Positions 1-64,000 of a stretch of 64,000 nucleotides of DNA are shown in pieces. How positions within the stretch are numbered: the first letter of the stretch is position 1; the number at the start of each line of letters is the position of its first letter. Made by a program: the position numbers and the translations under genes. The notes under the pieces were generated by a model. It ran no database searches and was not told where the DNA came from. It was given only the letters and a program-made list of their open reading frames with translations. The stretch lies in contig FN649728.1 of assembly GCA_000310025.1 (NCBI GenBank), positions 3,284,804 through 3,348,803 on the forward strand, read 5' to 3'. The stretch is from Ectocarpus siliculosus (Eukaryota > Sar > Phaeophyceae > Ectocarpales > Ectocarpaceae).

Positions 1-1300
1 TACGAGAAAAATCCAGCGGGGCCAAGTTTCTCTTGGGCAGCGCGGCGAGACGCCTTGCCGACCTTGAGGCACCTCTGGATGGCGCTCTCGAGGACGCCGT
101 TGTACTGCTGCACGCCGGGAGGGGAGTACTCGATCGCGATCCCCATGCTGGCACAGAACTCCTTGAAGTCGCCGCTGGTCCAGAGGGCGTCACAGTCGCC
201 CCGGACGCACTTGATCGCGGTGCCAGCCTTGTGGGCGGCGTCCACGACCATGCGCTTGAAGACCGCCAACGCCTCCGACTTCCGCCGCATGGCATAGCAG
301 ACGATCCAGCCCGTGGCGGCGTCCACACCGAAGAGCATGTAGTGGTTGCCGCCGATGGTCGCCGTGTACCCGCCGCACATGTCGATGTGGAACATGTCGT
401 TCGGCGCCCTCTTGCCGCGGTATCCGCCCCCCTGCTTCGGCACCGGTGCCCTCGTCCCCCGCGCCGGCAAGCACCACCGGCAGCTGTCCATTGTGCCCGT
501 GAGGGTGATTCCGTGTTGTTTTGCGGATAACCTCAAGATTGGTTCGGACAAGTGGCCGGCACGGTTGTGGAACGTGTTAATATCCATAACCTTTGTTGCA
601 TTGCCGACATGGAAAGGCGTCTTACCCGGACCCAACACAGCCAAAGCACGATCACACTCAGCACCCTCCCAAACATCTATCATCCTGGCAGAGCATTCTG
701 CCGAAACATCCGTCACGCGGGGGGGTTCAAAATCCGAATCCAGAAGGCAAGTCAACACTTCAGATCTCTGGGCATGCATAAAGATGTTCAACATGCAGGA
801 ATGGGCCCATTCTCTCGAGGGGTCACTACTCTCGGCAGTAGAGGCCGGCTTCACCAGAAAACTCTCACGCGCAACATTCACTTGAGACACATCTTTGTGG
901 GGAAGGCGGGAGGCGAAAAGGGAGTCACTTGACACTCCACGGATGAATCGTAGTTTACCGTGCAGCAGTTGAGTTCCGCTAGGGTTTATGCGGACTTCAT
1001 GCTTGTGCGAAACTTTCCAAACCGAAAAAAGATTGAATCCACACCCGGGCACAAACAAAACTTCTGGCACAGTAATGTCTATGTCTTCCTGTTTCCCGTC
1101 GGCTCCGATTTGGTGGAACCGAAGGTCTAAGCTTCCTACAGCTGCAACCTTGATGAGAGCCGAGTCTCCAATTTGAATAAATTGTTCATCCTGGCCCAAG
1201 TGGCGAATGTCGTACATGTGATCTATCTGGTTCGAAATCATCGCGCTCGCTCCAGAATCGGCCTGCCACTGCTCGCTACCCTTCGGATTCGGCATGTACG
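1..1300 (-). CDS. copia pol part: protease, GAG-pre-integrase, integrase core
   Basis: Fossil pol segment running off the left edge. On the minus strand, the retropepsin active-site motif DSGASAMISN lies near 1250. A long spacer follows, then the GAG-pre-integrase motif HNRAGHLSEPI near 560, a zinc-binding CxxC-like pair, and an rve-type integrase core: FHIDMCGG near 385, a GDCD motif near 200-215, and EYSPPGVQQYNGVLESAI near 90-140, which resembles the third acidic block. The integrase joins element DNA to the chromosome. The plus-strand frames over the same bases are shadows. Confidence 0.8.
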
Positions 1301-2696
1301 GTTGGCATAGAAAAGCTTTGTCTACTGTGGGACGCTTGGTGACACGAGCTACAATTAGCATTCCAGATACATCAGAGGCAGCAGGCACAATCTTATCAGG
1401 CTCAGCAGTCGCGATCACAGCAGGCATAGAAGGCACCCTCACATCATGGACAGCATGCATTATCCCATCAGACTCAGTACTCACAACCACGTCAGGCACA
1501 GCGGGCACAATCGCATCAGTCTCATGAAAATCGGTCTCCTTCTCATAATTCTCGAACATCGCAGACAGACTCGGAGAAGCAACCCTGTGCAAATCTTGCT
1601 CAGAAAAACAGTGATTCCTCTCGTGACTCGCAAGCATTTCAGGGTCAACACCGGGTACAGCAGGTACGAAAACGTCAGACGCCGTAAAACCAAACGCAGA
1701 CTCAAGAAAAGAATCAAACTTGCCTCGAGGGCACACACTTCGTACCATGAAGAGACGAAGAGGGGCGTCGCCAGCAGGAGGTAGAACGTAGCCTGGATCT
1801 GGAGAGGGAGAGGAGGAGGAAGAGGCCGCCTGAGGCACGCCGTGGTACTGCTGCTGCTGCTGCTGCTGCTCAAAACTCGCCTGCTGCTGCGGGAAGGGCG
1901 CCGGCTGCTCCGAGACGTAGAAGGCCTCGTTGTAGACTCTCGGCTGATACGCGTCAGGACCTGCAGCAGAAGGGCAGTATGTTACGTTGGCCTCCTGCTG
2001 CTGGTGCGGCCCGCCGTCTTCGGAAAAATAGCCGAAGCCAAATCCCCCGCCGGCGTTGCCGTAGGAACCGCCGCTGTGGTTCCCCCCGTGAGCCGCGAGC
2101 CCATACCCGTATCCCGCCTCGGAAGGTGATGGGGCCCAGCTTGGCGTGGGTGCCGGCGCCGACGTTTGCTGCCATCCCGAGCTGCGTTCGCCACCGAACA
2201 AATCTCCGCCCCCGATGGCCAGGTGAGCCGGAAAAAAGGGCCGCGGGACGCTGGCAAGCTGCCCTGCAGGTACGTTGGCCGGCGGGAAATTGCCCCCGCG
2301 GCCGCCGCCTTGCCCACGGCTGTCGTAGGGGCGAGGCCCGTAGCCGCCGTAGCCCCGTCCCCCATCGTTGCGCCCCTGCATCTGCCCCCCAGCTCCGGGT
2401 CCTGGCCCACGCGGCGGCCCCTGATGCGCAGGAGGGTGGCCCTGACTCCAGCCCGCACCGTTTTGGAAATGGTACGACTGCTGTACTGATGGACCACCAA
2501 CCCGCCCCAGGTTCTGCGATCCGCCTCGTGGATGAGCGGCCGCCTCGGCGTCCCGCCTGCCGCTCAAGTACGCGCTGATCTCGTTGTAATTCGCCAGGAA
2601 CTCGCTGCGCAACTTGTGACAGTCAGCGTTCGCGTGCGAGCTGTTGGGCCCGTGGTACTGGCAGATGTACGGTCCCAGCTGCTGCTGCTGCTGCTG

Positions 2697-3782
2697 CTAC
2701 TGCTGCCGCTGCTGCTGCTGCGGTGGCTGCATCGACGCCTGTGGCTGCTGCTGCTGCTGCTGCTGCGGTCCGCCGTGACCGCCGTGACCCATGCCGACAA
2801 TGGCTGGTCTCCTCTGCCCGCCGCCCCGGCCCATGCCGGCAGCGACGAGGGCGTGCCTCGTCTCCTCTCCTCTCTCTCCAGACCTCCGCTCGTACCTCTG
2901 CTCGTGCTCAGCCGTCCTCAACGCCTCCTGCATTTGTGCACTCGACAACATGGGGTGAAAAAGGACACGCTCTTTAATTTTCTCAAATTCTGGCAAAAAA
3001 CCCCGAGCGATGTGCTTGCACATGGACACTTCAGCACGATTATCACCGTATGACACCAGTCTCATCCAAAGCGCCTTAGCTCTACCGAAGTAGTCCATCA
3101 AACTTTCTCCATTCCTCTGACACAGCACATTCCACTGATCATCGAACGTCTGCCTCTCCTCGTTTATACTGCGTCGGTAGTAGTCCAAGAAAATTTTGTA
3201 CCATGCTTGCGGACTCTCCGCTGCGAGCAATTGCCCTTGAATAGATTGTGCCGTGATCTTTGACAGCATGAAAATCCATACCTTCCTAGACTGCTTTACT
3301 CTCTCCTCACCAAACGAACGTTTCATCCAATCCACATTCACTTGAGCTGCAGCTACAGGAATCTCTGGGCCTCTCATTGCGTCAACCACTCCCTCGTTCT
3401 CCATCCACGCTTCAAACGCACTCGTGAAAATCCGCAACGCAACCTCCATCGATCGATTTTTGAGGAAATCATCACTCCAAACAGGGACCTCGACTTTCTC
3501 CCGCTGTTTCAACTCTACTGTCTGGGCGCTAGACGTGCCTGAATGGGCACGATGCCCCTGGTCCTGGGAGTTTGCCGTGAAAGCATGCTTGAGAAGGTCG
3601 ACCAGCTGACGCATCGAGTCTTGCTGATCTCCCCCCGCCGCCGCTCTCCCTCCCAGATTGTCTTGTTCTTCTGCATCGGCGGTGAACGAATAGTTGGTTC
3701 CTCCATCGCCGGTGCCTTCTCCCGGGGAAGGATCACCATGACCTTGTCCCCCCGGAGGCTGTCGTCCGTCTCCATCCGGCAT
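2697..3782 (-). CDS. copia-type Gag polyprotein part (361 aa open frame)
   Basis: Fossil gag of the copia element. The first 75 residues are Gly/Asp/Gln-rich. Residues about 95-290 are an alpha-helical capsid-like region with the copia-type motif ESLMDYFGRAKALWMRL, which resembles the UBN2/Gag family. The tail is Gly/Arg-rich and then poly-Gln, encoded by a CAG/CTG microsatellite (about 2679-2760 on the plus strand). In copia elements this protein packages the element RNA. The start at 3782 is the first Met before the conserved region; a 5' leader lies to its right. A zinc-knuckle peptide (CQYHGPN...HANADC) is encoded just beyond its 3' end. Confidence 0.8.
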   Translation of the reverse strand: MPDGDGRQPPGGQGHGDPSPGEGTGDGGTNYSFTADAEEQDNLGGRAAAGGDQQDSMRQLVDLLKHAFTANSQDQGHRAHSGTSSAQTVELKQREKVEVPVWSDDFLKNRSMEVALRIFTSAFEAWMENEGVVDAMRGPEIPVAAAQVNVDWMKRSFGEERVKQSRKVWIFMLSKITAQSIQGQLLAAESPQAWYKIFLDYYRRSINEERQTFDDQWNVLCQRNGESLMDYFGRAKALWMRLVSYGDNRAEVSMCKHIARGFLPEFEKIKERVLFHPMLSSAQMQEALRTAEHEQRYERRSGERGEETRHALVAAGMGRGGGQRRPAIVGMGHGGHGGPQQQQQQQPQASMQPPQQQQRQQ

Positions 3783-3940
3783 CTTGCGCGCGTAGACACA
3801 GCGGCCACTCTCTTGATCGAAACGCTAGCGTGTTGAGTAGCTTTGTGCGTGGGTGCCTCGGCGCGGGGTCCCGTAGTGGGAAACAAAAGGTGCCAGCAGC
3901 TGGGTACTGCCAACGGTCAAAATGTAGAAACTATCCGCGG

Positions 3941-4132
3941 GCGTGAAAGCCCTTCTACGTGGTGGAGCGTGGAAGCTCGTGTATAATATAGTTGTGGCGT
4001 GGAAGCTGGGTGGCGTGGTAGCCCTGATGTAAAGGTATATGTAGGGACGTGGGAGTCCTGAAGGCGTGGAAGCCGGGTTGGCGTGATAGCCGGAGTATGG
4101 GCGTGGAAGCCGGGGTTGGCGTGAGAGCCGGA
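3941..4132. repeat. cluster of degenerate GGCGTGGAAGCC motifs
   Basis: About nine loosely spaced copies of a 12-base motif close to GGCGTGGAAGCC are seen here (variants GCGTGGTAGCC, GCGTGATAGCC, GCGTGAGAGCC). Each has GGC and GCC at its ends and so could form a tiny 3-bp hairpin. The cluster sits just upstream of the copia gag, where a 5' LTR is expected, so it may be LTR sequence. Its role is unknown. Confidence 0.6.
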
Positions 4133-4329
4133 AAAAGGACTTGATTATACACAGAAAAAGGAAGTGAGGAACCACAAGCCACGCACACAAATTCCGTTGT
4201 AGACACCCATACCCTCAAACCTGCAATATGTGATAAAGTTGGTACCACCAAATCTAATCCATAGCAACCATTGAACCCCCAAACTCCCCGCTCCATCTGC
4301 TCGGGAAATTCTTGCTCGCAATAATCTGT

Positions 4330-4495
4330 TGATGCTGTGAGTACATCCAACAGTCTCTTTTCATACGCACGAGCTGCAGACAGAGATTTGAATCTTTCTC
4401 TTGACAAGCCCGTGCCAAACGTCATCGAGGTATGCGGTTTTCGTCAGCTTCAAGCCCCGCATCACGCACACACCTCCATCCCAGAGACCTTTTTC
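4330..4495 (-). repeat. dispersed repeat, inverted copy of 45985-46140
   Basis: The minus strand here matches the plus strand at about 45985-46140 over roughly 150 bases, at clearly high identity by eye. Both copies keep an open stretch reading RGLKLTKTAYLDDVWHGLVK (or RGLKLTKTACLDDLWHGLVK), then differ by a small indel. It may be a piece of a multicopy element or gene; I do not recognise the peptide. The minus-strand frame starting at 4425 (MTFGTGLSRERFKSLSAARA) overlaps it. Confidence 0.6.
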
Positions 4496-5903
4496 CACAA
4501 AAAAAGCTTTTATCCCACCTCACCCTGTTGTATCTGGGCAATCTATAGTAGAGTACCCTCTTGCAACGGTTTGGGAGTGGGAAGGTGTGCACATGTGCAC
4601 AGAATAGATTGCCACGCAGACAAGTTGACGCACAGAGACTACTAATTTTTCGGCCCGAAACATTCCGAGAACGACCTAGTCGCAGACTATTTCAGCGGTC
4701 CCCAGCGATGCCGGTTCGCAAAACAAAATTTGCCTCTTATATAAAATCTCCAAACTTCAAAAAATACGTACTACTTGTACTACATACATACAATACCTGC
4801 TCGCCCCTTTGACCAAAAACACGCACGCACGCGATCGTACACACTGCTCTTCAGTCTACATCGACAAGTCACCGGACACACACCGGCATACCCTGTGTAC
4901 AGCACAACCAACCTCCTCCGATGGCAAAGCAACTGCTGTGTATATGCTCAAATAGAGCATGTCGGGAAGCTGGTGGCATGACCAGCCTTACCCTACCGTC
5001 AGATGACCGGAGGGCGAGATGGCTGAGATGCTTATTTTGGCGGCCGAACAGAACTATATTACACGAAGCTTGGCGGGCGGGCGTCTCTCGTTCACGTCTC
5101 CCCAAGACCACCAATTGAAAAGAAACAAGCCGAATCAGGGCAGCGGCGGTTGCCCTCCGTTTGTTCGCGGACGCAAGGAAGGGTGCTGTCGTCCCTGATC
5201 AGACGGACGGGCAGACAAGGGAGGCGACAGCAGGAGCCTTGGGGAAGTTTCGGAAGGCCGAAGCTGCGGCCGAAGCTCCGGCCGAAGCTCGGTCGGTGTG
5301 CTGCCTGAGAAAACGAAGCCTCGAGGCAAGGAGCTGGGGCATCGGACTTACTTGCTTGATAAATTGCGGCTGTAGGACGAAGGACGATGCCATCTCTTCA
5401 CTGAGAATAATGTTGTTGCTGGTGCGGGGTATGGTGAGAACGACGGCAGGCAGGCGTGTGGAAGGCACAGAGTCGGGGGGGGGGCAGGCGGGAGGGGAGA
5501 TTCAACCACACGATCCTGAAGCGGTTGCAGCCAAGCGCAGCGCGTAGTATCTGTGGTCCCGTAAGAGCACCGTCGCTTCTGGATCGTGTTCGTGCGTAAC
5601 CTAGAGGGGCTCGCCGCGTCGGGAAGGGTGTTCGACAAAGCTACCGTCGCTTGTGATGATGTGGGTGGCGACCATTATTGAAGCGAAACAAGTGACATCA
5701 CTTCGGAGTGAAGAGATGACACCGTCCTTCGTCCTTCAGCCGCAATTTATCAAGCAAGTCCGATGCCCCAGCTCCTTGCCTCGAGGCTTCGTTTTCCCAA
5801 GCAGCACACCGAGCTTCGGCCGGAGCTTCGGCCTTCCGAAACTTCCCCAAGGCTCCTGCTGTCGCCTCCCTTGTCTGCCCGTCCGTCTGATCTGGGACAG
5901 CAC

Positions 5904-6263
5904 TAATCGGTAAAATTAGACCATCCGGCTTTTAATCGATGAAATTAGACCATCCGGCAAGTCAGCGCTGACTTAGTGGTCTAATGGTCAAAGCGTTCTT
6001 GCACAAGGTTCCACGCACGGGTTCGAATCCCTATCGGTCCACTTACACAAGAATCACCATTTGTTTACCAAACAGCGGCGTCTGGCGAGGGGTCCGTCCC
6101 CGGAGATCTCTACGCTCAATCCCAGTGATTTATTTTTTAACAGCCTCAAGCCCATGTGATCCGGCCGGGTGCTAACGAGCTCAGCGCATATCTTTTAATC
6201 GGTAAAATTAGACCATCCGGCTAGTCAGCGCTGACTTGCCGGATGGTCTAATTTCATCGATTA
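5904..6263. mobile_element. 360-bp palindromic MITE-like element with 5-bp target duplication
   Basis: It is flanked by AGCAC at 5899-5903 and 6264-6268. It starts TAATCGGTAAAATTAGACCA and ends with the complement of TAATCGATGAAATTAGACCA. The uninterrupted left arm of the surrounding fold-back (near 5188) shows the site without the insertion. Each end carries the terminal motif twice: at the left as a direct pair (5904 and 5932), at the right as a near-perfect hairpin (about 6200-6263) centred on the palindrome AGTCAGCGCTGACT. No protein is coded, so it is non-autonomous; the helper transposon family is unknown. Confidence 0.85.
5970..6042 (+). other. degenerate tRNA-like segment with pol III A and B boxes
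   Basis: An A-box-like TGGTCTAATGG (5977-5987) lies 43 bases before a perfect B box GGTTCGAATCC (6020-6030), which is normal tRNA spacing. The acceptor stem does not pair and only three T-stem pairs survive, so it is not a working tRNA. It is best read as a tRNA-derived promoter piece, like a SINE head, inside the MITE. The D-arm resembles Ser/Leu tRNAs. Confidence 0.6.
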
Positions 6264-6769
6264 AGCACCCTTCCTTGCGTCCGCGAACAACCGGAGGGCA
6301 ACCGCCGCTGCCCTGATTCGGCTTGTTGCTTTTCAATTGGTGGTCTTGGGGAGACATGAACGAGAGACGCCCGCCCGCCAAGCTTCGTGTATTATAGTTC
6401 TGTTCGGCCGCCAAAATAAATAAGCATCTCAGCCATCTCGCCCTCCGGTCATCTGACGGTAGGGTAAGGCTGGCCATGCCACCAGCTTCCGGACATGCTC
6501 TAATTGATTGAGCATATACACAGCAGTTGTTTTGCCATCGGAGGAGGTTGGTTGTGCTGTACACAGGGTATGCCGGTGTGTATGCATACAGTAGCGGCTA
6601 CGGTTTAAGAGAACTTATTTAAGAGAAAGTATGGATTTAAGAGAGAGGAATGGCGTGTACCAATAACAATCGATTTAAGAGAAATTTCCTTTTGCAGCTG
6701 GGATTTTTCTCTTAAACCGAACAATGTGGAAACCACGTGGACACACACACCCACACAGCTGCAGACACC

Positions 6770-7033
6770 ATGCCCTGCGTGGCGGGCAGTCGCTGCACGG
6801 CTGTCCCCGATCACACGCCAGGCCCGCCGGCGTTCACAAACCACCAATGTAGAGGAGTCTGCAGGCAGTACCTCCATGGCACCTGTGGTGTGGTGGACCC
6901 TCAGGGCACCTCCGAGATGCATCGCATCTGCCACAACTGCCTTTCCTCCCGTGAGCGCATGACTTCAGGCTGTAGAGGACAACGTGGAGGTAGCCGAAGC
7001 GATCGTTACAGAGATGGTAGAGGACCTCTGTGA
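6770..7033 (+). CDS. Cys/His-rich N-terminal fragment of the pogo-like element
   Basis: The open frame begins MPCVAGSRC and carries regularly spaced Cys and His residues (CRGVCRQYLHGTCG, then MHRICHNC) over its first 60 residues. That pattern suggests a zinc-binding domain. In DNA transposons such modules usually bind the element ends. I do not recognise the exact family. The downstream part of the frame is Arg/Gly-rich and is probably read only because the true product leaves this frame, by splicing or at the internal deletion, near 6950-6970. A cttcag splice acceptor at about 6963-6968 opens the next frame. Confidence 0.45.
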   Translation: MPCVAGSRCTAVPDHTPGPPAFTNHQCRGVCRQYLHGTCGVVDPQGTSEMHRICHNCLSSRERMTSGCRGQRGGSRSDRYRDGRGPL

Positions 7034-7301
7034 TGAGAATTTGGTGGGCATGGATCTTTCCTCTGACGACGAGGACGACGACCTGGTTGAGCTACGCCAA
7101 TCGGGACAGTCGGCGGCGGCAGCGGCCCCGGCTCCGCCGCCGTACGCGAATGTAGCAAATCATTTTGGTGAACTTGAGGATACTGCCGAGAAGTGCCGCA
7201 TGTCCGAAGTGTCTTTTCACCTCCGCAAGGCTAAGCTAGCGTGGATGAGTGCCTACGGTTCGAGGGAAACCAAGCAGACGTGCATGAGCGACTTCCTTTG
7301 A
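6984..7301 (+). CDS. C-terminal fragment of a pogo-like transposase
   Basis: This 105-residue frame has an acidic stretch (DLSSDDEDDDLVEL), an Ala/Pro linker and a tail reading LRKAKLAWMSAYGSRETKQ followed by TCMSDFL. Pogo/Tigger and jerky-like transposases often end with a short basic segment and a KQ-T-I-x-DFF-like terminus, which this resembles. The frame is open upstream of the Met (AVEDNVEVAEAI). The DDE core that should precede it is absent. Being inside the 6589-8040 terminal repeats supports the assignment. Confidence 0.5.
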   Translation: MEVAEAIVTEMVEDLCDENLVGMDLSSDDEDDDLVELRQSGQSAAAAAPAPPPYANVANHFGELEDTAEKCRMSEVSFHLRKAKLAWMSAYGSRETKQTCMSDFL

Positions 7302-8165
7302 CGGTTGCAGCGCAGATCGTGTTCAGACTGACAGGTCGCCAGGGTAGCGTTGGTTTCTTGGGTTTGTGTTATTTGTACGGCGAGTGATGTTTTGATATTG
7401 TGAAGCTGTTTTTTGTTCGTTGACTCGTGTTTTTGTCGGGGGTTCAAATCGATGGGATGAGAGGTATGAGGGTGTTACATATGTTGAGGGTACGGTGGGA
7501 GGAAGGTGCAGTGTGTAAACGGGTGCGTCGTTCTTGAGTGCTGGTGCATTCGTCGCCTCGTGTTGTCCTTCTAGAAGAGGTGCAACTATGAAACCCAGCT
7601 ATAAAACAACTCAACCAAAACCTTTTACGTGTCCACGTGCAAAAATGTGCATCGCATCACACGACGATGATTTATTTTTCCGAACGCAGATCCACCAAAA
7701 GCGTACAACGTACAGCAGTGCTTGGGTCCACGTGCTTGCCAACCAAGAGAATGAGCGGTGTTTGGAGGTAGCCCGACGTGGTAACGCTAGCTGCGCAAGT
7801 GACATGCATGATACGCTCTCTTTATGACCTATTTTGGCATTCGAGTGTAGTCAGTGCGCGAGAGCCCCTGTTTCACGACCTTCAGTTTTGTCTACGATAT
7901 AAGAGAGAATTCTCTTAAAGTGAGATTCTGTTTAAGAAAATTCTCTCTTATATCGTAGCCAACACGATATAACAGAAAGCCGGATTTAAGAGAGTGAAAT
8001 TTGCTTGTACCGACCCTCTCTTAAACCGTAGCCGCTACTGTATGTATGTATGTAGGCACCGGGTGACTAGTCGATGTAGACTAGAGCAGTGTGTACTGTA
8101 GTACAAGTAGTATGTATTTTTTGAAGTTTGGAGATTTTATAAAAGAGGCAAATTTTGGTTTTGCG

Positions 8166-8335
8166 AACCGGCACTGCTGGGGACCGCTGAAATAGCCTGC
8201 GACTGGGTCGTTCTCGGAATGTTTCGGGCCGAAAAAATAGTAATATTACAAACCGGCACTGCTGGGGACCGCTGAAATAGCCTGCGACTGGGTCGTTCTC
8301 GGAATGTTTCGGGCCCAAAAATTAGTGATATTCTG
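8166..8335. repeat. 85-bp tandem duplication in the fold-back right arm
   Basis: Two nearly identical 85-base units (8166-8250 and 8251-8335) each start AACCGGCACTGCTGG and contain GGAATGTTTCGGGCC. The matching left arm (near 4650-4715) has only one, so the duplication happened after the arms formed. Confidence 0.85.
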
Positions 8336-9249
8336 CCGGTTCGCAAACCAAAATTTGCCTCTTTTATTTTTTATTTTTCTTAATATGACACAACGAAACC
8401 ATCTCTATCATAGAAAAGAGTCTGAGACAGATTAGCAATGGATTCATAGCGTCAGAACGTACCTGTATGTCTACGATTTCCCAGACAGCATATAGGGACA
8501 TCTCCCCTGCGGGTAACAGGCTCAACAAGACAGTTTGGTAGCTGTCTTGTGTGTCTCATATATGTTATGTTGGGAAGGTGCAGATGATATGTGTTAGGTA
8601 CTGCTCGGGCGTTTTGTGTGTGACACCCTTTTGATCGTAGGGCATGCAATCTCCCTCAGTTTACAAACGTATTTTCAATGTGGTACGCGTATGTACCGGG
8701 TATTTGGGTAGTATATGTGTGGATACATTTCGGAGTATGTGCGGACACACGGGCGTGGTCTCACTATTTTCTTACCTTTTTGTGTAATTTCGTGTAATTC
8801 CGTGCTGTTAAATCTGCAAATGTCACGGGAGAACTTTTTTCTTCATTGTCTCCTGACGTGGTCGCCGATAGAGGCATGTGGTTGAGGTTTCATCACCGAC
8901 ATGTGGTTGTGTGTTAAATGTAGTGGGTATGGTTACCTATCTCGCCCGTATGTAGGCTGCAGGTATGGCTACCTCTCCCACTAGTAGGCAGCGTGGACCA
9001 CAAGTAAAGACAGGGTCGATCATTTCATGTATGTATGTTACATCAGCATTTGTATTTGGCATGAGATGAAAAAGAGGTTGTTCTAGTTTGTTTGTAAGCA
9101 ATTTTGACGGTGTATGGGCAGGGGGAGTACTCCCTGTGTCCATGTTGTACCCTCGTGTCGTCGCATCAGTTGTCTCATCAGTTGGCAGCACGTGTCATGG
9201 ACAGGTAGACGTGGAATGGCGGCGACAGGTGAAGACAGCTGCAGTATGT
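8336..9249. other. no gene recognised
   Basis: The first 30 bases (about 8334-8365) repeat part of the fold-back left arm in direct orientation. The rest has only short, unconserved open frames and no repeat or RNA structure I can support. Confidence 0.5.
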
Positions 9250-9254
9250 GATGT

Positions 9255-9441
9255 TGTTTGGGGTGCTCGGCAGAGTATACTGTCTATGGGGCCTCCGGGG
9301 GGTACGCGGATGAAATGTGTTGATGGGCATGCTGCATGGCGATGGTTTTGCCTACCGCATGTCTCTCACTCTCTAATCAACAAAGGTCTTGAGTCAACCT
9401 TCTTTCTCTTTCGGCCTCTGACGGGCTACCGCACCCAAACA
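9255..9441 (+). repeat. 5' LTR of the gag-only element
   Basis: 187 bp, TG...CA ends with the inverted tips TGTTTGGG/CCCAAACA. Matches 13090-13276 without visible difference. Confidence 0.9.
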
Positions 9442-9692
9442 CAATATATTGTGCGGCCTGGTGTTGGTAGTGGGTATTGGCGTCTGAGCTGTATGTGCCG
9501 GGCCAATGGGGCGGCGAATACGATATATATAGCTAAGCTGGGACGTGGCCAACGGGGACGGGACAGCACGGCAGCGGGTAGTGTATAGCTGGGACGGTGG
9601 CCATCGGGGACCGGGACAGCAGGGGGTGTATTGCTGGGACAGCGCTTCAGGGCTGGGACAGCAGGGTACGGGATATTTTTCAAGCGTAGACT

Positions 9693-11231
9693 ATGGCGGA
9701 GAGAAGCGGCGGAATAGGAAGAGATTCGCAAAGGGAGGAGGGTACAGTTGTGCGCATCAAGATGGAGGAGAGGTCGCGCAACGCAGCAGAGAAGCTACGA
9801 GCTGCCGAGTCGGAGGTGGAGAGGCTGGTGAAGGTGCTCAGAGCTGCGGAGGCTGCCGAGTATGAGAAGGAGAGACTTAGGCGGCAGCAACAACAACAAC
9901 AACAGCAGCAGCGATGGAGTGCTCAATGGCAGCAGCAGCCATCGCAGGTACAGCAGTATTCTCGTGGTGGTTTTGTCAGTCAGCAGAACAAACATTGCGC
10001 TTTCACTCAGAGCCACCAGGCGCGGCAGCACCAGCAGTTGGCGCGGCAGCAACAGCAGCTGCCGCCAACCGGAGTTGGTGGGATATATGACTGCGGGAGC
10101 AACGCCGTGTATTTCCAGCAGGAATCACCCTCTCCGCCTGGTACGGTATACCATTGCACTCGGTGCGGCAGGAACGGCCACCACGGCGAAGAATGCGCCG
10201 CACCCCGCAGGTTCGAGGGTACGTGCGGCGCCTGTGGTCAGTACGGCCATATGTGGCGGAACTGCGCCGTGCATCTTCATGGCAGCAGCGGCGAGGATGA
10301 CGGCCGTATCGTCCGCGGTGGCTGCTGGATGGGCGTCAATGGCGGCGGCAGCTGCATGGACATCGGTGGAAGCTCGGTCGTACAGCAGCAGGTGGTGGTA
10401 GAGAGCGAGTACCGCTCTGATTTTGTCGACCTGGTTCACGTTGGCGGCGAGGTGATGGCAGAGAGCGAGTACCGCTCTGATTTCGTCGACGTGGTTCACG
10501 CTGGCGGCGCTGTGGACGGTGATGATGACGGATGGTTTGGATGGAATGATTCTGTGGACATGGTTCACGCTGGTGGCAGTGTCTGCGATGATGTTTTCCC
10601 CGCCGCTGGGGCGGGAGAAATGGCCGGAGCGCCTGCGTTGGCGACTGGAGTGGCGGCATCGGCAGCAGCTCCAGCGGCGACGGCGGCGATCTCCGGCGGC
10701 AGTGTTTTCCCCGCGGCGGCGGCGGGGGGAACGGCCGGGGTCCCCGCGGTGGCAGCACGAGCGGCGGCATCGGCAGCAGCTCCGGCGGCGATGGCGGCGA
10801 CCTCTGGCGGCAGTGTTCCCCCCGCGACGGCGGCAGGGGGGATGACCCGAGTCCCCGCGGTGGCAGCACGAGCGGCGGCATCGTCGGCAGCTCCAGCGGC
10901 GACGGCGGCGACCTACAGCGGCGGTAGTGTTTCCCTCGCAGCGACGGCGGCGGGGGGAATTGCCGGGGTCCCTGCAGTGGCGGCAGGAGCGGCGGCATCG
11001 GCAGCAGCTCCAGAGGCGACGGTGGCGACCTACGGCGGCGGTAGTGTTACCTTCGCAGCGACGGCGGAGGAAGCGCCCGGAGGACTCGCGGCGACAGCTG
11101 GNNNNNNNNNNNNNNNNNNNNNNNNNNNNNNNNNNNNNNNNNNNNNNNNNNNNNNNNNNNNNNNNNNNNNNNNNNNNNNAGGGGATGGATGTGGCCTGGT
11201 TTGGGGCACTGCTGCGCCCCTTCGACCCTGA
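9693..11231 (+). CDS. Gag-like protein with two CCHC zinc knuckles
   Basis: Only coding part of the gag-only LTR element. Residues 1-70 are charged and probably coiled coil (REEG...ERSRNAAEKLRAAESEVERL). Residues 70-130 are Gln-rich. Two CX2CX4HX4C knuckles follow (CTRCGRNGHHGEEC and CGACGQYGHMWRNC, residues about 153-193), which bind nucleic acid in Gag proteins. Next come two or three copies of SEYRSDFVDxVHxGG, then four Ala/Gly-rich repeats of about 37-39 residues (roughly residues 300-460) with the core VPAVAARAAAS. An assembly gap at 11102-11179 interrupts the frame, so the true C-terminus is unknown. No enzyme domain is present. Confidence 0.75.
   Translation: MAERSGGIGRDSQREEGTVVRIKMEERSRNAAEKLRAAESEVERLVKVLRAAEAAEYEKERLRRQQQQQQQQQRWSAQWQQQPSQVQQYSRGGFVSQQNKHCAFTQSHQARQHQQLARQQQQLPPTGVGGIYDCGSNAVYFQQESPSPPGTVYHCTRCGRNGHHGEECAAPRRFEGTCGACGQYGHMWRNCAVHLHGSSGEDDGRIVRGGCWMGVNGGGSCMDIGGSSVVQQQVVVESEYRSDFVDLVHVGGEVMAESEYRSDFVDVVHAGGAVDGDDDGWFGWNDSVDMVHAGGSVCDDVFPAAGAGEMAGAPALATGVAASAAAPAATAAISGGSVFPAAAAGGTAGVPAVAARAAASAAAPAAMAATSGGSVPPATAAGGMTRVPAVAARAAASSAAPAATAATYSGGSVSLAATAAGGIAGVPAVAAGAAASAAAPEATVATYGGGSVTFAATAEEAPGGLAATAXXXXXXXXXXXXXXXXXXXXXXXXXXXGDGCGLVWGTAAPLRP
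11102..11179. other. assembly gap (78 N)
   Basis: Run of N inside the repeat-rich 3' part of the gag-like frame; its true length is unknown. Confidence 1.
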
Positions 11232-13089
11232 GAAGCTGTGCCGGCTGAAGGCTGGGAGAGTGGGGCTGGTGATGGGGATGGACACCCCGTTCGACCGTGG
11301 AAAGATGTCGCGTGGGCAACGGCCGGGGAGCCCGTGTTCGCGACCGGAGCAACGACAGGAGGATCATGAAGCGGGGAAAGGAGTTCGGAGGATCGGGCGA
11401 GTCCAACAATGACGGCAAGCAGCGCGACTTCTGCTGGGGTCTTAAACTCGCCAAGGCACGTGACGTTTGTTTGCGTATTCTTGTCATTTTTCTGAAATTT
11501 GTTTTGTGCACGATGTTGTTCTTGTGTTTTGATCTTCAGATACAATGCTGCATTTTTCACCGTCTGCAAATCATTTTTCCTATCGTTGGCACATTTGCAG
11601 GTTTGGATTTGTTTTTGTTTTGTTCTGTAGAGATGCCCACCCGCGTTTTACCTTGCAGGGACACTAATTTCCACGGCCAAATGGCAGGGAATTTCCATGG
11701 CTGATTATTGTTGTTTTTCTGGGAGACAAATGGAATGTTGCGGCCGGGGGGCTGTTGTTTGTCAAGACAATATGTCAAATGGCGGTGGTAGTATTATTTC
11801 TGCGTACGGTTTGTTCCACTTTGGTTTTCCTTCTTTGTTGGGATCACATTCTCTCTATGTTTTTCTGATGGTACTGGATATATGTAGTAGGCATTGGCTT
11901 GGCGTTCGACGTGCTGGGTAAAGACGTTGGGGGGCACGCACCGTTTCTCTGTCCCTCCGATGTACCGTACCCGACGAGTCAATCCTTGCGGAATACCAAT
12001 TTCCTTTCCAAGTAGGCCTGTACGGCAGGCTGGTATGTGCTGGACGTGTGACGCCTTTTCTTTGATATGTTTTGTTTTCTTGTTTCGGTTTGGAGTTGAT
12101 GAAGTTGGATGCAGAATTGGCATGCTGGATTTTGCGGAATCACGCCTGATTGTTGCACTGCTGTCGGAAATCATGGGGGGGGGAATGTGATACCATGCTG
12201 TCCGCCGCAGCACAACAAGCAGTGTTTCTGACATCGGGTTTGGTAGTTCATGTTGAGATTTTCCGTGTTTTCCCTGGGGATTTTATATGGAATTGATGTT
12301 GGCTGAGGGTACTTCATGTCTGGATCGTTTTCCGCGTTTTACCTGCGGAGGTGACATGGAATTGAATATTGTATGGGATTTTCGTTGCGTTTATATGAGA
12401 TGTCCCAGCAGGGGGGATGCGGGATTGTTGATTGTCTGTTTTGGATTTGTTGGTTTCTTCATGTTTGTTTCGGACTTGTTTGTTTGGTTTCTTCGTGTTT
12501 GGGATGGGTGTTACAGCAGGGAGGCTGTTGGACTGGTATGTTTGTCAAGGTATTGGGTATTGGAGGAAGGATTTGGCATGTTCTCGTAAGTCATGGTTGA
12601 AGCCTTTGTGCTTCCGAAGGTTATTTGAGCTGGTCAATGAGTTGAAACATGAATGCTTATCTGAGGAATTTGTTCTGAGTAAGTCAGGACGTTGGACACA
12701 TTTTTCCGGAGTTACCCGTCCCCGTTCTGACGTGATTCTGATGTAATGTGTATCTATGCTGGGTATTTTTCCAAGGGTGACTGTTTGTGTTTTGACTTCT
12801 TGAGAATTTGGTAAAGCATTTTTCTCAAGAGGGTGAATTGTTTATTGACAGACCTTTTAGGAGATAGTAATTTGATATCATCAGAAGATTTGAAAGATTT
12901 CGTAAAGCATGTTTTATTGGGAGATCGACAGATTTCGTAGAACATTGTTTTATTGGGAAATTGTTTGAATTGGAATGAATGGTGGATGATTTCCGTGTGG
13001 ATGCGTAGTTTGATTTATCGCCGTTTTACCTGGCAATGATAGTCGTGACGAGGATTTCGTAGATCGTATCTCGTACCGAGCAGGGGGGC

Positions 13090-13276
13090 TGTTTGGGGTG
13101 CTCGGCAGAGTATACTGTCTATGGGGCCTCCGGGGGGTACGCGGATGAAATGTGTTGATGGGCATGCTGCATGGCGATGGTTTTGCCTACCGCATGTCTC
13201 TCACTCTCTAATCAACAAAGGTCTTGAGTCAACCTTCTTTCTCTTTCGGCCTCTGACGGGCTACCGCACCCAAACA
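13090..13276 (+). repeat. 3' LTR of the gag-only element
   Basis: 187 bp, matches the 5' LTR at 9255-9441 by eye and is followed by the target duplication GATGT. Confidence 0.9.
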
Positions 13277-13288
13277 GATGTATGGTGT

Positions 13289-13352
13289 AGTCCATCCTTC
13301 GACCACACACAAAGGAGCGCAGTCCATCCTTCGACCACACATAAAGGAGTTT
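13289..13352. repeat. 32-bp tandem repeat, two copies
   Basis: Units 13289-13320 and 13321-13352 share AGTCCATCCTTCGACCACAC and differ at a few bases. Confidence 0.8.
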
Positions 13353-14131
13353 GTTCGTACTGTACCTGTGGGGATTTTCGAAGTCCTGGGTCAGCCAAGA
13401 GCAGCAGCAAGGAGCAGACGCAGTGCAGTATGCTACTACAGCTTTACAGTCCGTCCTCCTCAAGTCCTATCGGAGATGATTAGTATCGCACAACGGCTGG
13501 ATCCGAAATGCCGGCTAGCTCCGCAATCCAAGAGAGGTAGGTAGCTGAGCTAAAAACGGAATGACTGCATGCATGCGTGCTCCTCTCAGCACATATAGAT
13601 GTGGCTGGCTGGCTCTTTGAAGTGCAGATTCCTGGTTCCGCGGAATTTGTCGGAATTCCCAATTTTTCCGTTGTCACCTGGGTGTATGGGAGTTTTACAT
13701 GCACAGAAATCGATTATCTTAATTGCAAGGGACACGTATCATTTTCAGTGTTCCCCCTTGCGGTTTCGACGGTCAAATACGCGGTTGCCCAGAGATTTTC
13801 GCATCGCTATAAGCTATTAAGCTCCTAATAAAAATGTGTGCAATTAAACCGGAATTTTACGTCATTAATTACATACAGTATCAGCGTCTTTTTTGATCAT
13901 ATAGACACGACGGTGTACGAATACAACATAACAACATTTCAGGAAATGTTGAACACCAGAATGAAACACTTTCTAATACAGCGAAACGTAATCAAAACAA
14001 ACACAATAATACAACAAGATAACACGCAAGCTAATCTAACAAGAAAAACTAATCTAGCAAGAAAAGTCCTTCGTATCTATTCGCTTCCAAATACCCAGTT
14101 CCACTTTATTCCAGTATGAATTCCGCACCGT
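13353..14131. other. no gene recognised
   Basis: AT-richer, short open frames only. I see no conserved motif, repeat or RNA structure. Confidence 0.5.
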
Positions 14132-14201
14132 AGTGTTAAGGAGGACCCGATTCGCAGGGTATCCGTCGATTGACTTTTACCAGAATCGGTACACCTTCGC
14201 A
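14132..14201. repeat. 70-bp direct repeat, outer copy
   Basis: Identical by eye to 14716-14785, 584 bases away. The other copy contains the last seven codons and stop of the reverse-transcriptase-like frame, so this copy is a detached duplicate of that gene's 3' end plus its flank. The 514 bases in between code nothing recognisable. Confidence 0.85.
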
Positions 14202-14715
14202 TATGGCGTCAGCTGGATACTGGTGGGGTGTTGCCCGGCCATTGTTGATTTAGAGCGGAAGAGTTGATGGTTGGTGTTGTTCCGCAGGGGCGGAAACTGA
14301 TTCCTGCCCCGTTGCCATGGTTGTTATTCGGCGGGAAGATTCGCCGTTTGGTATCCCATGGTTGGAGGGGAAAAGGAGTTGGGAAGATTCCTGTGGGGGA
14401 AATGATTGATGAATGGGTCTCTTTTCCCGTCAGGTCAGGGTACATTTCCGAAAACAGGGTACAGTTGCTGTAAAAAGTAGTCACGGCAGGGTACACCCTG
14501 CGCCTTTTCGGACGCACCGGGGTGAAATTGGGCGCTGACCAATGATATGAGTGCATTGACTGCTGTTAATGACTGTGTACCCAGGTGTGTCGCTTTTCGA
14601 CCAGGGTATACCCTGTTGTGTCGTTTTCCCTATAAAGAACCTTGTGACACTTCCATCGACTTACCCGTCCTGGCCACAAGAGGTTCCCAGTTGAGGGTAA
14701 ATTCTGTGGGTGGAG

Positions 14716-14785
14716 AGTGTTAAGGAGGACCCGATTCGCAGGGTATCCGTCGATTGACTTTTACCAGAATCGGTACACCTTCGCA
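14716..14785. repeat. 70-bp direct repeat, inner copy overlapping the RT end
   Basis: Second copy of the repeat at 14132-14201. It spans the 3' end of the minus-strand reverse-transcriptase frame (codons for AKVYRFW and stop). Confidence 0.85.
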
Positions 14786-15567
14786 GTAGGTACGTTGATA
14801 CCCACAATGTTTGCGGTCACTGGCGAGGTACGAAAAAATGTATACATGAAATTGTGTAAAGTATTACGTACAAGTCGACTAGAATAGTAACGTGCAAGCA
14901 TATCAGCCATCAGTCTGGCTGTGGCTGCTTGAAAAAATCGAATATCAGTACATGTAATCGCAAATCGGCATATTTGACAGTGTAACGTCGACATTTTACA
15001 CCTAGTAGATAACACTGTTTCCCAATGCGGAAATGCCCGATATTGCTTCAGCGTAGCCTTATGTTGGCGCTTATTATACATACCAATACAAGTCTTACCA
15101 GGAATATCTTGCCTTATTTGCATATCCAGAAAGTGTGCTGATTCCCCACACTGTTCTAGTGTAATGCGAACAGGATTTTCTATCTCATCACCATCCATAT
15201 CTAGCACCATCGTAGGGTACATACCACCATACTGATTACCCTCCTTATATATAATATCTTCAAATGTTGGTCCAGTCTGGTTACCATATCGCACTGTAAA
15301 AATGTCATCTATATACCGTTTTGTACCAATGCTATACTGCTCAATAAATTCAAATGGATACAACGGTGTAGTCCCAGCTTGTTTAGCAATTAAATACTCC
15401 TCCACCATTTCCTTCAAAAAATCAAATTTATTTATAAAATCTCCACATTCACAGCAAGGCATACATAAACCGGCATACCTCCGGAGCACAGCACAACAAA
15501 CCTCCAGGCTAACAGATCGATCCCTCGAGAAGGAACGGATCTCGGGCGATCTGCCGCAGCTCGGCAC
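14761..15567 (-). pseudogene. reverse transcriptase C-terminal part, possibly Penelope-like
   Basis: The frame contains KRYIDDIFTVRYG, the YxDD catalytic box of reverse transcriptases, then SAHFLDMQI, the FLDM-type motif that in Penelope-like and related RTs introduces the thumb. After it come ARYYSSRLVRNTLHNFMYTF and a stop at 14761. The N-terminal RT fingers are absent. The frame is cut on its 5' side exactly at the Ty3/gypsy insertion (LTR from 15571), and the target duplication ACTCT shows the older gene continued at 29432 and beyond. It does not look like LTR-type RT. A duplicated 70-bp 3' end recalls the partial tandem repeats of Penelope-like elements, but family placement is uncertain. 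Confidence 0.6.
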
Positions 15568-15570
15568 TCT

Positions 15571-15867
15571 TTTAAAGGAGGGGAAGCCGTGGGTGGTAGC
15601 TTGCTCCTAGAGATAGATGAAGGTAGGTTCTGTCGTTGACACGCTTGTCCACGATCACGTAGAGATGAGAAAGTTGCTTGTTATTGCTGAGAGACGATCA
15701 GCAAGGGTCTGAGGTGAAGTGGGGATCCAACTTCACCTCAGGGGGGTACGCAGACTAGACAAAATCCTAAGAGAGTAGGTGTCTGAAGGGTATACCTCCT
15801 GAGACCGACCCACATCCTATCAACAATAAGATGTACCCTATTTAAGCTAGCAGCCACACTCCTTAAC
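15571..15867 (-). repeat. 3' LTR of the Ty3 element
   Basis: About 297 bp. On the plus strand it starts TTTAAAGGAGGGG and ends CTCCTTAAC. A purine-rich stretch (AGGGTGGG on the minus strand) lies next to its inner edge, as a polypurine tract should. The LTR edge is ambiguous by up to 3 bases. Confidence 0.9.
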
Positions 15868-16879
15868 ACTAGCCCACCCTGAATATCATATATGCAGATT
15901 CTATACTCAAATCAATGCTCAACTCCTAAAAGCTATAACGAAGATTTTAGCTGACGATTGATGCTCATGAATCGAAGATATGACTCTTCACAAAACATCC
16001 AAAAAGGAGGGTGAGTTGTAGAAACATCCCGAATCAACCCCCACACCATCATTGAGACGAAAGATGGATGCGAACGGCCACGAGACAACACATCGACATC
16101 TCAATGACAACGCTCCTATCAATGAAGGGATAAGGCCAAGAAAAATATGTAGTGCTGCACAGCACGCTATCCGCAACAGACGACGGCAAGAGAAATAAAG
16201 TCAAAACCTAAACGCCACACACCACTCTTTTACGCGCACCCGCGCGTATAACAATGGGAGGAATGAGGGCGACTACCCGAGAGAGCCCCAAAATACTGCA
16301 ACAAAACTCAAAACCCAAGCAAATTTCCGAACGAATACGGCCTTTGATACTGGACGCGACGTAAAGGGGAAGATATCAACGCAACCAATCTAGGAAAGCG
16401 TCAAAGAAGGGCAGGAGAAATGAATGACAGGCGAACACACTGACAACAATTTCCAGCGTGTCAGAGAACTCAAACCGTATAGAGAGGCGGGCCACGGCAA
16501 GACCTAATGAAAACCAAGAATGTAAAGCATGAATGATCAACGTCTGAGAAGCGATCTGACGAACTTGCCCTGGCTCGCTGGCAAAGCACAACACAGGAAG
16601 GCTCAAATAACACAGAAAAATCGCAGAGATACACACAACAACACAACGACTCAAGGGCTCGACGATGATGAAGGCGTCGCCGGCAGGTAGCGATGACGGA
16701 GACGAAGTGGAACGAAGTGTGGATGACGACGAATGTCCACGGGAGAAGACGACGCCACGGGATGGAAGCCCGAAGTAACAAGCCTAGATGACACTTCGGC
16801 GACACGGTGGAGCTAAAAAAAAAAAAATGAGTTGGCGAAAGGCGAACCAAGGGAAACACGAGAAACTCGGTGTTTGCCT

Positions 16880-17060
16880 GGTCAGAGGCGAACATACCGA
16901 CGAAACTTGGGGAACTCGTTGTTGAAGTGTTCAGAGGCAAACAACACCGACGAAACTTGGGGAACTCTTTTTCCAAGTATTCAGAGGCAAAGAACACCGA
17001 CGAAACTTGGGGAACTCATTTTCCAAGTGTTCAGAGGCAAACCACACGGAGAAAACAAGA
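16880..17060. repeat. 50-bp tandem repeat, about 3.5 copies
   Basis: The core CCGACGAAACTTGGGGAACT recurs at 16897, 16947 and 16997, with a decayed fourth copy at 17047. It lies in the non-coding 3' interior of the Ty3 element, just past the last coding block. The open plus-strand frames here are produced by the repeat. Confidence 0.9.
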
Positions 17061-17068
17061 AGGAAAAG

Positions 17069-18070
17069 CTAGGAAGAGATATTGGGAACAGCCGACGGTA
17101 AGGAGTCAGTAATGGGAGGAGTGCGATCCCGGGCGTCGCCCAAAGGGCGCGAGCGATGTTTTTCTAAACACCACGATCCACAGACGGCGTCCAAGGCGGT
17201 GGAGTAGAGGTGCGCAGGCAGAGGGAGAACGCTGGGGCCCGGGTCATCCAGAAATCGAACGATGTACGAGCCGTCCTGATGAGCACCAATACGTCCGGTC
17301 CACCATAATCCGTCGCGGGCCTTGTACCACAGCCGCGCTCCTACTGGAAGGGGCGAAATGCTGAAGCGACGGAGCCAAGTCACGTGAAGCACAAGGTCAG
17401 CCCCAGGAGGCAAATAGCGTTCGCCACGATTCCGGGCGAGCTCCCGTTGTGCCGCGCGTGTCCGAGCCACTCGATACGTGCGGTTACCCTGCTTGCTTTG
17501 GCAGACCTCTCGAGACCAGTACAAGAGGATGTGTCGACGGAATTGATCGAGGTCGGACTCCCGTTCCCAAGAAGGAGTAGTCAGGCCTAGCCAATGCGTC
17601 TGGTACAGGACAGCGAGAACGCCGCTACGGCCCCGCACCAATTGGTGTCCCGAAATGTAGTCGACCTCGAGGCGCCCGACAGGCACCGACACATCATCTG
17701 CGGTGACGTGAAACGGTGGACATTTATCGCCGAAAGAGTGCAGGACATAACGCGAAAGCTCAGCGGGTAGAGATTGAGGCAGGTCGTCCGTCTCGTATGG
17801 ATTGCGACAGGGCTTGCAACGAAGGACAGATACGCGACATCGAGCAGCTGGGCCGGAAAGATCCGAAGGCAGGTCCAGGTAGAGGAGTTTACGCGCCAAC
17901 GGGCTTCCATCTGGGGTGGCGTTGGCCGAAGCGGGACCCACCGCAAGAACTTTGTAAGGCCCCGTCCAGGAAAGCGCGAATTTGGCCTTGAGCACCTGTT
18001 GATCCGTGTCCTTCCGCACACCCTGTCGAATTGTAGCAGCCGTGTTGTAGACCCAAGCCCACCCCGCCAA
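17069..18070 (-). CDS. Ty3 Pol C-terminus: chromodomain followed by a Tudor-like module
   Basis: Element-coded 333-residue frame at the 3' end of pol. Residues about 15-85 resemble the integrase C-terminal SH3-like part (FALSWTGPYKVLAVG). Residues about 129-186 match a chromodomain: VGRLEVDYISGHQLVRG, then TPSWERESDL, the W-E-x-x-x-x-L signature. Chromodomains steer integration to modified histones in chromoviruses. Residues about 242-290 (VGARLWYKARDGLWWTGRIG, then SYIVRFLDDPG) resemble a Tudor fold, another methyl-mark reader. The tail is Arg/Pro-rich. Tudor assignment is by pattern only. Confidence 0.7.
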   Translation of the reverse strand: MAGWAWVYNTAATIRQGVRKDTDQQVLKAKFALSWTGPYKVLAVGPASANATPDGSPLARKLLYLDLPSDLSGPAARCRVSVLRCKPCRNPYETDDLPQSLPAELSRYVLHSFGDKCPPFHVTADDVSVPVGRLEVDYISGHQLVRGRSGVLAVLYQTHWLGLTTPSWERESDLDQFRRHILLYWSREVCQSKQGNRTYRVARTRAAQRELARNRGERYLPPGADLVLHVTWLRRFSISPLPVGARLWYKARDGLWWTGRIGAHQDGSYIVRFLDDPGPSVLPLPAHLYSTALDAVCGSWCLEKHRSRPLGDARDRTPPITDSLPSAVPNISS

Positions 18071-20115
18071 CAGTAAATTGCGGGAGCTTGTGGATGGCGT
18101 CCCAGCAGGGATGAATTACGGCGTTCGACTCGCGAGATCTTCAGGGCGTTGTACTCACGGACCAGGTCGTAGGCCCGGCGCTGACGATCGACAGCCAAGT
18201 TGCAGTACTCGAGTTGGTCACGGGCTAAGCTTTGATGACCACCTACCGTTGGATGATCGAAGACCGAAAGCGGAAGCCGCGGAATGCGTCCGATATGGAT
18301 CTCGTTCGGCGCCAATCCAGTCGACTGGTTCACGGAATTGTTGTAGGCAAATTCGACGTGCGGGAGATGTACGTCCCAATCGTTTTGCTGTTCGTTGACG
18401 ACTACCGCAAGCATCTGAGCCATCGTGTGATTGACGCGTTCCGTGCCGCCGTTGGTTTGCGGGTGGTAGGAGCTGGTGGTGACTTTCTTGATTTTCATCA
18501 CCTCGTAGATCGCCATGGAGAGCTTCGAGCAGAAATGCAGTCCGTTGTCCGACAATAACGTAGTCGGACATCCCCACTTGGTCATGTACTGGTTGACGAA
18601 GATGTGAGCCGTCCCTTTCGCCGTAAATTCCGCCGCTGTAACCGCGAACATGTCGGCTCTCCGGCTGAAACGGTCTGTGAACAACAAAATGTAGGAGTTG
18701 CCCTTGGCAGTCACGGGCAGGGGTCCGAAGAAGTCGACGCCGACGACCGTACCAGGCCCCTGTGGCAATGGCATAGCGATGACGGGCCACCGAGCGGTTT
18801 GACGCGAAGTCTTGCGAGCTTGACACACCAAACACGCTCGAAGCCACCAACGCACGGAACGATCCAGACCAATCCACCAGTAAAAACGCTCAAGCAGACG
18901 TTGTGTACGATGAACACCGAGATGGAAGGACGCGGCGGTATGGCAGGCATGAAGGACCCACGGACGCATCAGCATGGGCACGTAGACACGGGGCACACCA
19001 GTATCCGGTAGACGAGTGGTCCTGCCGCCAGAGCGCCCGATCGGCGATGGCGCCGGTTTATGTACGAGGAGGGTGACGTTCTCATCGGTCGTGTGCAGCC
19101 TGGTTTTCGCCGCCAACGCAAGGACATCGTCCAACCGAGGGGAGCGGAGCGGGGCACTAAGGGTGAGCAAGTCAGAAGGGGGGGGGGAGGGAGAGCCACG
19201 AGACAGAAAGCGCATAGCCACCACGCATTCGCTCTCCCGCTGTTGTTCCCTAGCCCAGTCCACAGTGCCGAAGCTCTGAACGCAAGCTCGCAAATGTGAG
19301 GGGTCCAAGTCAGTCGGCTCCAACCCAGAGACAAGCGATTCCACGGAAGAGGCTGGAGAACGAGGGGCCTCAACGAGTGGTGAAGTTGCAGACCGCGGTG
19401 TCACCTCAGGAGGAGGCATTGGGCGGGGCGAAGTCCCAGGCGAAACCTGGATAGAGGGGCAAAACCGAGGATGCAGCGCGCGCCGATGCCGGCGAAGGCA
19501 CCTGTGGCGCAGAGGCAGTCGACGAAAACGCCGACGTTGGCGTCGCAGATGACGGCAGGGGACGCGTGCCGGTCCGGATGGTCTTGTTTGTCGAGCGGGA
19601 CCTGCTAGGACGACGGGCAGTGGACGATGCCCGAGGGACGATGGTAGCCCGCGGCTGGCGTCCGAAATAGGTGGGACCGGTGACGGTGCCTCCAGAAGCA
19701 GCGGTGGTCTTGGCCCGAGTTCGTGAAGAAATGAGCGGTCCCCGCTCCGGAAGCGAAGACAGGACGTGCACATATCTATTCGCCAAAGACGCGGCCGGAG
19801 ACATTCCGCGGGACGTAGCCGGAGCCAAACAGGAAACAGGCACCGGAGACGCGAAAACATGTGAGACCACGAAGACTCCCGAAGACCTCCGAGAATCTTG
19901 ATAATCAATCGGTGAGTCCGATCGAACATCCAGCAGGCGCGGGTGATGACGGCGGAAATCCCCAAAATCGGGTGGCTGTAGCGCTGGGGGTGAAAAGACA
20001 CCCGCCGAGCAGGGAGGGCGGAGCCCACCCAAACCGACCTCCGGCGTAGACGACGAGTGATAGTTGAGTCCACAAGCCCGAATGAGGAAGACACCAGCGT
20101 GATCGACACCATCAA
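17587..20115 (-). CDS. Ty3 integrase block
   Basis: In this frame the integrase region is residues about 355-650. An HHCC zinc finger (HACHTAASFHLGVHR ... CLVCQARK) is followed by the rve core: GVDFFGPLP (first Asp), LLSDNGLHF (second Asp) and HPQTNGGTERVNHTM (Glu block). All three acidic catalytic residues are visible. The enzyme inserts the element cDNA. The N-terminal third overlaps the RT/RNase H frame and the stretch after about residue 650 is in a different frame from the chromodomain block, so neither need be translated as drawn. Confidence 0.8.
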   Translation of the reverse strand: MMVSITLVSSSFGLVDSTITRRLRRRSVWVGSALPARRVSFHPQRYSHPILGISAVITRACWMFDRTHRLIIKILGGLRESSWSHMFSRLRCLFPVWLRLRPAECLRPRLWRIDMCTSCLRFRSGDRSFLHELGPRPPLLLEAPSPVPPISDASRGLPSSLGHRPLPVVLAGPARQTRPSGPARVPCRHLRRQRRRFRRLPLRHRCLRRHRRALHPRFCPSIQVSPGTSPRPMPPPEVTPRSATSPLVEAPRSPASSVESLVSGLEPTDLDPSHLRACVQSFGTVDWAREQQRESECVVAMRFLSRGSPSPPPSDLLTLSAPLRSPRLDDVLALAAKTRLHTTDENVTLLVHKPAPSPIGRSGGRTTRLPDTGVPRVYVPMLMRPWVLHACHTAASFHLGVHRTQRLLERFYWWIGLDRSVRWWLRACLVCQARKTSRQTARWPVIAMPLPQGPGTVVGVDFFGPLPVTAKGNSYILLFTDRFSRRADMFAVTAAEFTAKGTAHIFVNQYMTKWGCPTTLLSDNGLHFCSKLSMAIYEVMKIKKVTTSSYHPQTNGGTERVNHTMAQMLAVVVNEQQNDWDVHLPHVEFAYNNSVNQSTGLAPNEIHIGRIPRLPLSVFDHPTVGGHQSLARDQLEYCNLAVDRQRRAYDLVREYNALKISRVERRNSSLLGRHPQAPAIYCWRGGLGSTTRLLQFDRVCGRTRINRCSRPNSRFPGRGLTKFLRWVPLRPTPPQMEARWRVNSSTWTCLRIFPAQLLDVAYLSFVASPVAIHTRRTTCLNLYPLSFRVMSCTLSAINVHRFTSPQMMCRCLSGASRSTTFRDTNWCGAVAAFSLSCTRRIG

Positions 20116-23100
20116 TGCAATCGGGGCCGGTTGTGTCCGTGTCTTGTGCTGGTAAAGGCAGCCGCGAAAGGAAATCCGCGTTGCCGTTTGCCGAACCTTT
20201 CCGATATTTCAGGGTGTAGGTGAAGTTGGACAGGAATTCGAGCCATCGTTGTACCCTGGCGTTGTGTTCTCCAACCTTTCCAATGCTCTCTAAGGCTTTG
20301 TGATCTGAATAGATGATGAACTTGGTTGACCACAAATAGCCCCGAAGACGCTTAATGGCCCAAACAATGCCACCAGCTTCCAGATCCAGAACAGTCCAGT
20401 TCCGCTCCGCCGGAAGAGTAGCGCGGCTGATGTACACAATGGGTCTCACCGAGCCATCGAGTTGTTCTTGTTCCAGGGAGGCTCCAAAGCCGTCGATGCA
20501 CGCGTCGGAGCACAAACGGAGAGGACGGCTGTTGTCCTCGACCGCAGCCCAATCCGGGAAGACCAAAATCGGGGGACGCGCGAGTTCGCTCAACAACGTT
20601 TTGACAACCTTGACCATGCCCGGGGTGTACTTGAAGGGGACGCCTTGTTTGAGAAGAGAGTTGAGAGGCCGCACCTTGGTGGCGAGATTCTGAAGGAATT
20701 TCCGGTAGTAGCTGAGACCACCGAGGAGGCTCCTAAGCTGCTTAACATTCGTCGGCGGCGGCATGTGCGTGAGCGCCCTAACCTTGACGCCATCAGGGCT
20801 AACCCCAGCCGGGGAGATGGTGTGACCGAGGAAATTGGCGTGGGTGGCGCCGACACGAGCCTTCCCTGGAGACAGCTTGAGGTTGTACTGGCGCAGCCGT
20901 TTGAAAAACTCGATCATGTTGAGCACGTGTCCCAGAGGTTCCTCATCGAAACAGATAACATCATCCAGATAGGCAAGCACACGCTCCAGACCGTGCACCA
21001 CTCTGTTGATGACCTTGACGAACCAAGACGGGCTGGCGTTGGCTCCTTGCGGCATCCGAAGCCATTCGAACAACTGCGTGGGAGTGCAAAAGGCGGTGAG
21101 CGGGACAGTGTCTTCGTCACAAACGATCTGGTGGAAGGCCGAATTGAGATCGAAGATGGAGAACACTTTCCCGGTGTAGAGAGAATCCAAGATACCGTCC
21201 ACCCGAGGGAGAGGTTGTCCATCCAAGTCCACCAGGGCGTTGAGTCGTTTGTAGTTGACGGTGATGCGAACCGATCCGTCCTTCTTGGGGATGACGACCA
21301 GGGGAGAAGCCCAGGGAGAAGTGGAATGCTGAATGAGCCCTGCCGCCAAATACTGGTCCAAGACGGCATCCACTTTCTTCTGCATTAACGGGTTAATACG
21401 ATACGGGCGTGATGCGACGGGCTTCGTCCCTGCGGGGACAGAAAGAGTGAATGGCATGACGGTGCAGGAACCAAAATCGGTTTTCGAAGTAGAGAACACG
21501 TCGGAATACTCAACAAGGGCGTCGGCCAAACGATCAATAGCCTCCGGTGTCCATCCCGGGTTGTGTAGATCGAAAGCGATGTCGTGCATATGTGCGGGCA
21601 GCCTAGTCCACAATCGCAGAAAACTGGAGCGCTGGGCCTCGGAGAAGCGGTCAAGCAGTTCTTGTGGAGGCGGCTTCGGAGGAGGTGGGGCGGAGGCTGG
21701 GTCCGGAGAGCGGCGAGTCCCGGACTTGGGGCCAACGGCGTTGACCCGATGCGGTGATGTAGAGGACGGGGGGGCGGTGGGAGTCGAAGATGGAGCCGCC
21801 TTCAGGGTTTCTACCGGTACTCGTAATAGCGGTGCAGCAGACACGCCAATAACGTCGCCCGGCTCCAATTCGGCACAACCTGCAAGGGGAATACGCTGAA
21901 GACCATTGGAAACAAATGCATCGGGGAACGAAAGTGCACCCACTTCAGGTCGGAACGATACGAGATATTCGCCGATCAGCGCAGGCATGCCCGAAGAACG
22001 GACGAGGTCCACCTCAACAAGGGCCGGCTCCGGCCCCAAGGAAATGCCCGAGCTCCCTGCATATTTGAGGTGAAACGAAGAGGCAGGAGCGTCGTCGTGC
22101 GTAGCGTAAACACACGCGCCAGCGGTGAAACGTGGAGAGAGCGTGAGCTCGCCCATAACCCGGCCGTCCGGTCCAGGGTGGGGGAGGGTGGTGAACACTC
22201 GAGAGTTGAACCGCATCCAGCTATCGCGACCCAGAAGCACGGCGTGCCCCATGGCGGCATCTGGAACAACGCAGGCCCAGACCGCCAACGAAGCGGTAGC
22301 TCGAGCTCCATGAAGAAAATTAACGGTGAGACGAACTGACCGAGTGGTCACAAGGGCGGGTCCATCACCAAACCCACCCCAACGACGAGAGGGCGAAACA
22401 CGAACGCTGCCAGCTGTCAAGGCTCCAGCAGCTATCATGGCGGTGACCACGGAGTCGGACACAAAAGACGCAGGAGATCCAGAGTCCAGCAGCGCCACTC
22501 GCGCCAGTTGAGAAGTGGCTGTAGGTCCTCCATGCAGCAGGACCCGGGTGGTGTAAGAGTCCGAGTCCAACAGGAGCGTGCCGCCGACCAGGTCGGGCCC
22601 GTGTTCCAGAAGAGGAGGTTGGTCTGCACAAGCGGAGGTCGAGGCCACCAGATGAACACCAGGAGCATGGTCCCCCGGAGCGTCCAAATGGAGACAGGCT
22701 GGGTCTTCACCCCGGTCCTCCCGTGACGACGAACCGGCCGCGGTAGCAACCTCGTGGATGCGTCTACGGCCATGTGGAGGAGGCTGCGAAATGGGAGGTG
22801 CGGGAGAAGTGGAGGCGGGGAGAGCTTCGCCAGACAGGGGATGATCACGCAAAAGGCGCCGAACTTCCATCAAAGCTTTTCCCAACAAGTTTTTACCGCT
22901 AGACGCCCACTTGGATGAAACGCTAGCCTCCGGAAAGCATGCAGACATGCCGATACCCCAAACACGATCGAAGGGGCTAGCTTCCGCAAGGAGGCGGGTA
23001 CCCGTCTCCAGTAGATGTTGTTTCATGTCGCGGTTTTGAGCGAATTTGGCATACGACCCCGTAAGCACGATCTCTTCTCGACGACGCTCCCATTCAGCAT

Positions 23101-23425
23101 AGTCAAAAGGACGGACGTTACGACCCAAGTACTTGTGTGTCTTAGGATCTGGTGCAGCCATGATTTTGTCATACGACGTCATATCCCCAAACAACTTCGC
23201 TTTTTCAGACATCATAAATTGCTCACCACATGAATAACGTACCCCCAGTACGTCAAAAGCCGAGGGAGTCCATTGCGAGAACACAGACGGAGGTTTCCAG
23301 AAGAGGAGGACGTCATCCGAAGCGTACTCGCATTTGTCATCAAACGGCGGAGCCGGTGCAGGGCGCAGAGGCAAAGAGCGGGCACCAGGCACGGGCGGGG
23401 GTGGGTCAAGTGGACGGGTCCTCAT
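19406..23425 (-). CDS. Ty3 Pol: NADAR domain, protease, reverse transcriptase, RNase H (1339 aa frame)
   Basis: Residues about 31-195 are a NADAR (YbiA/COG3236-like) domain: FSQWTPSAFDVLGV, EQFMMSEKAKLFGD, LGRNVRPFDYAEWERRREEI, EASPFDRVWGIGMS and GKNLLGKALMEVRRLL match the family in order. About residue 310-325 is the retropepsin motif LLDSGSPASFV. Reverse transcriptase follows (ITVNYKRLNALVDLDGQPLP, LAYLDDVICF with its YxDD box, then YYRKFLQNLATKVRPL), and RNase H (LCSDACIDGFGASLEQEQLD, YSDHKALESIGK). The last 220 residues are Ser/Pro-rich and overlap the integrase frame. NADAR enzymes cleave N-glycosidic bonds in riboflavin intermediates or ADP-ribosylated DNA; a role in a retroelement is unknown to me. 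Confidence 0.88.
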   Translation of the reverse strand: MRTRPLDPPPPVPGARSLPLRPAPAPPFDDKCEYASDDVLLFWKPPSVFSQWTPSAFDVLGVRYSCGEQFMMSEKAKLFGDMTSYDKIMAAPDPKTHKYLGRNVRPFDYAEWERRREEIVLTGSYAKFAQNRDMKQHLLETGTRLLAEASPFDRVWGIGMSACFPEASVSSKWASSGKNLLGKALMEVRRLLRDHPLSGEALPASTSPAPPISQPPPHGRRRIHEVATAAGSSSREDRGEDPACLHLDAPGDHAPGVHLVASTSACADQPPLLEHGPDLVGGTLLLDSDSYTTRVLLHGGPTATSQLARVALLDSGSPASFVSDSVVTAMIAAGALTAGSVRVSPSRRWGGFGDGPALVTTRSVRLTVNFLHGARATASLAVWACVVPDAAMGHAVLLGRDSWMRFNSRVFTTLPHPGPDGRVMGELTLSPRFTAGACVYATHDDAPASSFHLKYAGSSGISLGPEPALVEVDLVRSSGMPALIGEYLVSFRPEVGALSFPDAFVSNGLQRIPLAGCAELEPGDVIGVSAAPLLRVPVETLKAAPSSTPTAPPSSTSPHRVNAVGPKSGTRRSPDPASAPPPPKPPPQELLDRFSEAQRSSFLRLWTRLPAHMHDIAFDLHNPGWTPEAIDRLADALVEYSDVFSTSKTDFGSCTVMPFTLSVPAGTKPVASRPYRINPLMQKKVDAVLDQYLAAGLIQHSTSPWASPLVVIPKKDGSVRITVNYKRLNALVDLDGQPLPRVDGILDSLYTGKVFSIFDLNSAFHQIVCDEDTVPLTAFCTPTQLFEWLRMPQGANASPSWFVKVINRVVHGLERVLAYLDDVICFDEEPLGHVLNMIEFFKRLRQYNLKLSPGKARVGATHANFLGHTISPAGVSPDGVKVRALTHMPPPTNVKQLRSLLGGLSYYRKFLQNLATKVRPLNSLLKQGVPFKYTPGMVKVVKTLLSELARPPILVFPDWAAVEDNSRPLRLCSDACIDGFGASLEQEQLDGSVRPIVYISRATLPAERNWTVLDLEAGGIVWAIKRLRGYLWSTKFIIYSDHKALESIGKVGEHNARVQRWLEFLSNFTYTLKYRKGSANGNADFLSRLPLPAQDTDTTGPDCIDGVDHAGVFLIRACGLNYHSSSTPEVGLGGLRPPCSAGVFSPPALQPPDFGDFRRHHPRLLDVRSDSPIDYQDSRRSSGVFVVSHVFASPVPVSCLAPATSRGMSPAASLANRYVHVLSSLPERGPLISSRTRAKTTAASGGTVTGPTYFGRQPRATIVPRASSTARRPSRSRSTNKTIRTGTRPLPSSATPTSAFSSTASAPQVPSPASARAASSVLPLYPGFAWDFAPPNASS

Positions 23426-24150
23426 CTCCGACGGGGAGGACCCAGAAAGCGAGGGAGGAGCGGGCGAAGTCGCTCCGGTCCATGATAGGGCGGCCTACGG
23501 GCGGCGGCTCCGGCGAGGTCAATGTTAGCAGAGGCCATTCGGCTATTAGAGACCTGTTCGTTAAGAGAAGTCTTTCCTGCGGCAGACGGATATGTGTGAA
23601 TGGACGCAGGGCGCTCTGGACTACTCCCCCGTGACAAAGGAGCCGAACCTTCCACAGAACGGTGGGCACTACCATCCGATCCCGATGGCAGTGGTGCAGT
23701 CAGCACGTTGTGGGCAGCAGAGGAAGACGCATTCGTATCAGGTGCTGCCACACGGGGGCAGCGGACGGTCGAAGACAACGAAAGCTGCGAAAGAGAAGGA
23801 GAATCGACGGGGTCCCCGACGAGTGTAGAAGAAGGCTCGTGTGCTATCCGAGAAGAGGCCCGGCTGACAATACCAGGAGAGTCTTGGCGAACAGTAGTAG
23901 ACGAGGTTCTTGTTCCTTCTGTAACCCGAGACGGCGAGGTGAGCAGGGGTGAACCACTCGACGTCTTACCTCCCTGTCGCCCACACCACAAAGGTTGTGC
24001 CGGAGTGGGTTTGTCATGTCCAATACCAGCAGACGATGAGGTGGGTGACGAGGAGGCGGGCCGAGAAACTAGATGTGATTTGGGGGCGTGGGGAGTATCC
24101 AAAGAAGTAGGCTGTACACGAACATCCTGGGAGACTCCAAAAGGGTGCAC
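23422..24150 (-). CDS. Ser/Pro-rich linker frame between gag and pol of the Ty3 element
   Basis: A 242-residue open frame, low complexity (Ser, Pro, Arg), between the end of gag and the NADAR block. It may be the N-terminal extension of pol, or simply an open frame over coding DNA. No domain is recognised. Confidence 0.35.
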   Translation of the reverse strand: MHPFGVSQDVRVQPTSLDTPHAPKSHLVSRPASSSPTSSSAGIGHDKPTPAQPLWCGRQGGKTSSGSPLLTSPSRVTEGTRTSSTTVRQDSPGIVSRASSRIAHEPSSTLVGDPVDSPSLSQLSLSSTVRCPRVAAPDTNASSSAAHNVLTAPLPSGSDGSAHRSVEGSAPLSRGSSPERPASIHTYPSAAGKTSLNEQVSNSRMASANIDLAGAAARRPPYHGPERLRPLLPRFLGPPRRR

Positions 24151-24198
24151 GGTGGTTGCTAGTGACGGTAGTACCGGCTGAACTCCGCCATCGGCATG

Positions 24199-25653
24199 TC
24201 ATTTCTTACCCTTCCAGCCCCTCTTGGCCGAAGTGGAAGTCTCCGATGAGGATTCTGTGTGCGAGGACTGTTTCATGTCCGATGTGTCAGATGAACGGCG
24301 GGCGCGTCCCGAGGAGTGAGCACGGGGTGGGTTGCGTCCTGTAGGTCGTCTATACGAGGTCATGCGCTTTTTCCACCGACTCCAAAGTGTGGGATCTTTT
24401 TCCATGCAGAGCTTGATATCATTGTTAAGCAGGCCTGTGGCGTTAATGAACCCACGAGTACAAGATTTGAAGGAGTGGTCTTCCCCTAAGCAGTTGAGGC
24501 ACTTGCCCTTGTACAGCCGAAGCGCGTTGCGGCGGTCTTCAGCCGAGACCAAGGGGGTGAACAATGGCGGATCATTCTTGGTTAGAGCCATCTCACTAGC
24601 GACGTTGTATACCTCTGGAAAGTGTCCTTGCAGCGGCCAGTCGCTGTAGTGCAACAGAAAAGGGTCTCGATCATAATAAGGTAGAGGGTCAACACTCATC
24701 ACCGCAGCCGAAGAACCTGGACTCCACGAAGGGGTCACCGACGACCGCAACGCCGAAGAAGCTACAGCACGCGAAACAGCAGACGAACTCCGAGCATTCG
24801 TGGAAGACACCGAAAAAAAATCGTCACCATGTACCGCCGGCGTGTGCGCGAATGCCCGCTTGTCCAACACATCCCACATATCGTCCAAACACGAAGCATG
24901 TCGCCCAAAAGGGGCTTCCATGGAGAGCTGCTCATCCTTGTACACCTGTCCAGACACTACGGGAAACTGCTTCAACATGGAGTCTCGAACAGCTATCTGC
25001 ACTTGTGCATCCGAAGGCTTGAACGCGTGATGAGAAACCATGACAGTCATGGCCAGAGCCTTATAGCGACGAATGTATTCTCCGTACGTCTCGCCGGTGG
25101 ACACGCCAAAACTACGAAGGCGATCGATCCCCGAGCTCTTGTCTTGAGTGTCCCAGGCGGCCGCCAATTTCTGGATAAAGAACGCGTACGTCGAGGGCCC
25201 GGCCGGTTCCTTGCGCAGATGGTTTTCTACCTGTTGGAAAGTGGCATCAAGAAATTCCAGCGTGGCACGGTTGGTGGTTTGACCTTCAACGACAGCAGCA
25301 CGAACACGTTTGCGCAACAACGGAAGCCATCCTGCGACCCAGGTGGAGGAAGCGAAAGTCTGCTTGCGTTTGACGTCGCTTTTGTTGAGGATCTCGGTGA
25401 CCACGCCCTTGCAGCTAGACGCGAAACGAGCAAATTCATCAGGATCAGAACCAAGGGGCAAGCGTGTGACACTATCAAGTTGTTCCGGCTTCAGCTTGTC
25501 CATCTTGTCTTGAATGCGGATGGTGTCGGCCTCCGCTGCAGCGGCGTCCGCAGCGTCCAAAGCCTCCTGCCTCGTCCTCGCCCCCGTGGAAGACAAAGGC
25601 AAGCTAGCATCATCCTGAGGCAACGGCGATGTCGCGTTGGCCGGTGACGCCAT
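24199..25653 (-). CDS. Ty3 Gag (484 aa) with CCHC zinc knuckle
   Basis: The capsid-like helical region spans residues about 45-300 (LDSVTRLPLGSDPDEFARFA, YGEYIRRYKALAMTVMVSHH). It is followed by a Ser-rich linker and, at residue about 400, a knuckle CLNCLGEDHSFKSC (CX2CX4HX4C). The C-terminus is Ser/Arg/Lys-rich. It would form the particle and bind element RNA. It starts 30 bases after the end of the 890-aa frame and is a single open frame. Confidence 0.8.
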   Translation of the reverse strand: MASPANATSPLPQDDASLPLSSTGARTRQEALDAADAAAAEADTIRIQDKMDKLKPEQLDSVTRLPLGSDPDEFARFASSCKGVVTEILNKSDVKRKQTFASSTWVAGWLPLLRKRVRAAVVEGQTTNRATLEFLDATFQQVENHLRKEPAGPSTYAFFIQKLAAAWDTQDKSSGIDRLRSFGVSTGETYGEYIRRYKALAMTVMVSHHAFKPSDAQVQIAVRDSMLKQFPVVSGQVYKDEQLSMEAPFGRHASCLDDMWDVLDKRAFAHTPAVHGDDFFSVSSTNARSSSAVSRAVASSALRSSVTPSWSPGSSAAVMSVDPLPYYDRDPFLLHYSDWPLQGHFPEVYNVASEMALTKNDPPLFTPLVSAEDRRNALRLYKGKCLNCLGEDHSFKSCTRGFINATGLLNNDIKLCMEKDPTLWSRWKKRMTSYRRPTGRNPPRAHSSGRARRSSDTSDMKQSSHTESSSETSTSAKRGWKGKK

Positions 25654-25682
25654 GACGTGGCCGGTCGCCGGGCGAGGATCGA

Positions 25683-28355
25683 TCAGGATAGACGTACGCG
25701 GGAGGGGGGGGGCACCACCAAAGGCTGTTGTAGCAGAGCTGGGGCGGTCGACGCTGATGACACCACCAAAGGCTGTTGCGGCAGAGCTGGGGCGGCCGGC
25801 GCTGATGACGATGACACTGCCGTGGCCCTGGCAGCTGCCTCATCGTGAACCTCGTACCCTGAACGAACTCCCGAGGAACTCGAAGCGTGGTCTTGCAATG
25901 GTGCCAAATGCGCCCGTGACGAAAAGGGTGGGGCAGAAGGTGGCATGCTAGGGGCGTTCGAGGGCACAGAAGGTGGTACATTCGAGTCGGCAGCAGCATC
26001 CACAACTTGGCCAGGCGTTTGCGCGCGCAGGAGAGTGAGCACTTGTTCCAACAGCATTTCAGTACGGGAAGCCGAAGTCGAGGCGTGTGATGCAGCATTG
26101 CGTGGTGAACCAACCCGTTCGTCCAAAAGCAAGGAAGATGTGGGCTGATCTACCACGGTGTGTGTAGGGGCATGGCTTTTAACCGCGGCGGAATGTTCAC
26201 GAAGTTGCATGTTGGCAAGTTTGAACGCCAAAGTAGACACGGGCGGCGGTCCTACATCAGCGGGGGGGAGCAAAACCGGTGGCGAAGAACAGAGTGAACC
26301 ATCTTCTGAGGCAGTCTTACGTTCCCCCAACAGCCCAGAACTACGAAAATCACACCGATCATACTGCACTTGCCTGCGACCCCGACCTGACTTCCGTCGC
26401 CCTTTGCCCCCTCGACCGCTGTCCGAGCTGGTCGCCCTGCTGTTGCCCCCGCTCCTCGTCGGGCTCCGGCTGCGGCTACGCCTACGCGAAGGCGTGTTGC
26501 TCCCGCGGCGGTCGCTGCTCCGGCTGCGACCACGCCGAGACGAAGGTGCGTGACGTGGCTGGCGGTCGGTGCTCCGGCTCCGGCTCCGGCTCTCGCGGTG
26601 TCGACGCTTGGACGAAGATTCCGCGTACCCCCGCCCGCCATCTTCAACACCCGGCCCTCGCGAAGTGCGCTCGGCCGTCCCGCTCTTGGCCGTGGGGGCT
26701 TGATCACCCCAACGGCTCCTCCGGCTGGTGGAGGCAGGAGCCGCCGACAGACTGTAGTCCTTGGTCCCTCCGGAACCATGCGCACGGCTTGCAGAATCCT
26801 GCTGTGGGAGCTGCAGATCATGCTGAAAATCGTCGTTGGTTGCAGTACGAGCTAGCGGCAACCGAATTCCCCCATTGTGCACCACCACCGCGGTTCCCTG
26901 GGGACCCTCGGTGAAGGAAGCCCTACGGAGAGCAGACACTAACCGAAACACACTCTGTCGTAAGGACGGTTCTAGCTGGTCGAGGAACGGACTCGTTACA
27001 AGATGTGCAAAACCAAGGTCTGTATAAGAGTCAGGACAGCGGTCACGCACGATGTGTTGGAGGCCAGCCCACGCAAAAAGGGCACTAGTTCGGTCAGCAT
27101 CATGGAAGGTGATCACATCTGTGGGCGTGGAAAGGGGGCGGGACAGGAACGCTGTGTCTTCTGCGTGAAACCTGTACTCCTCGGCTTCGTCGTCTGACGC
27201 GCCGTCGGCATCCCCGGCCGGCCCACCCAGCGTCACAGAAAACTGGGGAGCAGCAGCCACTTCCGGTGCCGCCTGGGGCGTGGGAGGGGGCACGACACGA
27301 CGACGGGCGGGTCGCGAAAGCAAAGTTGAAGCTTGCGGCCGGTGCCCGAGGTCCTCCAGCCGTGATCGGAGCGCCCCTTGCTTCGCCCTAGCAGCCCGGA
27401 CATACTCCTCGCGCGCCGCTAGTTCCGCTTTCTTCTGTGCAGCAGCCCGAGCAGCCTCGCGCTCCTCCTCCTGCTTCCTCGCAGCCTCCGCCAGAGCAGC
27501 CTCACGCTCCTCCTCCTGCCTCCTCGCAGCTTCCGCCAGAGCAGCCTCACGCTCCTTCGCCTGCTTCCTCGCAGCCTCCGCCAGAGCAGCCTGACGCTCC
27601 TCCTCCTGCTTCCTCGCATCATCCGCCAGAGCAGCCTCACGCTCCTCCAGCAGCTTCCGCTCTTCCGCCGCCGCTACCTCGCTAGCCAGACCGCGGTGCC
27701 ACATCTCGGTCAATTCTTGAAAGGCGGCGAACTCATCTTGCGACAAGTGCATCACCATGTCTTCCTGCGGGAGCGAGAAAGGGCGAGCGCAAATGGGGGA
27801 ACCAGGAGACGAACGAGCTGCCCTGACCACGTCGCGCAGGGAGATCCGTCCAGCGGTGTACGCTTGTTCCAGGTCCGCCGGATCCGCCGTGGCGATGTTG
27901 TACCTCAGGTCATCAGCTGCGGACGCGCCTGGAGTGGACTCGCTCTCGTCGCCCGTCCCGGCCCCTGCAAGCAGCTCCGCGGTGGACGGCTCGCCCTCGG
28001 CCTCGTAATCGAGGATTTCCTCATTGCCGTCCATCAGTTCCACATATCCGCTGGACATGGTGTTCTCTTTTTTCAAAAAGACAGGGCCAGAGGAAGGGCA
28101 GCTACTATCGATTTTTACAAGTGCAGAACGGCCAGCAACAGTAGATGTGTCACCCCCAACCGCTGTTGCGACAGCAGAACCGATTGCAGCGGAAACAGTA
28201 AAGCGGGGCGTAATCGCGGTAGAAGCAAACCGAGGTCCATGCGAAAAACGGAGATACCCACAGGACAGCAACGCCCGGCGATAAAAGCTTGATGCACACG
28301 AGGTTGAAGCGGATCCAACCAAGCAGAAAAGGCGTCCAAAAGCACACCATGCCAC
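25683..28355 (-). CDS. extra 5' protein of the Ty3 element: coiled coil and RS-rich region
   Basis: An 890-residue open frame between the 5' LTR and gag; the natural start may be Met 100 (MSSGYVELMDGNEEILDYEA). Residues about 205-330 form a heptad-like coiled coil built of near-tandem units (EEEREAALAEAARKQ). A globular-looking stretch follows (TDVITFHDADRTSALFAWAG). Residues about 590-680 are Arg/Ser-dipeptide-rich (SRSRSRSTDRQ, RRRSRSRSPTRSG), like SR splicing proteins. Another helical stretch (MLLEQVLTLLRAQTPG) and a Pro/Ala/Ser tail end it. No known retroelement protein is recognised. RS domains bind RNA and splicing factors, so an RNA-handling role is a guess. Confidence 0.6.
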   Translation of the reverse strand: MAWCAFGRLFCLVGSASTSCASSFYRRALLSCGYLRFSHGPRFASTAITPRFTVSAAIGSAVATAVGGDTSTVAGRSALVKIDSSCPSSGPVFLKKENTMSSGYVELMDGNEEILDYEAEGEPSTAELLAGAGTGDESESTPGASAADDLRYNIATADPADLEQAYTAGRISLRDVVRAARSSPGSPICARPFSLPQEDMVMHLSQDEFAAFQELTEMWHRGLASEVAAAEERKLLEEREAALADDARKQEEERQAALAEAARKQAKEREAALAEAARRQEEEREAALAEAARKQEEEREAARAAAQKKAELAAREEYVRAARAKQGALRSRLEDLGHRPQASTLLSRPARRRVVPPPTPQAAPEVAAAPQFSVTLGGPAGDADGASDDEAEEYRFHAEDTAFLSRPLSTPTDVITFHDADRTSALFAWAGLQHIVRDRCPDSYTDLGFAHLVTSPFLDQLEPSLRQSVFRLVSALRRASFTEGPQGTAVVVHNGGIRLPLARTATNDDFQHDLQLPQQDSASRAHGSGGTKDYSLSAAPASTSRRSRWGDQAPTAKSGTAERTSRGPGVEDGGRGYAESSSKRRHRESRSRSRSTDRQPRHAPSSRRGRSRSSDRRGSNTPSRRRSRSRSPTRSGGNSRATSSDSGRGGKGRRKSGRGRRQVQYDRCDFRSSGLLGERKTASEDGSLCSSPPVLLPPADVGPPPVSTLAFKLANMQLREHSAAVKSHAPTHTVVDQPTSSLLLDERVGSPRNAASHASTSASRTEMLLEQVLTLLRAQTPGQVVDAAADSNVPPSVPSNAPSMPPSAPPFSSRAHLAPLQDHASSSSGVRSGYEVHDEAAARATAVSSSSAPAAPALPQQPLVVSSASTAPALLQQPLVVPPPSRVRLS

Positions 28356-28978
28356 GCATACACAGCAGTGGAAGCTAGCACAAAAGGACCGGTATTAAAT
28401 GGGGACACGAGATTGTCCGACCAAAACACACGCAGAGCAGCACGGCGTTCCTCCGCAACGGGTGCCGAAGTGCGAGCAAAGACCGCTGTGGGTTTGCGCT
28501 GTTGAAAGGTTTCCAATTCGAATGCCTTGAGGGTGAATGATGCTCCAAAAAAAAATTCCATGTGATTGCGAAAAATGGAGGGAAGGCTGGTGGGGCGGCT
28601 GACACCCAATTTGTGTGCACACAATGCTCTCCACGTCGAAACAAGCGGAGTCAAATCGGAGAGCACCACAGGGAAATCCGCGGACATCGGCCGGTACGCC
28701 GGCATGAATGCAGTAGAAGTGGTAGCGGACGCGGGAAGCATGCTATCATCTCGAGTCCCGCTACACAAAGACAGCAACTCCGGTTGCTTCATGCAAAGCG
28801 TGTCCGCCACCGAAATAACTTCATGGACCGCCGATGCAGACAAAATAGCTTGGGAGGGGCGGCGAGCGTAGGAAAAATCACCTACAACATCGCGATGACC
28901 GCCGAGACGCGTATCCTTCGCAAGGTCCCAGTCCCGCGGGCGCTTAGCGAAAGCATCGCAAGCCAGCATCCTCGACAA
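28115..28978 (-). CDS. second extra 5' frame of the Ty3 element (287 aa)
   Basis: This frame begins about 160 bases inside the 5' LTR edge and overlaps the N-terminal 80 codons of the 890-aa frame. Residues about 14-215 have a protein-like mix of hydrophobic and charged segments (DFSYARRPSQAILSASAVHE, LPSIFRNHMEFFFGASFTLK, AWHGVLLDAFSAWLDP). The last 60 residues are in the overlap and may be shadow. I recognise no domain. Its position suggests an accessory leader protein or an N-terminal exon of the next frame. Confidence 0.45.
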   Translation of the reverse strand: MSRMLACDAFAKRPRDWDLAKDTRLGGHRDVVGDFSYARRPSQAILSASAVHEVISVADTLCMKQPELLSLCSGTRDDSMLPASATTSTAFMPAYRPMSADFPVVLSDLTPLVSTWRALCAHKLGVSRPTSLPSIFRNHMEFFFGASFTLKAFELETFQQRKPTAVFARTSAPVAEERRAALRVFWSDNLVSPFNTGPFVLASTAVYAWHGVLLDAFSAWLDPLQPRVHQAFIAGRCCPVGISVFRMDLGLLLPRLRPALLFPLQSVLLSQQRLGVTHLLLLAVLHL

Positions 28979-29134
28979 GAGAAGAAGCAGAGAAGGCTAA
29001 GTCTAGAATCTCGTGGGTGGTGAGACCAAATAACAAACAACCCCGTGATTGTGAAGAAAGCGTGACAACAACACACAGCAGTGTGGAGGCCGCGTCCAGC
29101 ACCCGCTTACCGTGTAATGCCAGCTGACGCCAAG

Positions 29135-29431
29135 TTTAAAGGAGGGGAAGCCGTGGGTGGTAGCTTGCTCCTAGAGATAGATGAAGGTAGGTTCTGTCGT
29201 TGACACGCTTGTCCACGATCACGTAGAGATGAGAAAGTTGCTTGTTATTGCTGAGAGACGATCAGCAAGGGTCTGAGGTGAAGTGGGGATCCAACTTCAC
29301 CTCAGGGGGGTACGCAGACTAGACAAAATCCTAAGAGAGTAGGTGTCTGAAGGGTATACCTCCTGAGACCGACCCACATCCTATCAACAATAAGATGTAC
29401 CCTATTTAAGCTAGCAGCCACACTCCTTAAC
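29135..29431 (-). repeat. 5' LTR of the Ty3 element
   Basis: Matches 15571-15867 without visible difference. On the minus strand it is followed after two bases by TGGCGTCAGCTGGCATTA. This is the right place for a tRNA primer-binding site, but I could not match it to a particular tRNA. Confidence 0.9.
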
Positions 29432-29436
29432 ACTCT

Positions 29437-31854
29437 GCTGTAGTCTACTCGACAATGCAAACTCGCAATAGGGGATTGAAGCTGTAGGAGGCAAAGTACA
29501 TCTTCATGCATTTCAAACGTATACAGACCAACATGTAACGACTCGGTCACCTCACTCTCTCTCTTTGACCAGAAATTCCATGTCACAGTTGTATTGCACA
29601 ACACGAACGGTCTGCCTCGACCTGCCGCACACCATGAGTGCAATCGACGCATACCCCGTGTGAAAACTCCGATACATTGTGTTATACGCAACGTAACATC
29701 GCCGCTGCAGAACGCATTCACACGCAGACCACCTACGCATCGTACGCATACGTATCGCAACACCCTTCACGATGAAACCGCGAGGCACCTCCGGCGCCGT
29801 GAGTGCCTCGGAACCACTCGGGGCACTCGGTGTCGGTGACCAGCCGGTTTTCTTGCCACTTACCGAAGAGACTTCAACACACACCCTTCGACTGCTGCTG
29901 TCGTATGATCTCGATCGGGTGTTTATTTAGAAGCATTTGATTGTGTATTTATTACTACATCCATTGGACTTCGGTCCTCGGGGTGATCAGGAAGGCCGAC
30001 ACCGAACAATAATTTCATCTTCTCAAGCCCTGTAATCTAATTTGTAGGGTGGTTGTGAGTCACAAACATCAAGAGGCGGAACATGTAACGCTTGACAAGT
30101 TTGCTGACGATCGCAACGCCTCGCGGGTGCCGAAACCCATCCAGCAGGAACGAATTCTTTGTTTCTTTTCCTGATTGTGTCGAGGCTCGGAATTGCGAAG
30201 CTAGTCATCATTACAATAGGGCACGATGTACCCCGGGGCAGCAACCACAGACGGCGCTCGCCTGGAACGATTTAATTGAAGTGAAGTAAGAACTATCTTC
30301 GGTCGGAACTTGAAAATTGAAGATTGTGAACCCGAATGGTCCGCGGGAGGGGAAGAAATTTAACATCGCGGTCGAACGAGAGTTTTGTCCGGATGCATGC
30401 GTATGTTTTTTTTCGTTGACTTACCGATTCAGGTTTTTTTCGTTGACTTACCGATTCGGGGATTTTTTTCTTGTCCCCTTTCGTGGATCTTTCTATTTGC
30501 TCCCAATATTGGGGACAAAGGGTTAATAATCTACGTGTAGAACCGTTAACAAAGCCGAACTGTCTGTCACTTGCGAATGGCGATATTCTGGTTGTGTGTA
30601 TCGATATTTCCGCTACGATAAATCGATCAAACTCCACAGAACAACCCCCGAACGGAGCTTGGCTCTGTAGAATACGACAACTGTTCTTTTTTTGTGTTTG
30701 TGTACGATACCGCTGTGTGAGCTTTGAAGCGCTAGACGAGGTAGAGATGATGCAACACTTGCTCTATTTGCTTTTTCGAAATCATATTTTCCACATACAT
30801 GTTTTTGCTCGAACAGTTGGTTGTACGAAGCCGGGTTCAGAGATCTGTTTTGCGGTAATTATGAGTCTTTCTGTGTGTGTTTATATTATTCCTTAATTAT
30901 GACGGGACATGAAGGGAAATTGTCCCACTTTTTTTAAAGAAATTTTGGCGTCCGACCGCACCTCCAGCGGGGCCCCCTCGCCAGCTCGAGGGGAGCGCTT
31001 GACTCGCACAGCGAGCTTCTGCGCCTTCGCGTGTAAGCTCGCCCCTGACGCCTCTCGGTCGTTATCATATCGAGACCATTGAGTCGATATCCAATACTAC
31101 TACTACTGTAGCTGCTGTAGAGATCAGCAAGAGCAGCTGCTTGCAGCAGAGCTTTCTGTGTTTTTAGAAACACATTCAAGATCCGAAATTCTGGTGGATC
31201 AACAATAGCAGAATATTTATCCAGCACGCCTCAAAATAGAGACTGCGACGTGTTCCTGTGAAGGCCGACTTTTTTGTAACACAGAATATTGCAGATAGCG
31301 CCCGCACTTAACAACCTCTAGTGTTGGACAAGGCTGGGGCTCTCGTGCCTACCTTCGTATGTCCGTACTGATCCAACACTCGACGCGGTCGATTCCCGTG
31401 GTCACAGGTTAACTTACTCTAAAAAGGTACACTCAAATAAACTGGCCCCGAGGGGTCCGCAAGTCAATAAAAATCAACGACAGATATTCTGGAATCCTCC
31501 ATTCCCTCTGCGCGCTATGCGAGGTATCAACTGAGACCAGGCGTCACTATCATGGGCCGGAGACGGTGGTGACATCTCGAACGGGTAGTCTTTTTGTGAA
31601 CATAAACTACTGTGTAGGGTTTCTATCAATATCAACGCTTTTGTGACCGTCTGACGGCGAAAAGCTTGGAGTTGCCATCACTTTCAACGGCTGGTTGCTC
31701 TCCGTACTGCGGTGGGTCGGTGGTGGGGCTAGCTGCTCGTCGATTCCAGATAAAGGAAGAACGTGTTGCTGCGCGATACGTTGCATCAGAGGTTGACGTC
31801 TGCGACTGCAACTGAGTATGGTCTTGTTCGGTATTGTTTTTCGTTCGACAACAG
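29437..31854. other. no complete gene; upstream flank of the duplicated region
   Basis: The first few hundred bases should include the part of the RT-like gene displaced by the Ty3 insertion (minus strand), but no RT motif is visible there. A 27-bp tandem pair with CGTTGACTTACCGATTC lies at about 30407-30460. The minus-strand frame 30934-31227 looks weakly protein-like but is unrecognised. A plus-strand stretch at about 31660-31740 (LGVAITFNGWLLSVLRWVGG) could be an upstream membrane exon of the next gene. Confidence 0.4.
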
Positions 31855-34800
31855 GCAAGCCTGGTGCTGTTTCTCCTTGGGAAGACAAGGGTCACAAATG
31901 GCAACCGAGTCCTCGCCAAATGGGAAGCATGCATCACATGGTTGTCGCGCTTCTACGGATGGGTAGTACTGTGAGTATTCTCATTTGACGTACGGATATT
32001 TGAACAGTTTTTGACGTTGACGAAAACGTAGCAGGTTGACGACCAACGGAGTACGTTGATGACAACGGATTAATCGCGTACGTGTTTCAAGCTGCCTTGA
32101 CCTGACATTTTTCGAGACTAGTCGGGACACAATATCGGACTAGTGTCCATCAATGGATTGGACGTGCTGATACTGTGGCCTTCTCGAAAGAGTGCGTGCC
32201 CGGCGTACCTTCTAGCAGGTTGGCAGTAAAATATTAATACGGATGAAGGCCTGCGGCTCACGTCGCAACGGAACCGACTCCCCCTATGCTCTTGCTTTGT
32301 GCAGGACTACGGGTGCATTCATTTTGGCATCCCAAGTTTCTAGCGTGCCGAGCCCAGAGGTAAGCACGCGTCAAGTCGTCGATTGCCGCAGTACACACCT
32401 CGCAATCCCGCTTCGGGCCGACTCAAAACTCTTTGTCCTTCTTACACCTCTTTTTTTGGGAGCATAGAGTAGCGAGAAAAGTTTATCTCATGTACGCTCT
32501 TTATTGGCGCAAAAAGTTTAACCTGGAAATTTTTGCGTTCGAAAAAGATCGCGCGATCTGGAGTAAGAGTATTCAAACTTTTCTCGCCACAAACGTGTCG
32601 AGCAAACGTTTTTGCGGCGAGACTTCCATCAATCCGCGTCAAGCGCCTGCCCCATCCCACACACGCAGACCCTCTCCCGCCACACACGCGCGCACGATCC
32701 ACGCGATAGATGAACGGCCAAGCCACAATCCTTGAACGACGAGTTGAGATTGCCGGCGATGGCCGCAGCTGTGTAGAATACGTTCTGCGTCAACAATTTG
32801 TATTGGATGTGAGCATGCTTGAGATCTTCCTGGCTTTGATTGGAAGGCGCAAAACCCGGTTTTGTGCTGCCAAATCATTTTCCAAGCTTTTGTTGCACGC
32901 TCTGGCCGGTTTTGCGGTGTGGTCTGAAGCGGCGTACCTGCGTCTCGCCGTTGCTATATAAACAAAAAGGGACCACGCTTCCGCATTCCACCAGTCCCTT
33001 GAGGAAAACTCCATTCGCCCCTATCAGCGTGTAATATAAATGTTTTTTGCAAAAGTTGCTGACCATAAAGGTTGATATTTTCTCGCAACTTTATGCTCCC
33101 ACAAGAAAGCGGTATTACGGCTTGAATAATGCTCCCACGTTCTTTTCCAGGGGAATTTCTGCTTGGCTCTAGATCTACAAGAGAACGAGGACGTGACGTT
33201 TTCGGACACGCTCGGATTCGTGTTTAACAACGGGATACTAGTCATCCAGGTGAGAACTGACAGGTCGACGACGTAGTCGCCTTGGGTGGAACAAGACCTG
33301 CTTACATGGTAGGTCTTGAACGGATTGTTGTCGGGGAAAGGCTGGCGCGACCGCCAAGAACGACTGCATTTCACTGGGGATGACGAAACGGGGCAGGGGG
33401 GTCGGGCCCAGGAATGGGTATTCACAGAGCTGCATTGCTTCATCTCTGCCGTAGGCCCACGTGCTTTGATGGATTCCGGCGTTATAGTGGGGCACAGGCT
33501 CCTACTGGCCTGTCGATGACTGACCGCACCAAATCGTTTCGATTGGTATTGCCTCGTTCCGCCGCACGTTCGTCGCGTTAGTTCGTGCTACTGCTGGCGA
33601 TGTTCGTGAAGCCGCTGATGATCCCCCAAGGCCATATACAGTCAGGCGGGGCGGTGTACCGTCGGCTGGTGATGCGAAACGTTGCATGTACGATCGGCAT
33701 CACCTTCACCTACGCCGTCACAACCGTAATTGTGGTATTGGGCTTTCTCACCACTGCTCCCGGGAGCATCAAGGTGTGGAAGAGCGGGGCGGGTGTCGTA
33801 CAGTACCATGTGCGGGCCAAGCTACGTACAGCGCGTGATATCGCGAATACACAGGCCCGCCTTTGCTATTAGCACTGTTGTGACGTTGCGCCCCCATCAC
33901 CCCGCGTAGAGCAAACCGCGTCGTAGTACGAGACCTAACCATACCGGACATACAACCCTGGGACAAGAAACAACGTCGGGAACGTATGTTTAGATTGCTT
34001 CGAAGTCATGTGAAGTACACGTCGGAAATCATGCTGCCCTCTTGCTACATATGGGTGAGCAGAGCGCTGCAACACATACAGTACCGTGGGTTCTTGATGT
34101 GAAGACCCGGTCGCTCGTGGCAATTGTTACTCACGGACATTGAGGCCATTTGTTGTCCAGCAATGTGGCTCTGTGGAGGTTCGTTAGCACGGGATGTTTG
34201 AACGCACCCTCAGCTCGACATCCGGTTAGCACTCGGGAACATAGCTATAGCACAAATGCCGAGTCGGCGCGAATATGAAGCGTGGGCTCTCTAGCTGGGA
34301 TTTGAGAGTAAGAACCGGTGTTTCGTACGTCGTAGGTTGGTCAGCTGTTGATTGGACAAGCAGAAAGAAGCACGCATTGTCTGTTAGACAAGTTGACTTT
34401 CACGAATTAGTGGTGCGTCGAACCAATCCCTACAGAAGGTCCATTGCCGGCATGGATGGTCATCGGCTTGCCTCTGGGTGTACCCGGAGCCCTGCCCAAC
34501 GCTTATTATATCTCCCAGAGCCCCAACACCCAGGGTTTGTTACAGCTCTTGTCTGTGGAGGCGGTCCAAGGCAGTGATGGTGCATACCAGCGGGTTGTTC
34601 TCGGTTGTGCGTGTGATAACCAACATGGATCTGACATACGTTTTCTATTTTGTGGTTCCGTCGACATCAACCCTACGGCAGGCGGCTCAACTCGCCGACC
34701 TCCTGCCAACGGCAAATATTTTCGTGACCCTCTGCGTGACTGAGGTGCGTTAGGAAACGCAGAAGATGGGTTCGTTTCTGGACTCGTGATTTCGGTTTTT

Positions 34801-35185
34801 CATTGCATGCGTTATCGTTCACGTCGGATGACATGAAAGCTTCTTGAGCACATCGCCACATGTAGGTGCAACCCCACCTAGTCGAAGTCGGTGGAGTGAA
34901 AGTGATTGCCCGTGGTTGAAGTCGGAAATACGTCCGCCCGAAAACCTTGCGCGCCCTAGACTTCCCATGTGTCGTCTTCAGCGGGCAAGCTAAAGAACCA
35001 CCCACCAGCCCGCCCGCAGGGTGTCCAACGTGCGATGGCAAATCTGTCGTGCGTGCGTGTCTCCTCCCCTTTTCTTGTTTCCTCCCCAACAGATGTCCTT
35101 GCCTCTTGGATTCTCCAGCTGCGTGAAGTCCATCAAGGCCGAGACAAGCTCGGTGGTGGACAGTGAGAGACACCCGACGGTGTGA
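31855..35185 (+). CDS. multi-pass membrane protein, paralogue 1 (multi-exon, 5' end uncertain)
   Basis: The exons inferred from GT-AG sites and comparison with 43191-47319 are 31855-31970 (116 nt), 32305-32359 (55), 33151-33249 (99), 33582-33773 (192), 34625-34744 (120, aligned) and 35093-35185 with the stop. Phases agree from exon to exon. Products include hydrophobic helices ASLVLFLLGKTRVTNG, GFVFNNGILVIQ, FVLLLAMFVKPLM, NVACTIGITFTYAVTTVIVV and LPTANIFVTLCVTE. It looks like a polytopic plasma- or endomembrane protein, at least five to six helices, of unknown family; GPCR-like topology is possible but unproven. The acceptor before 34625 lacks AG in the expected place, so this copy may be decaying. 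First exons are not identified. Confidence 0.6.
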
Positions 35186-35559
35186 AGGGAGATCAACCCA
35201 TGCCGATGGCCCAGTCAGGGGACAATGGTACGGGGCTTGGCAGCGGCGAGTCACAGGAAGCAGGCGAGTCTGCTGGTTTTCCCATCGAGATAACGTGATG
35301 GGAAAGCCCGACCGTAACTGAAGATATAGCGCAACGGCCCAGTTACTGGAGAGGGACATAGTGGCTCAAACCGGAGGGAGGAGCGAGGACCCCAACGCGC
35401 GCCGGAGATTGTGCCGATGCTTCTAGGGACCATCGGGTGTGCAGGTTGGAGTACAGAGGTTGTTTGTGACGGCTTTCCGAAATAAGCGCTGCAGCGAGCC
35501 GCCGGTGCTGGCACCTGGGACGGTGAGCACATGTCCGCTTCCTAGACCATGGATATTTT
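35186..35559. other. no gene recognised
   Basis: 3' flank of paralogue 1. Only short unconserved frames; no repeat seen. Confidence 0.5.
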
Positions 35560-36430
35560 GGAGCGCAATATAAGAAGCTCGACGATTGCCTCCTGCGCGC
35601 AGAGGGGAGGTTTCCTAGACGATCCCCTCTCGCGTACTTTGATGCTTGGCTTTGAACGTGGACTTTGCCCGTGAGGGTTGTTGTCCGCGTGGTTCGAAAA
35701 TATTGGTAATAAATTTGTAGTATCTGCTGGTACTTGTGGACTATATGTGGTGGGGTTCCCTGGGCTATTCCCTCTCGCGTACTTTGATGTTGGGTTTAAA
35801 CCGATAAAGGGTGTTATGCGTGTGATTCTGGACGTTGGGTAATATAATTTGTAGTAAATATCTGCTGGTGCTTGTATATAGTGGGAGCAGGGGGGGTTTC
35901 CCTGGGCGATCCCTTCTCTCGTACTTTATCCTTGGTTTTGATGTTGGGCTTAATCCCTTTAAGGTTGCTATGCATGCGTGTGATTTTGGATGTTGAGTAG
36001 TACAATAAATAGTTTTGAGTCTTGGTATATGTCTTGATGTTGAGTAGTACAATAAATAGTTTTGAGTCTTGGTATATGTCGCGGTGGTGAACGCAGAGGG
36101 AAGGCTCCCTTGGCGATGCCCTCTCGCGTACATCGATGCTTGGCTTTGAACTTGGACTTAAACCCGTGAGGATTGTTGTGTTCGTGCTTCTGGACCTTAG
36201 GTAATATTTTTATAAACATGTACCGGGTATGCTAGAATATGTAGCGGTGGTAAACGCAGAGGGGAGGTTCCCTGGGCGATCCCCTCTCGCGTACTTTGAT
36301 GCTTGGCTTTCATGTTGGACTTAAACCCGTGAGGTTTGAGGGTTGTTGGGTGCGTGGTTCTCGACGTTGGGTATTATTATCATCAGCATTCTATTCTATA
36401 TTTGATTATGTAGTGGTAGAGAACGTCCTA
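35560..36430. repeat. satellite-like tandem array, five diverged units of about 140-207 bp
   Basis: The core CCTCTCGCGTACTTTGATG recurs at about 35625, 35771, 35912, 36119 and 36282 with variations (spacings 146, 141, 207 and 163). Units share GATGCTTGGCTTTGAACTTG and AAACCCGTGAGG. The long third unit contains an internal 47-bp direct duplication (35989-36035 and 36036-36082). No protein frame is shared among the units. Confidence 0.9.
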
Positions 36431-37092
36431 CCCCGGGCTATGTAGGTGAATGTTTTTGGAATTGGGGAGCTCGTTTTTGGAAGGAAGGGGAACATCTATT
36501 ATGGCGGCAGAAGAGTGGCAATTTGGTATTCCTCGGTTGAAACCTCTTTGGCAACGTGTCTAGTTATAATGTCGTGTACGCCAAGACTATTTCGAAAAGG
36601 GGCAAATGACTTGGGACACATTAAGGAAATGAAGTAGTGTGATCCCCCCCCCCGGGACTTATTCCCAGGAGACCGCGTCCCGGAGGGGAATCTTGCCTGC
36701 ACATATTATTCCGTGTATCAGATTTTGTTATTTTCAAGCATGGATTTACTCTGAAACGGTTTTCTTAAGGCTGACACATTTTCGGCAATAAGCGGTATTG
36801 CATTTTTTGCGGTAGCGGCTTTGACGGAGGCGGTATAACAAGAAAAGGCAAAAACAGCGGTAGACTATCCAGTACCGCCCACCATGCATGGTGGTATTTT
36901 CAGGGCGGTAAATTTGCCGAGTAAACCCTTAGTATGTTTCTGTGCTTGGGCATTTCTTTCTCTAGCGGCAGTGAATCTTTTTCTCGAGCTTGCTTCTCAG
37001 GGCGCGCAGGAGGCTCGTCCGTACACTACCGAGCATGCCCAGAGCTCGACAGCGCCCATGGCGCGTGTGTTCGACGCGCAAAGTCGGGGAGA
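36431..37092. other. no gene recognised
   Basis: Includes a C9 run near 36644. The open frame at 36934 continues into the exon-like segment at 37093. Nothing else is supported. Confidence 0.4.
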
Positions 37093-37335
37093 ATGGCTCC
37101 ATTTCGCGGGGACGCGTTCCACGACGACCACAATAACAATGATGAGGACCAGACTTTTTTTGCAAGGTCTCTGTTTGTGGCACTGCCGCCCTCAGCGGTC
37201 TGTGGTGTTGAGACTGGGTACTATGTTATCCCAGCAACAGGAGATGAAGAAAATGACCATGTATTATCTATCCGACACGCGAGCCCTCAGGCAAGCTGGT
37301 CACACTACCTACGACATGGAGTGCTCGCCCGTCAG
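37093..37335 (+). CDS. hypothetical protein, exon-like segment
   Basis: An 81-codon open segment starting at an ATG (MAPFRGDAFHDDHNNNDEDQ) and ending before a good donor, CAG|GTGAGT, at 37335/37336. The middle reads TFFARSLFVALPPSAVCGVE and TGYYVIPATGDEENDHVLSI, an acidic, protein-like composition unlike the surrounding frames. The frame is also open upstream to 36934. Near-repeats of CAGGCAAGCTGGT at about 37290, 37360 and just after overlap its 3' half. I recognise no domain. A second exon may be 37507-37700, but the phases do not join directly, so an intermediate exon is missing or the model is wrong. Confidence 0.4.
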
Positions 37336-37506
37336 GTGAGTGGTATCCTACACGCGAGCCCCTCAGGCAAGCTGGTATCCAACGCGCAAGCCCCAGGTAA
37401 GTGCCGGGAGCACACCGCCGTGTGCTCACCCGGAGGCTCCGCACATGGACATCAACCGCATACATATCCATCACACCCATGCTTCCCATATGCGTATCCC
37501 CTACAG

Positions 37507-37700
37507 AGGATGCACGGTTCGGACTCATATCCAAGTATGTACCACAAACAGTCTCCCTTCGGGTCGTGGGTGTCAAGTTTCCGGAGGGTCACGACCAATG
37601 GAGTATCCAGCCTGTTTTATCCCACTCACCGCTGTATACGATGGTAGTACAGACTTCAACGCACCCCTTCGTATGGGGTTGGCTAAAATGTACTTACTGA
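37507..37700 (+). CDS. hypothetical protein, terminal exon-like segment
   Basis: Follows an acceptor (CCCCTACAG) and reads DARFGLISKYVPQTVSLRVV, GVKFPEGHDQWSIQPVLSHS and PLYTMVVQTSTHPFVWGWLK to a stop at 37700. The composition is globular and protein-like, and the alternative frames are poorer. No family is recognised. Probably the last exon of the same plus-strand gene as 37093-37335. Confidence 0.4.
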
Positions 37701-37818
37701 AGTATATGTCTGGAACGGGCAGTTTCTCACTGTGCTTTGCTGTGCTGCATTATTTTCTACAACCCCGTATGTATACATTATTGTGTGCATCATATATATA
37801 TACTAGGGTGAAGCATCA

Positions 37819-37847
37819 GCCCCCCCGCCCCCAGTGGGCGGGGGGGC
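37819..37847. other. perfect 12-bp all-G/C hairpin
   Basis: GCCCCCCCGCCC and GGGCGGGGGGGC flank a 5-base loop CCAGT. It lies about 120 bases after the stop at 37700. As RNA it would be extremely stable; it may mark a transcript 3' end, or be a chance G/C tract. Confidence 0.6.
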
Positions 37848-39120
37848 GTAAGGTGATAGAGGTGAAGTAGAACGGGAATAAAGCATCCAGAAAGTGAGGG
37901 GTGATCGGAAGGGATTGAAAAATATTGGAAGGCTCCCGTTTGGGAGCTAGGTGGGTTGCCTCCTCTCGGGCGCGACGTAAGAGGCCGGACACGCGCCACA
38001 AGGACTTGGCGGTCTTCGGGCGTGGGTGGTAAGGTACGAGCGGGACTCCTAGAACACGTGCCCCTGAGAATTAATCGATAATCCCAGTTGGCGATGGGGG
38101 TAAGGTAACCAAAAAATGATGTCATAGACACATGTACATGTTGTGCGTGGAATGGCAAGCTGCATTTAGTACTGTAAGTGGAAGGGAAACTCGGTTTCGG
38201 GAAAAAAACTCTCGTGGCAAGCGAAGACAACCTCGGACGGCGGGACGACACCACCACTACTATGAACGACGATCCGGGGCCCCGAAAAATACCGCCATTG
38301 CTCCGGAAGTCATCCAGATACAAAATGATACAAGAGGTTCTCTTCGTGTGTTGAGTGGGTAATCTATAGCGTCGGCGTGAGAACACACCGTGGTATTGTT
38401 TATTTACCCTGTCGCATCGATTTATTTGATTAAGTTTGTTCGTCTCCATGTACACGTATGTAGCACAGCAACAGCAGACAAAAAAGTATGTCGGATGGTG
38501 GGTTGTGCACACGGAACGGGAGGACCAAATTTCCCAGAACAATAATGCAAGGGGAACCTCTGCATCACGCAACCTGACCCCCACCAACGTTGGGGGAACA
38601 CTGCACTAGGGAACCTTAACCTGAAATTGGCAGGGGATAGGGATACGATTTTTTCGCATTCAACAGCCACTCGCTGCATTATTAGGGAGCCTCTGCATTA
38701 TTGTAGGGAACCTAAAATTGGCAGGGAACCCCACCCAAATGGGGATGGATACGATTTCGTATACAACAGCATTATTAAGGAACCTCACCCCAGAGTTGGC
38801 AGCGGGAGCGCTCGTTCATTTCATTTAGCGTATAACAACCGCATACAATATTTATTTGGGCGCCTGGGAACCGCGAAACATCGCGTTGGCAATGGAAACA
38901 TTAGTACCCGAGTGCCCTGTGCTGCACATGATGAATTACAGTCAAAATCCCAAACCAGCGGAACTGGCGTCCGCGAGTTTCTTCATTGGTATCGCAGCTT
39001 GCCCCGGGCAACCGTGCTGGTCCTCTACGATGTTTTTGTTGTGTTTTGAGGTGGGATGTCGTGTACACCGGGCACTAATTTATGTAGGTTGCAAACGCTG
39101 AAACTCAGGTGAACTTGTAA
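37848..39120. other. no firm gene; degenerate short repeats at 38530-38810
   Basis: The pieces GGGAACCT, AAATTGGCAGGG, GGATACGATTT and CTGCATTATT recur two or three times in shuffled order between about 38530 and 38810. A 265-codon minus-strand frame (37790-38587) is present, but its composition looks random and it was not accepted as a gene. Confidence 0.45.
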
Positions 39121-39125
39121 TAGTC

Positions 39126-39210
39126 CATGCTGCCCAACCAGGTCGGTCCGACGAGAGTTATTCCGCTCTCGCGACCGCGTAACTCTCCTATAATCCAGTT
39201 CAGGACTACC
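39126..39210 (-). CDS. conserved minus-strand peptide segment, copy A
   Basis: It reads LNWIIGELRGRESGITLVGP then TWLGSM. The second block (49959-50043) keeps LNWMIGEVRGREIGVFLVGP TWLGSS in the same frame, with many codon changes but few damaging ones, so this looks like exon sequence. The minus-strand frame is open from 39458 to 39105. Family unknown. Confidence 0.4.
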
Positions 39211-39841
39211 TTCATACCTTCCCTACGAGGCATGAGCTCGTCGTATCTCCGTGGTGTTCTTTGCGTGGTCTTAGCCCGGCCCGCCTCAGCGAGGGCAGGC
39301 CACACATTTATTTGTTGGCAACGCTGAAATAAGACCCCGCGGTCATGGTAACACAAGCACACACCTTCCAGCGCGGCAGCACCGACGTGGAAATACGCTC
39401 TCTCTGACCAAACCATGAAATAACAACGTTTGAGATGCAAGACTCCAGCAGCAGACAACAGTCACGCGTTGAATCGAGGGATTGAGGAGAAGAACCAAAA
39501 AAGGGGAGACTAGAGACTAGTATCGAAGTTGACACCAGATACCACCTCCCCGCCGATTTCCAAAGATCGACTACAACACTCTACAAAGCAGAGACAGAAG
39601 AGGTGATGAAACAGGCGACGTTCCAACCGCCTCTCCAATATCTTTCCGAAAACAGGTCGCATGACTTTGGCGTTTACTTCGTCTTGGCGCTTTGAAAATC
39701 GTTCCGGGGGTACAGTACAAAATGCGGCGCGAATTTCGTTGCCGAAGGTGACGGTTACAGCAGCTGCTGTATACATTTTTGTATCAATGCAAATATTTTC
39801 ATATTATCCACCCGGGCGACGAAAGTTGCACCCTGCGGTAG

Positions 39842-40092
39842 GTGGAATCCGGCTTTCATATAGTGGCCGATGGTGGAAAGGAACGTTGGTGATGGCGGGT
39901 ATAGTTTTTGTGCTGGGGTTGGCCCTCACCACTGCACGTGCTGCTTTGGTGGCCGACGCGGTGTCGACTTCTTCGCGACTGGCTCGAGCTTCCCAGGCGA
40001 TCGCAGGACGAGGAGCCCAGTCGCCATCGCAGGCCTTGTCAGTAACCTCACCACGACAGCAACCAGCACCCACTGGCGTGGGCGGTTCGAGA
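39842..40092 (+). CDS. conserved exon-like segment with one membrane helix, copy A
   Basis: Bounded by an acceptor (GCGGTAG) and a donor (GTAAGG). It reads GIRLSYSGRWWKGTLVMAGI and VFVLGLALTTARAALVADAV, then a Ser/Ala/Gln-rich stretch (SRLARASQAIAGRGAQSPSQ). The copy at 52080-52333 has the same bounds and a 3-base length difference. Several differences are synonymous in this frame (for example TCG/TCA, CGA/CGG, GCA/GCG), which supports coding. The helix may be a signal anchor. No domain is known to me. Confidence 0.5.
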
Positions 40093-42430
40093 GTAAGGTG
40101 GGTGCATCATACCCTGCGAGCAGGAGTTGCAACCCAGGAGTTGGGGGGTAGACCAGAACGTGCAGTCTGCAACAACAAAAGCATGGGGCCTTTTCACGGA
40201 CGGGGAGAATCCGACCGACAGCAGTGTACAGCCTCGGCCATTTGCACAACAAATTACAGCCGCACAAGTAAGTTGCACAAGTTGCCACGCGCACCTATGT
40301 TCACAGCTGGATTCCTCCACCACGACGAGGATGCCAAAGCAAATTGATGCGTTTTCGTAAATCCGTCGACGAGACGGTCAACGCCACCATTTCGGGCACC
40401 TTGTTTCGTGCGGAAGAGTTGCGGGCTGTGGAGAATTGGGGTATGCATGATAGCTTTGAAGAGTAACCACGGTACAGGTTCGGCGAACCACTTTTCTTGC
40501 TAGTACTGCTGTAGCCTACATCTAGATATGCTGATGGCACTTACATTCGTACCGCAGCACGACAATTGTAAAGAAAGCACTCAAGTTTCAATATCGACTG
40601 TGCATGTATACCTACCACATAAACTTTCGGATAAAAAACTCGTCGAGAAGTTCACAGTTTGCCATCGCCGCTTCGACACACGCAGTACATTCAGGTTTTA
40701 GGTTCGAGAATCATGTAGACTACGTGTGTGTATGACCCCTCCCACACAATCTGGCACCAGAATCTATGGTACACTGATCGGCTTGATGTATCAGCCGGGG
40801 GTCGCACACGTGGAAGGTCACACGGGACGCCTGGTTGTATTTCAATCTCCCACCTACCCTCCTGCTGGTGCTTGCCCAAAGCTGCAGCAGTAGTTTTCAT
40901 TACGAGAAGGGTTCACCCGTCCCTTCCCCTCTTCGACCGTGAAGTTCACTTGAATATAACGCCAGTTGAGTTAATCATTGCTGTCACTCCAAAGAGGGAG
41001 TACCGAATGCACATCCTGCTGTCTGTACGTTTACGAGATTACCCATTGACCCAACGATGCGAGTGCGGGGTGAATTGCGTACTTCAGTTGTGCCCCGATT
41101 TGGGTAGTTTGGTTGTCATGAAGCCCTATCATCAACCAACCACGGACTTTCCCGAAATGGCACGCGCACGAGTTGTCGCAATATTTGCACGTTTTACAAG
41201 TGGTTGTCATGCCCATGCCCATGTCTCCAGCTTCCCGTTCTGCACCTTCCGGGCGTGGACGTAGGGCCACGTTCAACCCGGTCGTGCTACACCCGAAGAA
41301 AAGCGACACATCTACGAAGCTACATGTAATACCGTGCAGACAAGCGCCAAATCACTGAAGTAGACGAGCTAATGCGTTTCTTTGTACGGGATACTTTTAC
41401 CGGGTTTCAAGTGTTGTCCAGAGAACCGCGTAACAGGTGCTCCACAACACGCTTGGGTGGGTGGACGAGAAAAGCTTCTGATATCTCTCGGCGTCTTCGC
41501 GCCTGGATGAAGTATTCATATAGAGACGCATCACGCGTCAGCAAAAACGCGTCAACGTACCAACACACTCTGGACCCCTGGTGGTATGCCCCTGTGACCG
41601 TGTGAAGTCTGTTGTTGTGCACAACATTAGTTCGTCTTACGCAATCTGGCAACGAAATGACCGAACTCAACCCTCTCCCAGGTGCGAACATTCCCTTCAC
41701 GTAGGGTTGTTCATCCAATTCCAACATATTCGAAGGGTCGCTCTCGTGCTCTAGTGAAGTGTCGTTGACGATGGGGCCCTTCCGTTGTTTTCGACTTTGG
41801 CTATTCATCTTCGAAAAGCTGAAGAAGGATTCGTTCATTTTGGGTGTGATTGCGGTTTCTCGACGACAAAGTCTCGGCGAATCCGTTAGTGCAGGTCTTA
41901 GAGACCGTGAGGTGGAATATTTCGTCGGTGACTATGACGACAAACGCCGGTAAATACACTGTCAACCAGTACTATTTTCTGGGAGGTCATGTTCAACTGG
42001 GAGGAGCAATGAACTTCATGATCATGTTGTTCAAGAAAATGGAGAGAACGGCTGTTCTCATACCATGGAAATGTCATGAGAGATACTCGACAGATGTATG
42101 CGTATGCATGCATTCATTTCATAAGCCTCGGAATTTTAGAAGACTCGAGTTTGCTTTTCCCGCAAAGTGCTGTTCTACAGTTGATTGTGAGCCTATTCCT
42201 GGCAACCACAAGTGTGAGCCATCTACATTAATGATTTGGGGTTTTCGTTCAAGTCATAAATAAATAATACGAGGATGACATTAGGCAAAACGTTGAGGCA
42301 CAGGAGGTACATGACTCTTTCTACAATACGCGGTGTTCCGCGAAGGGACACACGACAAATGTATGGGTATCCATGAACAGTCGTGAAAGTTCCCGCAGAT
42401 GACAGACGCAAGTGTATCAATTCTCGAGCG

Positions 42431-43190
42431 GGATGCAGGTGACCTGCCATAGTCAATAACGGTATACCAAAAGGTCAAGAGGAATGTTCCCTACCGTCCA
42501 AGGACGAAAAGGCCTTCATTGCCCTTCTTCTCAGTTTCGAATTGGACATTTTAGAAGCAGCTATGTCAATTGTCTTTCACGCCATCGTGTCCAATAAATG
42601 CTTAAGTTCCTAATTGGTTTGCTCGACGGGTGGTGACTGGACTCGTCTCCTTCTTGGCGTGAAAATATATCACGCAAACACGTTGCACCCGTCCTCGCTC
42701 GGAGCGATTCACTCCATGCCCCCGACTGGTCTCCTTTTCTCCATTGTTGCGCCGTCCGAATGAAAATACGCGGTACCGGCGGCAGGACACTCCACCGGAG
42801 GCTTCTGGCCATGCACATTATTGCGTCCGTCAATATGAGCGCAGGGGCAGCGAAGTACATGCTTCCCCCTTTGGATACTTCGTGCCGGGTGTCTCATCGA
42901 GCATGGATCGCTTCACTCCTGTTCTACGACGTAAGCGCACAACTGGCGGTAGATGGTGGTGTAAGCGGGGCTTGATTCGTATATCGCTTCACGGTTCATG
43001 AAGCCATGGATTGCGTCGATGATTGGGGTGTTGGCAGTCAGGAATATCCGCTTTCCTTCTTGTATATGAGCGTATCGAGCCGACATTTTGTCGATTCCAT
43101 GGGGCATATCCAAGGTTTGCATCCGGACTGGGCATGGGCGAGGCGCAAACCTAACGCCTGTATGTTGGAAATGCTCGTGCCTGCGACCAG
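42431..43190. other. 5' flank of paralogue 2, possible upstream exons
   Basis: A plus-strand segment ending at a donor, GAC|GTAAGC (42930/42931), reads MHIIASVNMSAGAAKYMLPP then LDTSCRVSHRAWIASLLFYD. It could be an early exon. A second candidate begins at 43038 after GGCAG (SGISAFLLVYERIE). Neither could be matched in the first unit, so they are left as possibilities. The minus-strand frame 42561-42860 is also open. Confidence 0.35.
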
Positions 43191-46100
43191 GCGTGCCTGG
43201 TGCTGTTTCTCCTTGCAAAGACAGGCGTTGCGAACGGCAACAGAACTCTCACCTGTTGGGAAAAAGGCATTCCCTGGTGGTCTCGCTTCTGGGCCTGGAT
43301 ATACCTGTGAGCAAGAGTGTCAAAATGATGAGTGATTGCCGGAACTCTCCCTCACAATCGGGCACATCATTGCGCTGCCAGCTTCTCCGTTTGATACCAT
43401 ACAATATCTCTGGGACTAGCGGTCGTCTGGGACGCGATAGACAGGTGGTTTCCCCGACACCCAATGACAAAGCAGGCTTTCTTGTTAATCCTGCATACTC
43501 TCAGTATTTATCTGGTCTCACCAGAACGTGCCGCCTCCTCGTCGTACATGGTTCTGTGGCTGTTGTTCTGCTTGTTGCTTGAACAAACGGCAGATTTCAT
43601 ACAATTCCGTCCCAGGACCAACGGTGGTGTTCATCGTGCATGCCATCGCACGAGTGAATTTCGCATCAGACCTCTCGAGAAATCGCGCGTTGTTATCTTA
43701 CTTTCTCCGAACCTCCGTTCAACAGGCCGGTGTCAGCAACATACTTGGGTCTTACGTTTCCTGGCGAGGTAAATTCGGAGGTAAGAGCAACCGGTATTTT
43801 GAAGTTTAGTTATTTTCCCTTCAAATCATATCCTCGTTCGCGCTCAAGCGCAACCACTTTGCTCGAACTCGCCCTCGAGGCATTGCCCTCTACCTGATGA
43901 TACGACGAAACCCACCACCTTCCCGCACTGATTCGGTCAGGGGACGGCGTGTTTCAATAGCTTCAGGGAGGAGACGGAAACCAGGGAGGGCGTGAATGTG
44001 GCTGGATTCGTTAGCAACAATATCTTGTTGACTGTCCAGGTGACCTAAACGCACACGTTGCGTGTCGGGCCGTTTCGATGTAACGCAACCATCAACGAAA
44101 CCCGAAGCTCCACAGCTACAGTCCTTTGGAGTGGGCAAGAAAGAGACGATGGGTTCGCAAGATGTGTACGGGTTGGCAGGCGCATCGTTCTCATGTTCAA
44201 CGCTTTTTCTTACCACCTGTGCCGCCAGCATTGGCGGTACACCCTACATCACGGGGGGACAAAGCGCGGCACCGAAGTTTGTATGCTCGCACGACAGCAC
44301 CTGGACCATGTTCCTTGTGCTCGGCACCCTTACTCACTTCCCTTTTCATACCTTCGGCCCTACTGTGTCATCACAAATGCCCTGCCAGTACGTGCTGCTG
44401 CTGGCGATGTTCATAAAGCCAATGCTTGTGTCACAAGGCAACACTCAATCCGGCGGGGCAGTGTACCGCCGGGTGGTGATCCGGAATATAGTGTGCACTA
44501 TCGGCATCGCCTGTGCGTACGTGATCACGACAGTCGTGGTGGTCCTCGCGTTACTCAGCAGTCCGTCTGATACCGACAAGGTGCGGGATCCTTCTCGGTG
44601 TTGTCTACACATAGACCAAACCTGCTCCGTACGAGTTTGATAGACTGGGGGACCGAAGCGCGCAGAGACTGTTTCGGTCCTACTAATATCACCTGCGTCG
44701 CCCACATCGTACATATTTGACCGATGCGCAATCCCCCTCACATCTCCTTCTCACCAAACCACGTCCGCAGAGCGGCGTCGTTCTCAGATGTGTGGCCTAC
44801 TCATCGCGGGTCTATTACTCAACCGTGCCCCCTTGATATCGCAGGCGGCTGTCGTTGGAGACATCATGCCATCGATCAACATTTGCGTGACCCTGACCCT
44901 GACCGAGGTGGGTGACCACAACGAGTTAGTCATTTTTCCTTGCATCAGCTGCATTATCTGCGATACCGGTATCGCCGGTTCTAGTCTACGATACAGCCCC
45001 GATTCCACCCAGATAGGCCGAGAAACACCACCGCTGTGCCTGCAAAGCCCACAGCTGCCGCAGCAAAAACGCTTAGGCCCGAACTGACCTGGTTGTGGAG
45101 GTGCGTGTGCCAAATGCGACCTTATCAGCCTTTAAGCCAGGCAGTTTTACGACAACACCTCGAAAAGGGCTAACCACACACAAGAGGCAGCCACAATATC
45201 ACCACAGCTTTGTGCGAACATGACAGAATGATAGAAACGTCCTTGTGCACCCTCCACTTCGCTCGTTGTGCTCGAGAGTAAAAGACACACAATCACCGTT
45301 GTTTTTTCCGAACACGTCAGACATGATTAAAAAGTCCTTGTGCACATCCCCCTTCACTCTAAGTGCCCAAGAGGAAGAGTTGTTTCGTTCAAGCATGACA
45401 TCCATTGTTCAAAGGGATAATTTGCAGTTTGAAATCTCTCGGTAGCTGTGCAGATTTGGCCCCTAACAAGACCACGGCAGCCGTTTTCTGATCATCGTTG
45501 TTCACGACGAAGTTACAACAGCACCCCGCTATCATTCACCCAAGGAGAGAGAAAACAATGCCACTGCTGTGGCCGCACGTATTAGCTTGCGAATGAAGTC
45601 GAAACACTACTTTTCCTACCCGCGTTACGGATGAGTAAACTTCAACATCATCCCATGGCCGTTTGTGGGGCGGTGTGCATTGCCCACAACCACCGTACCG
45701 TACGGTCCAAGGGATGCAGAGCGCCCGAAAAAATAAACCCGGGGCCACAGTGGTTGTTGAGTTGATACGTGACTGGCACAAAGTTCCTGAAACAAGCCGG
45801 AACCTGTTGATAAATCCGGTGTGGCCAGGCTAGGAGTTGGGAAGACCCGCTAATGTGATTTGCTAAACGTGTTCACCAGTAGTTCCTGGCGGCACTGTGG
45901 TCGTAATTATTTCGGTTCGTGACATCACCGCCGATACAGGTGGTATCACGGTGTTAGCATTCCTTACGAATTCATAGAAGGACTCCTTTTTTCTCGGGGA
46001 TGGAGGTGTGTGGTGTGAGGCTTGAAGCTGACGAAAACCGCGTGCCTAGATGACCTTTGGCACGGGCTTGTCAAGTGTGTGGAAAGAGAAAGATTCAACT

Positions 46101-47319
46101 CTCTGTCTGCAGCTCGTGCGTATGACAAGAGATAGCTCGATGAAGTGGCGTCCGATATACGTAAGCAAAGGGCCTGATGCGATCTTACAGTCGGTCACAA
46201 GCGCAACTCAGAGCACAGCTATCCGCACGTGGTGCGTTGCGACACGGCTTACACTGCTCGTGGCAATCAAACTCCGTGAGAGAGTTGTACCGGCGGGCTC
46301 TTGCACGAGGACGAAGAACTCCCAGGTGGATAAAGATGCTGAAGAAATTTAGTTTTATGATCTGAGTGTACAGGCGTTTTTGGAGCGCTGCCCCTTGACG
46401 TCAGTCAGTCAGACGATAGGGAAAATTTCGGCGGGACAAATGTTGCTGTGGCGTCGACAAAGACTGCGGATTATGTCAGCATCTCTCTCCCTTGTCGACA
46501 GGGTATTGCATGAAAAGACGGCTGGCGAAGCGACCAACATACATACCTCTGTCCATTCTAGGCGATGGAGACGAACCCTACTTACTGTAGTACTCTAGAC
46601 TATAACGCGAAGAGTTTAAACCTTTTCGTTTTCCCCTAGAATTCAATTCAGTTCGGTGGCCCGGATAAACTCATCCAAGGTTGCTGGGCAATGACGAATC
46701 CCCGGCGCCCTCCCGCCTCGCTCTCGGATATTCACAAAATTTGAGACAATGCGAGGGCAGGCGAGAAGCTGTTGATCTCGTTGCATTTTGAAGTCAGGCG
46801 GAACTGTTCACGCCGTGAGTGATCTCAAGTACGGGCCTGCACCCGATTCGACCATCACGTGCCCGGAACCATTGGCGTAGAGTTCCAGGGGCCTTTCGAG
46901 TCCACTTTGTAGCCTTTCGCGTTCGTCAGGATTGCGGCTTTCGGGTTCCTCCCACACATGAGGAGTGATAGTCTTCGGACGAAGAGCAAATATACTCGTC
47001 GTCCGTTTCACATCATTGCCGATCCAACAGGCCAACCCAACTCACCCTGTTGCGTACACGTGTCCTTGGTGTTGATACTTTTCCCTGCCATTTGCAGATT
47101 GCCCTGCCTCTCGGATTCACCAGCTGCATGAAGTCCATCAACACTGGATGGCACCCGTTGAGGAAGGCAGAAGCAGTGATAATGTCGGCCAGGCAGTCGG
47201 GGAAATATGGTGCTAGCATGCTTGCCGGTAGAACGCAGGTCGTAGGACAAGTCGCAGTTTCTCCTGTGGAGGAAGATCCTGGTTCTGGGCCTATCCATGC
47301 GCAAACCGAGGCGGCTTGA
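43191..47319 (+). CDS. multi-pass membrane protein, paralogue 2 (multi-exon)
   Basis: Exons matched to paralogue 1 are 43191-43306 (116 nt), 43941-44039 (99), 44389-44580 (192), 44788-44907 (120) and 47098-47319 with the stop. The 116, 99 and 192 lengths are identical between copies, and 99, 192 and 120 keep phase 0. Helices include ACLVLFLLAKTGVANG, GFVSNNILLTVQ, YVLLLAMFIKPML, NIVCTIGIACAYVITTVVVV and MPSINICVTLTLTE; the last exon begins IALPLGFTSCMKSINTGWHP and has a longer tail than paralogue 1. The counterpart of exon 32305-32359 was not resolved; the best candidate near 43619 differs by one base in length and may be out of frame. The last intron is 2.2 kb and holds a dispersed repeat. 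Confidence 0.65.
45985..46140 (+). repeat. dispersed repeat, inverted copy of 4330-4495
   Basis: Matches the minus strand of 4330-4495. It lies in the last intron of membrane-protein paralogue 2. Both copies carry the peptide LKLTKTA-LDD-WHGLVK. An exon-like stretch (VTSATQSTAIRTWCVATRLT) bounded by AG and GTGGAT follows at about 46190-46328. Confidence 0.55.
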
Positions 47320-49318
47320 CCGCGATGTCGGGCAAGGGCGGGACCGACGGGTAGACTCACTTCAATGCTATCAGTCGGAAGAGGCACCGGTCCCATTTTC
47401 CGGAACGAACTCCGGGAGGATTCCGAAACCATCCATCGGCCCTCACCTCGTACCCCGTTGACTTTTCGTTCGTTGCACCCCTCCTGCACTTTCGCTTCAA
47501 CGTATCGAGCTTCCAAGTCTATGCAGGACGTCGGATATTGTTCCAGAGCATCTCGGATAAAACGAATGTAACAGTCAAAAACATTTCCGGTCCTCTAGCA
47601 AATCAACCACAGAATTCCCGACCGTCAGTCAAACTCTTATAAAGCCGGTCACCATTCACTCGAGCACTGAAGCGGCAGTACATTTAGAAGTATGCCGAGT
47701 GTGTAGACCTTCCTAGTATAGTTCGTTTCTACTGCGCGTTCGAATACACTGTTTATCGTGCGTGGCATCTAGTCTGGTCGTACATCACTTGTGCAACGTA
47801 TCACATAGCAGCAGCTTGCCGAGCTTTGGGTATCGACTGTTGCACGCGTCATTGAATGCAACTCATGCCCTCGAGACATGCAGCACGTTAATGCTGTTCA
47901 ACACACGCGTAAAATAGGTGGGGTACGCATACATAGCATGTTGAGAGACGTTTCTAGGCTTTCCGGAAGATACATTACCCGATCCTGTTGCAGGCACTGA
48001 CTAGCGATTGAGTGTTTGGTGGCTTCCGTTTCGCTTTATCGGCAAAATTCTTAGAGATTTGAATTATCATATTGCTTGGCCGTTTCGTATCGATCGATGG
48101 CTTCGTCCGTTGTCCCCGTTTATAGTGCTAGGCTTTTGGTGCCTCCTGTTGCAGCGAAATACGACTTCGTTTCGTATTACGACACCGTTCGTGTTGTTTG
48201 TTCCGAGTTTCTTCCTCTGTCGTTCCCACGAGTGGTTTCTTTTAACCGCGTTCCTAGCTTGCGACCCTCTACACGAACCCTGAGGTAGTTTGAGGTTAGT
48301 ATTTTCCATACAAAATTGTACACATAGCGGAGATCAGATCCCTTCAGACCGAGTTAGCTCTTCCGACGGTATGTCCCTTGTCATCGGTTAGGACATAGGG
48401 TGATATCTAGTTTTGCCCGGGTTGATCTCGAAGACTAGATGGGCTGTGTATGGTTGCTCCATCGTAATCTGAAGGACGTAGGTACTCAATCTGAAAGACA
48501 CGGTGATCGGTTATGTTTCCCCGAGGTGATCTGAAAGACATAAATTATCGGGTATGTTTTCCCGAGGTGATCTATCTGAAGCACAAACAACCTCAAACCT
48601 CGATGAAGGACGCAAAAACTTTTCCCGTGAATCACGGATGTATCGAAGAATCACATACCCTGCGTGGCAAAGGGCATTTGCAAGGAGTACTCGATTATCG
48701 ACTACATCCTGGTAGACAGAGGGAGCACACAGGTCCCAAGTTGCATGTCAATGCGATAGATGTAGGCTCTTCCGACCACATCGACCGATCGAGGAAGGTG
48801 GAGAGTAAGAAGCAGAGCAAATTGTTCCGTTGGAATGTAGAGCGTTCGGGAGACGAGCAGACGTGTGAAGAAGGGACCGACTGGTAGTGTAGAACGATTC
48901 AGGAAATAGCTGAAAAGCGTTGAAGACGGAAAAGTAGACCTACAAGCAACAGGGTGGGATACACCTGACTTCTCACCTGACATGCTCCCATAGCCGAAGA
49001 CCCTGCACCCTGCTGCTGCATACTCCGTTTGCCCAGGCCTTCTCGCCTCCTGCATTCCCGCCACAGCGATTATATCTCGTTGTGCCACTTTGTAGAGCAC
49101 GCTGTACGCGCGGCCATGTAGGGAAACTCGTGGATTCTGGGGAAAATATGTGGTATTATTAAGACCTGTTCCGGAGAGACGTTACCCGTTGGCTTCCTGT
49201 TTCAGCCAACGTCCGAAAATCGTACGTAACCGGTAGGTATCAGTTAGTTTTACTCCGCTGTCTCGCCCGGGCCTCACGTGCTTTTCTAGCAGCAAGCCTA
49301 TGCTCATCCCGGCCCCGT
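47320..49318. other. no firm gene; one small open frame
   Basis: A 63-codon frame at 48097-48288 (MASSVVPVYSARLLVPPVAA) is weakly protein-like but unsupported. Near-repeats of TTATGTTTCCCCGAGGTGAT lie at about 48510-48575. Nothing else is recognised. Confidence 0.4.
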
Positions 49319-49715
49319 CTCCTCCGTTTCGGGTCTCCCGCACTTTCTACAGTTTTTCTACAATGTACCGCCCATGGGCCCACGTGGAGCCCATGGGTGG
49401 CCAATGAGGAATCCAGCGTACTCCTAAACGATAGATTATCAAGTTTGGAACGGGCATCATAGCGGCTAATAACCCTAACGCTAACCCTGACCCTAACCCC
49501 AAGCCCACACGACACGTGCTACTGCTGTAGGTTGGCGCTGGGTGCCTACGAAAGTGCTACATAGTAGGTTGATGTGCCGTGGTTAATTTTCTACACTTAC
49601 TTTCGGTTGAACTGCCCACGGTGGGCACTTCATAGGCACTTCATGGGTCGCCCATGGGTGCCCCACGGGTGTCCCATGGGCTGTTTTGCAACACTGCCGT
49701 AGTGTGGGAGATTGT
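49319..49715. repeat. imperfect inverted repeat rich in CCCATGGG palindromes, MITE-like
   Basis: The left end (TCTCCCGCACTTTCTACAGT ... CCGCCCATGGGC, about 49328-49400) is an imperfect complement of the right end (CCCATGGGCTG ... TAGTGTGGGAGA, about 49620-49712). CCCATGGG or one-off variants occur about six times. No coding. It may be an old MITE; a target duplication was not found. Confidence 0.5.
49471..49500. repeat. interstitial telomere-like CCCTAA stretch
   Basis: AACCCTAACGCTAACCCTGA followed by CCCTAACCCC: about five units of CCCTAA with substitutions, inside the palindrome-rich repeat. Confidence 0.7.
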
Positions 49716-49958
49716 CTTTCTCGTGTAGGTTTACGCCGTTGGCATCTGGCTAGCTAGTAGTAAGGTTTGGTCCTCTTTCGCATGCAGGTGCAACCCTCCT
49801 GACTTGCCCCACTCTTCTCCTTCCTCGCTTCACCCACGCATACTCACGAGGTACTTGTACAGGTAGGTCCCTCAATTAATTTATTTCTATCCGGGCTCCT
49901 CCCCTGCCTTCTCCGCCGCTGCTCAACCCCCGGGGGCGACCAAACGCGGCATTTCATC

Positions 49959-50043
49959 CATGCTGCTGCCCAACCAAGTCGGCCCGACGAGAAATACCCC
50001 GATCTCGCGACCGCGTACCTCTCCTATCATCCAATTCAGGACT
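49959..50043 (-). CDS. conserved minus-strand peptide segment, copy B
   Basis: Encodes LNWMIGEVRGREIGVFLVGP then TWLGSS, the partner of 39126-39210. The sequence just upstream on the minus strand differs from copy A by a short indel, so this copy may no longer be translated through. Family unknown. Confidence 0.35.
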
Positions 50044-50683
50044 GACTAACCTTCGTGCCTTCTCTACGAGGCTTCACCTCGCGTCTCAGAGTGGTGTTCT
50101 TAGCGTGTTCTAACCCCACTGGCGGACCTCGGGCCACCCTCAGCCAAGCAAGGCAGGCGACATCTGCTGGCAACGCGCGGAAAGAAGACCCCATGGGTCG
50201 TGATAACACATGCACTAACCTTCCAGCACCGCAGCCCCGAGACGGACATGTGCCATCTTTGACCAAGCCACAATACGAACTGACAAATGTTCGAATGCAC
50301 GACTGACTGCAGCAGCAGCCAATACGCCACACGTTGTGTTGACTGAATCGAGGGATTGAGGAAAACTGAAGCGTTGTTTATTCGGGTACCAAGTTGACAC
50401 CAGATATTATTATATACCACGTCTCTCCGGCAGATTTCCAAAATTTAATAGATCGACTACTGTACAAAACAGAGACAGCAGCGGCGCTGAAACAGGCGAC
50501 GTTGCAACTGCCTCGTCAACATCTTTCGAAAACATGTCGCGTGACTTTGGCGTTCACTTGGGGAGCTCTAATATCGTTCCGGGTTCCGGGGTGTGTGCTA
50601 TCTTGTGTAGGTACGAAATGCGGCGCGATTTTCGTCCCGAGGTGACGGTTTCACTCTACCGTGTCAATGCAAATATTTTCATA

Positions 50684-52055
50684 CCAGTATTTTCCACGGT
50701 GTTGTTTTCTTCCTTCTTCCCCTCGCTGCCTCGGCAAGGTTTTGCTTAGGCATGACCCAAAGCGAGGGGGGGGGTCTTTCTAGCGAGCAGGGCTAGACTC
50801 ACCCTCGAGGGACCGATACCTTCTTCCTACGGCGCACCCGCCACGAGGCGTGCGTAGTGGTGGAGTTGGGTCGGCACTGGTGCGTCAGGTACAAAGGTGC
50901 AGATGCGCGGGCCTCGAGGCCGTCGGTGCAGGCAGCAATGCCCATCTCATGTTTGTGCGCGGAGGCAGACGCCATCAGAAAGGTGGACGGGCACTATGTA
51001 CACGGCCCTATGCTTGCTAGAGGGAGCTGTACTGTCTCAGTAACCTGGTTTTGCCATCAAATGAGGAGGGGACAGGTGGTGACGAGCTGACTGGGCTGGT
51101 TGACCCTTCGGCGCGAGAGTTTTCAGACCAAGAACCCTAAGTGCAACCAGGGAGAAAGCGAGGAACCGACTGGGAAGGACAGCAACGAGAGCGTGTGTGT
51201 ACGAAGCGGAGCGGGTCGAGTTTGGTCGTGCTAGGACTGGCCACAGCGACACCGGAGAAGCGGCACCGAAGCAGCGGAACCGGAGCAGCAGCGGAACCGG
51301 AGCATGCGGACGGCATCGAACCGTGTCGCACGGACAGACATCTCTTGTGTTATCAATTATTTTCCGTTTTTTTTTCCTGGATATTTTAGGTGTTGTTAGG
51401 TGTGTGTAATGACGTCACTGGTTTTGTAGAGAGACGCGGCAGAGATGGCGCGGATAACCCGGGTGCCTTAATTGTGTACCTGCATCGTTGAAGACCCCTT
51501 CAATGTGGAACGATTCCTAGTCAGTGTCGATGTTTACACTGCTGTGTCTAACACAGATGATCTGGATAGATTCGGGCGATTGTCAATTGCAATGATGGCT
51601 TTGGTTGGTTGTTCTTCTTCATTGTATGTCCACGGGCCCATTCTGACAGCACTTCAGACAGCAGCTGCATGCCCCGAGCTTGTTGTGCACCATACACCAT
51701 GGTGTTATTTTTGTACAGACAGCACTTCAGACAGCAGTACGCTGTAGTCGACAGACATTCATTTTGGTGAAGTGCGGGACAAGGGGGGTGATGCCGCCTG
51801 CTGTAGTCGAATTGTAGTGTGTGGGCGTGTAGTTCAGTTGTGAGCACGCAAACGTGCTGCAGGGATTGTAGGTGTACCTCCTCGGGCTTGTGTACCCTTT
51901 TCTTGCTAATAGTGTGCGTGTTCTTTAGATCTTCATTTGGCTTTAGCATTTTTGTGACCACGGGCCGAGTCTTTGCTAGATTTTGGGATTAGCAACTGAC
52001 ACGAGTTTAATGTGAAGAAAAACAACAACAACAACAACAACAACAACAAACAACG
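50684..52055. other. 1.37-kb segment absent from copy A, ending in an (AAC)n tract
   Basis: Copy A goes straight from CAAATATTTTCATA to GACGAA...TTGCACC, whereas copy B has about 1.37 kb in between. The right edge is an (AAC) repeat (about 52018-52055), like the simple-sequence tail of some non-LTR retroposons. There is no clear target duplication and no recognised protein. A 20-bp motif GACAGCACTTCAGACAGCAG occurs twice (about 51649 and 51718). Confidence 0.55.
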
Positions 52056-52079
52056 GTGACGAACTTGCACCTGCTGTAG

Positions 52080-52333
52080 GTGACACCCGGCTTTCAGATG
52101 GTGGTTTATGGTGGAAAGGTACGTCGGTGATGGCGGGTGTGGTTTTTGTACTAGGGTTGGCCCTCACCACTGCGCGTGCTGTTGTTTTGGTGGCCGACGC
52201 GGTGTCGCCTTCTTCACGGCTGGCTCGAGCTTCCCAGGCGATCACAGGACGAGGAGCCCAGTCGCCATCACAGGCCTTGTCAGTAACCTCACCACGACAG
52301 CAACAAACATCCACTGGCGTGGGCGGTTCGAGA
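52080..52333 (+). CDS. conserved exon-like segment with one membrane helix, copy B
   Basis: Partner of 39842-40092, bounded by CTGTAG and GTAAGG. It reads DTRLSDGGLWWKGTSVMAGV then VFVLGLALTTARAVVLVADA. The hydrophobic helix and the Ser/Gln-rich tail are kept, with a 3-base in-frame insertion relative to copy A. The host transcript is cut downstream by the large transposon unless splicing skips it. Confidence 0.45.
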
Positions 52334-52621
52334 GTAAGGTTGGCGCCTCCTGCCCTGCGAGCAGGAGTTGGGCGGTAGACCAGAGAGTGCAATTGGTAAC
52401 AACAATAAATAATAGCATATGCCCTCTTCACGGACGGAAATAATCCGACCAACAGCACTACCTCGGCCATAATATGCATCACATCACAGCTGTATGTTGC
52501 ACAATCTGCTACACGCTCCGATCTTCACAGCTAGATTCCTCCACCACGGCGAGGATGCCAAAGCAAACACCCGTGGCCATTCGGCTAAGCCACAAGGTTG
52601 GGGGGGGGGGGGGACTTTATC

Positions 52622-52797
52622 GGTACGCCCCCCATTAGGCGTTGACTAGGGTTAGGTAACCTGGGCAAGGTCAAGTACCTGGGCAGGGTTCGGCACGAGC
52701 GACCTTTTGGGTACGCCCCCCATTATCACATGAGTGGGGTTGGGTAACCTGGCCAAGGTATAGTACCTGGGCAGGGTTAGGCACGAAAGGCACGTTG
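52622..52797. repeat. 88-bp subterminal tandem pair of the CAC-ended transposon
   Basis: Units 52622-52709 and 52710-52797 each start GGTACGCCCCCCATTA and contain AGTACCTGGGCAGGGTT. Subterminal repeats of this sort are transposase-binding sites in CACTA elements. A run of 14 G (52600-52613) precedes them. Confidence 0.85.
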
Positions 52798-54427
52798 CCC
52801 TCGTTCCAGACCCTGCCAACGTACGTCAATGGTAACCTGGACACAGTCCGAAACTGGGTAGGATTCGGTATACAAGGAACCTTGGCCTAGGTCCAGACCA
52901 TGGCTACGTAGGCACAGCGACCTTGGGCTTGGTTATGGGCATGCCATCGTCGCGTCTGTACCACTATAATAGGTAGGCCCAGACCCTGCCAACGTACGCA
53001 CAGCGACGTTGGCCCAAGGGTGGGGTAAGCAACTTTTTTCTGGGCCGACGCCCTCACTAGGGATACGAGCATGACGTTGCTCAAAACGTTTATTTTCAAG
53101 TTGTATCGCAGATCGTGCGGCCGACAAACGACAAGTCACACATGTCGGCCTCTGAAATCGTCAATCGTACAAAAACGCAGAGGCGAAAGCGCAACGTACT
53201 CCTCACCCGCCCCCCTCACGGAGCTACGACATGAGAACAACGCGCATACGTTTGTCTCCCTCCCCTCGCGTAGAGCGAAGTCGAGCATAGAACAATACCC
53301 AAGGAGGCGTAGAGAGAGAACGGACCTACATAATCCTTCAAAGACATGAACGTACGGATATGACCTCAGCAAATTGGGCTCAAGACTCACCCCGCGAATG
53401 TCACAGGCTCCCACACAAAGAGTCCATGATGGGCACCATCACGCTGCGCCACATCAGAAAGAAAACAGGAACAACAAAAAAGTCTCGCTAAATATGACTA
53501 CAACAATACCACCAGGCGGAATACAGGCGACAACCGCGCCTGACTTTTACCACGGGGTGTACGAATATAAAAAACCCAACCATGATGCAACAAACTTGGA
53601 TATATTCTGCGAACGTGTACAGAACATCAAACATCATATATCTGTAAACACTGGTGTGAGTATCTCACCGAAGATAAAAAAAAAATGGCGGAGCTATCAA
53701 AGATAAAAGTCCTATTTACTTAATACTATAATCCGGCGGCACGCGCAGTCTCCCTGCTCCTGCAGTACCTTACCACCTTCTTAAACACGCGAGGCCACAC
53801 CATCACACCGCTGCCCTATCACCCATGATGCGTTAAAACAGGAAGGAAACACATAATTCATGAATACCCGCGCCTGATGATGCGGGCAGCGAAGCGAGAT
53901 CAAGCAAGGCGTGACCGCCTCGACAGCCATTGCCACCGCGCCGTCGTCCAGATATTCGTCGTCATCGCTCGCGCCATCTCCGAACCGGCCGCCCGTGCAA
54001 GGGGCTGCCACAAAAGCGGGCATATATGAAAGTTTGAGGAAATCAAATGGTGAGAACCGAATAGTGAAACAGACAGAATTGGAATGTGAGCGGATGTGCA
54101 GCTGATCAAAGTAAGGTCAACGACGGCATTGGAAACCACTGGGTGAGGGTCCAGGTGGGGTGCCTGCAGGGTATTCATCGGTAGCATGGGTATAGACATG
54201 AAAGAGATTGCGACGACAAACCCAAAGTAGATTATGTGACCGCTGCATATGTACACCATGAAAAAAAAGTGCGAGTGTTTGCTAGACTGTAATTTTAAAA
54301 TCCCAATTAGTGCTCTGGGGTGGCGAGCACGGCGAGAAACCTCATCAGATATGCATAGCAATCCCACACAGGCGAAGCCTGGACATGCCTAACAGATGAG
54401 TGGCACCCAGGCTTGCATGCACCGTAC

Positions 54428-54613
54428 CTCGATTGGACAGGTAGGGGCACGCGTACTGGGCGAGATGCCAATCTTGCCAAACGCCTCCGCGTCAAAGTCG
54501 AGAGGCAGGGCTGCAGCGTCTGGTTCTCTCAAGTCACTCGTACGAAGAAGTTCTGGAACAACCTCTTGAGTTTTGAGAGGGGCTGCGGCGGGCAAGTGAA
54601 AAGGAGGTGCCAC
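54428..54613 (-). CDS. exon-like minus-strand segment inside the CAC-ended transposon
   Basis: Reads APPFHLPAAAPLKTQEVVPE, LLRTSDLREPDAAALPLDFD and AEAFGKIGISPSTRAPTCPI, ending at a donor GAG|GTACGG. The composition is protein-like, with a plausible acidic/Pro linker. No acceptor was identified at its 5' side and no family is recognised. A further segment at about 53880-54005 (GGRFGDGASDDDEYLDDGAV) may belong to the same minus-strand gene. Confidence 0.3.
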
Positions 54614-56675
54614 GACGAAAAGGCCGGCGGAAAAATTGGTTAGGGATAAGATGTGTGTAATAATATTGTTAGGAAGACTAGTTTATGGGGTGTCGTAGAA
54701 TCTCGCGAGAGCTGCGCAATCGTCTCCCAAAAACACAAGCTGCTCCGGAGATAGTGTGGACGTATCATTTCGGATAAGGAGAACAAGGCGTGCGCATGAG
54801 AGGGCTTGCTTAGATTGGAGAAGCACAGAAAAAAAAAGGACCACGCCCGACAACATGTTTCAAAGCGCGCTGAAGCATACAGCCGTAGCGTTCATTTTGA
54901 AGACACACCTCGTTTTCGTTTTTTTCGTATGTCTTGACAGCCAGGAGTTTCTTCAAGGTTTCAGGGGAGAGTATTCCGCCAACCCCGTGGTCAATGGAGG
55001 CGTGATATACATCAAGATGCGCCTTACGCGAGCGCAATCACTGTGCATGCATATCGGCGGGAAACGTCGTGGGCGTGCCGAAAATTGTTCTATATTTCTT
55101 AGACGTAAGTTTATCGTGAAACTTTTGAGCTAGAACGCTGGCCTGATTCACGATGGCACACTATCAACCCATGCACCCCGGATACAGTCAAGACTGCCAC
55201 CGAAGCGAACATAGTAAATTTGCCTTCCACGAAGTCGCGAATCGTGGCATGCATCTCCCCTCGCCCATCCCTCTATTGTACGCATAGCTAGCTCTCGAAA
55301 AGGAACTCAAGGTGGCACGGAACGAGCCGATAGCTACGTAAACTCAAGGTCAGGTCGAGGTCCAACCTCGAGTTTTGGTGTACGAAATGACGTCAAAGTA
55401 TTAATATTACTGAAATGGGGGTTCGGCACCGAGTTTCTCGGTATTCGCCATCCAGTTAAACCTAGGACCGCCTGAATTGCTCAAGAGCGGATCTCAGCCT
55501 CTGTGCAGGCCTACCTCGTGGCAGGCTTACCGCGGTCACGCCAGCCGCACTCAAATGTCCAAGGTTACTCACCTCCTCAGATAAACAAGGGTCTCATGCC
55601 CCCCCCAGATCCTCCAAGTGCCAGACGGGTCCAGGGCATCCCAGCCTCCCGACTCATGGGCCTCAAGGTGCAGCTCGAGCGTACAGCCGACAAACTCCAT
55701 CATGTCCTGTGTGCGGGAACAAACGAGACGAGAGGATCGACAGGAGCAGGTTGCTAAATAGGGGGCAACGTCACATTATCACTTGCGTAGATACGCATGA
55801 GCTTCCCCTCTCCGCAGGCTGACGACCTCTCGTCCGCCCCCACCAAACTGCACAACCCAGGTGTGGTTGCTGCTAGCTAGCTGTTGGTGCTCGTGCTGCT
55901 CTGTCCCGTGTACGATACCCAACGCGCGACAGGACCCACCCATGCTCCCTCCGCTTGGGCACTACACCAGTACATACTCACGTCGCACTACGTGAGAGTC
56001 TCGGTATCTTATGCCATCAGCCCGCGGCCACGACCCTCATCAGTCCGCACGTAGGCTTTTAGAACACGAAGTCGACCACGGCAGCCCGACGGCCTTGTGC
56101 CACTGGGCACGCCAAGATTGCAGTGGTGCGCGAAATAATTCTGTGTTTTGAGCGGCGAGAAAACGAATGAACGACGATTCGAACGTACACATAGACAGAG
56201 GACGAGATATGTAGTCTCAACGAAGGAACCATTGAAAGCCTAGGTAGATACATCGGTATCTTGCGAACAGACGGATCGATGTATGTGGCGGGAACGTGCG
56301 TTTCATGGGTGCAGTATCACTGCAGCGATAAAGAAAAAGTAATCACTCTTCAAGGCAGACCAAGAGTAATCAGCCTGTCCGCACGCGTTCGGGAAGCGAC
56401 TGGTGCACACGGCCAACGAGACAGGTCGTTCGCCCGATTCCAACGCAAAACACCACGCATTTTCTACAACTTGGTGTGCGACGCCCGATCAACTCTGCTG
56501 TATGTCCAGACTCAACTACGCGCTGAACAGACAAAGCTGCACAAGCTACCGTAATTCTGTTGGAGACAGAGGACACGATCACCGCAGCTGCCCCGTCAAG
56601 GATTAGAAATGATGTACACCGTCACGGTTTTCTGGTACGCCACGAAGACAGAAACAAACCAAGGACAACACTTAC

Positions 56676-56925
56676 TCATGAAGGCCTCGTAGCCGAGATC
56701 CGCGGGCTCCCAGAACGCGCTCGTGCGCACTCGTGTTCTTGAGGTTCGATAATGGCGAAGCTCCAGCCGTAAAGCCTCATACCGCGCCTCCGGTTGCCCT
56801 GCCCCCCTGAACTGCGCCTCTCCCGGAGAATCGCCACGACCGATGATGAGCTGCCGCCGCCGCCTGGCGAAGGCGGCCTTGATCTGTGATGCACATTGTG
56901 GGCAAAATAACCGAGGAAGGGACAT
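56676..56925 (-). CDS. first-exon-like minus-strand segment inside the CAC-ended transposon
   Basis: Starts with ATG at 56925 and ends at a strong donor, GTAAGT (56675-56670). It reads MSLPRLFCPQCASQIKAAFA, RRRRQLIIGRGDSPGEAQFR and ALRLELRHYRTSRTRVRTSA. A CPQC pair near the start could be half of a zinc-binding site. It would leave one base of a codon at the junction. The nearest downstream acceptor (CCAACAG, about 56555) gives an early stop, so the next exon is unknown. It could be the first exon of an unrecognised transposase gene or a captured host fragment. Confidence 0.4.
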
Positions 56926-58027
56926 CAGGGAGATATTGTAAGACAGCGTGTTATGAAGTGAAACTGAAAGACGTTAGAGGACAAATATCATCATGGAAAA
57001 AAAAAACATATGGAGTGCAGCAAGCTGTGAAAGGTGTAGAAACAAGATGGTGAAACGACACGTACGACCGGACACGTACGACCGAAAAGTTGGTCAAATC
57101 GCCAAATCCCCTCTCTGACGATACGTTCGGAGGTAGCCGCGTTTTTTTCACGTGTTGGAGGTGGATATATTATCGGTTTCGGAGTTATTTGGAGATATTG
57201 TATATATCTGGAACGAGTGGGTTGTGACGATTTTTGGAGGCCGACCCTTGGCCGACCACATGACCATCAATTGAACATGCATAAATTCATTCATGCATGT
57301 AGTAGTGCCGATAAGACAATTGTCATGTGGTTTTCAACTCTATTACGCTCTCTTTTATCACAAGGGTGATGGCCAGGCAATTCCGGAAATTTAGGGGGGC
57401 CTGACAGCTAAGGGCAGGTTGCCTCCCGAGAGTACGCAGAGAGGGCTATTAAAATAACTCATTCAGTTCGTGGCACAGCTTGATCCAACGTCACGGCATA
57501 TCACAGCTATTAAAATAGTGGAGACAGAAAATGACTGCTGTCTCGAGGCATCTCGCGCGTTGCACTGCAGGTCGAGGTTTACGCAATGAGTGTCAGGGCA
57601 TGGGGTCGACTCATGCAAACAATAAAAATCGAACAGCGAAAGAGGGGGTCCCGGAGAATTGTTGGTGTGGTATACTCCAGTATACAGCACAGACTCGTCG
57701 GGGTGGCCGTTTGGTTTTTTTCTACTGCTTGTGCTGTTTTCGTCGGGAGAGCGGCAGATAGGTGCTACGGACGATGCAAGGTGCGATGGAGTCACACAAC
57801 GCTAGTAACACCAATGCAGTACTGATATAGCACACTTGCTTCCCTGCCTCGGTAGGTGCTGCAGCTGTATGTGTGTCGTAGGTGTGCTCGCGACCAGCAC
57901 CAGCTTTGGTAATTGTACAAGCTGTAGGGAGAAATTTATCTGCACCGCTGCTGCTGTGCTGCACACGAAATAATGCCAAGCAGCGTTGCCTCGATGTCGG
58001 GATCTCGACAAACCCTACAGCACTTAC

Positions 58028-58224
58028 CATCTTCGGAAGCCTCGCGTCTTGAGAGCGCTCTCCCGGCGCTCGCCACTACATGTGCAATCTCGAGTTGAAG
58101 GAGGAGATCGTCGTGCCGCCCAGTTCTCCGTGGATCGAGACAAGGACGCTATTATAGCGCAAGCTGGCGCGCCCATGTTCGTAGCCCAAGCTGAAGGAGC
58201 CCCTGGGCTTGGCCGCTTGACCAT
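58028..58224 (-). CDS. exon-like minus-strand segment inside the CAC-ended transposon
   Basis: Begins MVKRPSPGAPSAWATNMGAP and runs through SLSRSTENWAARRSPPSTRD to a donor, ATG|GTAAGT (58028/58027). The frame is open further upstream to 58494. The region 57722-57880 on the same strand has a hydrophobic stretch (VCYISTALVLLALCDSIAPC) that may follow. No family is recognised. Confidence 0.3.
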
Positions 58225-58905
58225 CGCATCTCCATGGGCTTTGCATTGTTGGTCGTGCGTGTGTGTTGCATGGTAGTGGTGTGGCTTGGGCTGGCTGTTG
58301 TGTGTCGCACCCAAGATGCAGCTGCAGCGGATGCCGACGGGCCGGGGCTCAACTGATCGGAATTTGATGAAGGGGTATGTATGTACATGTCCCGGTCGCC
58401 CACAATAATTGCGCCGCTTCGCCAGAACTTCGCACCCCTGCTGTGCATGTCGATATGCATCATGATAATGGGACAAGAAGCACCACAACCACACCTACCT
58501 ATCCCGCCGCACGCCCTTGCGCATTTTTCTTCATACGTCGCACCCGACAGGCAAAGAAAAACAATAATACTACTTATTTCGGAGTATCTCTACATGTATG
58601 CGCCCGTTCATAACGATCGAGGATGTGGCAGAGGATCCAACCGTACCTGATGGGCTTGTCTGTGGGCTGGGCATGGGGACCACTTGAGCACAGCAAAGAA
58701 GGAAACAAGAGATACCGGTGCCACGGTGGCTTCGTCGGGGGCGTCATACGAGGGGGGGGGTGTTTCGCCACAGCTTCGGCGCAAGCTCTGGATGGTTCGT
58801 GGGAAGAAGGAGATCAAGGTTCGTGAACTCTTTACTTTTGGGGTATGGCATTTGTGTCCACATCGCGTTTTCCACCACCACAAATTGTCACAAACAACCA
58901 AGTGA

Positions 58906-59122
58906 CTATTTAACAATAGACATTGCGCAGTCCAGAAGGCATTTTGTCTGTGTTTCGGTCACCAGCAGGTGGTGGTTGTCCGAGGCGGGATGTAGCCACA
59001 ACGGGCCGTCATGCTTTACTGCAAAAATCCAAAGCTTCCACACTGCATCTGCGCCCTTGATGCCTCGCGACACAAACTGGAGGGTACCGTCACAGCGTTT
59101 TCCAAGACATACGTTCATCCAC
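58906..59122 (-). CDS. terminal-exon-like minus-strand segment inside the CAC-ended transposon
   Basis: Follows an acceptor (CTGCAG, 59128-59123) and reads MNVCLGKRCDGTLQFVSRGI, KGADAVWKLWIFAVKHDGPL and HPASDNHHLLVTETQTKCLL to a stop at 58906. The residue mix is convincingly protein-like. It may end a minus-strand gene whose earlier exons lie right of 59.1 kb, where none was recognised. Family unknown. Confidence 0.4.
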
Positions 59123-59894
59123 CTGCAGTGTCGGAAGGTGGGGGAGTTCTATAATGTTTTCGGTTCTCACGCTCGATGTATCGCAATGTGGACTACTGAA
59201 CCTCAAAACGTTCATCGCCCAACCTTGCCCTGACATCGAGCTCTTGTACTCTACATTCTGGTCTGTTGGCTACTTGTATATTGTATGCATAGATACTTCG
59301 GAGTACAGATCGACGGTGGTACCCATATCCCCCCCTCCCCCAACAAATAATGTCCTTCCCAATTTCGGCGAAAAACTGTCAACTTTTTGTGGTATCCCCC
59401 GGGGTGATTGTTTTTTCAAAAACAAAGTTGTCCCGCCCTATTATATGTACTCCCGGGGTAAAGTAAACATTATCAGCCTTTTTTTGTGAGACAGCCCCTC
59501 GGGGATTTGTTTTCGGGTGATTTTTTGCCACAAGTACTTATACTTACCAGATCACAACGTGTCAGAGCTGACGCGCCCAACCCTAAGTATTGTATTTTAC
59601 CGTGTTTGGAAACGACGTTAACTGAAGGCAATACCGACGAATCGTAGTCGCTGGAGATGTCGCTTTGGTCGTCTTGCTCGCTCTCCTTCCTGCACCAGTC
59701 CCTGATGAGTTAGGCACGTAATGCCAACAAGCACCACACTCTCTCCTTGAAGCAAACGGGTCACGCTAAGCTAACCTGCTACCTCTTGGCCCCTTGCAAG
59801 GCCTGCTATCCTCCCAGGGTCCCAACATACACTTTGTGGGCAGTCTTCACCTGACAAGACCCCGCCCTATACACCACACAGGGCATGTTCGTAT

Positions 59895-60149
59895 GGGGTA
59901 ACCCCTGCAAGGTCTGACACCTTGCCGGGGCCCACATTTTCACCTTGTTTACACCATGACCCTGGCAGGGCATGTCCGACAACACTGATCAGGGTATCGG
60001 CCTGCACAAGGTCATGACCTTCGACCCCCCCAAGGAAAAGAGCACCTTATCAGGGTCCTCTCCCACACCTTGTGGCCACTACAGTAGCCACCCTCTACAG
60101 CCCCCCTACAGGGTGCCTACAGGGTTGAGCCCTCTGCCAAGGGGTCCCC
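59895..60149. repeat. about 250-bp subterminal direct repeat, inner copy
   Basis: Aligns with 61765-62013 (GGGGTAACCCC at the start, TACAGGGTGCCT and CTGCCAAGGGGTCCCC near the end). A shorter repeated motif GGCCTGCTATCCTCCCAGGG also occurs at 59810 and 60458. Confidence 0.8.
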
Positions 60150-61236
60150 AAAGTGACTCGAAACAAGCCTCACTATTATTGTGTTCCCCCCGGCGTGATC
60201 AACCCTCGAAGTTTTCACGGGAAAGTTCATCTCCTCCCCGCGTACAGCACCGTCGACCGCGGTACTCCCTCGCGCCCGACCACTGTTTTTTTTCAATATG
60301 CCATGCACCATAAAACCTACGGAGTATGACCATGATAAACAAACGTTGTGAATAGGAAGAGGACATCATAACGCAAACTGGAGACGTGTCAAATAAAAGA
60401 GCCCACATGCGCGTGACGACTGTTGTTTGAGAGCACACTGATCAGTTTGGGTCGGAAGGCCTGCTATCCTCCCAGGGTTCCAACATTGGATGGCAGGGCG
60501 ACGCCCCTAAAAACCGTAATGGGGGGGGGGGATAGCTCCGAAGGTCTCCATTTTCAACCCTGCACTAACCCTGTCACCTTACCAAGGCCGAACATGACAG
60601 CAGGACGATGCCCCTCAACACCGTAGAGGGGGGGGTGTACTCATAGTCCTGCATGCCGTCGTCGTTAGACCATTGACCTCGCATCCCTACAAAGCCGGGA
60701 CGGAGCACGCCGGGTTCTCACCGGACCAGGCTCTCACATCACCAAGCGCGAAGCGCCGTGAGGTATTTGGCGAGTCGCATGAAGGGTGAGCTACATCCTG
60801 CTAAGGGTGTTCGGCATCTTGTGCTTACTTCCTTGCGTACGGATGACAGCTGCGTATGACCTAATTTATTTCCTGGTGCTTTCACTTCCAGAGACAGTTG
60901 TAAGCACTGTGTAACTGCCTCGAGGATGCTTGACCATTTTAACACAACGTGGTGCGATCATCCCCCGTTGCGTGGAGTGAGGTTTCTTCACCCCGCACAA
61001 CATGATTTACTCGACGACCATTATGGTTACCGCTAAAAAAAAAAAGAGGTAAAAAAAAAACCGGTAACCTGGTTGCCGAGTTCACGAAGTGAATTGGCTT
61101 GTTTTACAACGTCGTTGCCAAGCGACGAAAACCCAATCCCGATGGCAAACACCGAGGGGGGGGGGCGTAAGGGGGGCCCTAAAAGGGGGGGGGGGGGGGG
61201 GGAAATCTACCCTCATGTCCGAGGTGGCGAAACCCG

Positions 61237-61663
61237 NNNNNNNNNNNNNNNNNNNNNNNNNNNNNNNNNNNNNNNNNNNNNNNNNNNNNNNNNNNNNNNN
61301 NNNNNNNNNNNNNNNNNNNNNNNNNNNNNNNNNNNNNNNNNNNNNNNNNNNNNNNNNNNNNNNNNNNNNNNNNNNNNNNNNNNNNNNNNNNNNNNNNNNN
61401 NNNNNNNNNNNNNNNNNNNNNNNNNNNNNNNNNNNNNNNNNNNNNNNNNNNNNNNNNNNNNNNNNNNNNNNNNNNNNNNNNNNNNNNNNNNNNNNNNNNN
61501 NNNNNNNNNNNNNNNNNNNNNNNNNNNNNNNNNNNNNNNNNNNNNNNNNNNNNNNNNNNNNNNNNNNNNNNNNNNNNNNNNNNNNNNNNNNNNNNNNNNN
61601 NNNNNNNNNNNNNNNNNNNNNNNNNNNNNNNNNNNNNNNNNNNNNNNNNNNNNNNNNNNNNNN
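61237..61663. other. assembly gap (427 N)
   Basis: Run of N preceded by long G tracts (61185-61202). It lies within the right subterminal zone of the CAC-ended transposon. Confidence 1.
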
Positions 61664-61764
61664 ACCTTTCCAAGGCCTAACACATTACCTTGTAGCAACC
61701 GCTCCTCTGACAAGGTCCCACGAGATACCCCGTACAAGGTGATGGGCGTGCAGCAGGATCATGA

Positions 61765-62013
61765 GGGGTAACCCCAGCAAGGCCTAGCACCTTGCGAGGG
61801 TCCACGTGTTCACCTTGTTTACTTCACGACCCTGTCAGGGCATCACCGAGAATACCGGACAGGGTGTCGGGCATGTACAAGGTAAACGCCATGGACCCCA
61901 CCAATGGACAACACCTTACCAAGGTCCAGGCTCTGACGTTGGCATCGCTCCGAACCCTGTACAACCCCCCCACAGGGTGCCTGCAGGGTTAAACCCCCTG
62001 CCAAGGGTCCCCC
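61765..62013. repeat. about 250-bp subterminal direct repeat, outer copy
   Basis: Second copy of the repeat at 59895-60149, ending 5 bases before the right terminal inverted repeat (62019-62038). Confidence 0.8.
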
Positions 62014-62038
62014 AGGGGTAGCCGAGTGGCCACCGGTG

Positions 62039-64000
62039 AATTGATGCGTCTTCACAAACCTATCGACGAGAAGGTGAACGCCACCATTTCGGGCACCTTG
62101 GTTCGTGCGACAGAGGTGGCAGAGCGTGGTGGGGCGAGTTGCGGGCTGTGGAGAATCGGGTATGGTGTGTAGCTATGAAGACCTAAACGGTACATACAGG
62201 TTCGGCGAACGACTTTTCTTGCATAGTATTGTAGCCTACTTTCGTACCGCAGCACTACAAATGTAAGAAAGGACTCAAGTTACCATGTACTGTATACCTA
62301 AACTTTCGGATAACAAACTGTTGTCTACCCTCGTCGAGATGTGCATGTTTCGTCATCGCCGCTTACGACACACGCACCATACATTCAGGTTTTCAGGTAC
62401 GATAATACGTGTAGCACTACGTTTGTGTTTGTTCCGTCCCATCCAATCTGGCACCAGAGTCTACGATACACCGGTCGGTTTGACGTATCAGCCGGGGTAA
62501 CCCAGGCGGAACACACGGGACGCCTGGTAGAAATGGTTGTATATTACTCTCCCACCTTCCCTCCTGGGGTGCTTGCCCAACGCTGTGCAGTGGTTTTCAT
62601 TACGAGAAGGGTTCAGCCGTCCCTTACCCTCGTCGACAGTCAAGTTGACTTGAATATACATACGAAGTCAAGTTTTCACTCCAAAGAGGGAATATCGAAT
62701 GCACCACCTGCTGTCCGTACGTTTTCGAGGTTACCCACTACACCAACGATGCGAAATATGTACATTGTTTGGTTGCCATGAATACCTATCATCAACCTAC
62801 CACGGATTTTTCAGAAGCATCACGCGTCAGCGAAAACGCGTCAACGTACCAAAGTACTCTCGCGACCCCCCGACAACATTCCCCCACGACAATACCCACG
62901 AAAACATCAAATCTTGGCCTTGACAGCCTCGGGTATCTGCAGCCCCGTCGGTACCGTCTGCACCACCTTCTCGAGCTGTACGAGATCGACCACGCGAGGA
63001 GCGCCCGGGTTGCTTTCTTCTCCTCCCCCTACCTGCAGCGTAAGAAAGTATACGTACAACCACAGAGAGACCACCCGTTCGAGATATAACTACAACCACA
63101 GCAGTAGTCGAAGGAGATGTGTTGTTTTAGGCCAATTCCAAGAAGCATATTTCCGATGTGAGTGCCTTGTTGGGTGTTTTCTTCAGGTGTGGCACATTTT
63201 ATTGTGAACATGTGAATCTAGATTTTTTTGTCGTGCATACCCCTTGGTTCATCAAAAGCAACCTGCCAACGGCATGACTGAACTCAACCCTCACCCAGGA
63301 GCTAACATTCCCTCCAGTAGGGTTGTTCAAAATCCCAACCCCAAGATTCGACGGGACACTCTCGTGTTCGAGTGAAGTGCAGTTGACGATGGAACTCTTC
63401 CGTTGTCTTCGACGTTGCTATTCATTGGCAATTCATGTCCAAAAAGCTGAACAAAGAGTTCGTAGATTTCTGGGTGTGACTGCAGTTGCTTCACGAGAAA
63501 GTCTCGGCGAAATCGTCAGTGCAGGTCCTATGTAGAGACTGTGAGGTGGTCTTCTTCGTTGGTGATAACGACGAGCAAGGGCCGTTAAATACACTGGCAA
63601 CCATCATTTTCTGGTATCCCATTACATGTTCAACTGGGAGGAGCAGTGCACTGCATTATCATGGTGTTCAAGAAAATGCAGAGAGAGACCGTTTTTCTTG
63701 CCTATGGGAGAGACCCGATAGATGTAGGCGCAGCATTCAGTTCATATGCCTCGGACTTTGAGGTGACTCGAGTTTGCTTTGCCCGAGAAAACGTGCCGCT
63801 CGACAGTTGTTTGTGAACCTATTCGTGGAAACCACAAGCGACCATCTTCATTTGTCGTTTGAAAATGTTACGACGATGGTAATTGACAAAACGTGGCACA
63901 GACGTACAATGTTTGAATCCTACTACTGCGAGTGGTGTTCTGCGAAGGGACATGCAAGATATGTACGGGCGTTCATGAACAGTCATGGAAATCCGCAGAT
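62039..64000. repeat. duplicated block, copy B, second part
   Basis: Resumes the homology to copy A at AATTGATGCG and runs to the window end, pairing with 40346-42430. Shared plus-strand peptides such as PSH-IWHQ-L-YT-R-DVSAG and VVFITRRV-PSL show the block once coded something, but the frames are interrupted in both copies. It carries about 380 bp of its own (62868-63250) where copy A has a different stretch. Confidence 0.8.

What the first reader, a model, noticed from the sequence alone, without database searches (positions are those of the whole stretch)
22840..23330. NADAR (YbiA-like) domain built into a Ty3/gypsy pol, ahead of the protease
Seen: the pol frame opens with a complete run of NADAR family motifs in order (FSQW.PS.F, EQFMMSEKAKLF, LGR.V..FD...W..RR..I, EASP.DR.WGIG, GKNLLGKALM.VR), followed by retropepsin, RT and RNase H in one open frame of 1339 codons. 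Known: YbiA/COG3236 proteins cleave N-glycosidic bonds of riboflavin intermediates, and some NADAR proteins remove ADP-ribose from DNA as partners of DarT toxins. Inference: the element acquired an enzyme that could reverse ADP-ribosylation of its nucleic acid, or counter a host NAD-dependent defence. The LTRs are identical, so the domain has been carried by a recently active lineage. I do not know whether this fusion has been reported.
Basis: partly seen in the sequence, partly recalled or inferred. Interest (0 to 1): 0.88.

Follow-up and report, generated by a model that had tools for sequence, protein, structure and literature searches.

The report
NADAR enzyme domain in algal retrotransposon
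A family of jumping genes in a brown alga carries a well-preserved enzyme domain that probably removes ADP-ribose tags from nucleic acids; this fusion was published in 2025, but its closest relative may be the alga's own gene rather than a bacterial one.

Summary

The fusion is already published (PMC12477816, 2025), with possible bacterial origin suggested. Two results go further: the nearest relatives found include an algal nuclear gene in four separated blocks (clade support 91/81, not decisive), and a second, RT-like protein family also carries NADAR (P0021 plus 11). Correction: in 12 of 17 copies of its subfamily about 296 codons precede NADAR in frame; the window's pol frame is broken on both sides.

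The parts
29135..29432 (-). 5' LTR (element reads on the minus strand)
   Evidence: 298 of 298 bases identical to the other LTR; begins TGTTAAGG on the minus strand
15571..15868 (-). 3' LTR
15567..15570 (.). target-site duplication CTCT, left
   Evidence: flanks; matches 29433-29436
29433..29436 (.). target-site duplication CTCT, right
29120..29132 (-). primer-binding-site-like TGGCGTCAGCTGG, 2 bases inside the 5' LTR
   Evidence: the same 13-mer occurs 61 times in the genome against 2 for the reversed control; no tRNA matched to it
25683..28355 (-). 890-aa ORF of unknown function between LTR and gag (Glu/Ala/Arg-rich repeats, Ser/Arg-rich middle)
   Evidence: no Pfam hit up to E 10
24199..25653 (-). 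gag-like ORF, 484 aa, CCHC zinc knuckle (CLNCLGEDHSFKSC, residues 385-398)
   Evidence: no gag family named by Pfam
23422..24150 (-). 242-aa Ser/Pro-rich ORF just upstream of the NADAR ORF; in 12 of 17 copies of the subfamily the frame upstream of NADAR is open for 296-297 codons
22847..23302 (-). NADAR domain (PF08719); named residues E68, K75, K98, R102, F107, W112, R116, E148, D153, W156 (ORF numbering)
22136..22615 (-). retropepsin-like protease region, DSG at residues 314-316
   Evidence: motif; matching piece downstream of NADAR in 60 of 60 fetched copies; no Pfam name
20816..21292 (-). reverse transcriptase (RVT_1), YLDD at residue 819
20222..20536 (-). RNase H (RT_RNaseH)
18808..18981 (-). 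integrase zinc-binding domain (H2C2), in another frame in this copy
   Evidence: E 2.5e-14
18460..18759 (-). integrase core (rve), same frame as H2C2
   Evidence: E 6.6e-07, 30 bits, just under the curated cut-off of 32.6
17513..17668 (-). chromodomain-like stretch, in a third frame in this copy
   Evidence: PF00385 E 0.071, below cut-off

Best explanation
This is a Ty3/gypsy (Metaviridae) retrotransposon of Ectocarpus whose Pol polyprotein carries a YbiA-type NADAR hydrolase ahead of the protease. Shown: the domain, its regular place in the lineage, conservation of the ADP-ribose-binding residues, and purifying selection in three of five subfamilies. Inferred: it is made as part of Gag-Pol, packaged in the particle, possibly cut free by the protease next to it, and hydrolyses ADP-ribose from guanine bases of the element's RNA and/or cDNA. 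That would keep the template and product readable for reverse transcription and integration, much as dUTPase carried beside the protease by some retroviruses keeps uracil out of cDNA (analogy recalled). The domain most likely shares its stem with a brown-algal nuclear NADAR gene, so host capture is favoured over a direct bacterial transfer.
Against: No biochemistry or expression for any retroelement NADAR. D86 is not kept, although it contacts only the adenine-side ribose. Subfamily 1 (15 copies) and subfamily 4 (2 copies) show no significant depletion of coding change; their pairwise pN/pS are 0.58 and 0.42. The copies tested were chosen by domain score and had no stop (55 of 61), which favours conservation. 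A second linker of pol (residues 540-640) is as constrained (pN/pS 0.17) as the protease region (0.19), so constraint is not confined to named domains. No guanine-directed ADP-ribosyltransferase was identified in the host: DarT no match, four short PARP matches, ART and Tpt1 no match (the ART control rang nowhere). In the second RT-like family several members have lost catalytic residues, so catalysis need not always be the retained function. Host origin: the alternative grouping with Myxococcota is not rejected (AU p 0.158), and the retro clade itself is weak (85/38).
Confidence: 0.55

Rival explanations
1. The domain clears small NAD-derived molecules (free ADP-ribose derivatives, host signals, or reactive riboflavin-pathway intermediates) rather than tags on the element's nucleic acid.
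For: Bacterial and plant NADARs remove reactive riboflavin-pathway intermediates (stated in PMC11543638 and PMC9303266); PMC9503650 posits that viral NADARs, of phages above all, might prefer soluble ADPr derivatives (passages).
Against: Lodging in Pol beside PR and RT would place it in the particle with the nucleic acid (inference). PMC9503650 also argues that NADARs of eukaryotic RNA viruses, often embedded in polyproteins, primarily target macromolecular ADP-ribosylation.
Confidence: 0.2
2. The domain is an RNA-binding or RNA-processing module for the transposition intermediate, in which base de-ADP-ribosylation is not the point.
For: Processing of the RNA intermediate is suggested in PMC12477816. 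Nematode SNA-3 needs its NADAR domains for SL trans-splicing and contacts the cap-binding CBC-ARS2 complex (PMC9303266, passages). A capping enzyme fused to NADAR exists (P0022; P0024 by precomputed Pfam). Some members of the second RT-like family have lost catalytic residues.
Against: In the Gypsy family the ADP-ribose site is kept almost without exception, which RNA binding alone would not require.
Confidence: 0.17
3. Origin: the element took the domain directly from bacteria, and the algal gene is a separate arrival or a domesticated copy.
For: PMC12477816 found almost exclusively bacterial blastp hits outside Ectocarpus. Four Myxococcota NADARs are 49-54% identical (L062-L065), overlapping the algal range, and grouping the retro domains with them without the host gene is not rejected (p 0.158).
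Against: Brown-algal proteins are closer in the best trees (supports for that grouping 78 to 93) and reach 51-60% identity; matches come from Ectocarpus, Pylaiella and Scytosiphon, and in this genome the gene is in four separated blocks.
Confidence: 0.3
4. A passenger domain without function.
For: Subfamilies 1 and 4 show no significant purifying signal.
Against: Subfamilies at 56-60% amino-acid identity to the window's keep the site; synonymous change between subfamilies is near or past saturation while dN is 0.27-0.48; subfamilies 0, 2 and 3 are constrained.
Confidence: 0.04

Closest known systems
NADAR-bearing Gypsy lineage of Ectocarpus, e.g. Gypsy-12_Ec32 (PMC12477816, Genome Biol 2025; section 5 part 1 and passages seen)
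   Same: [quoted passage not shown] chromodomain on the integrase in the Gypsy-12 example; same genus (inferred for the window).
   Different: No sequence of Gypsy-12_Ec32 was at hand to compare. That paper suggests possible horizontal acquisition, its hits being mostly bacterial; here an algal gene is among the nearest relatives found.
Tx1 LINEs of Crassostrea gigas with NADAR in ORF1 (reported in PMC12477816)
   Same: A retrotransposon carrying NADAR.
   Different: Non-LTR element, domain in ORF1, described there as divergent hits; not examined here.
P0021 family: NADAR + RT/RNase H-like proteins (P0021, P0146-P0156)
   Same: NADAR ahead of RT- and RNase H-like sequence.
   Different: RVT_1 absent or below the cut-off in all 8 members scanned; no protease or integrase named in them; NADAR outside the Gypsy clade in the trees; active-site residues lost in several.
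Phytophthora nicotianae NADAR (PDB 8bau; PMC11543638, passages and section 12 seen)
   Different: Stand-alone protein; 33% identical in the structural alignment; D86 differs.
Myxobacterial YbiA-YarT toxin-antitoxin pair (PMC11125620; abstract, section 2.2 and figure legends seen)
   Same: YbiA-type NADAR active on guanine-ADPr; the nearest bacterial relatives found here are also Myxococcota.
   Different: I listed ORFs of two such loci (L062, L064) but tested no neighbour as a YarT; no such partner seen in the element.

Membership tests
NADAR superfamily (PF08719) | Profile match over the curated cut-off, full length | tested here: met
   155 bits against 35.1, profile 2-163 of 163
NADAR superfamily (PF08719) | NADAR fold | tested here: met
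   [not shown]
YbiA subfamily | Glutamate at the E125 position (D in BC4488 type, H in phage type, per PMC11543638) | tested here: met
   E148 of the ORF; E in 55 of 55 stop-free domains
Guanine-ADPr hydrolase | Hydrolysis of ADP-ribosyl-guanine in DNA or RNA | not testable with these tools
   Residues needed for it are present; no assay
DarT1-NADAR toxin-antitoxin (DarTG1) | Linked DarT toxin | tested here: not met
   No PF14487 match in the whole genome at E 0.001; control rang in 1 of 14
Ty3/gypsy (Metaviridae) | LTRs, gag, and pol in the order PR-RT-RH-IN | tested here: met
   NADAR-RT-RH-IN in one protein in relative P0003; PR by motif only, gag by its knuckle and place
Published NADAR-Gypsy lineage (Gypsy-12_Ec32) | Sequence match to the published family | not tested
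   124 of 150 RT matches have NADAR 0.7-4.5 kb upstream

The most novel reading that the evidence does not exclude
Guanine ADP-ribosylation is a real, unrecognised barrier to retrotransposition in marine eukaryotes, and unrelated retroelements have answered it repeatedly by taking up NADAR: the Gypsy lineage of brown algae from the host's own gene, a second RT-like family (P0021 and kin), and the published oyster Tx1 LINEs.
Probability: 0.22. Interest if true: 0.82.

Novelty: already known. Interest (0 to 1): 0.45.

Why it matters
The fusion is in print, so the first-order finding is not new. What would matter is the reason: a conserved ADP-ribose hydrolase inside Pol implies a host or cellular modification that harms the element's RNA or cDNA. 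Base ADP-ribosylation is known as a toxin activity and a bacterial phage defence; evidence that it limits retroelements in eukaryotes would open a new arms-race axis. The domain is small, predicted with high confidence and testable in vitro.

Tried and rejected
Chance match or frame artefact: rejected (E 2.7e-45; fold match; wrong-frame control). One-off insertion in one copy: rejected. A DarT-like partner: no match. RT linked to the closest bacterial and viral NADARs: none with the Gypsy RT profile in loci L062-L221, which reach only 1.5 kb (bacterial) or 4 kb (viral) to each side. Capping-NADAR fusions in viral contigs: no match for P0022 patterns, so its organism stays unknown. The PARG-ARH-NADAR fusions (P0008 and kin) looked like the nearest non-retro relatives, where only long proteins were candidates; the trees put them further away. 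IQ-TREE's codon model ran but printed no omega, so I used counts instead. One clade of Gypsy plus P0021-type NADARs was not rejected (AU p 0.433), nor was the P0021-type group shown as one clade in that tree (p 0.44), so independent uptake is not proven by the NADAR tree; it rests on the different RT-like sequence. ART and Tpt1 searches of the genome were empty; the ART control rang nowhere, so that says nothing. tRNA genes in the window: none, so the primer site was not matched to a tRNA. Paper searches for a report other than PMC12477816; none seen in the listings. No search was made for the P0021 family by name, since it has none.
Full report
1. What is there. The window is part of contig C3 of a 189-Mb genome. 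Its NADAR region is 94% and 90% identical to two proteins named Ectocarpus sp. CCAP 1310/34 (P0001, P0002), so I take it as an Ectocarpus genome; that name is inferred. An LTR element lies on the minus strand from 29432 down to 15571. Its LTRs are identical over 298 of 298 bases, flanked by CTCT on both sides, with TGGCGTCAGCTGG two bases inside the 5' LTR. In reading order it holds an 890-aa ORF of unknown nature, a 484-aa gag-like ORF with a CCHC knuckle, a 242-aa Ser/Pro-rich ORF, the 1339-aa ORF of the finding, and integrase and chromodomain-like pieces in other frames.

3. Is it a property of the lineage? The genome gave 150 scored matches out of 230 candidates. I fetched 60 of the 62 best-scoring (L001-L060); of the other two, one is the window itself and one (C53:43461) I did not ask for. 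A piece matching the window's protease region lies downstream on the same strand in 60 of 60. RT lies downstream in 57 of 60: 38 of the 40 with long flanks and 19 of the 20 with short flanks; the misses are L009, L026 and L050, and L050 holds a run of N. In the other direction, of 150 scored RT matches (of 464 candidates), 124 have a NADAR match 0.7-4.5 kb upstream on the same strand: 124 of 147 at 53% identity or more, 0 of 3 at 48%. The 23 closer misses include partial RT matches and may include copies beyond the scored NADAR lists; I did not inspect them.

4. Selection. Of 61 domains (60 plus window), 55 were full and stop-free; L001, L012, L042, L045, L047 and L059 were dropped for a stop. 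They fall into subfamilies of 17, 15, 13, 8 and 2; the window is in the first. Pairwise pN/pS within them is 0.13, 0.58, 0.26, 0.10 and 0.42. Between subfamilies synonymous differences are near or past saturation (pS 0.75-0.88) while dN is 0.27-0.48. Across all 55, ten of the 13 named positions are invariant and identical to 8bau, K50 is K in 54 and Q in one, the Y84 position is always F, and the D86 position varies. Counting distinct variants, subfamily 0 has S 19, N 10 (P 1.4e-6, 8.3e-6 and 3.8e-5 for ts/tv weights 1, 2 and 4); subfamily 2 S 27, N 30 (1.1e-4 to 2.7e-3); subfamily 3 S 12, N 6 (1.5e-4 to 1.2e-3); subfamily 1 S 10, N 23 and subfamily 4 S 4, N 6 are not significant. The same columns in the wrong frames give no P below 0.05. 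Within subfamily 0, over the 13 to 18 copies usable per piece, pN/pS is 0.13 for NADAR, 0.08 RT, 0.14 RNase H, 0.19 protease region, 0.39 for the linker beside NADAR, 0.35 for the tail before NADAR, but 0.17 for the linker at 540-640. Shared ancestry makes variants not fully independent, and the copies were picked by score, so the P values are indicative.

5. Anatomy correction. In 12 of 17 subfamily-0 domains (window included) 296-297 codons are open in frame before the domain; subfamilies 1, 3 and 4 have up to 379, 440 and 353, subfamily 2 up to 331. The relative P0005 carries such a segment fused to NADAR in one protein, while P0003 begins about 35 residues before the domain. The window has 60 codons, and its frame also stops where some sisters go on. 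Thus this copy's pol is interrupted on both sides, and 'the pol frame opens with NADAR' describes this copy, not the subfamily. The published wording, 'N-terminal region of Pol', fits.

6. Where the domain came from. The search with the domain alone found proteins of 209-252 aa (P0028 Ectocarpus sp., P0029 E. fasciculatus, P0030 of unnamed origin, P0032 Pylaiella littoralis, P0033 Scytosiphon promiscuus) at 51-60% identity. In this genome a gene at C24:2125100-2127300 matches the NADAR query in four separated blocks, which I read as exons. In the list of 150 scored matches to P0028 (266 candidates) its two pieces are the only ones above 80% identity. Four of the five proteins have a Cys-rich N-terminal stretch that Pfam does not name in the two scanned (P0028, P0032). 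In the careful tree of 59 rows, retro (26) plus host (7) form a clade at 91/81, retro alone 85/38, with four Myxococcota (L062-L065) and five other proteins just outside; two Corallococcus sequences fall further out. Labels: of the 26 'retro' rows 13 are genome copies and five (P0001, P0002, P0003, P0005, P0006) carry RT; the other eight (P0026, P0034, P0046, P0052, P0054, P0067, P0068, P0074) are short and were called retro by likeness or by place in earlier trees (P0068 shows a protease-like motif by eye); of the seven 'host' rows P0051 is an unnamed metagenomic protein. Quick trees agree with lower support. In an earlier careful tree of 56 rows retro plus host was again a clade (93/80), but the retro rows were not one clade within it (one clade in 26% of bootstrap trees). 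Holding retro with the Myxococcota group and excluding the host costs 3.4 log units, p 0.158. The groups were named after earlier trees were seen. So host ancestry is favoured, not proven; the published suggestion of horizontal transfer (PMC12477816) remains possible. One retro-like NADAR fragment is from Pylaiella (P0067).

7. A second RT-like family with NADAR. P0021 (924 aa) and 11 relatives (P0146-P0156, 812-1383 aa, 38-51% identical to P0021) carry NADAR ahead of RT/RNase H-like sequence. I scanned eight of the twelve: NADAR is over its cut-off in 8 of 8; RVT_1 is found only below its cut-off (6 of 8, best E 2.6e-5); RT_RNaseH is over its cut-off in 2 of 8; no protease or integrase is named. 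The RT reading is strengthened by P0159, a NADAR-less protein with a clear RVT_1 (1.4e-14) that matches P0021 at E 7e-26 and 28% identity. They look DIRS/YR-like to me (recalled, not tested). In several members NADAR residues are lost (E43, E125 or D130). PMC12477816 does not mention them in what I saw of it. AU does not reject a common clade with the Gypsy domains (p 0.433).

8. How it most likely works. NADARs were the only hydrolase family found to remove ADP-ribose from guanosine bases in RNA, and they were inactive on phosphate ends (PMC11833690, passages); guanine de-ADP-ribosylation of DNA is reported as conserved in eukaryotic NADARs (PMC11543638). Placed in Pol, the domain would enter the particle with RT and the RNA (inference). 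Cleaning guanine-ADPr from template or cDNA is therefore the best reading. Missing link: no host guanine-ART is known here; the genome shows only four short PARP matches.

9. Novelty. PMC12477816 (2025) reports the fusion in Ectocarpus and a NADAR in oyster Tx1 LINEs. The finding itself is already known. Additions here are the reciprocal linkage counts, the residue and selection tests, the algal-gene kinship, and the second RT-like family.

Noticed in passing
window 25683-28355 (-): An 890-aa ORF with Glu/Ala/Arg-rich 45-nt repeats and a Ser/Arg-rich stretch sits between the 5' LTR and gag; no Pfam match up to E 10. By eye, part of it resembles a stretch of P0002, so it seems to belong to the element.
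   Followed up: partly
window 17069-17710 (-): C-terminal to integrase: a weak chromodomain (E 0.071) followed by a second reader-like stretch (GARLWYKARDGLWWTGRI...), by eye also in P0003; Tudor/Agenet-like by eye, not matched by Pfam.
   Followed up: partly
window 14132-14216 and 14716-14785 (+): An identical 70-base repeat beginning AGTGTTAAGGAGG (like the LTR start), one copy followed by TGGCGTCAGCTGG at 14204, in the opposite orientation to the element: perhaps remains of a related element beside this one.
   Followed up: no
P0008-P0020, P0023: Proteins of mostly about 880 aa joining microbial-type PARG, ADP-ribosylglycohydrolase and NADAR (P0012: ARH + NADAR + macro), i.e. several ADP-ribose erasers in one chain (precomputed Pfam; P0008 scanned).
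   Followed up: partly
P0022, P0024: mRNA capping enzyme and cap methyltransferase fused to a C-terminal NADAR (1165-1167 aa), organism unknown; links NADAR to RNA 5' ends.
   Followed up: partly
L062 (Nannocystis pusilla) 738-1247 and 1462-1989: Two NADAR-like genes of different types side by side: one E. coli YbiA-like by eye, one like the algal/retro type.
   Followed up: no
G000:C3:3913787 and C489:435177: Open frames reported as 10887 and 6365 aa around NADAR matches; the first (L050) contains a run of N, so these lengths are probably artefacts.
   Followed up: partly
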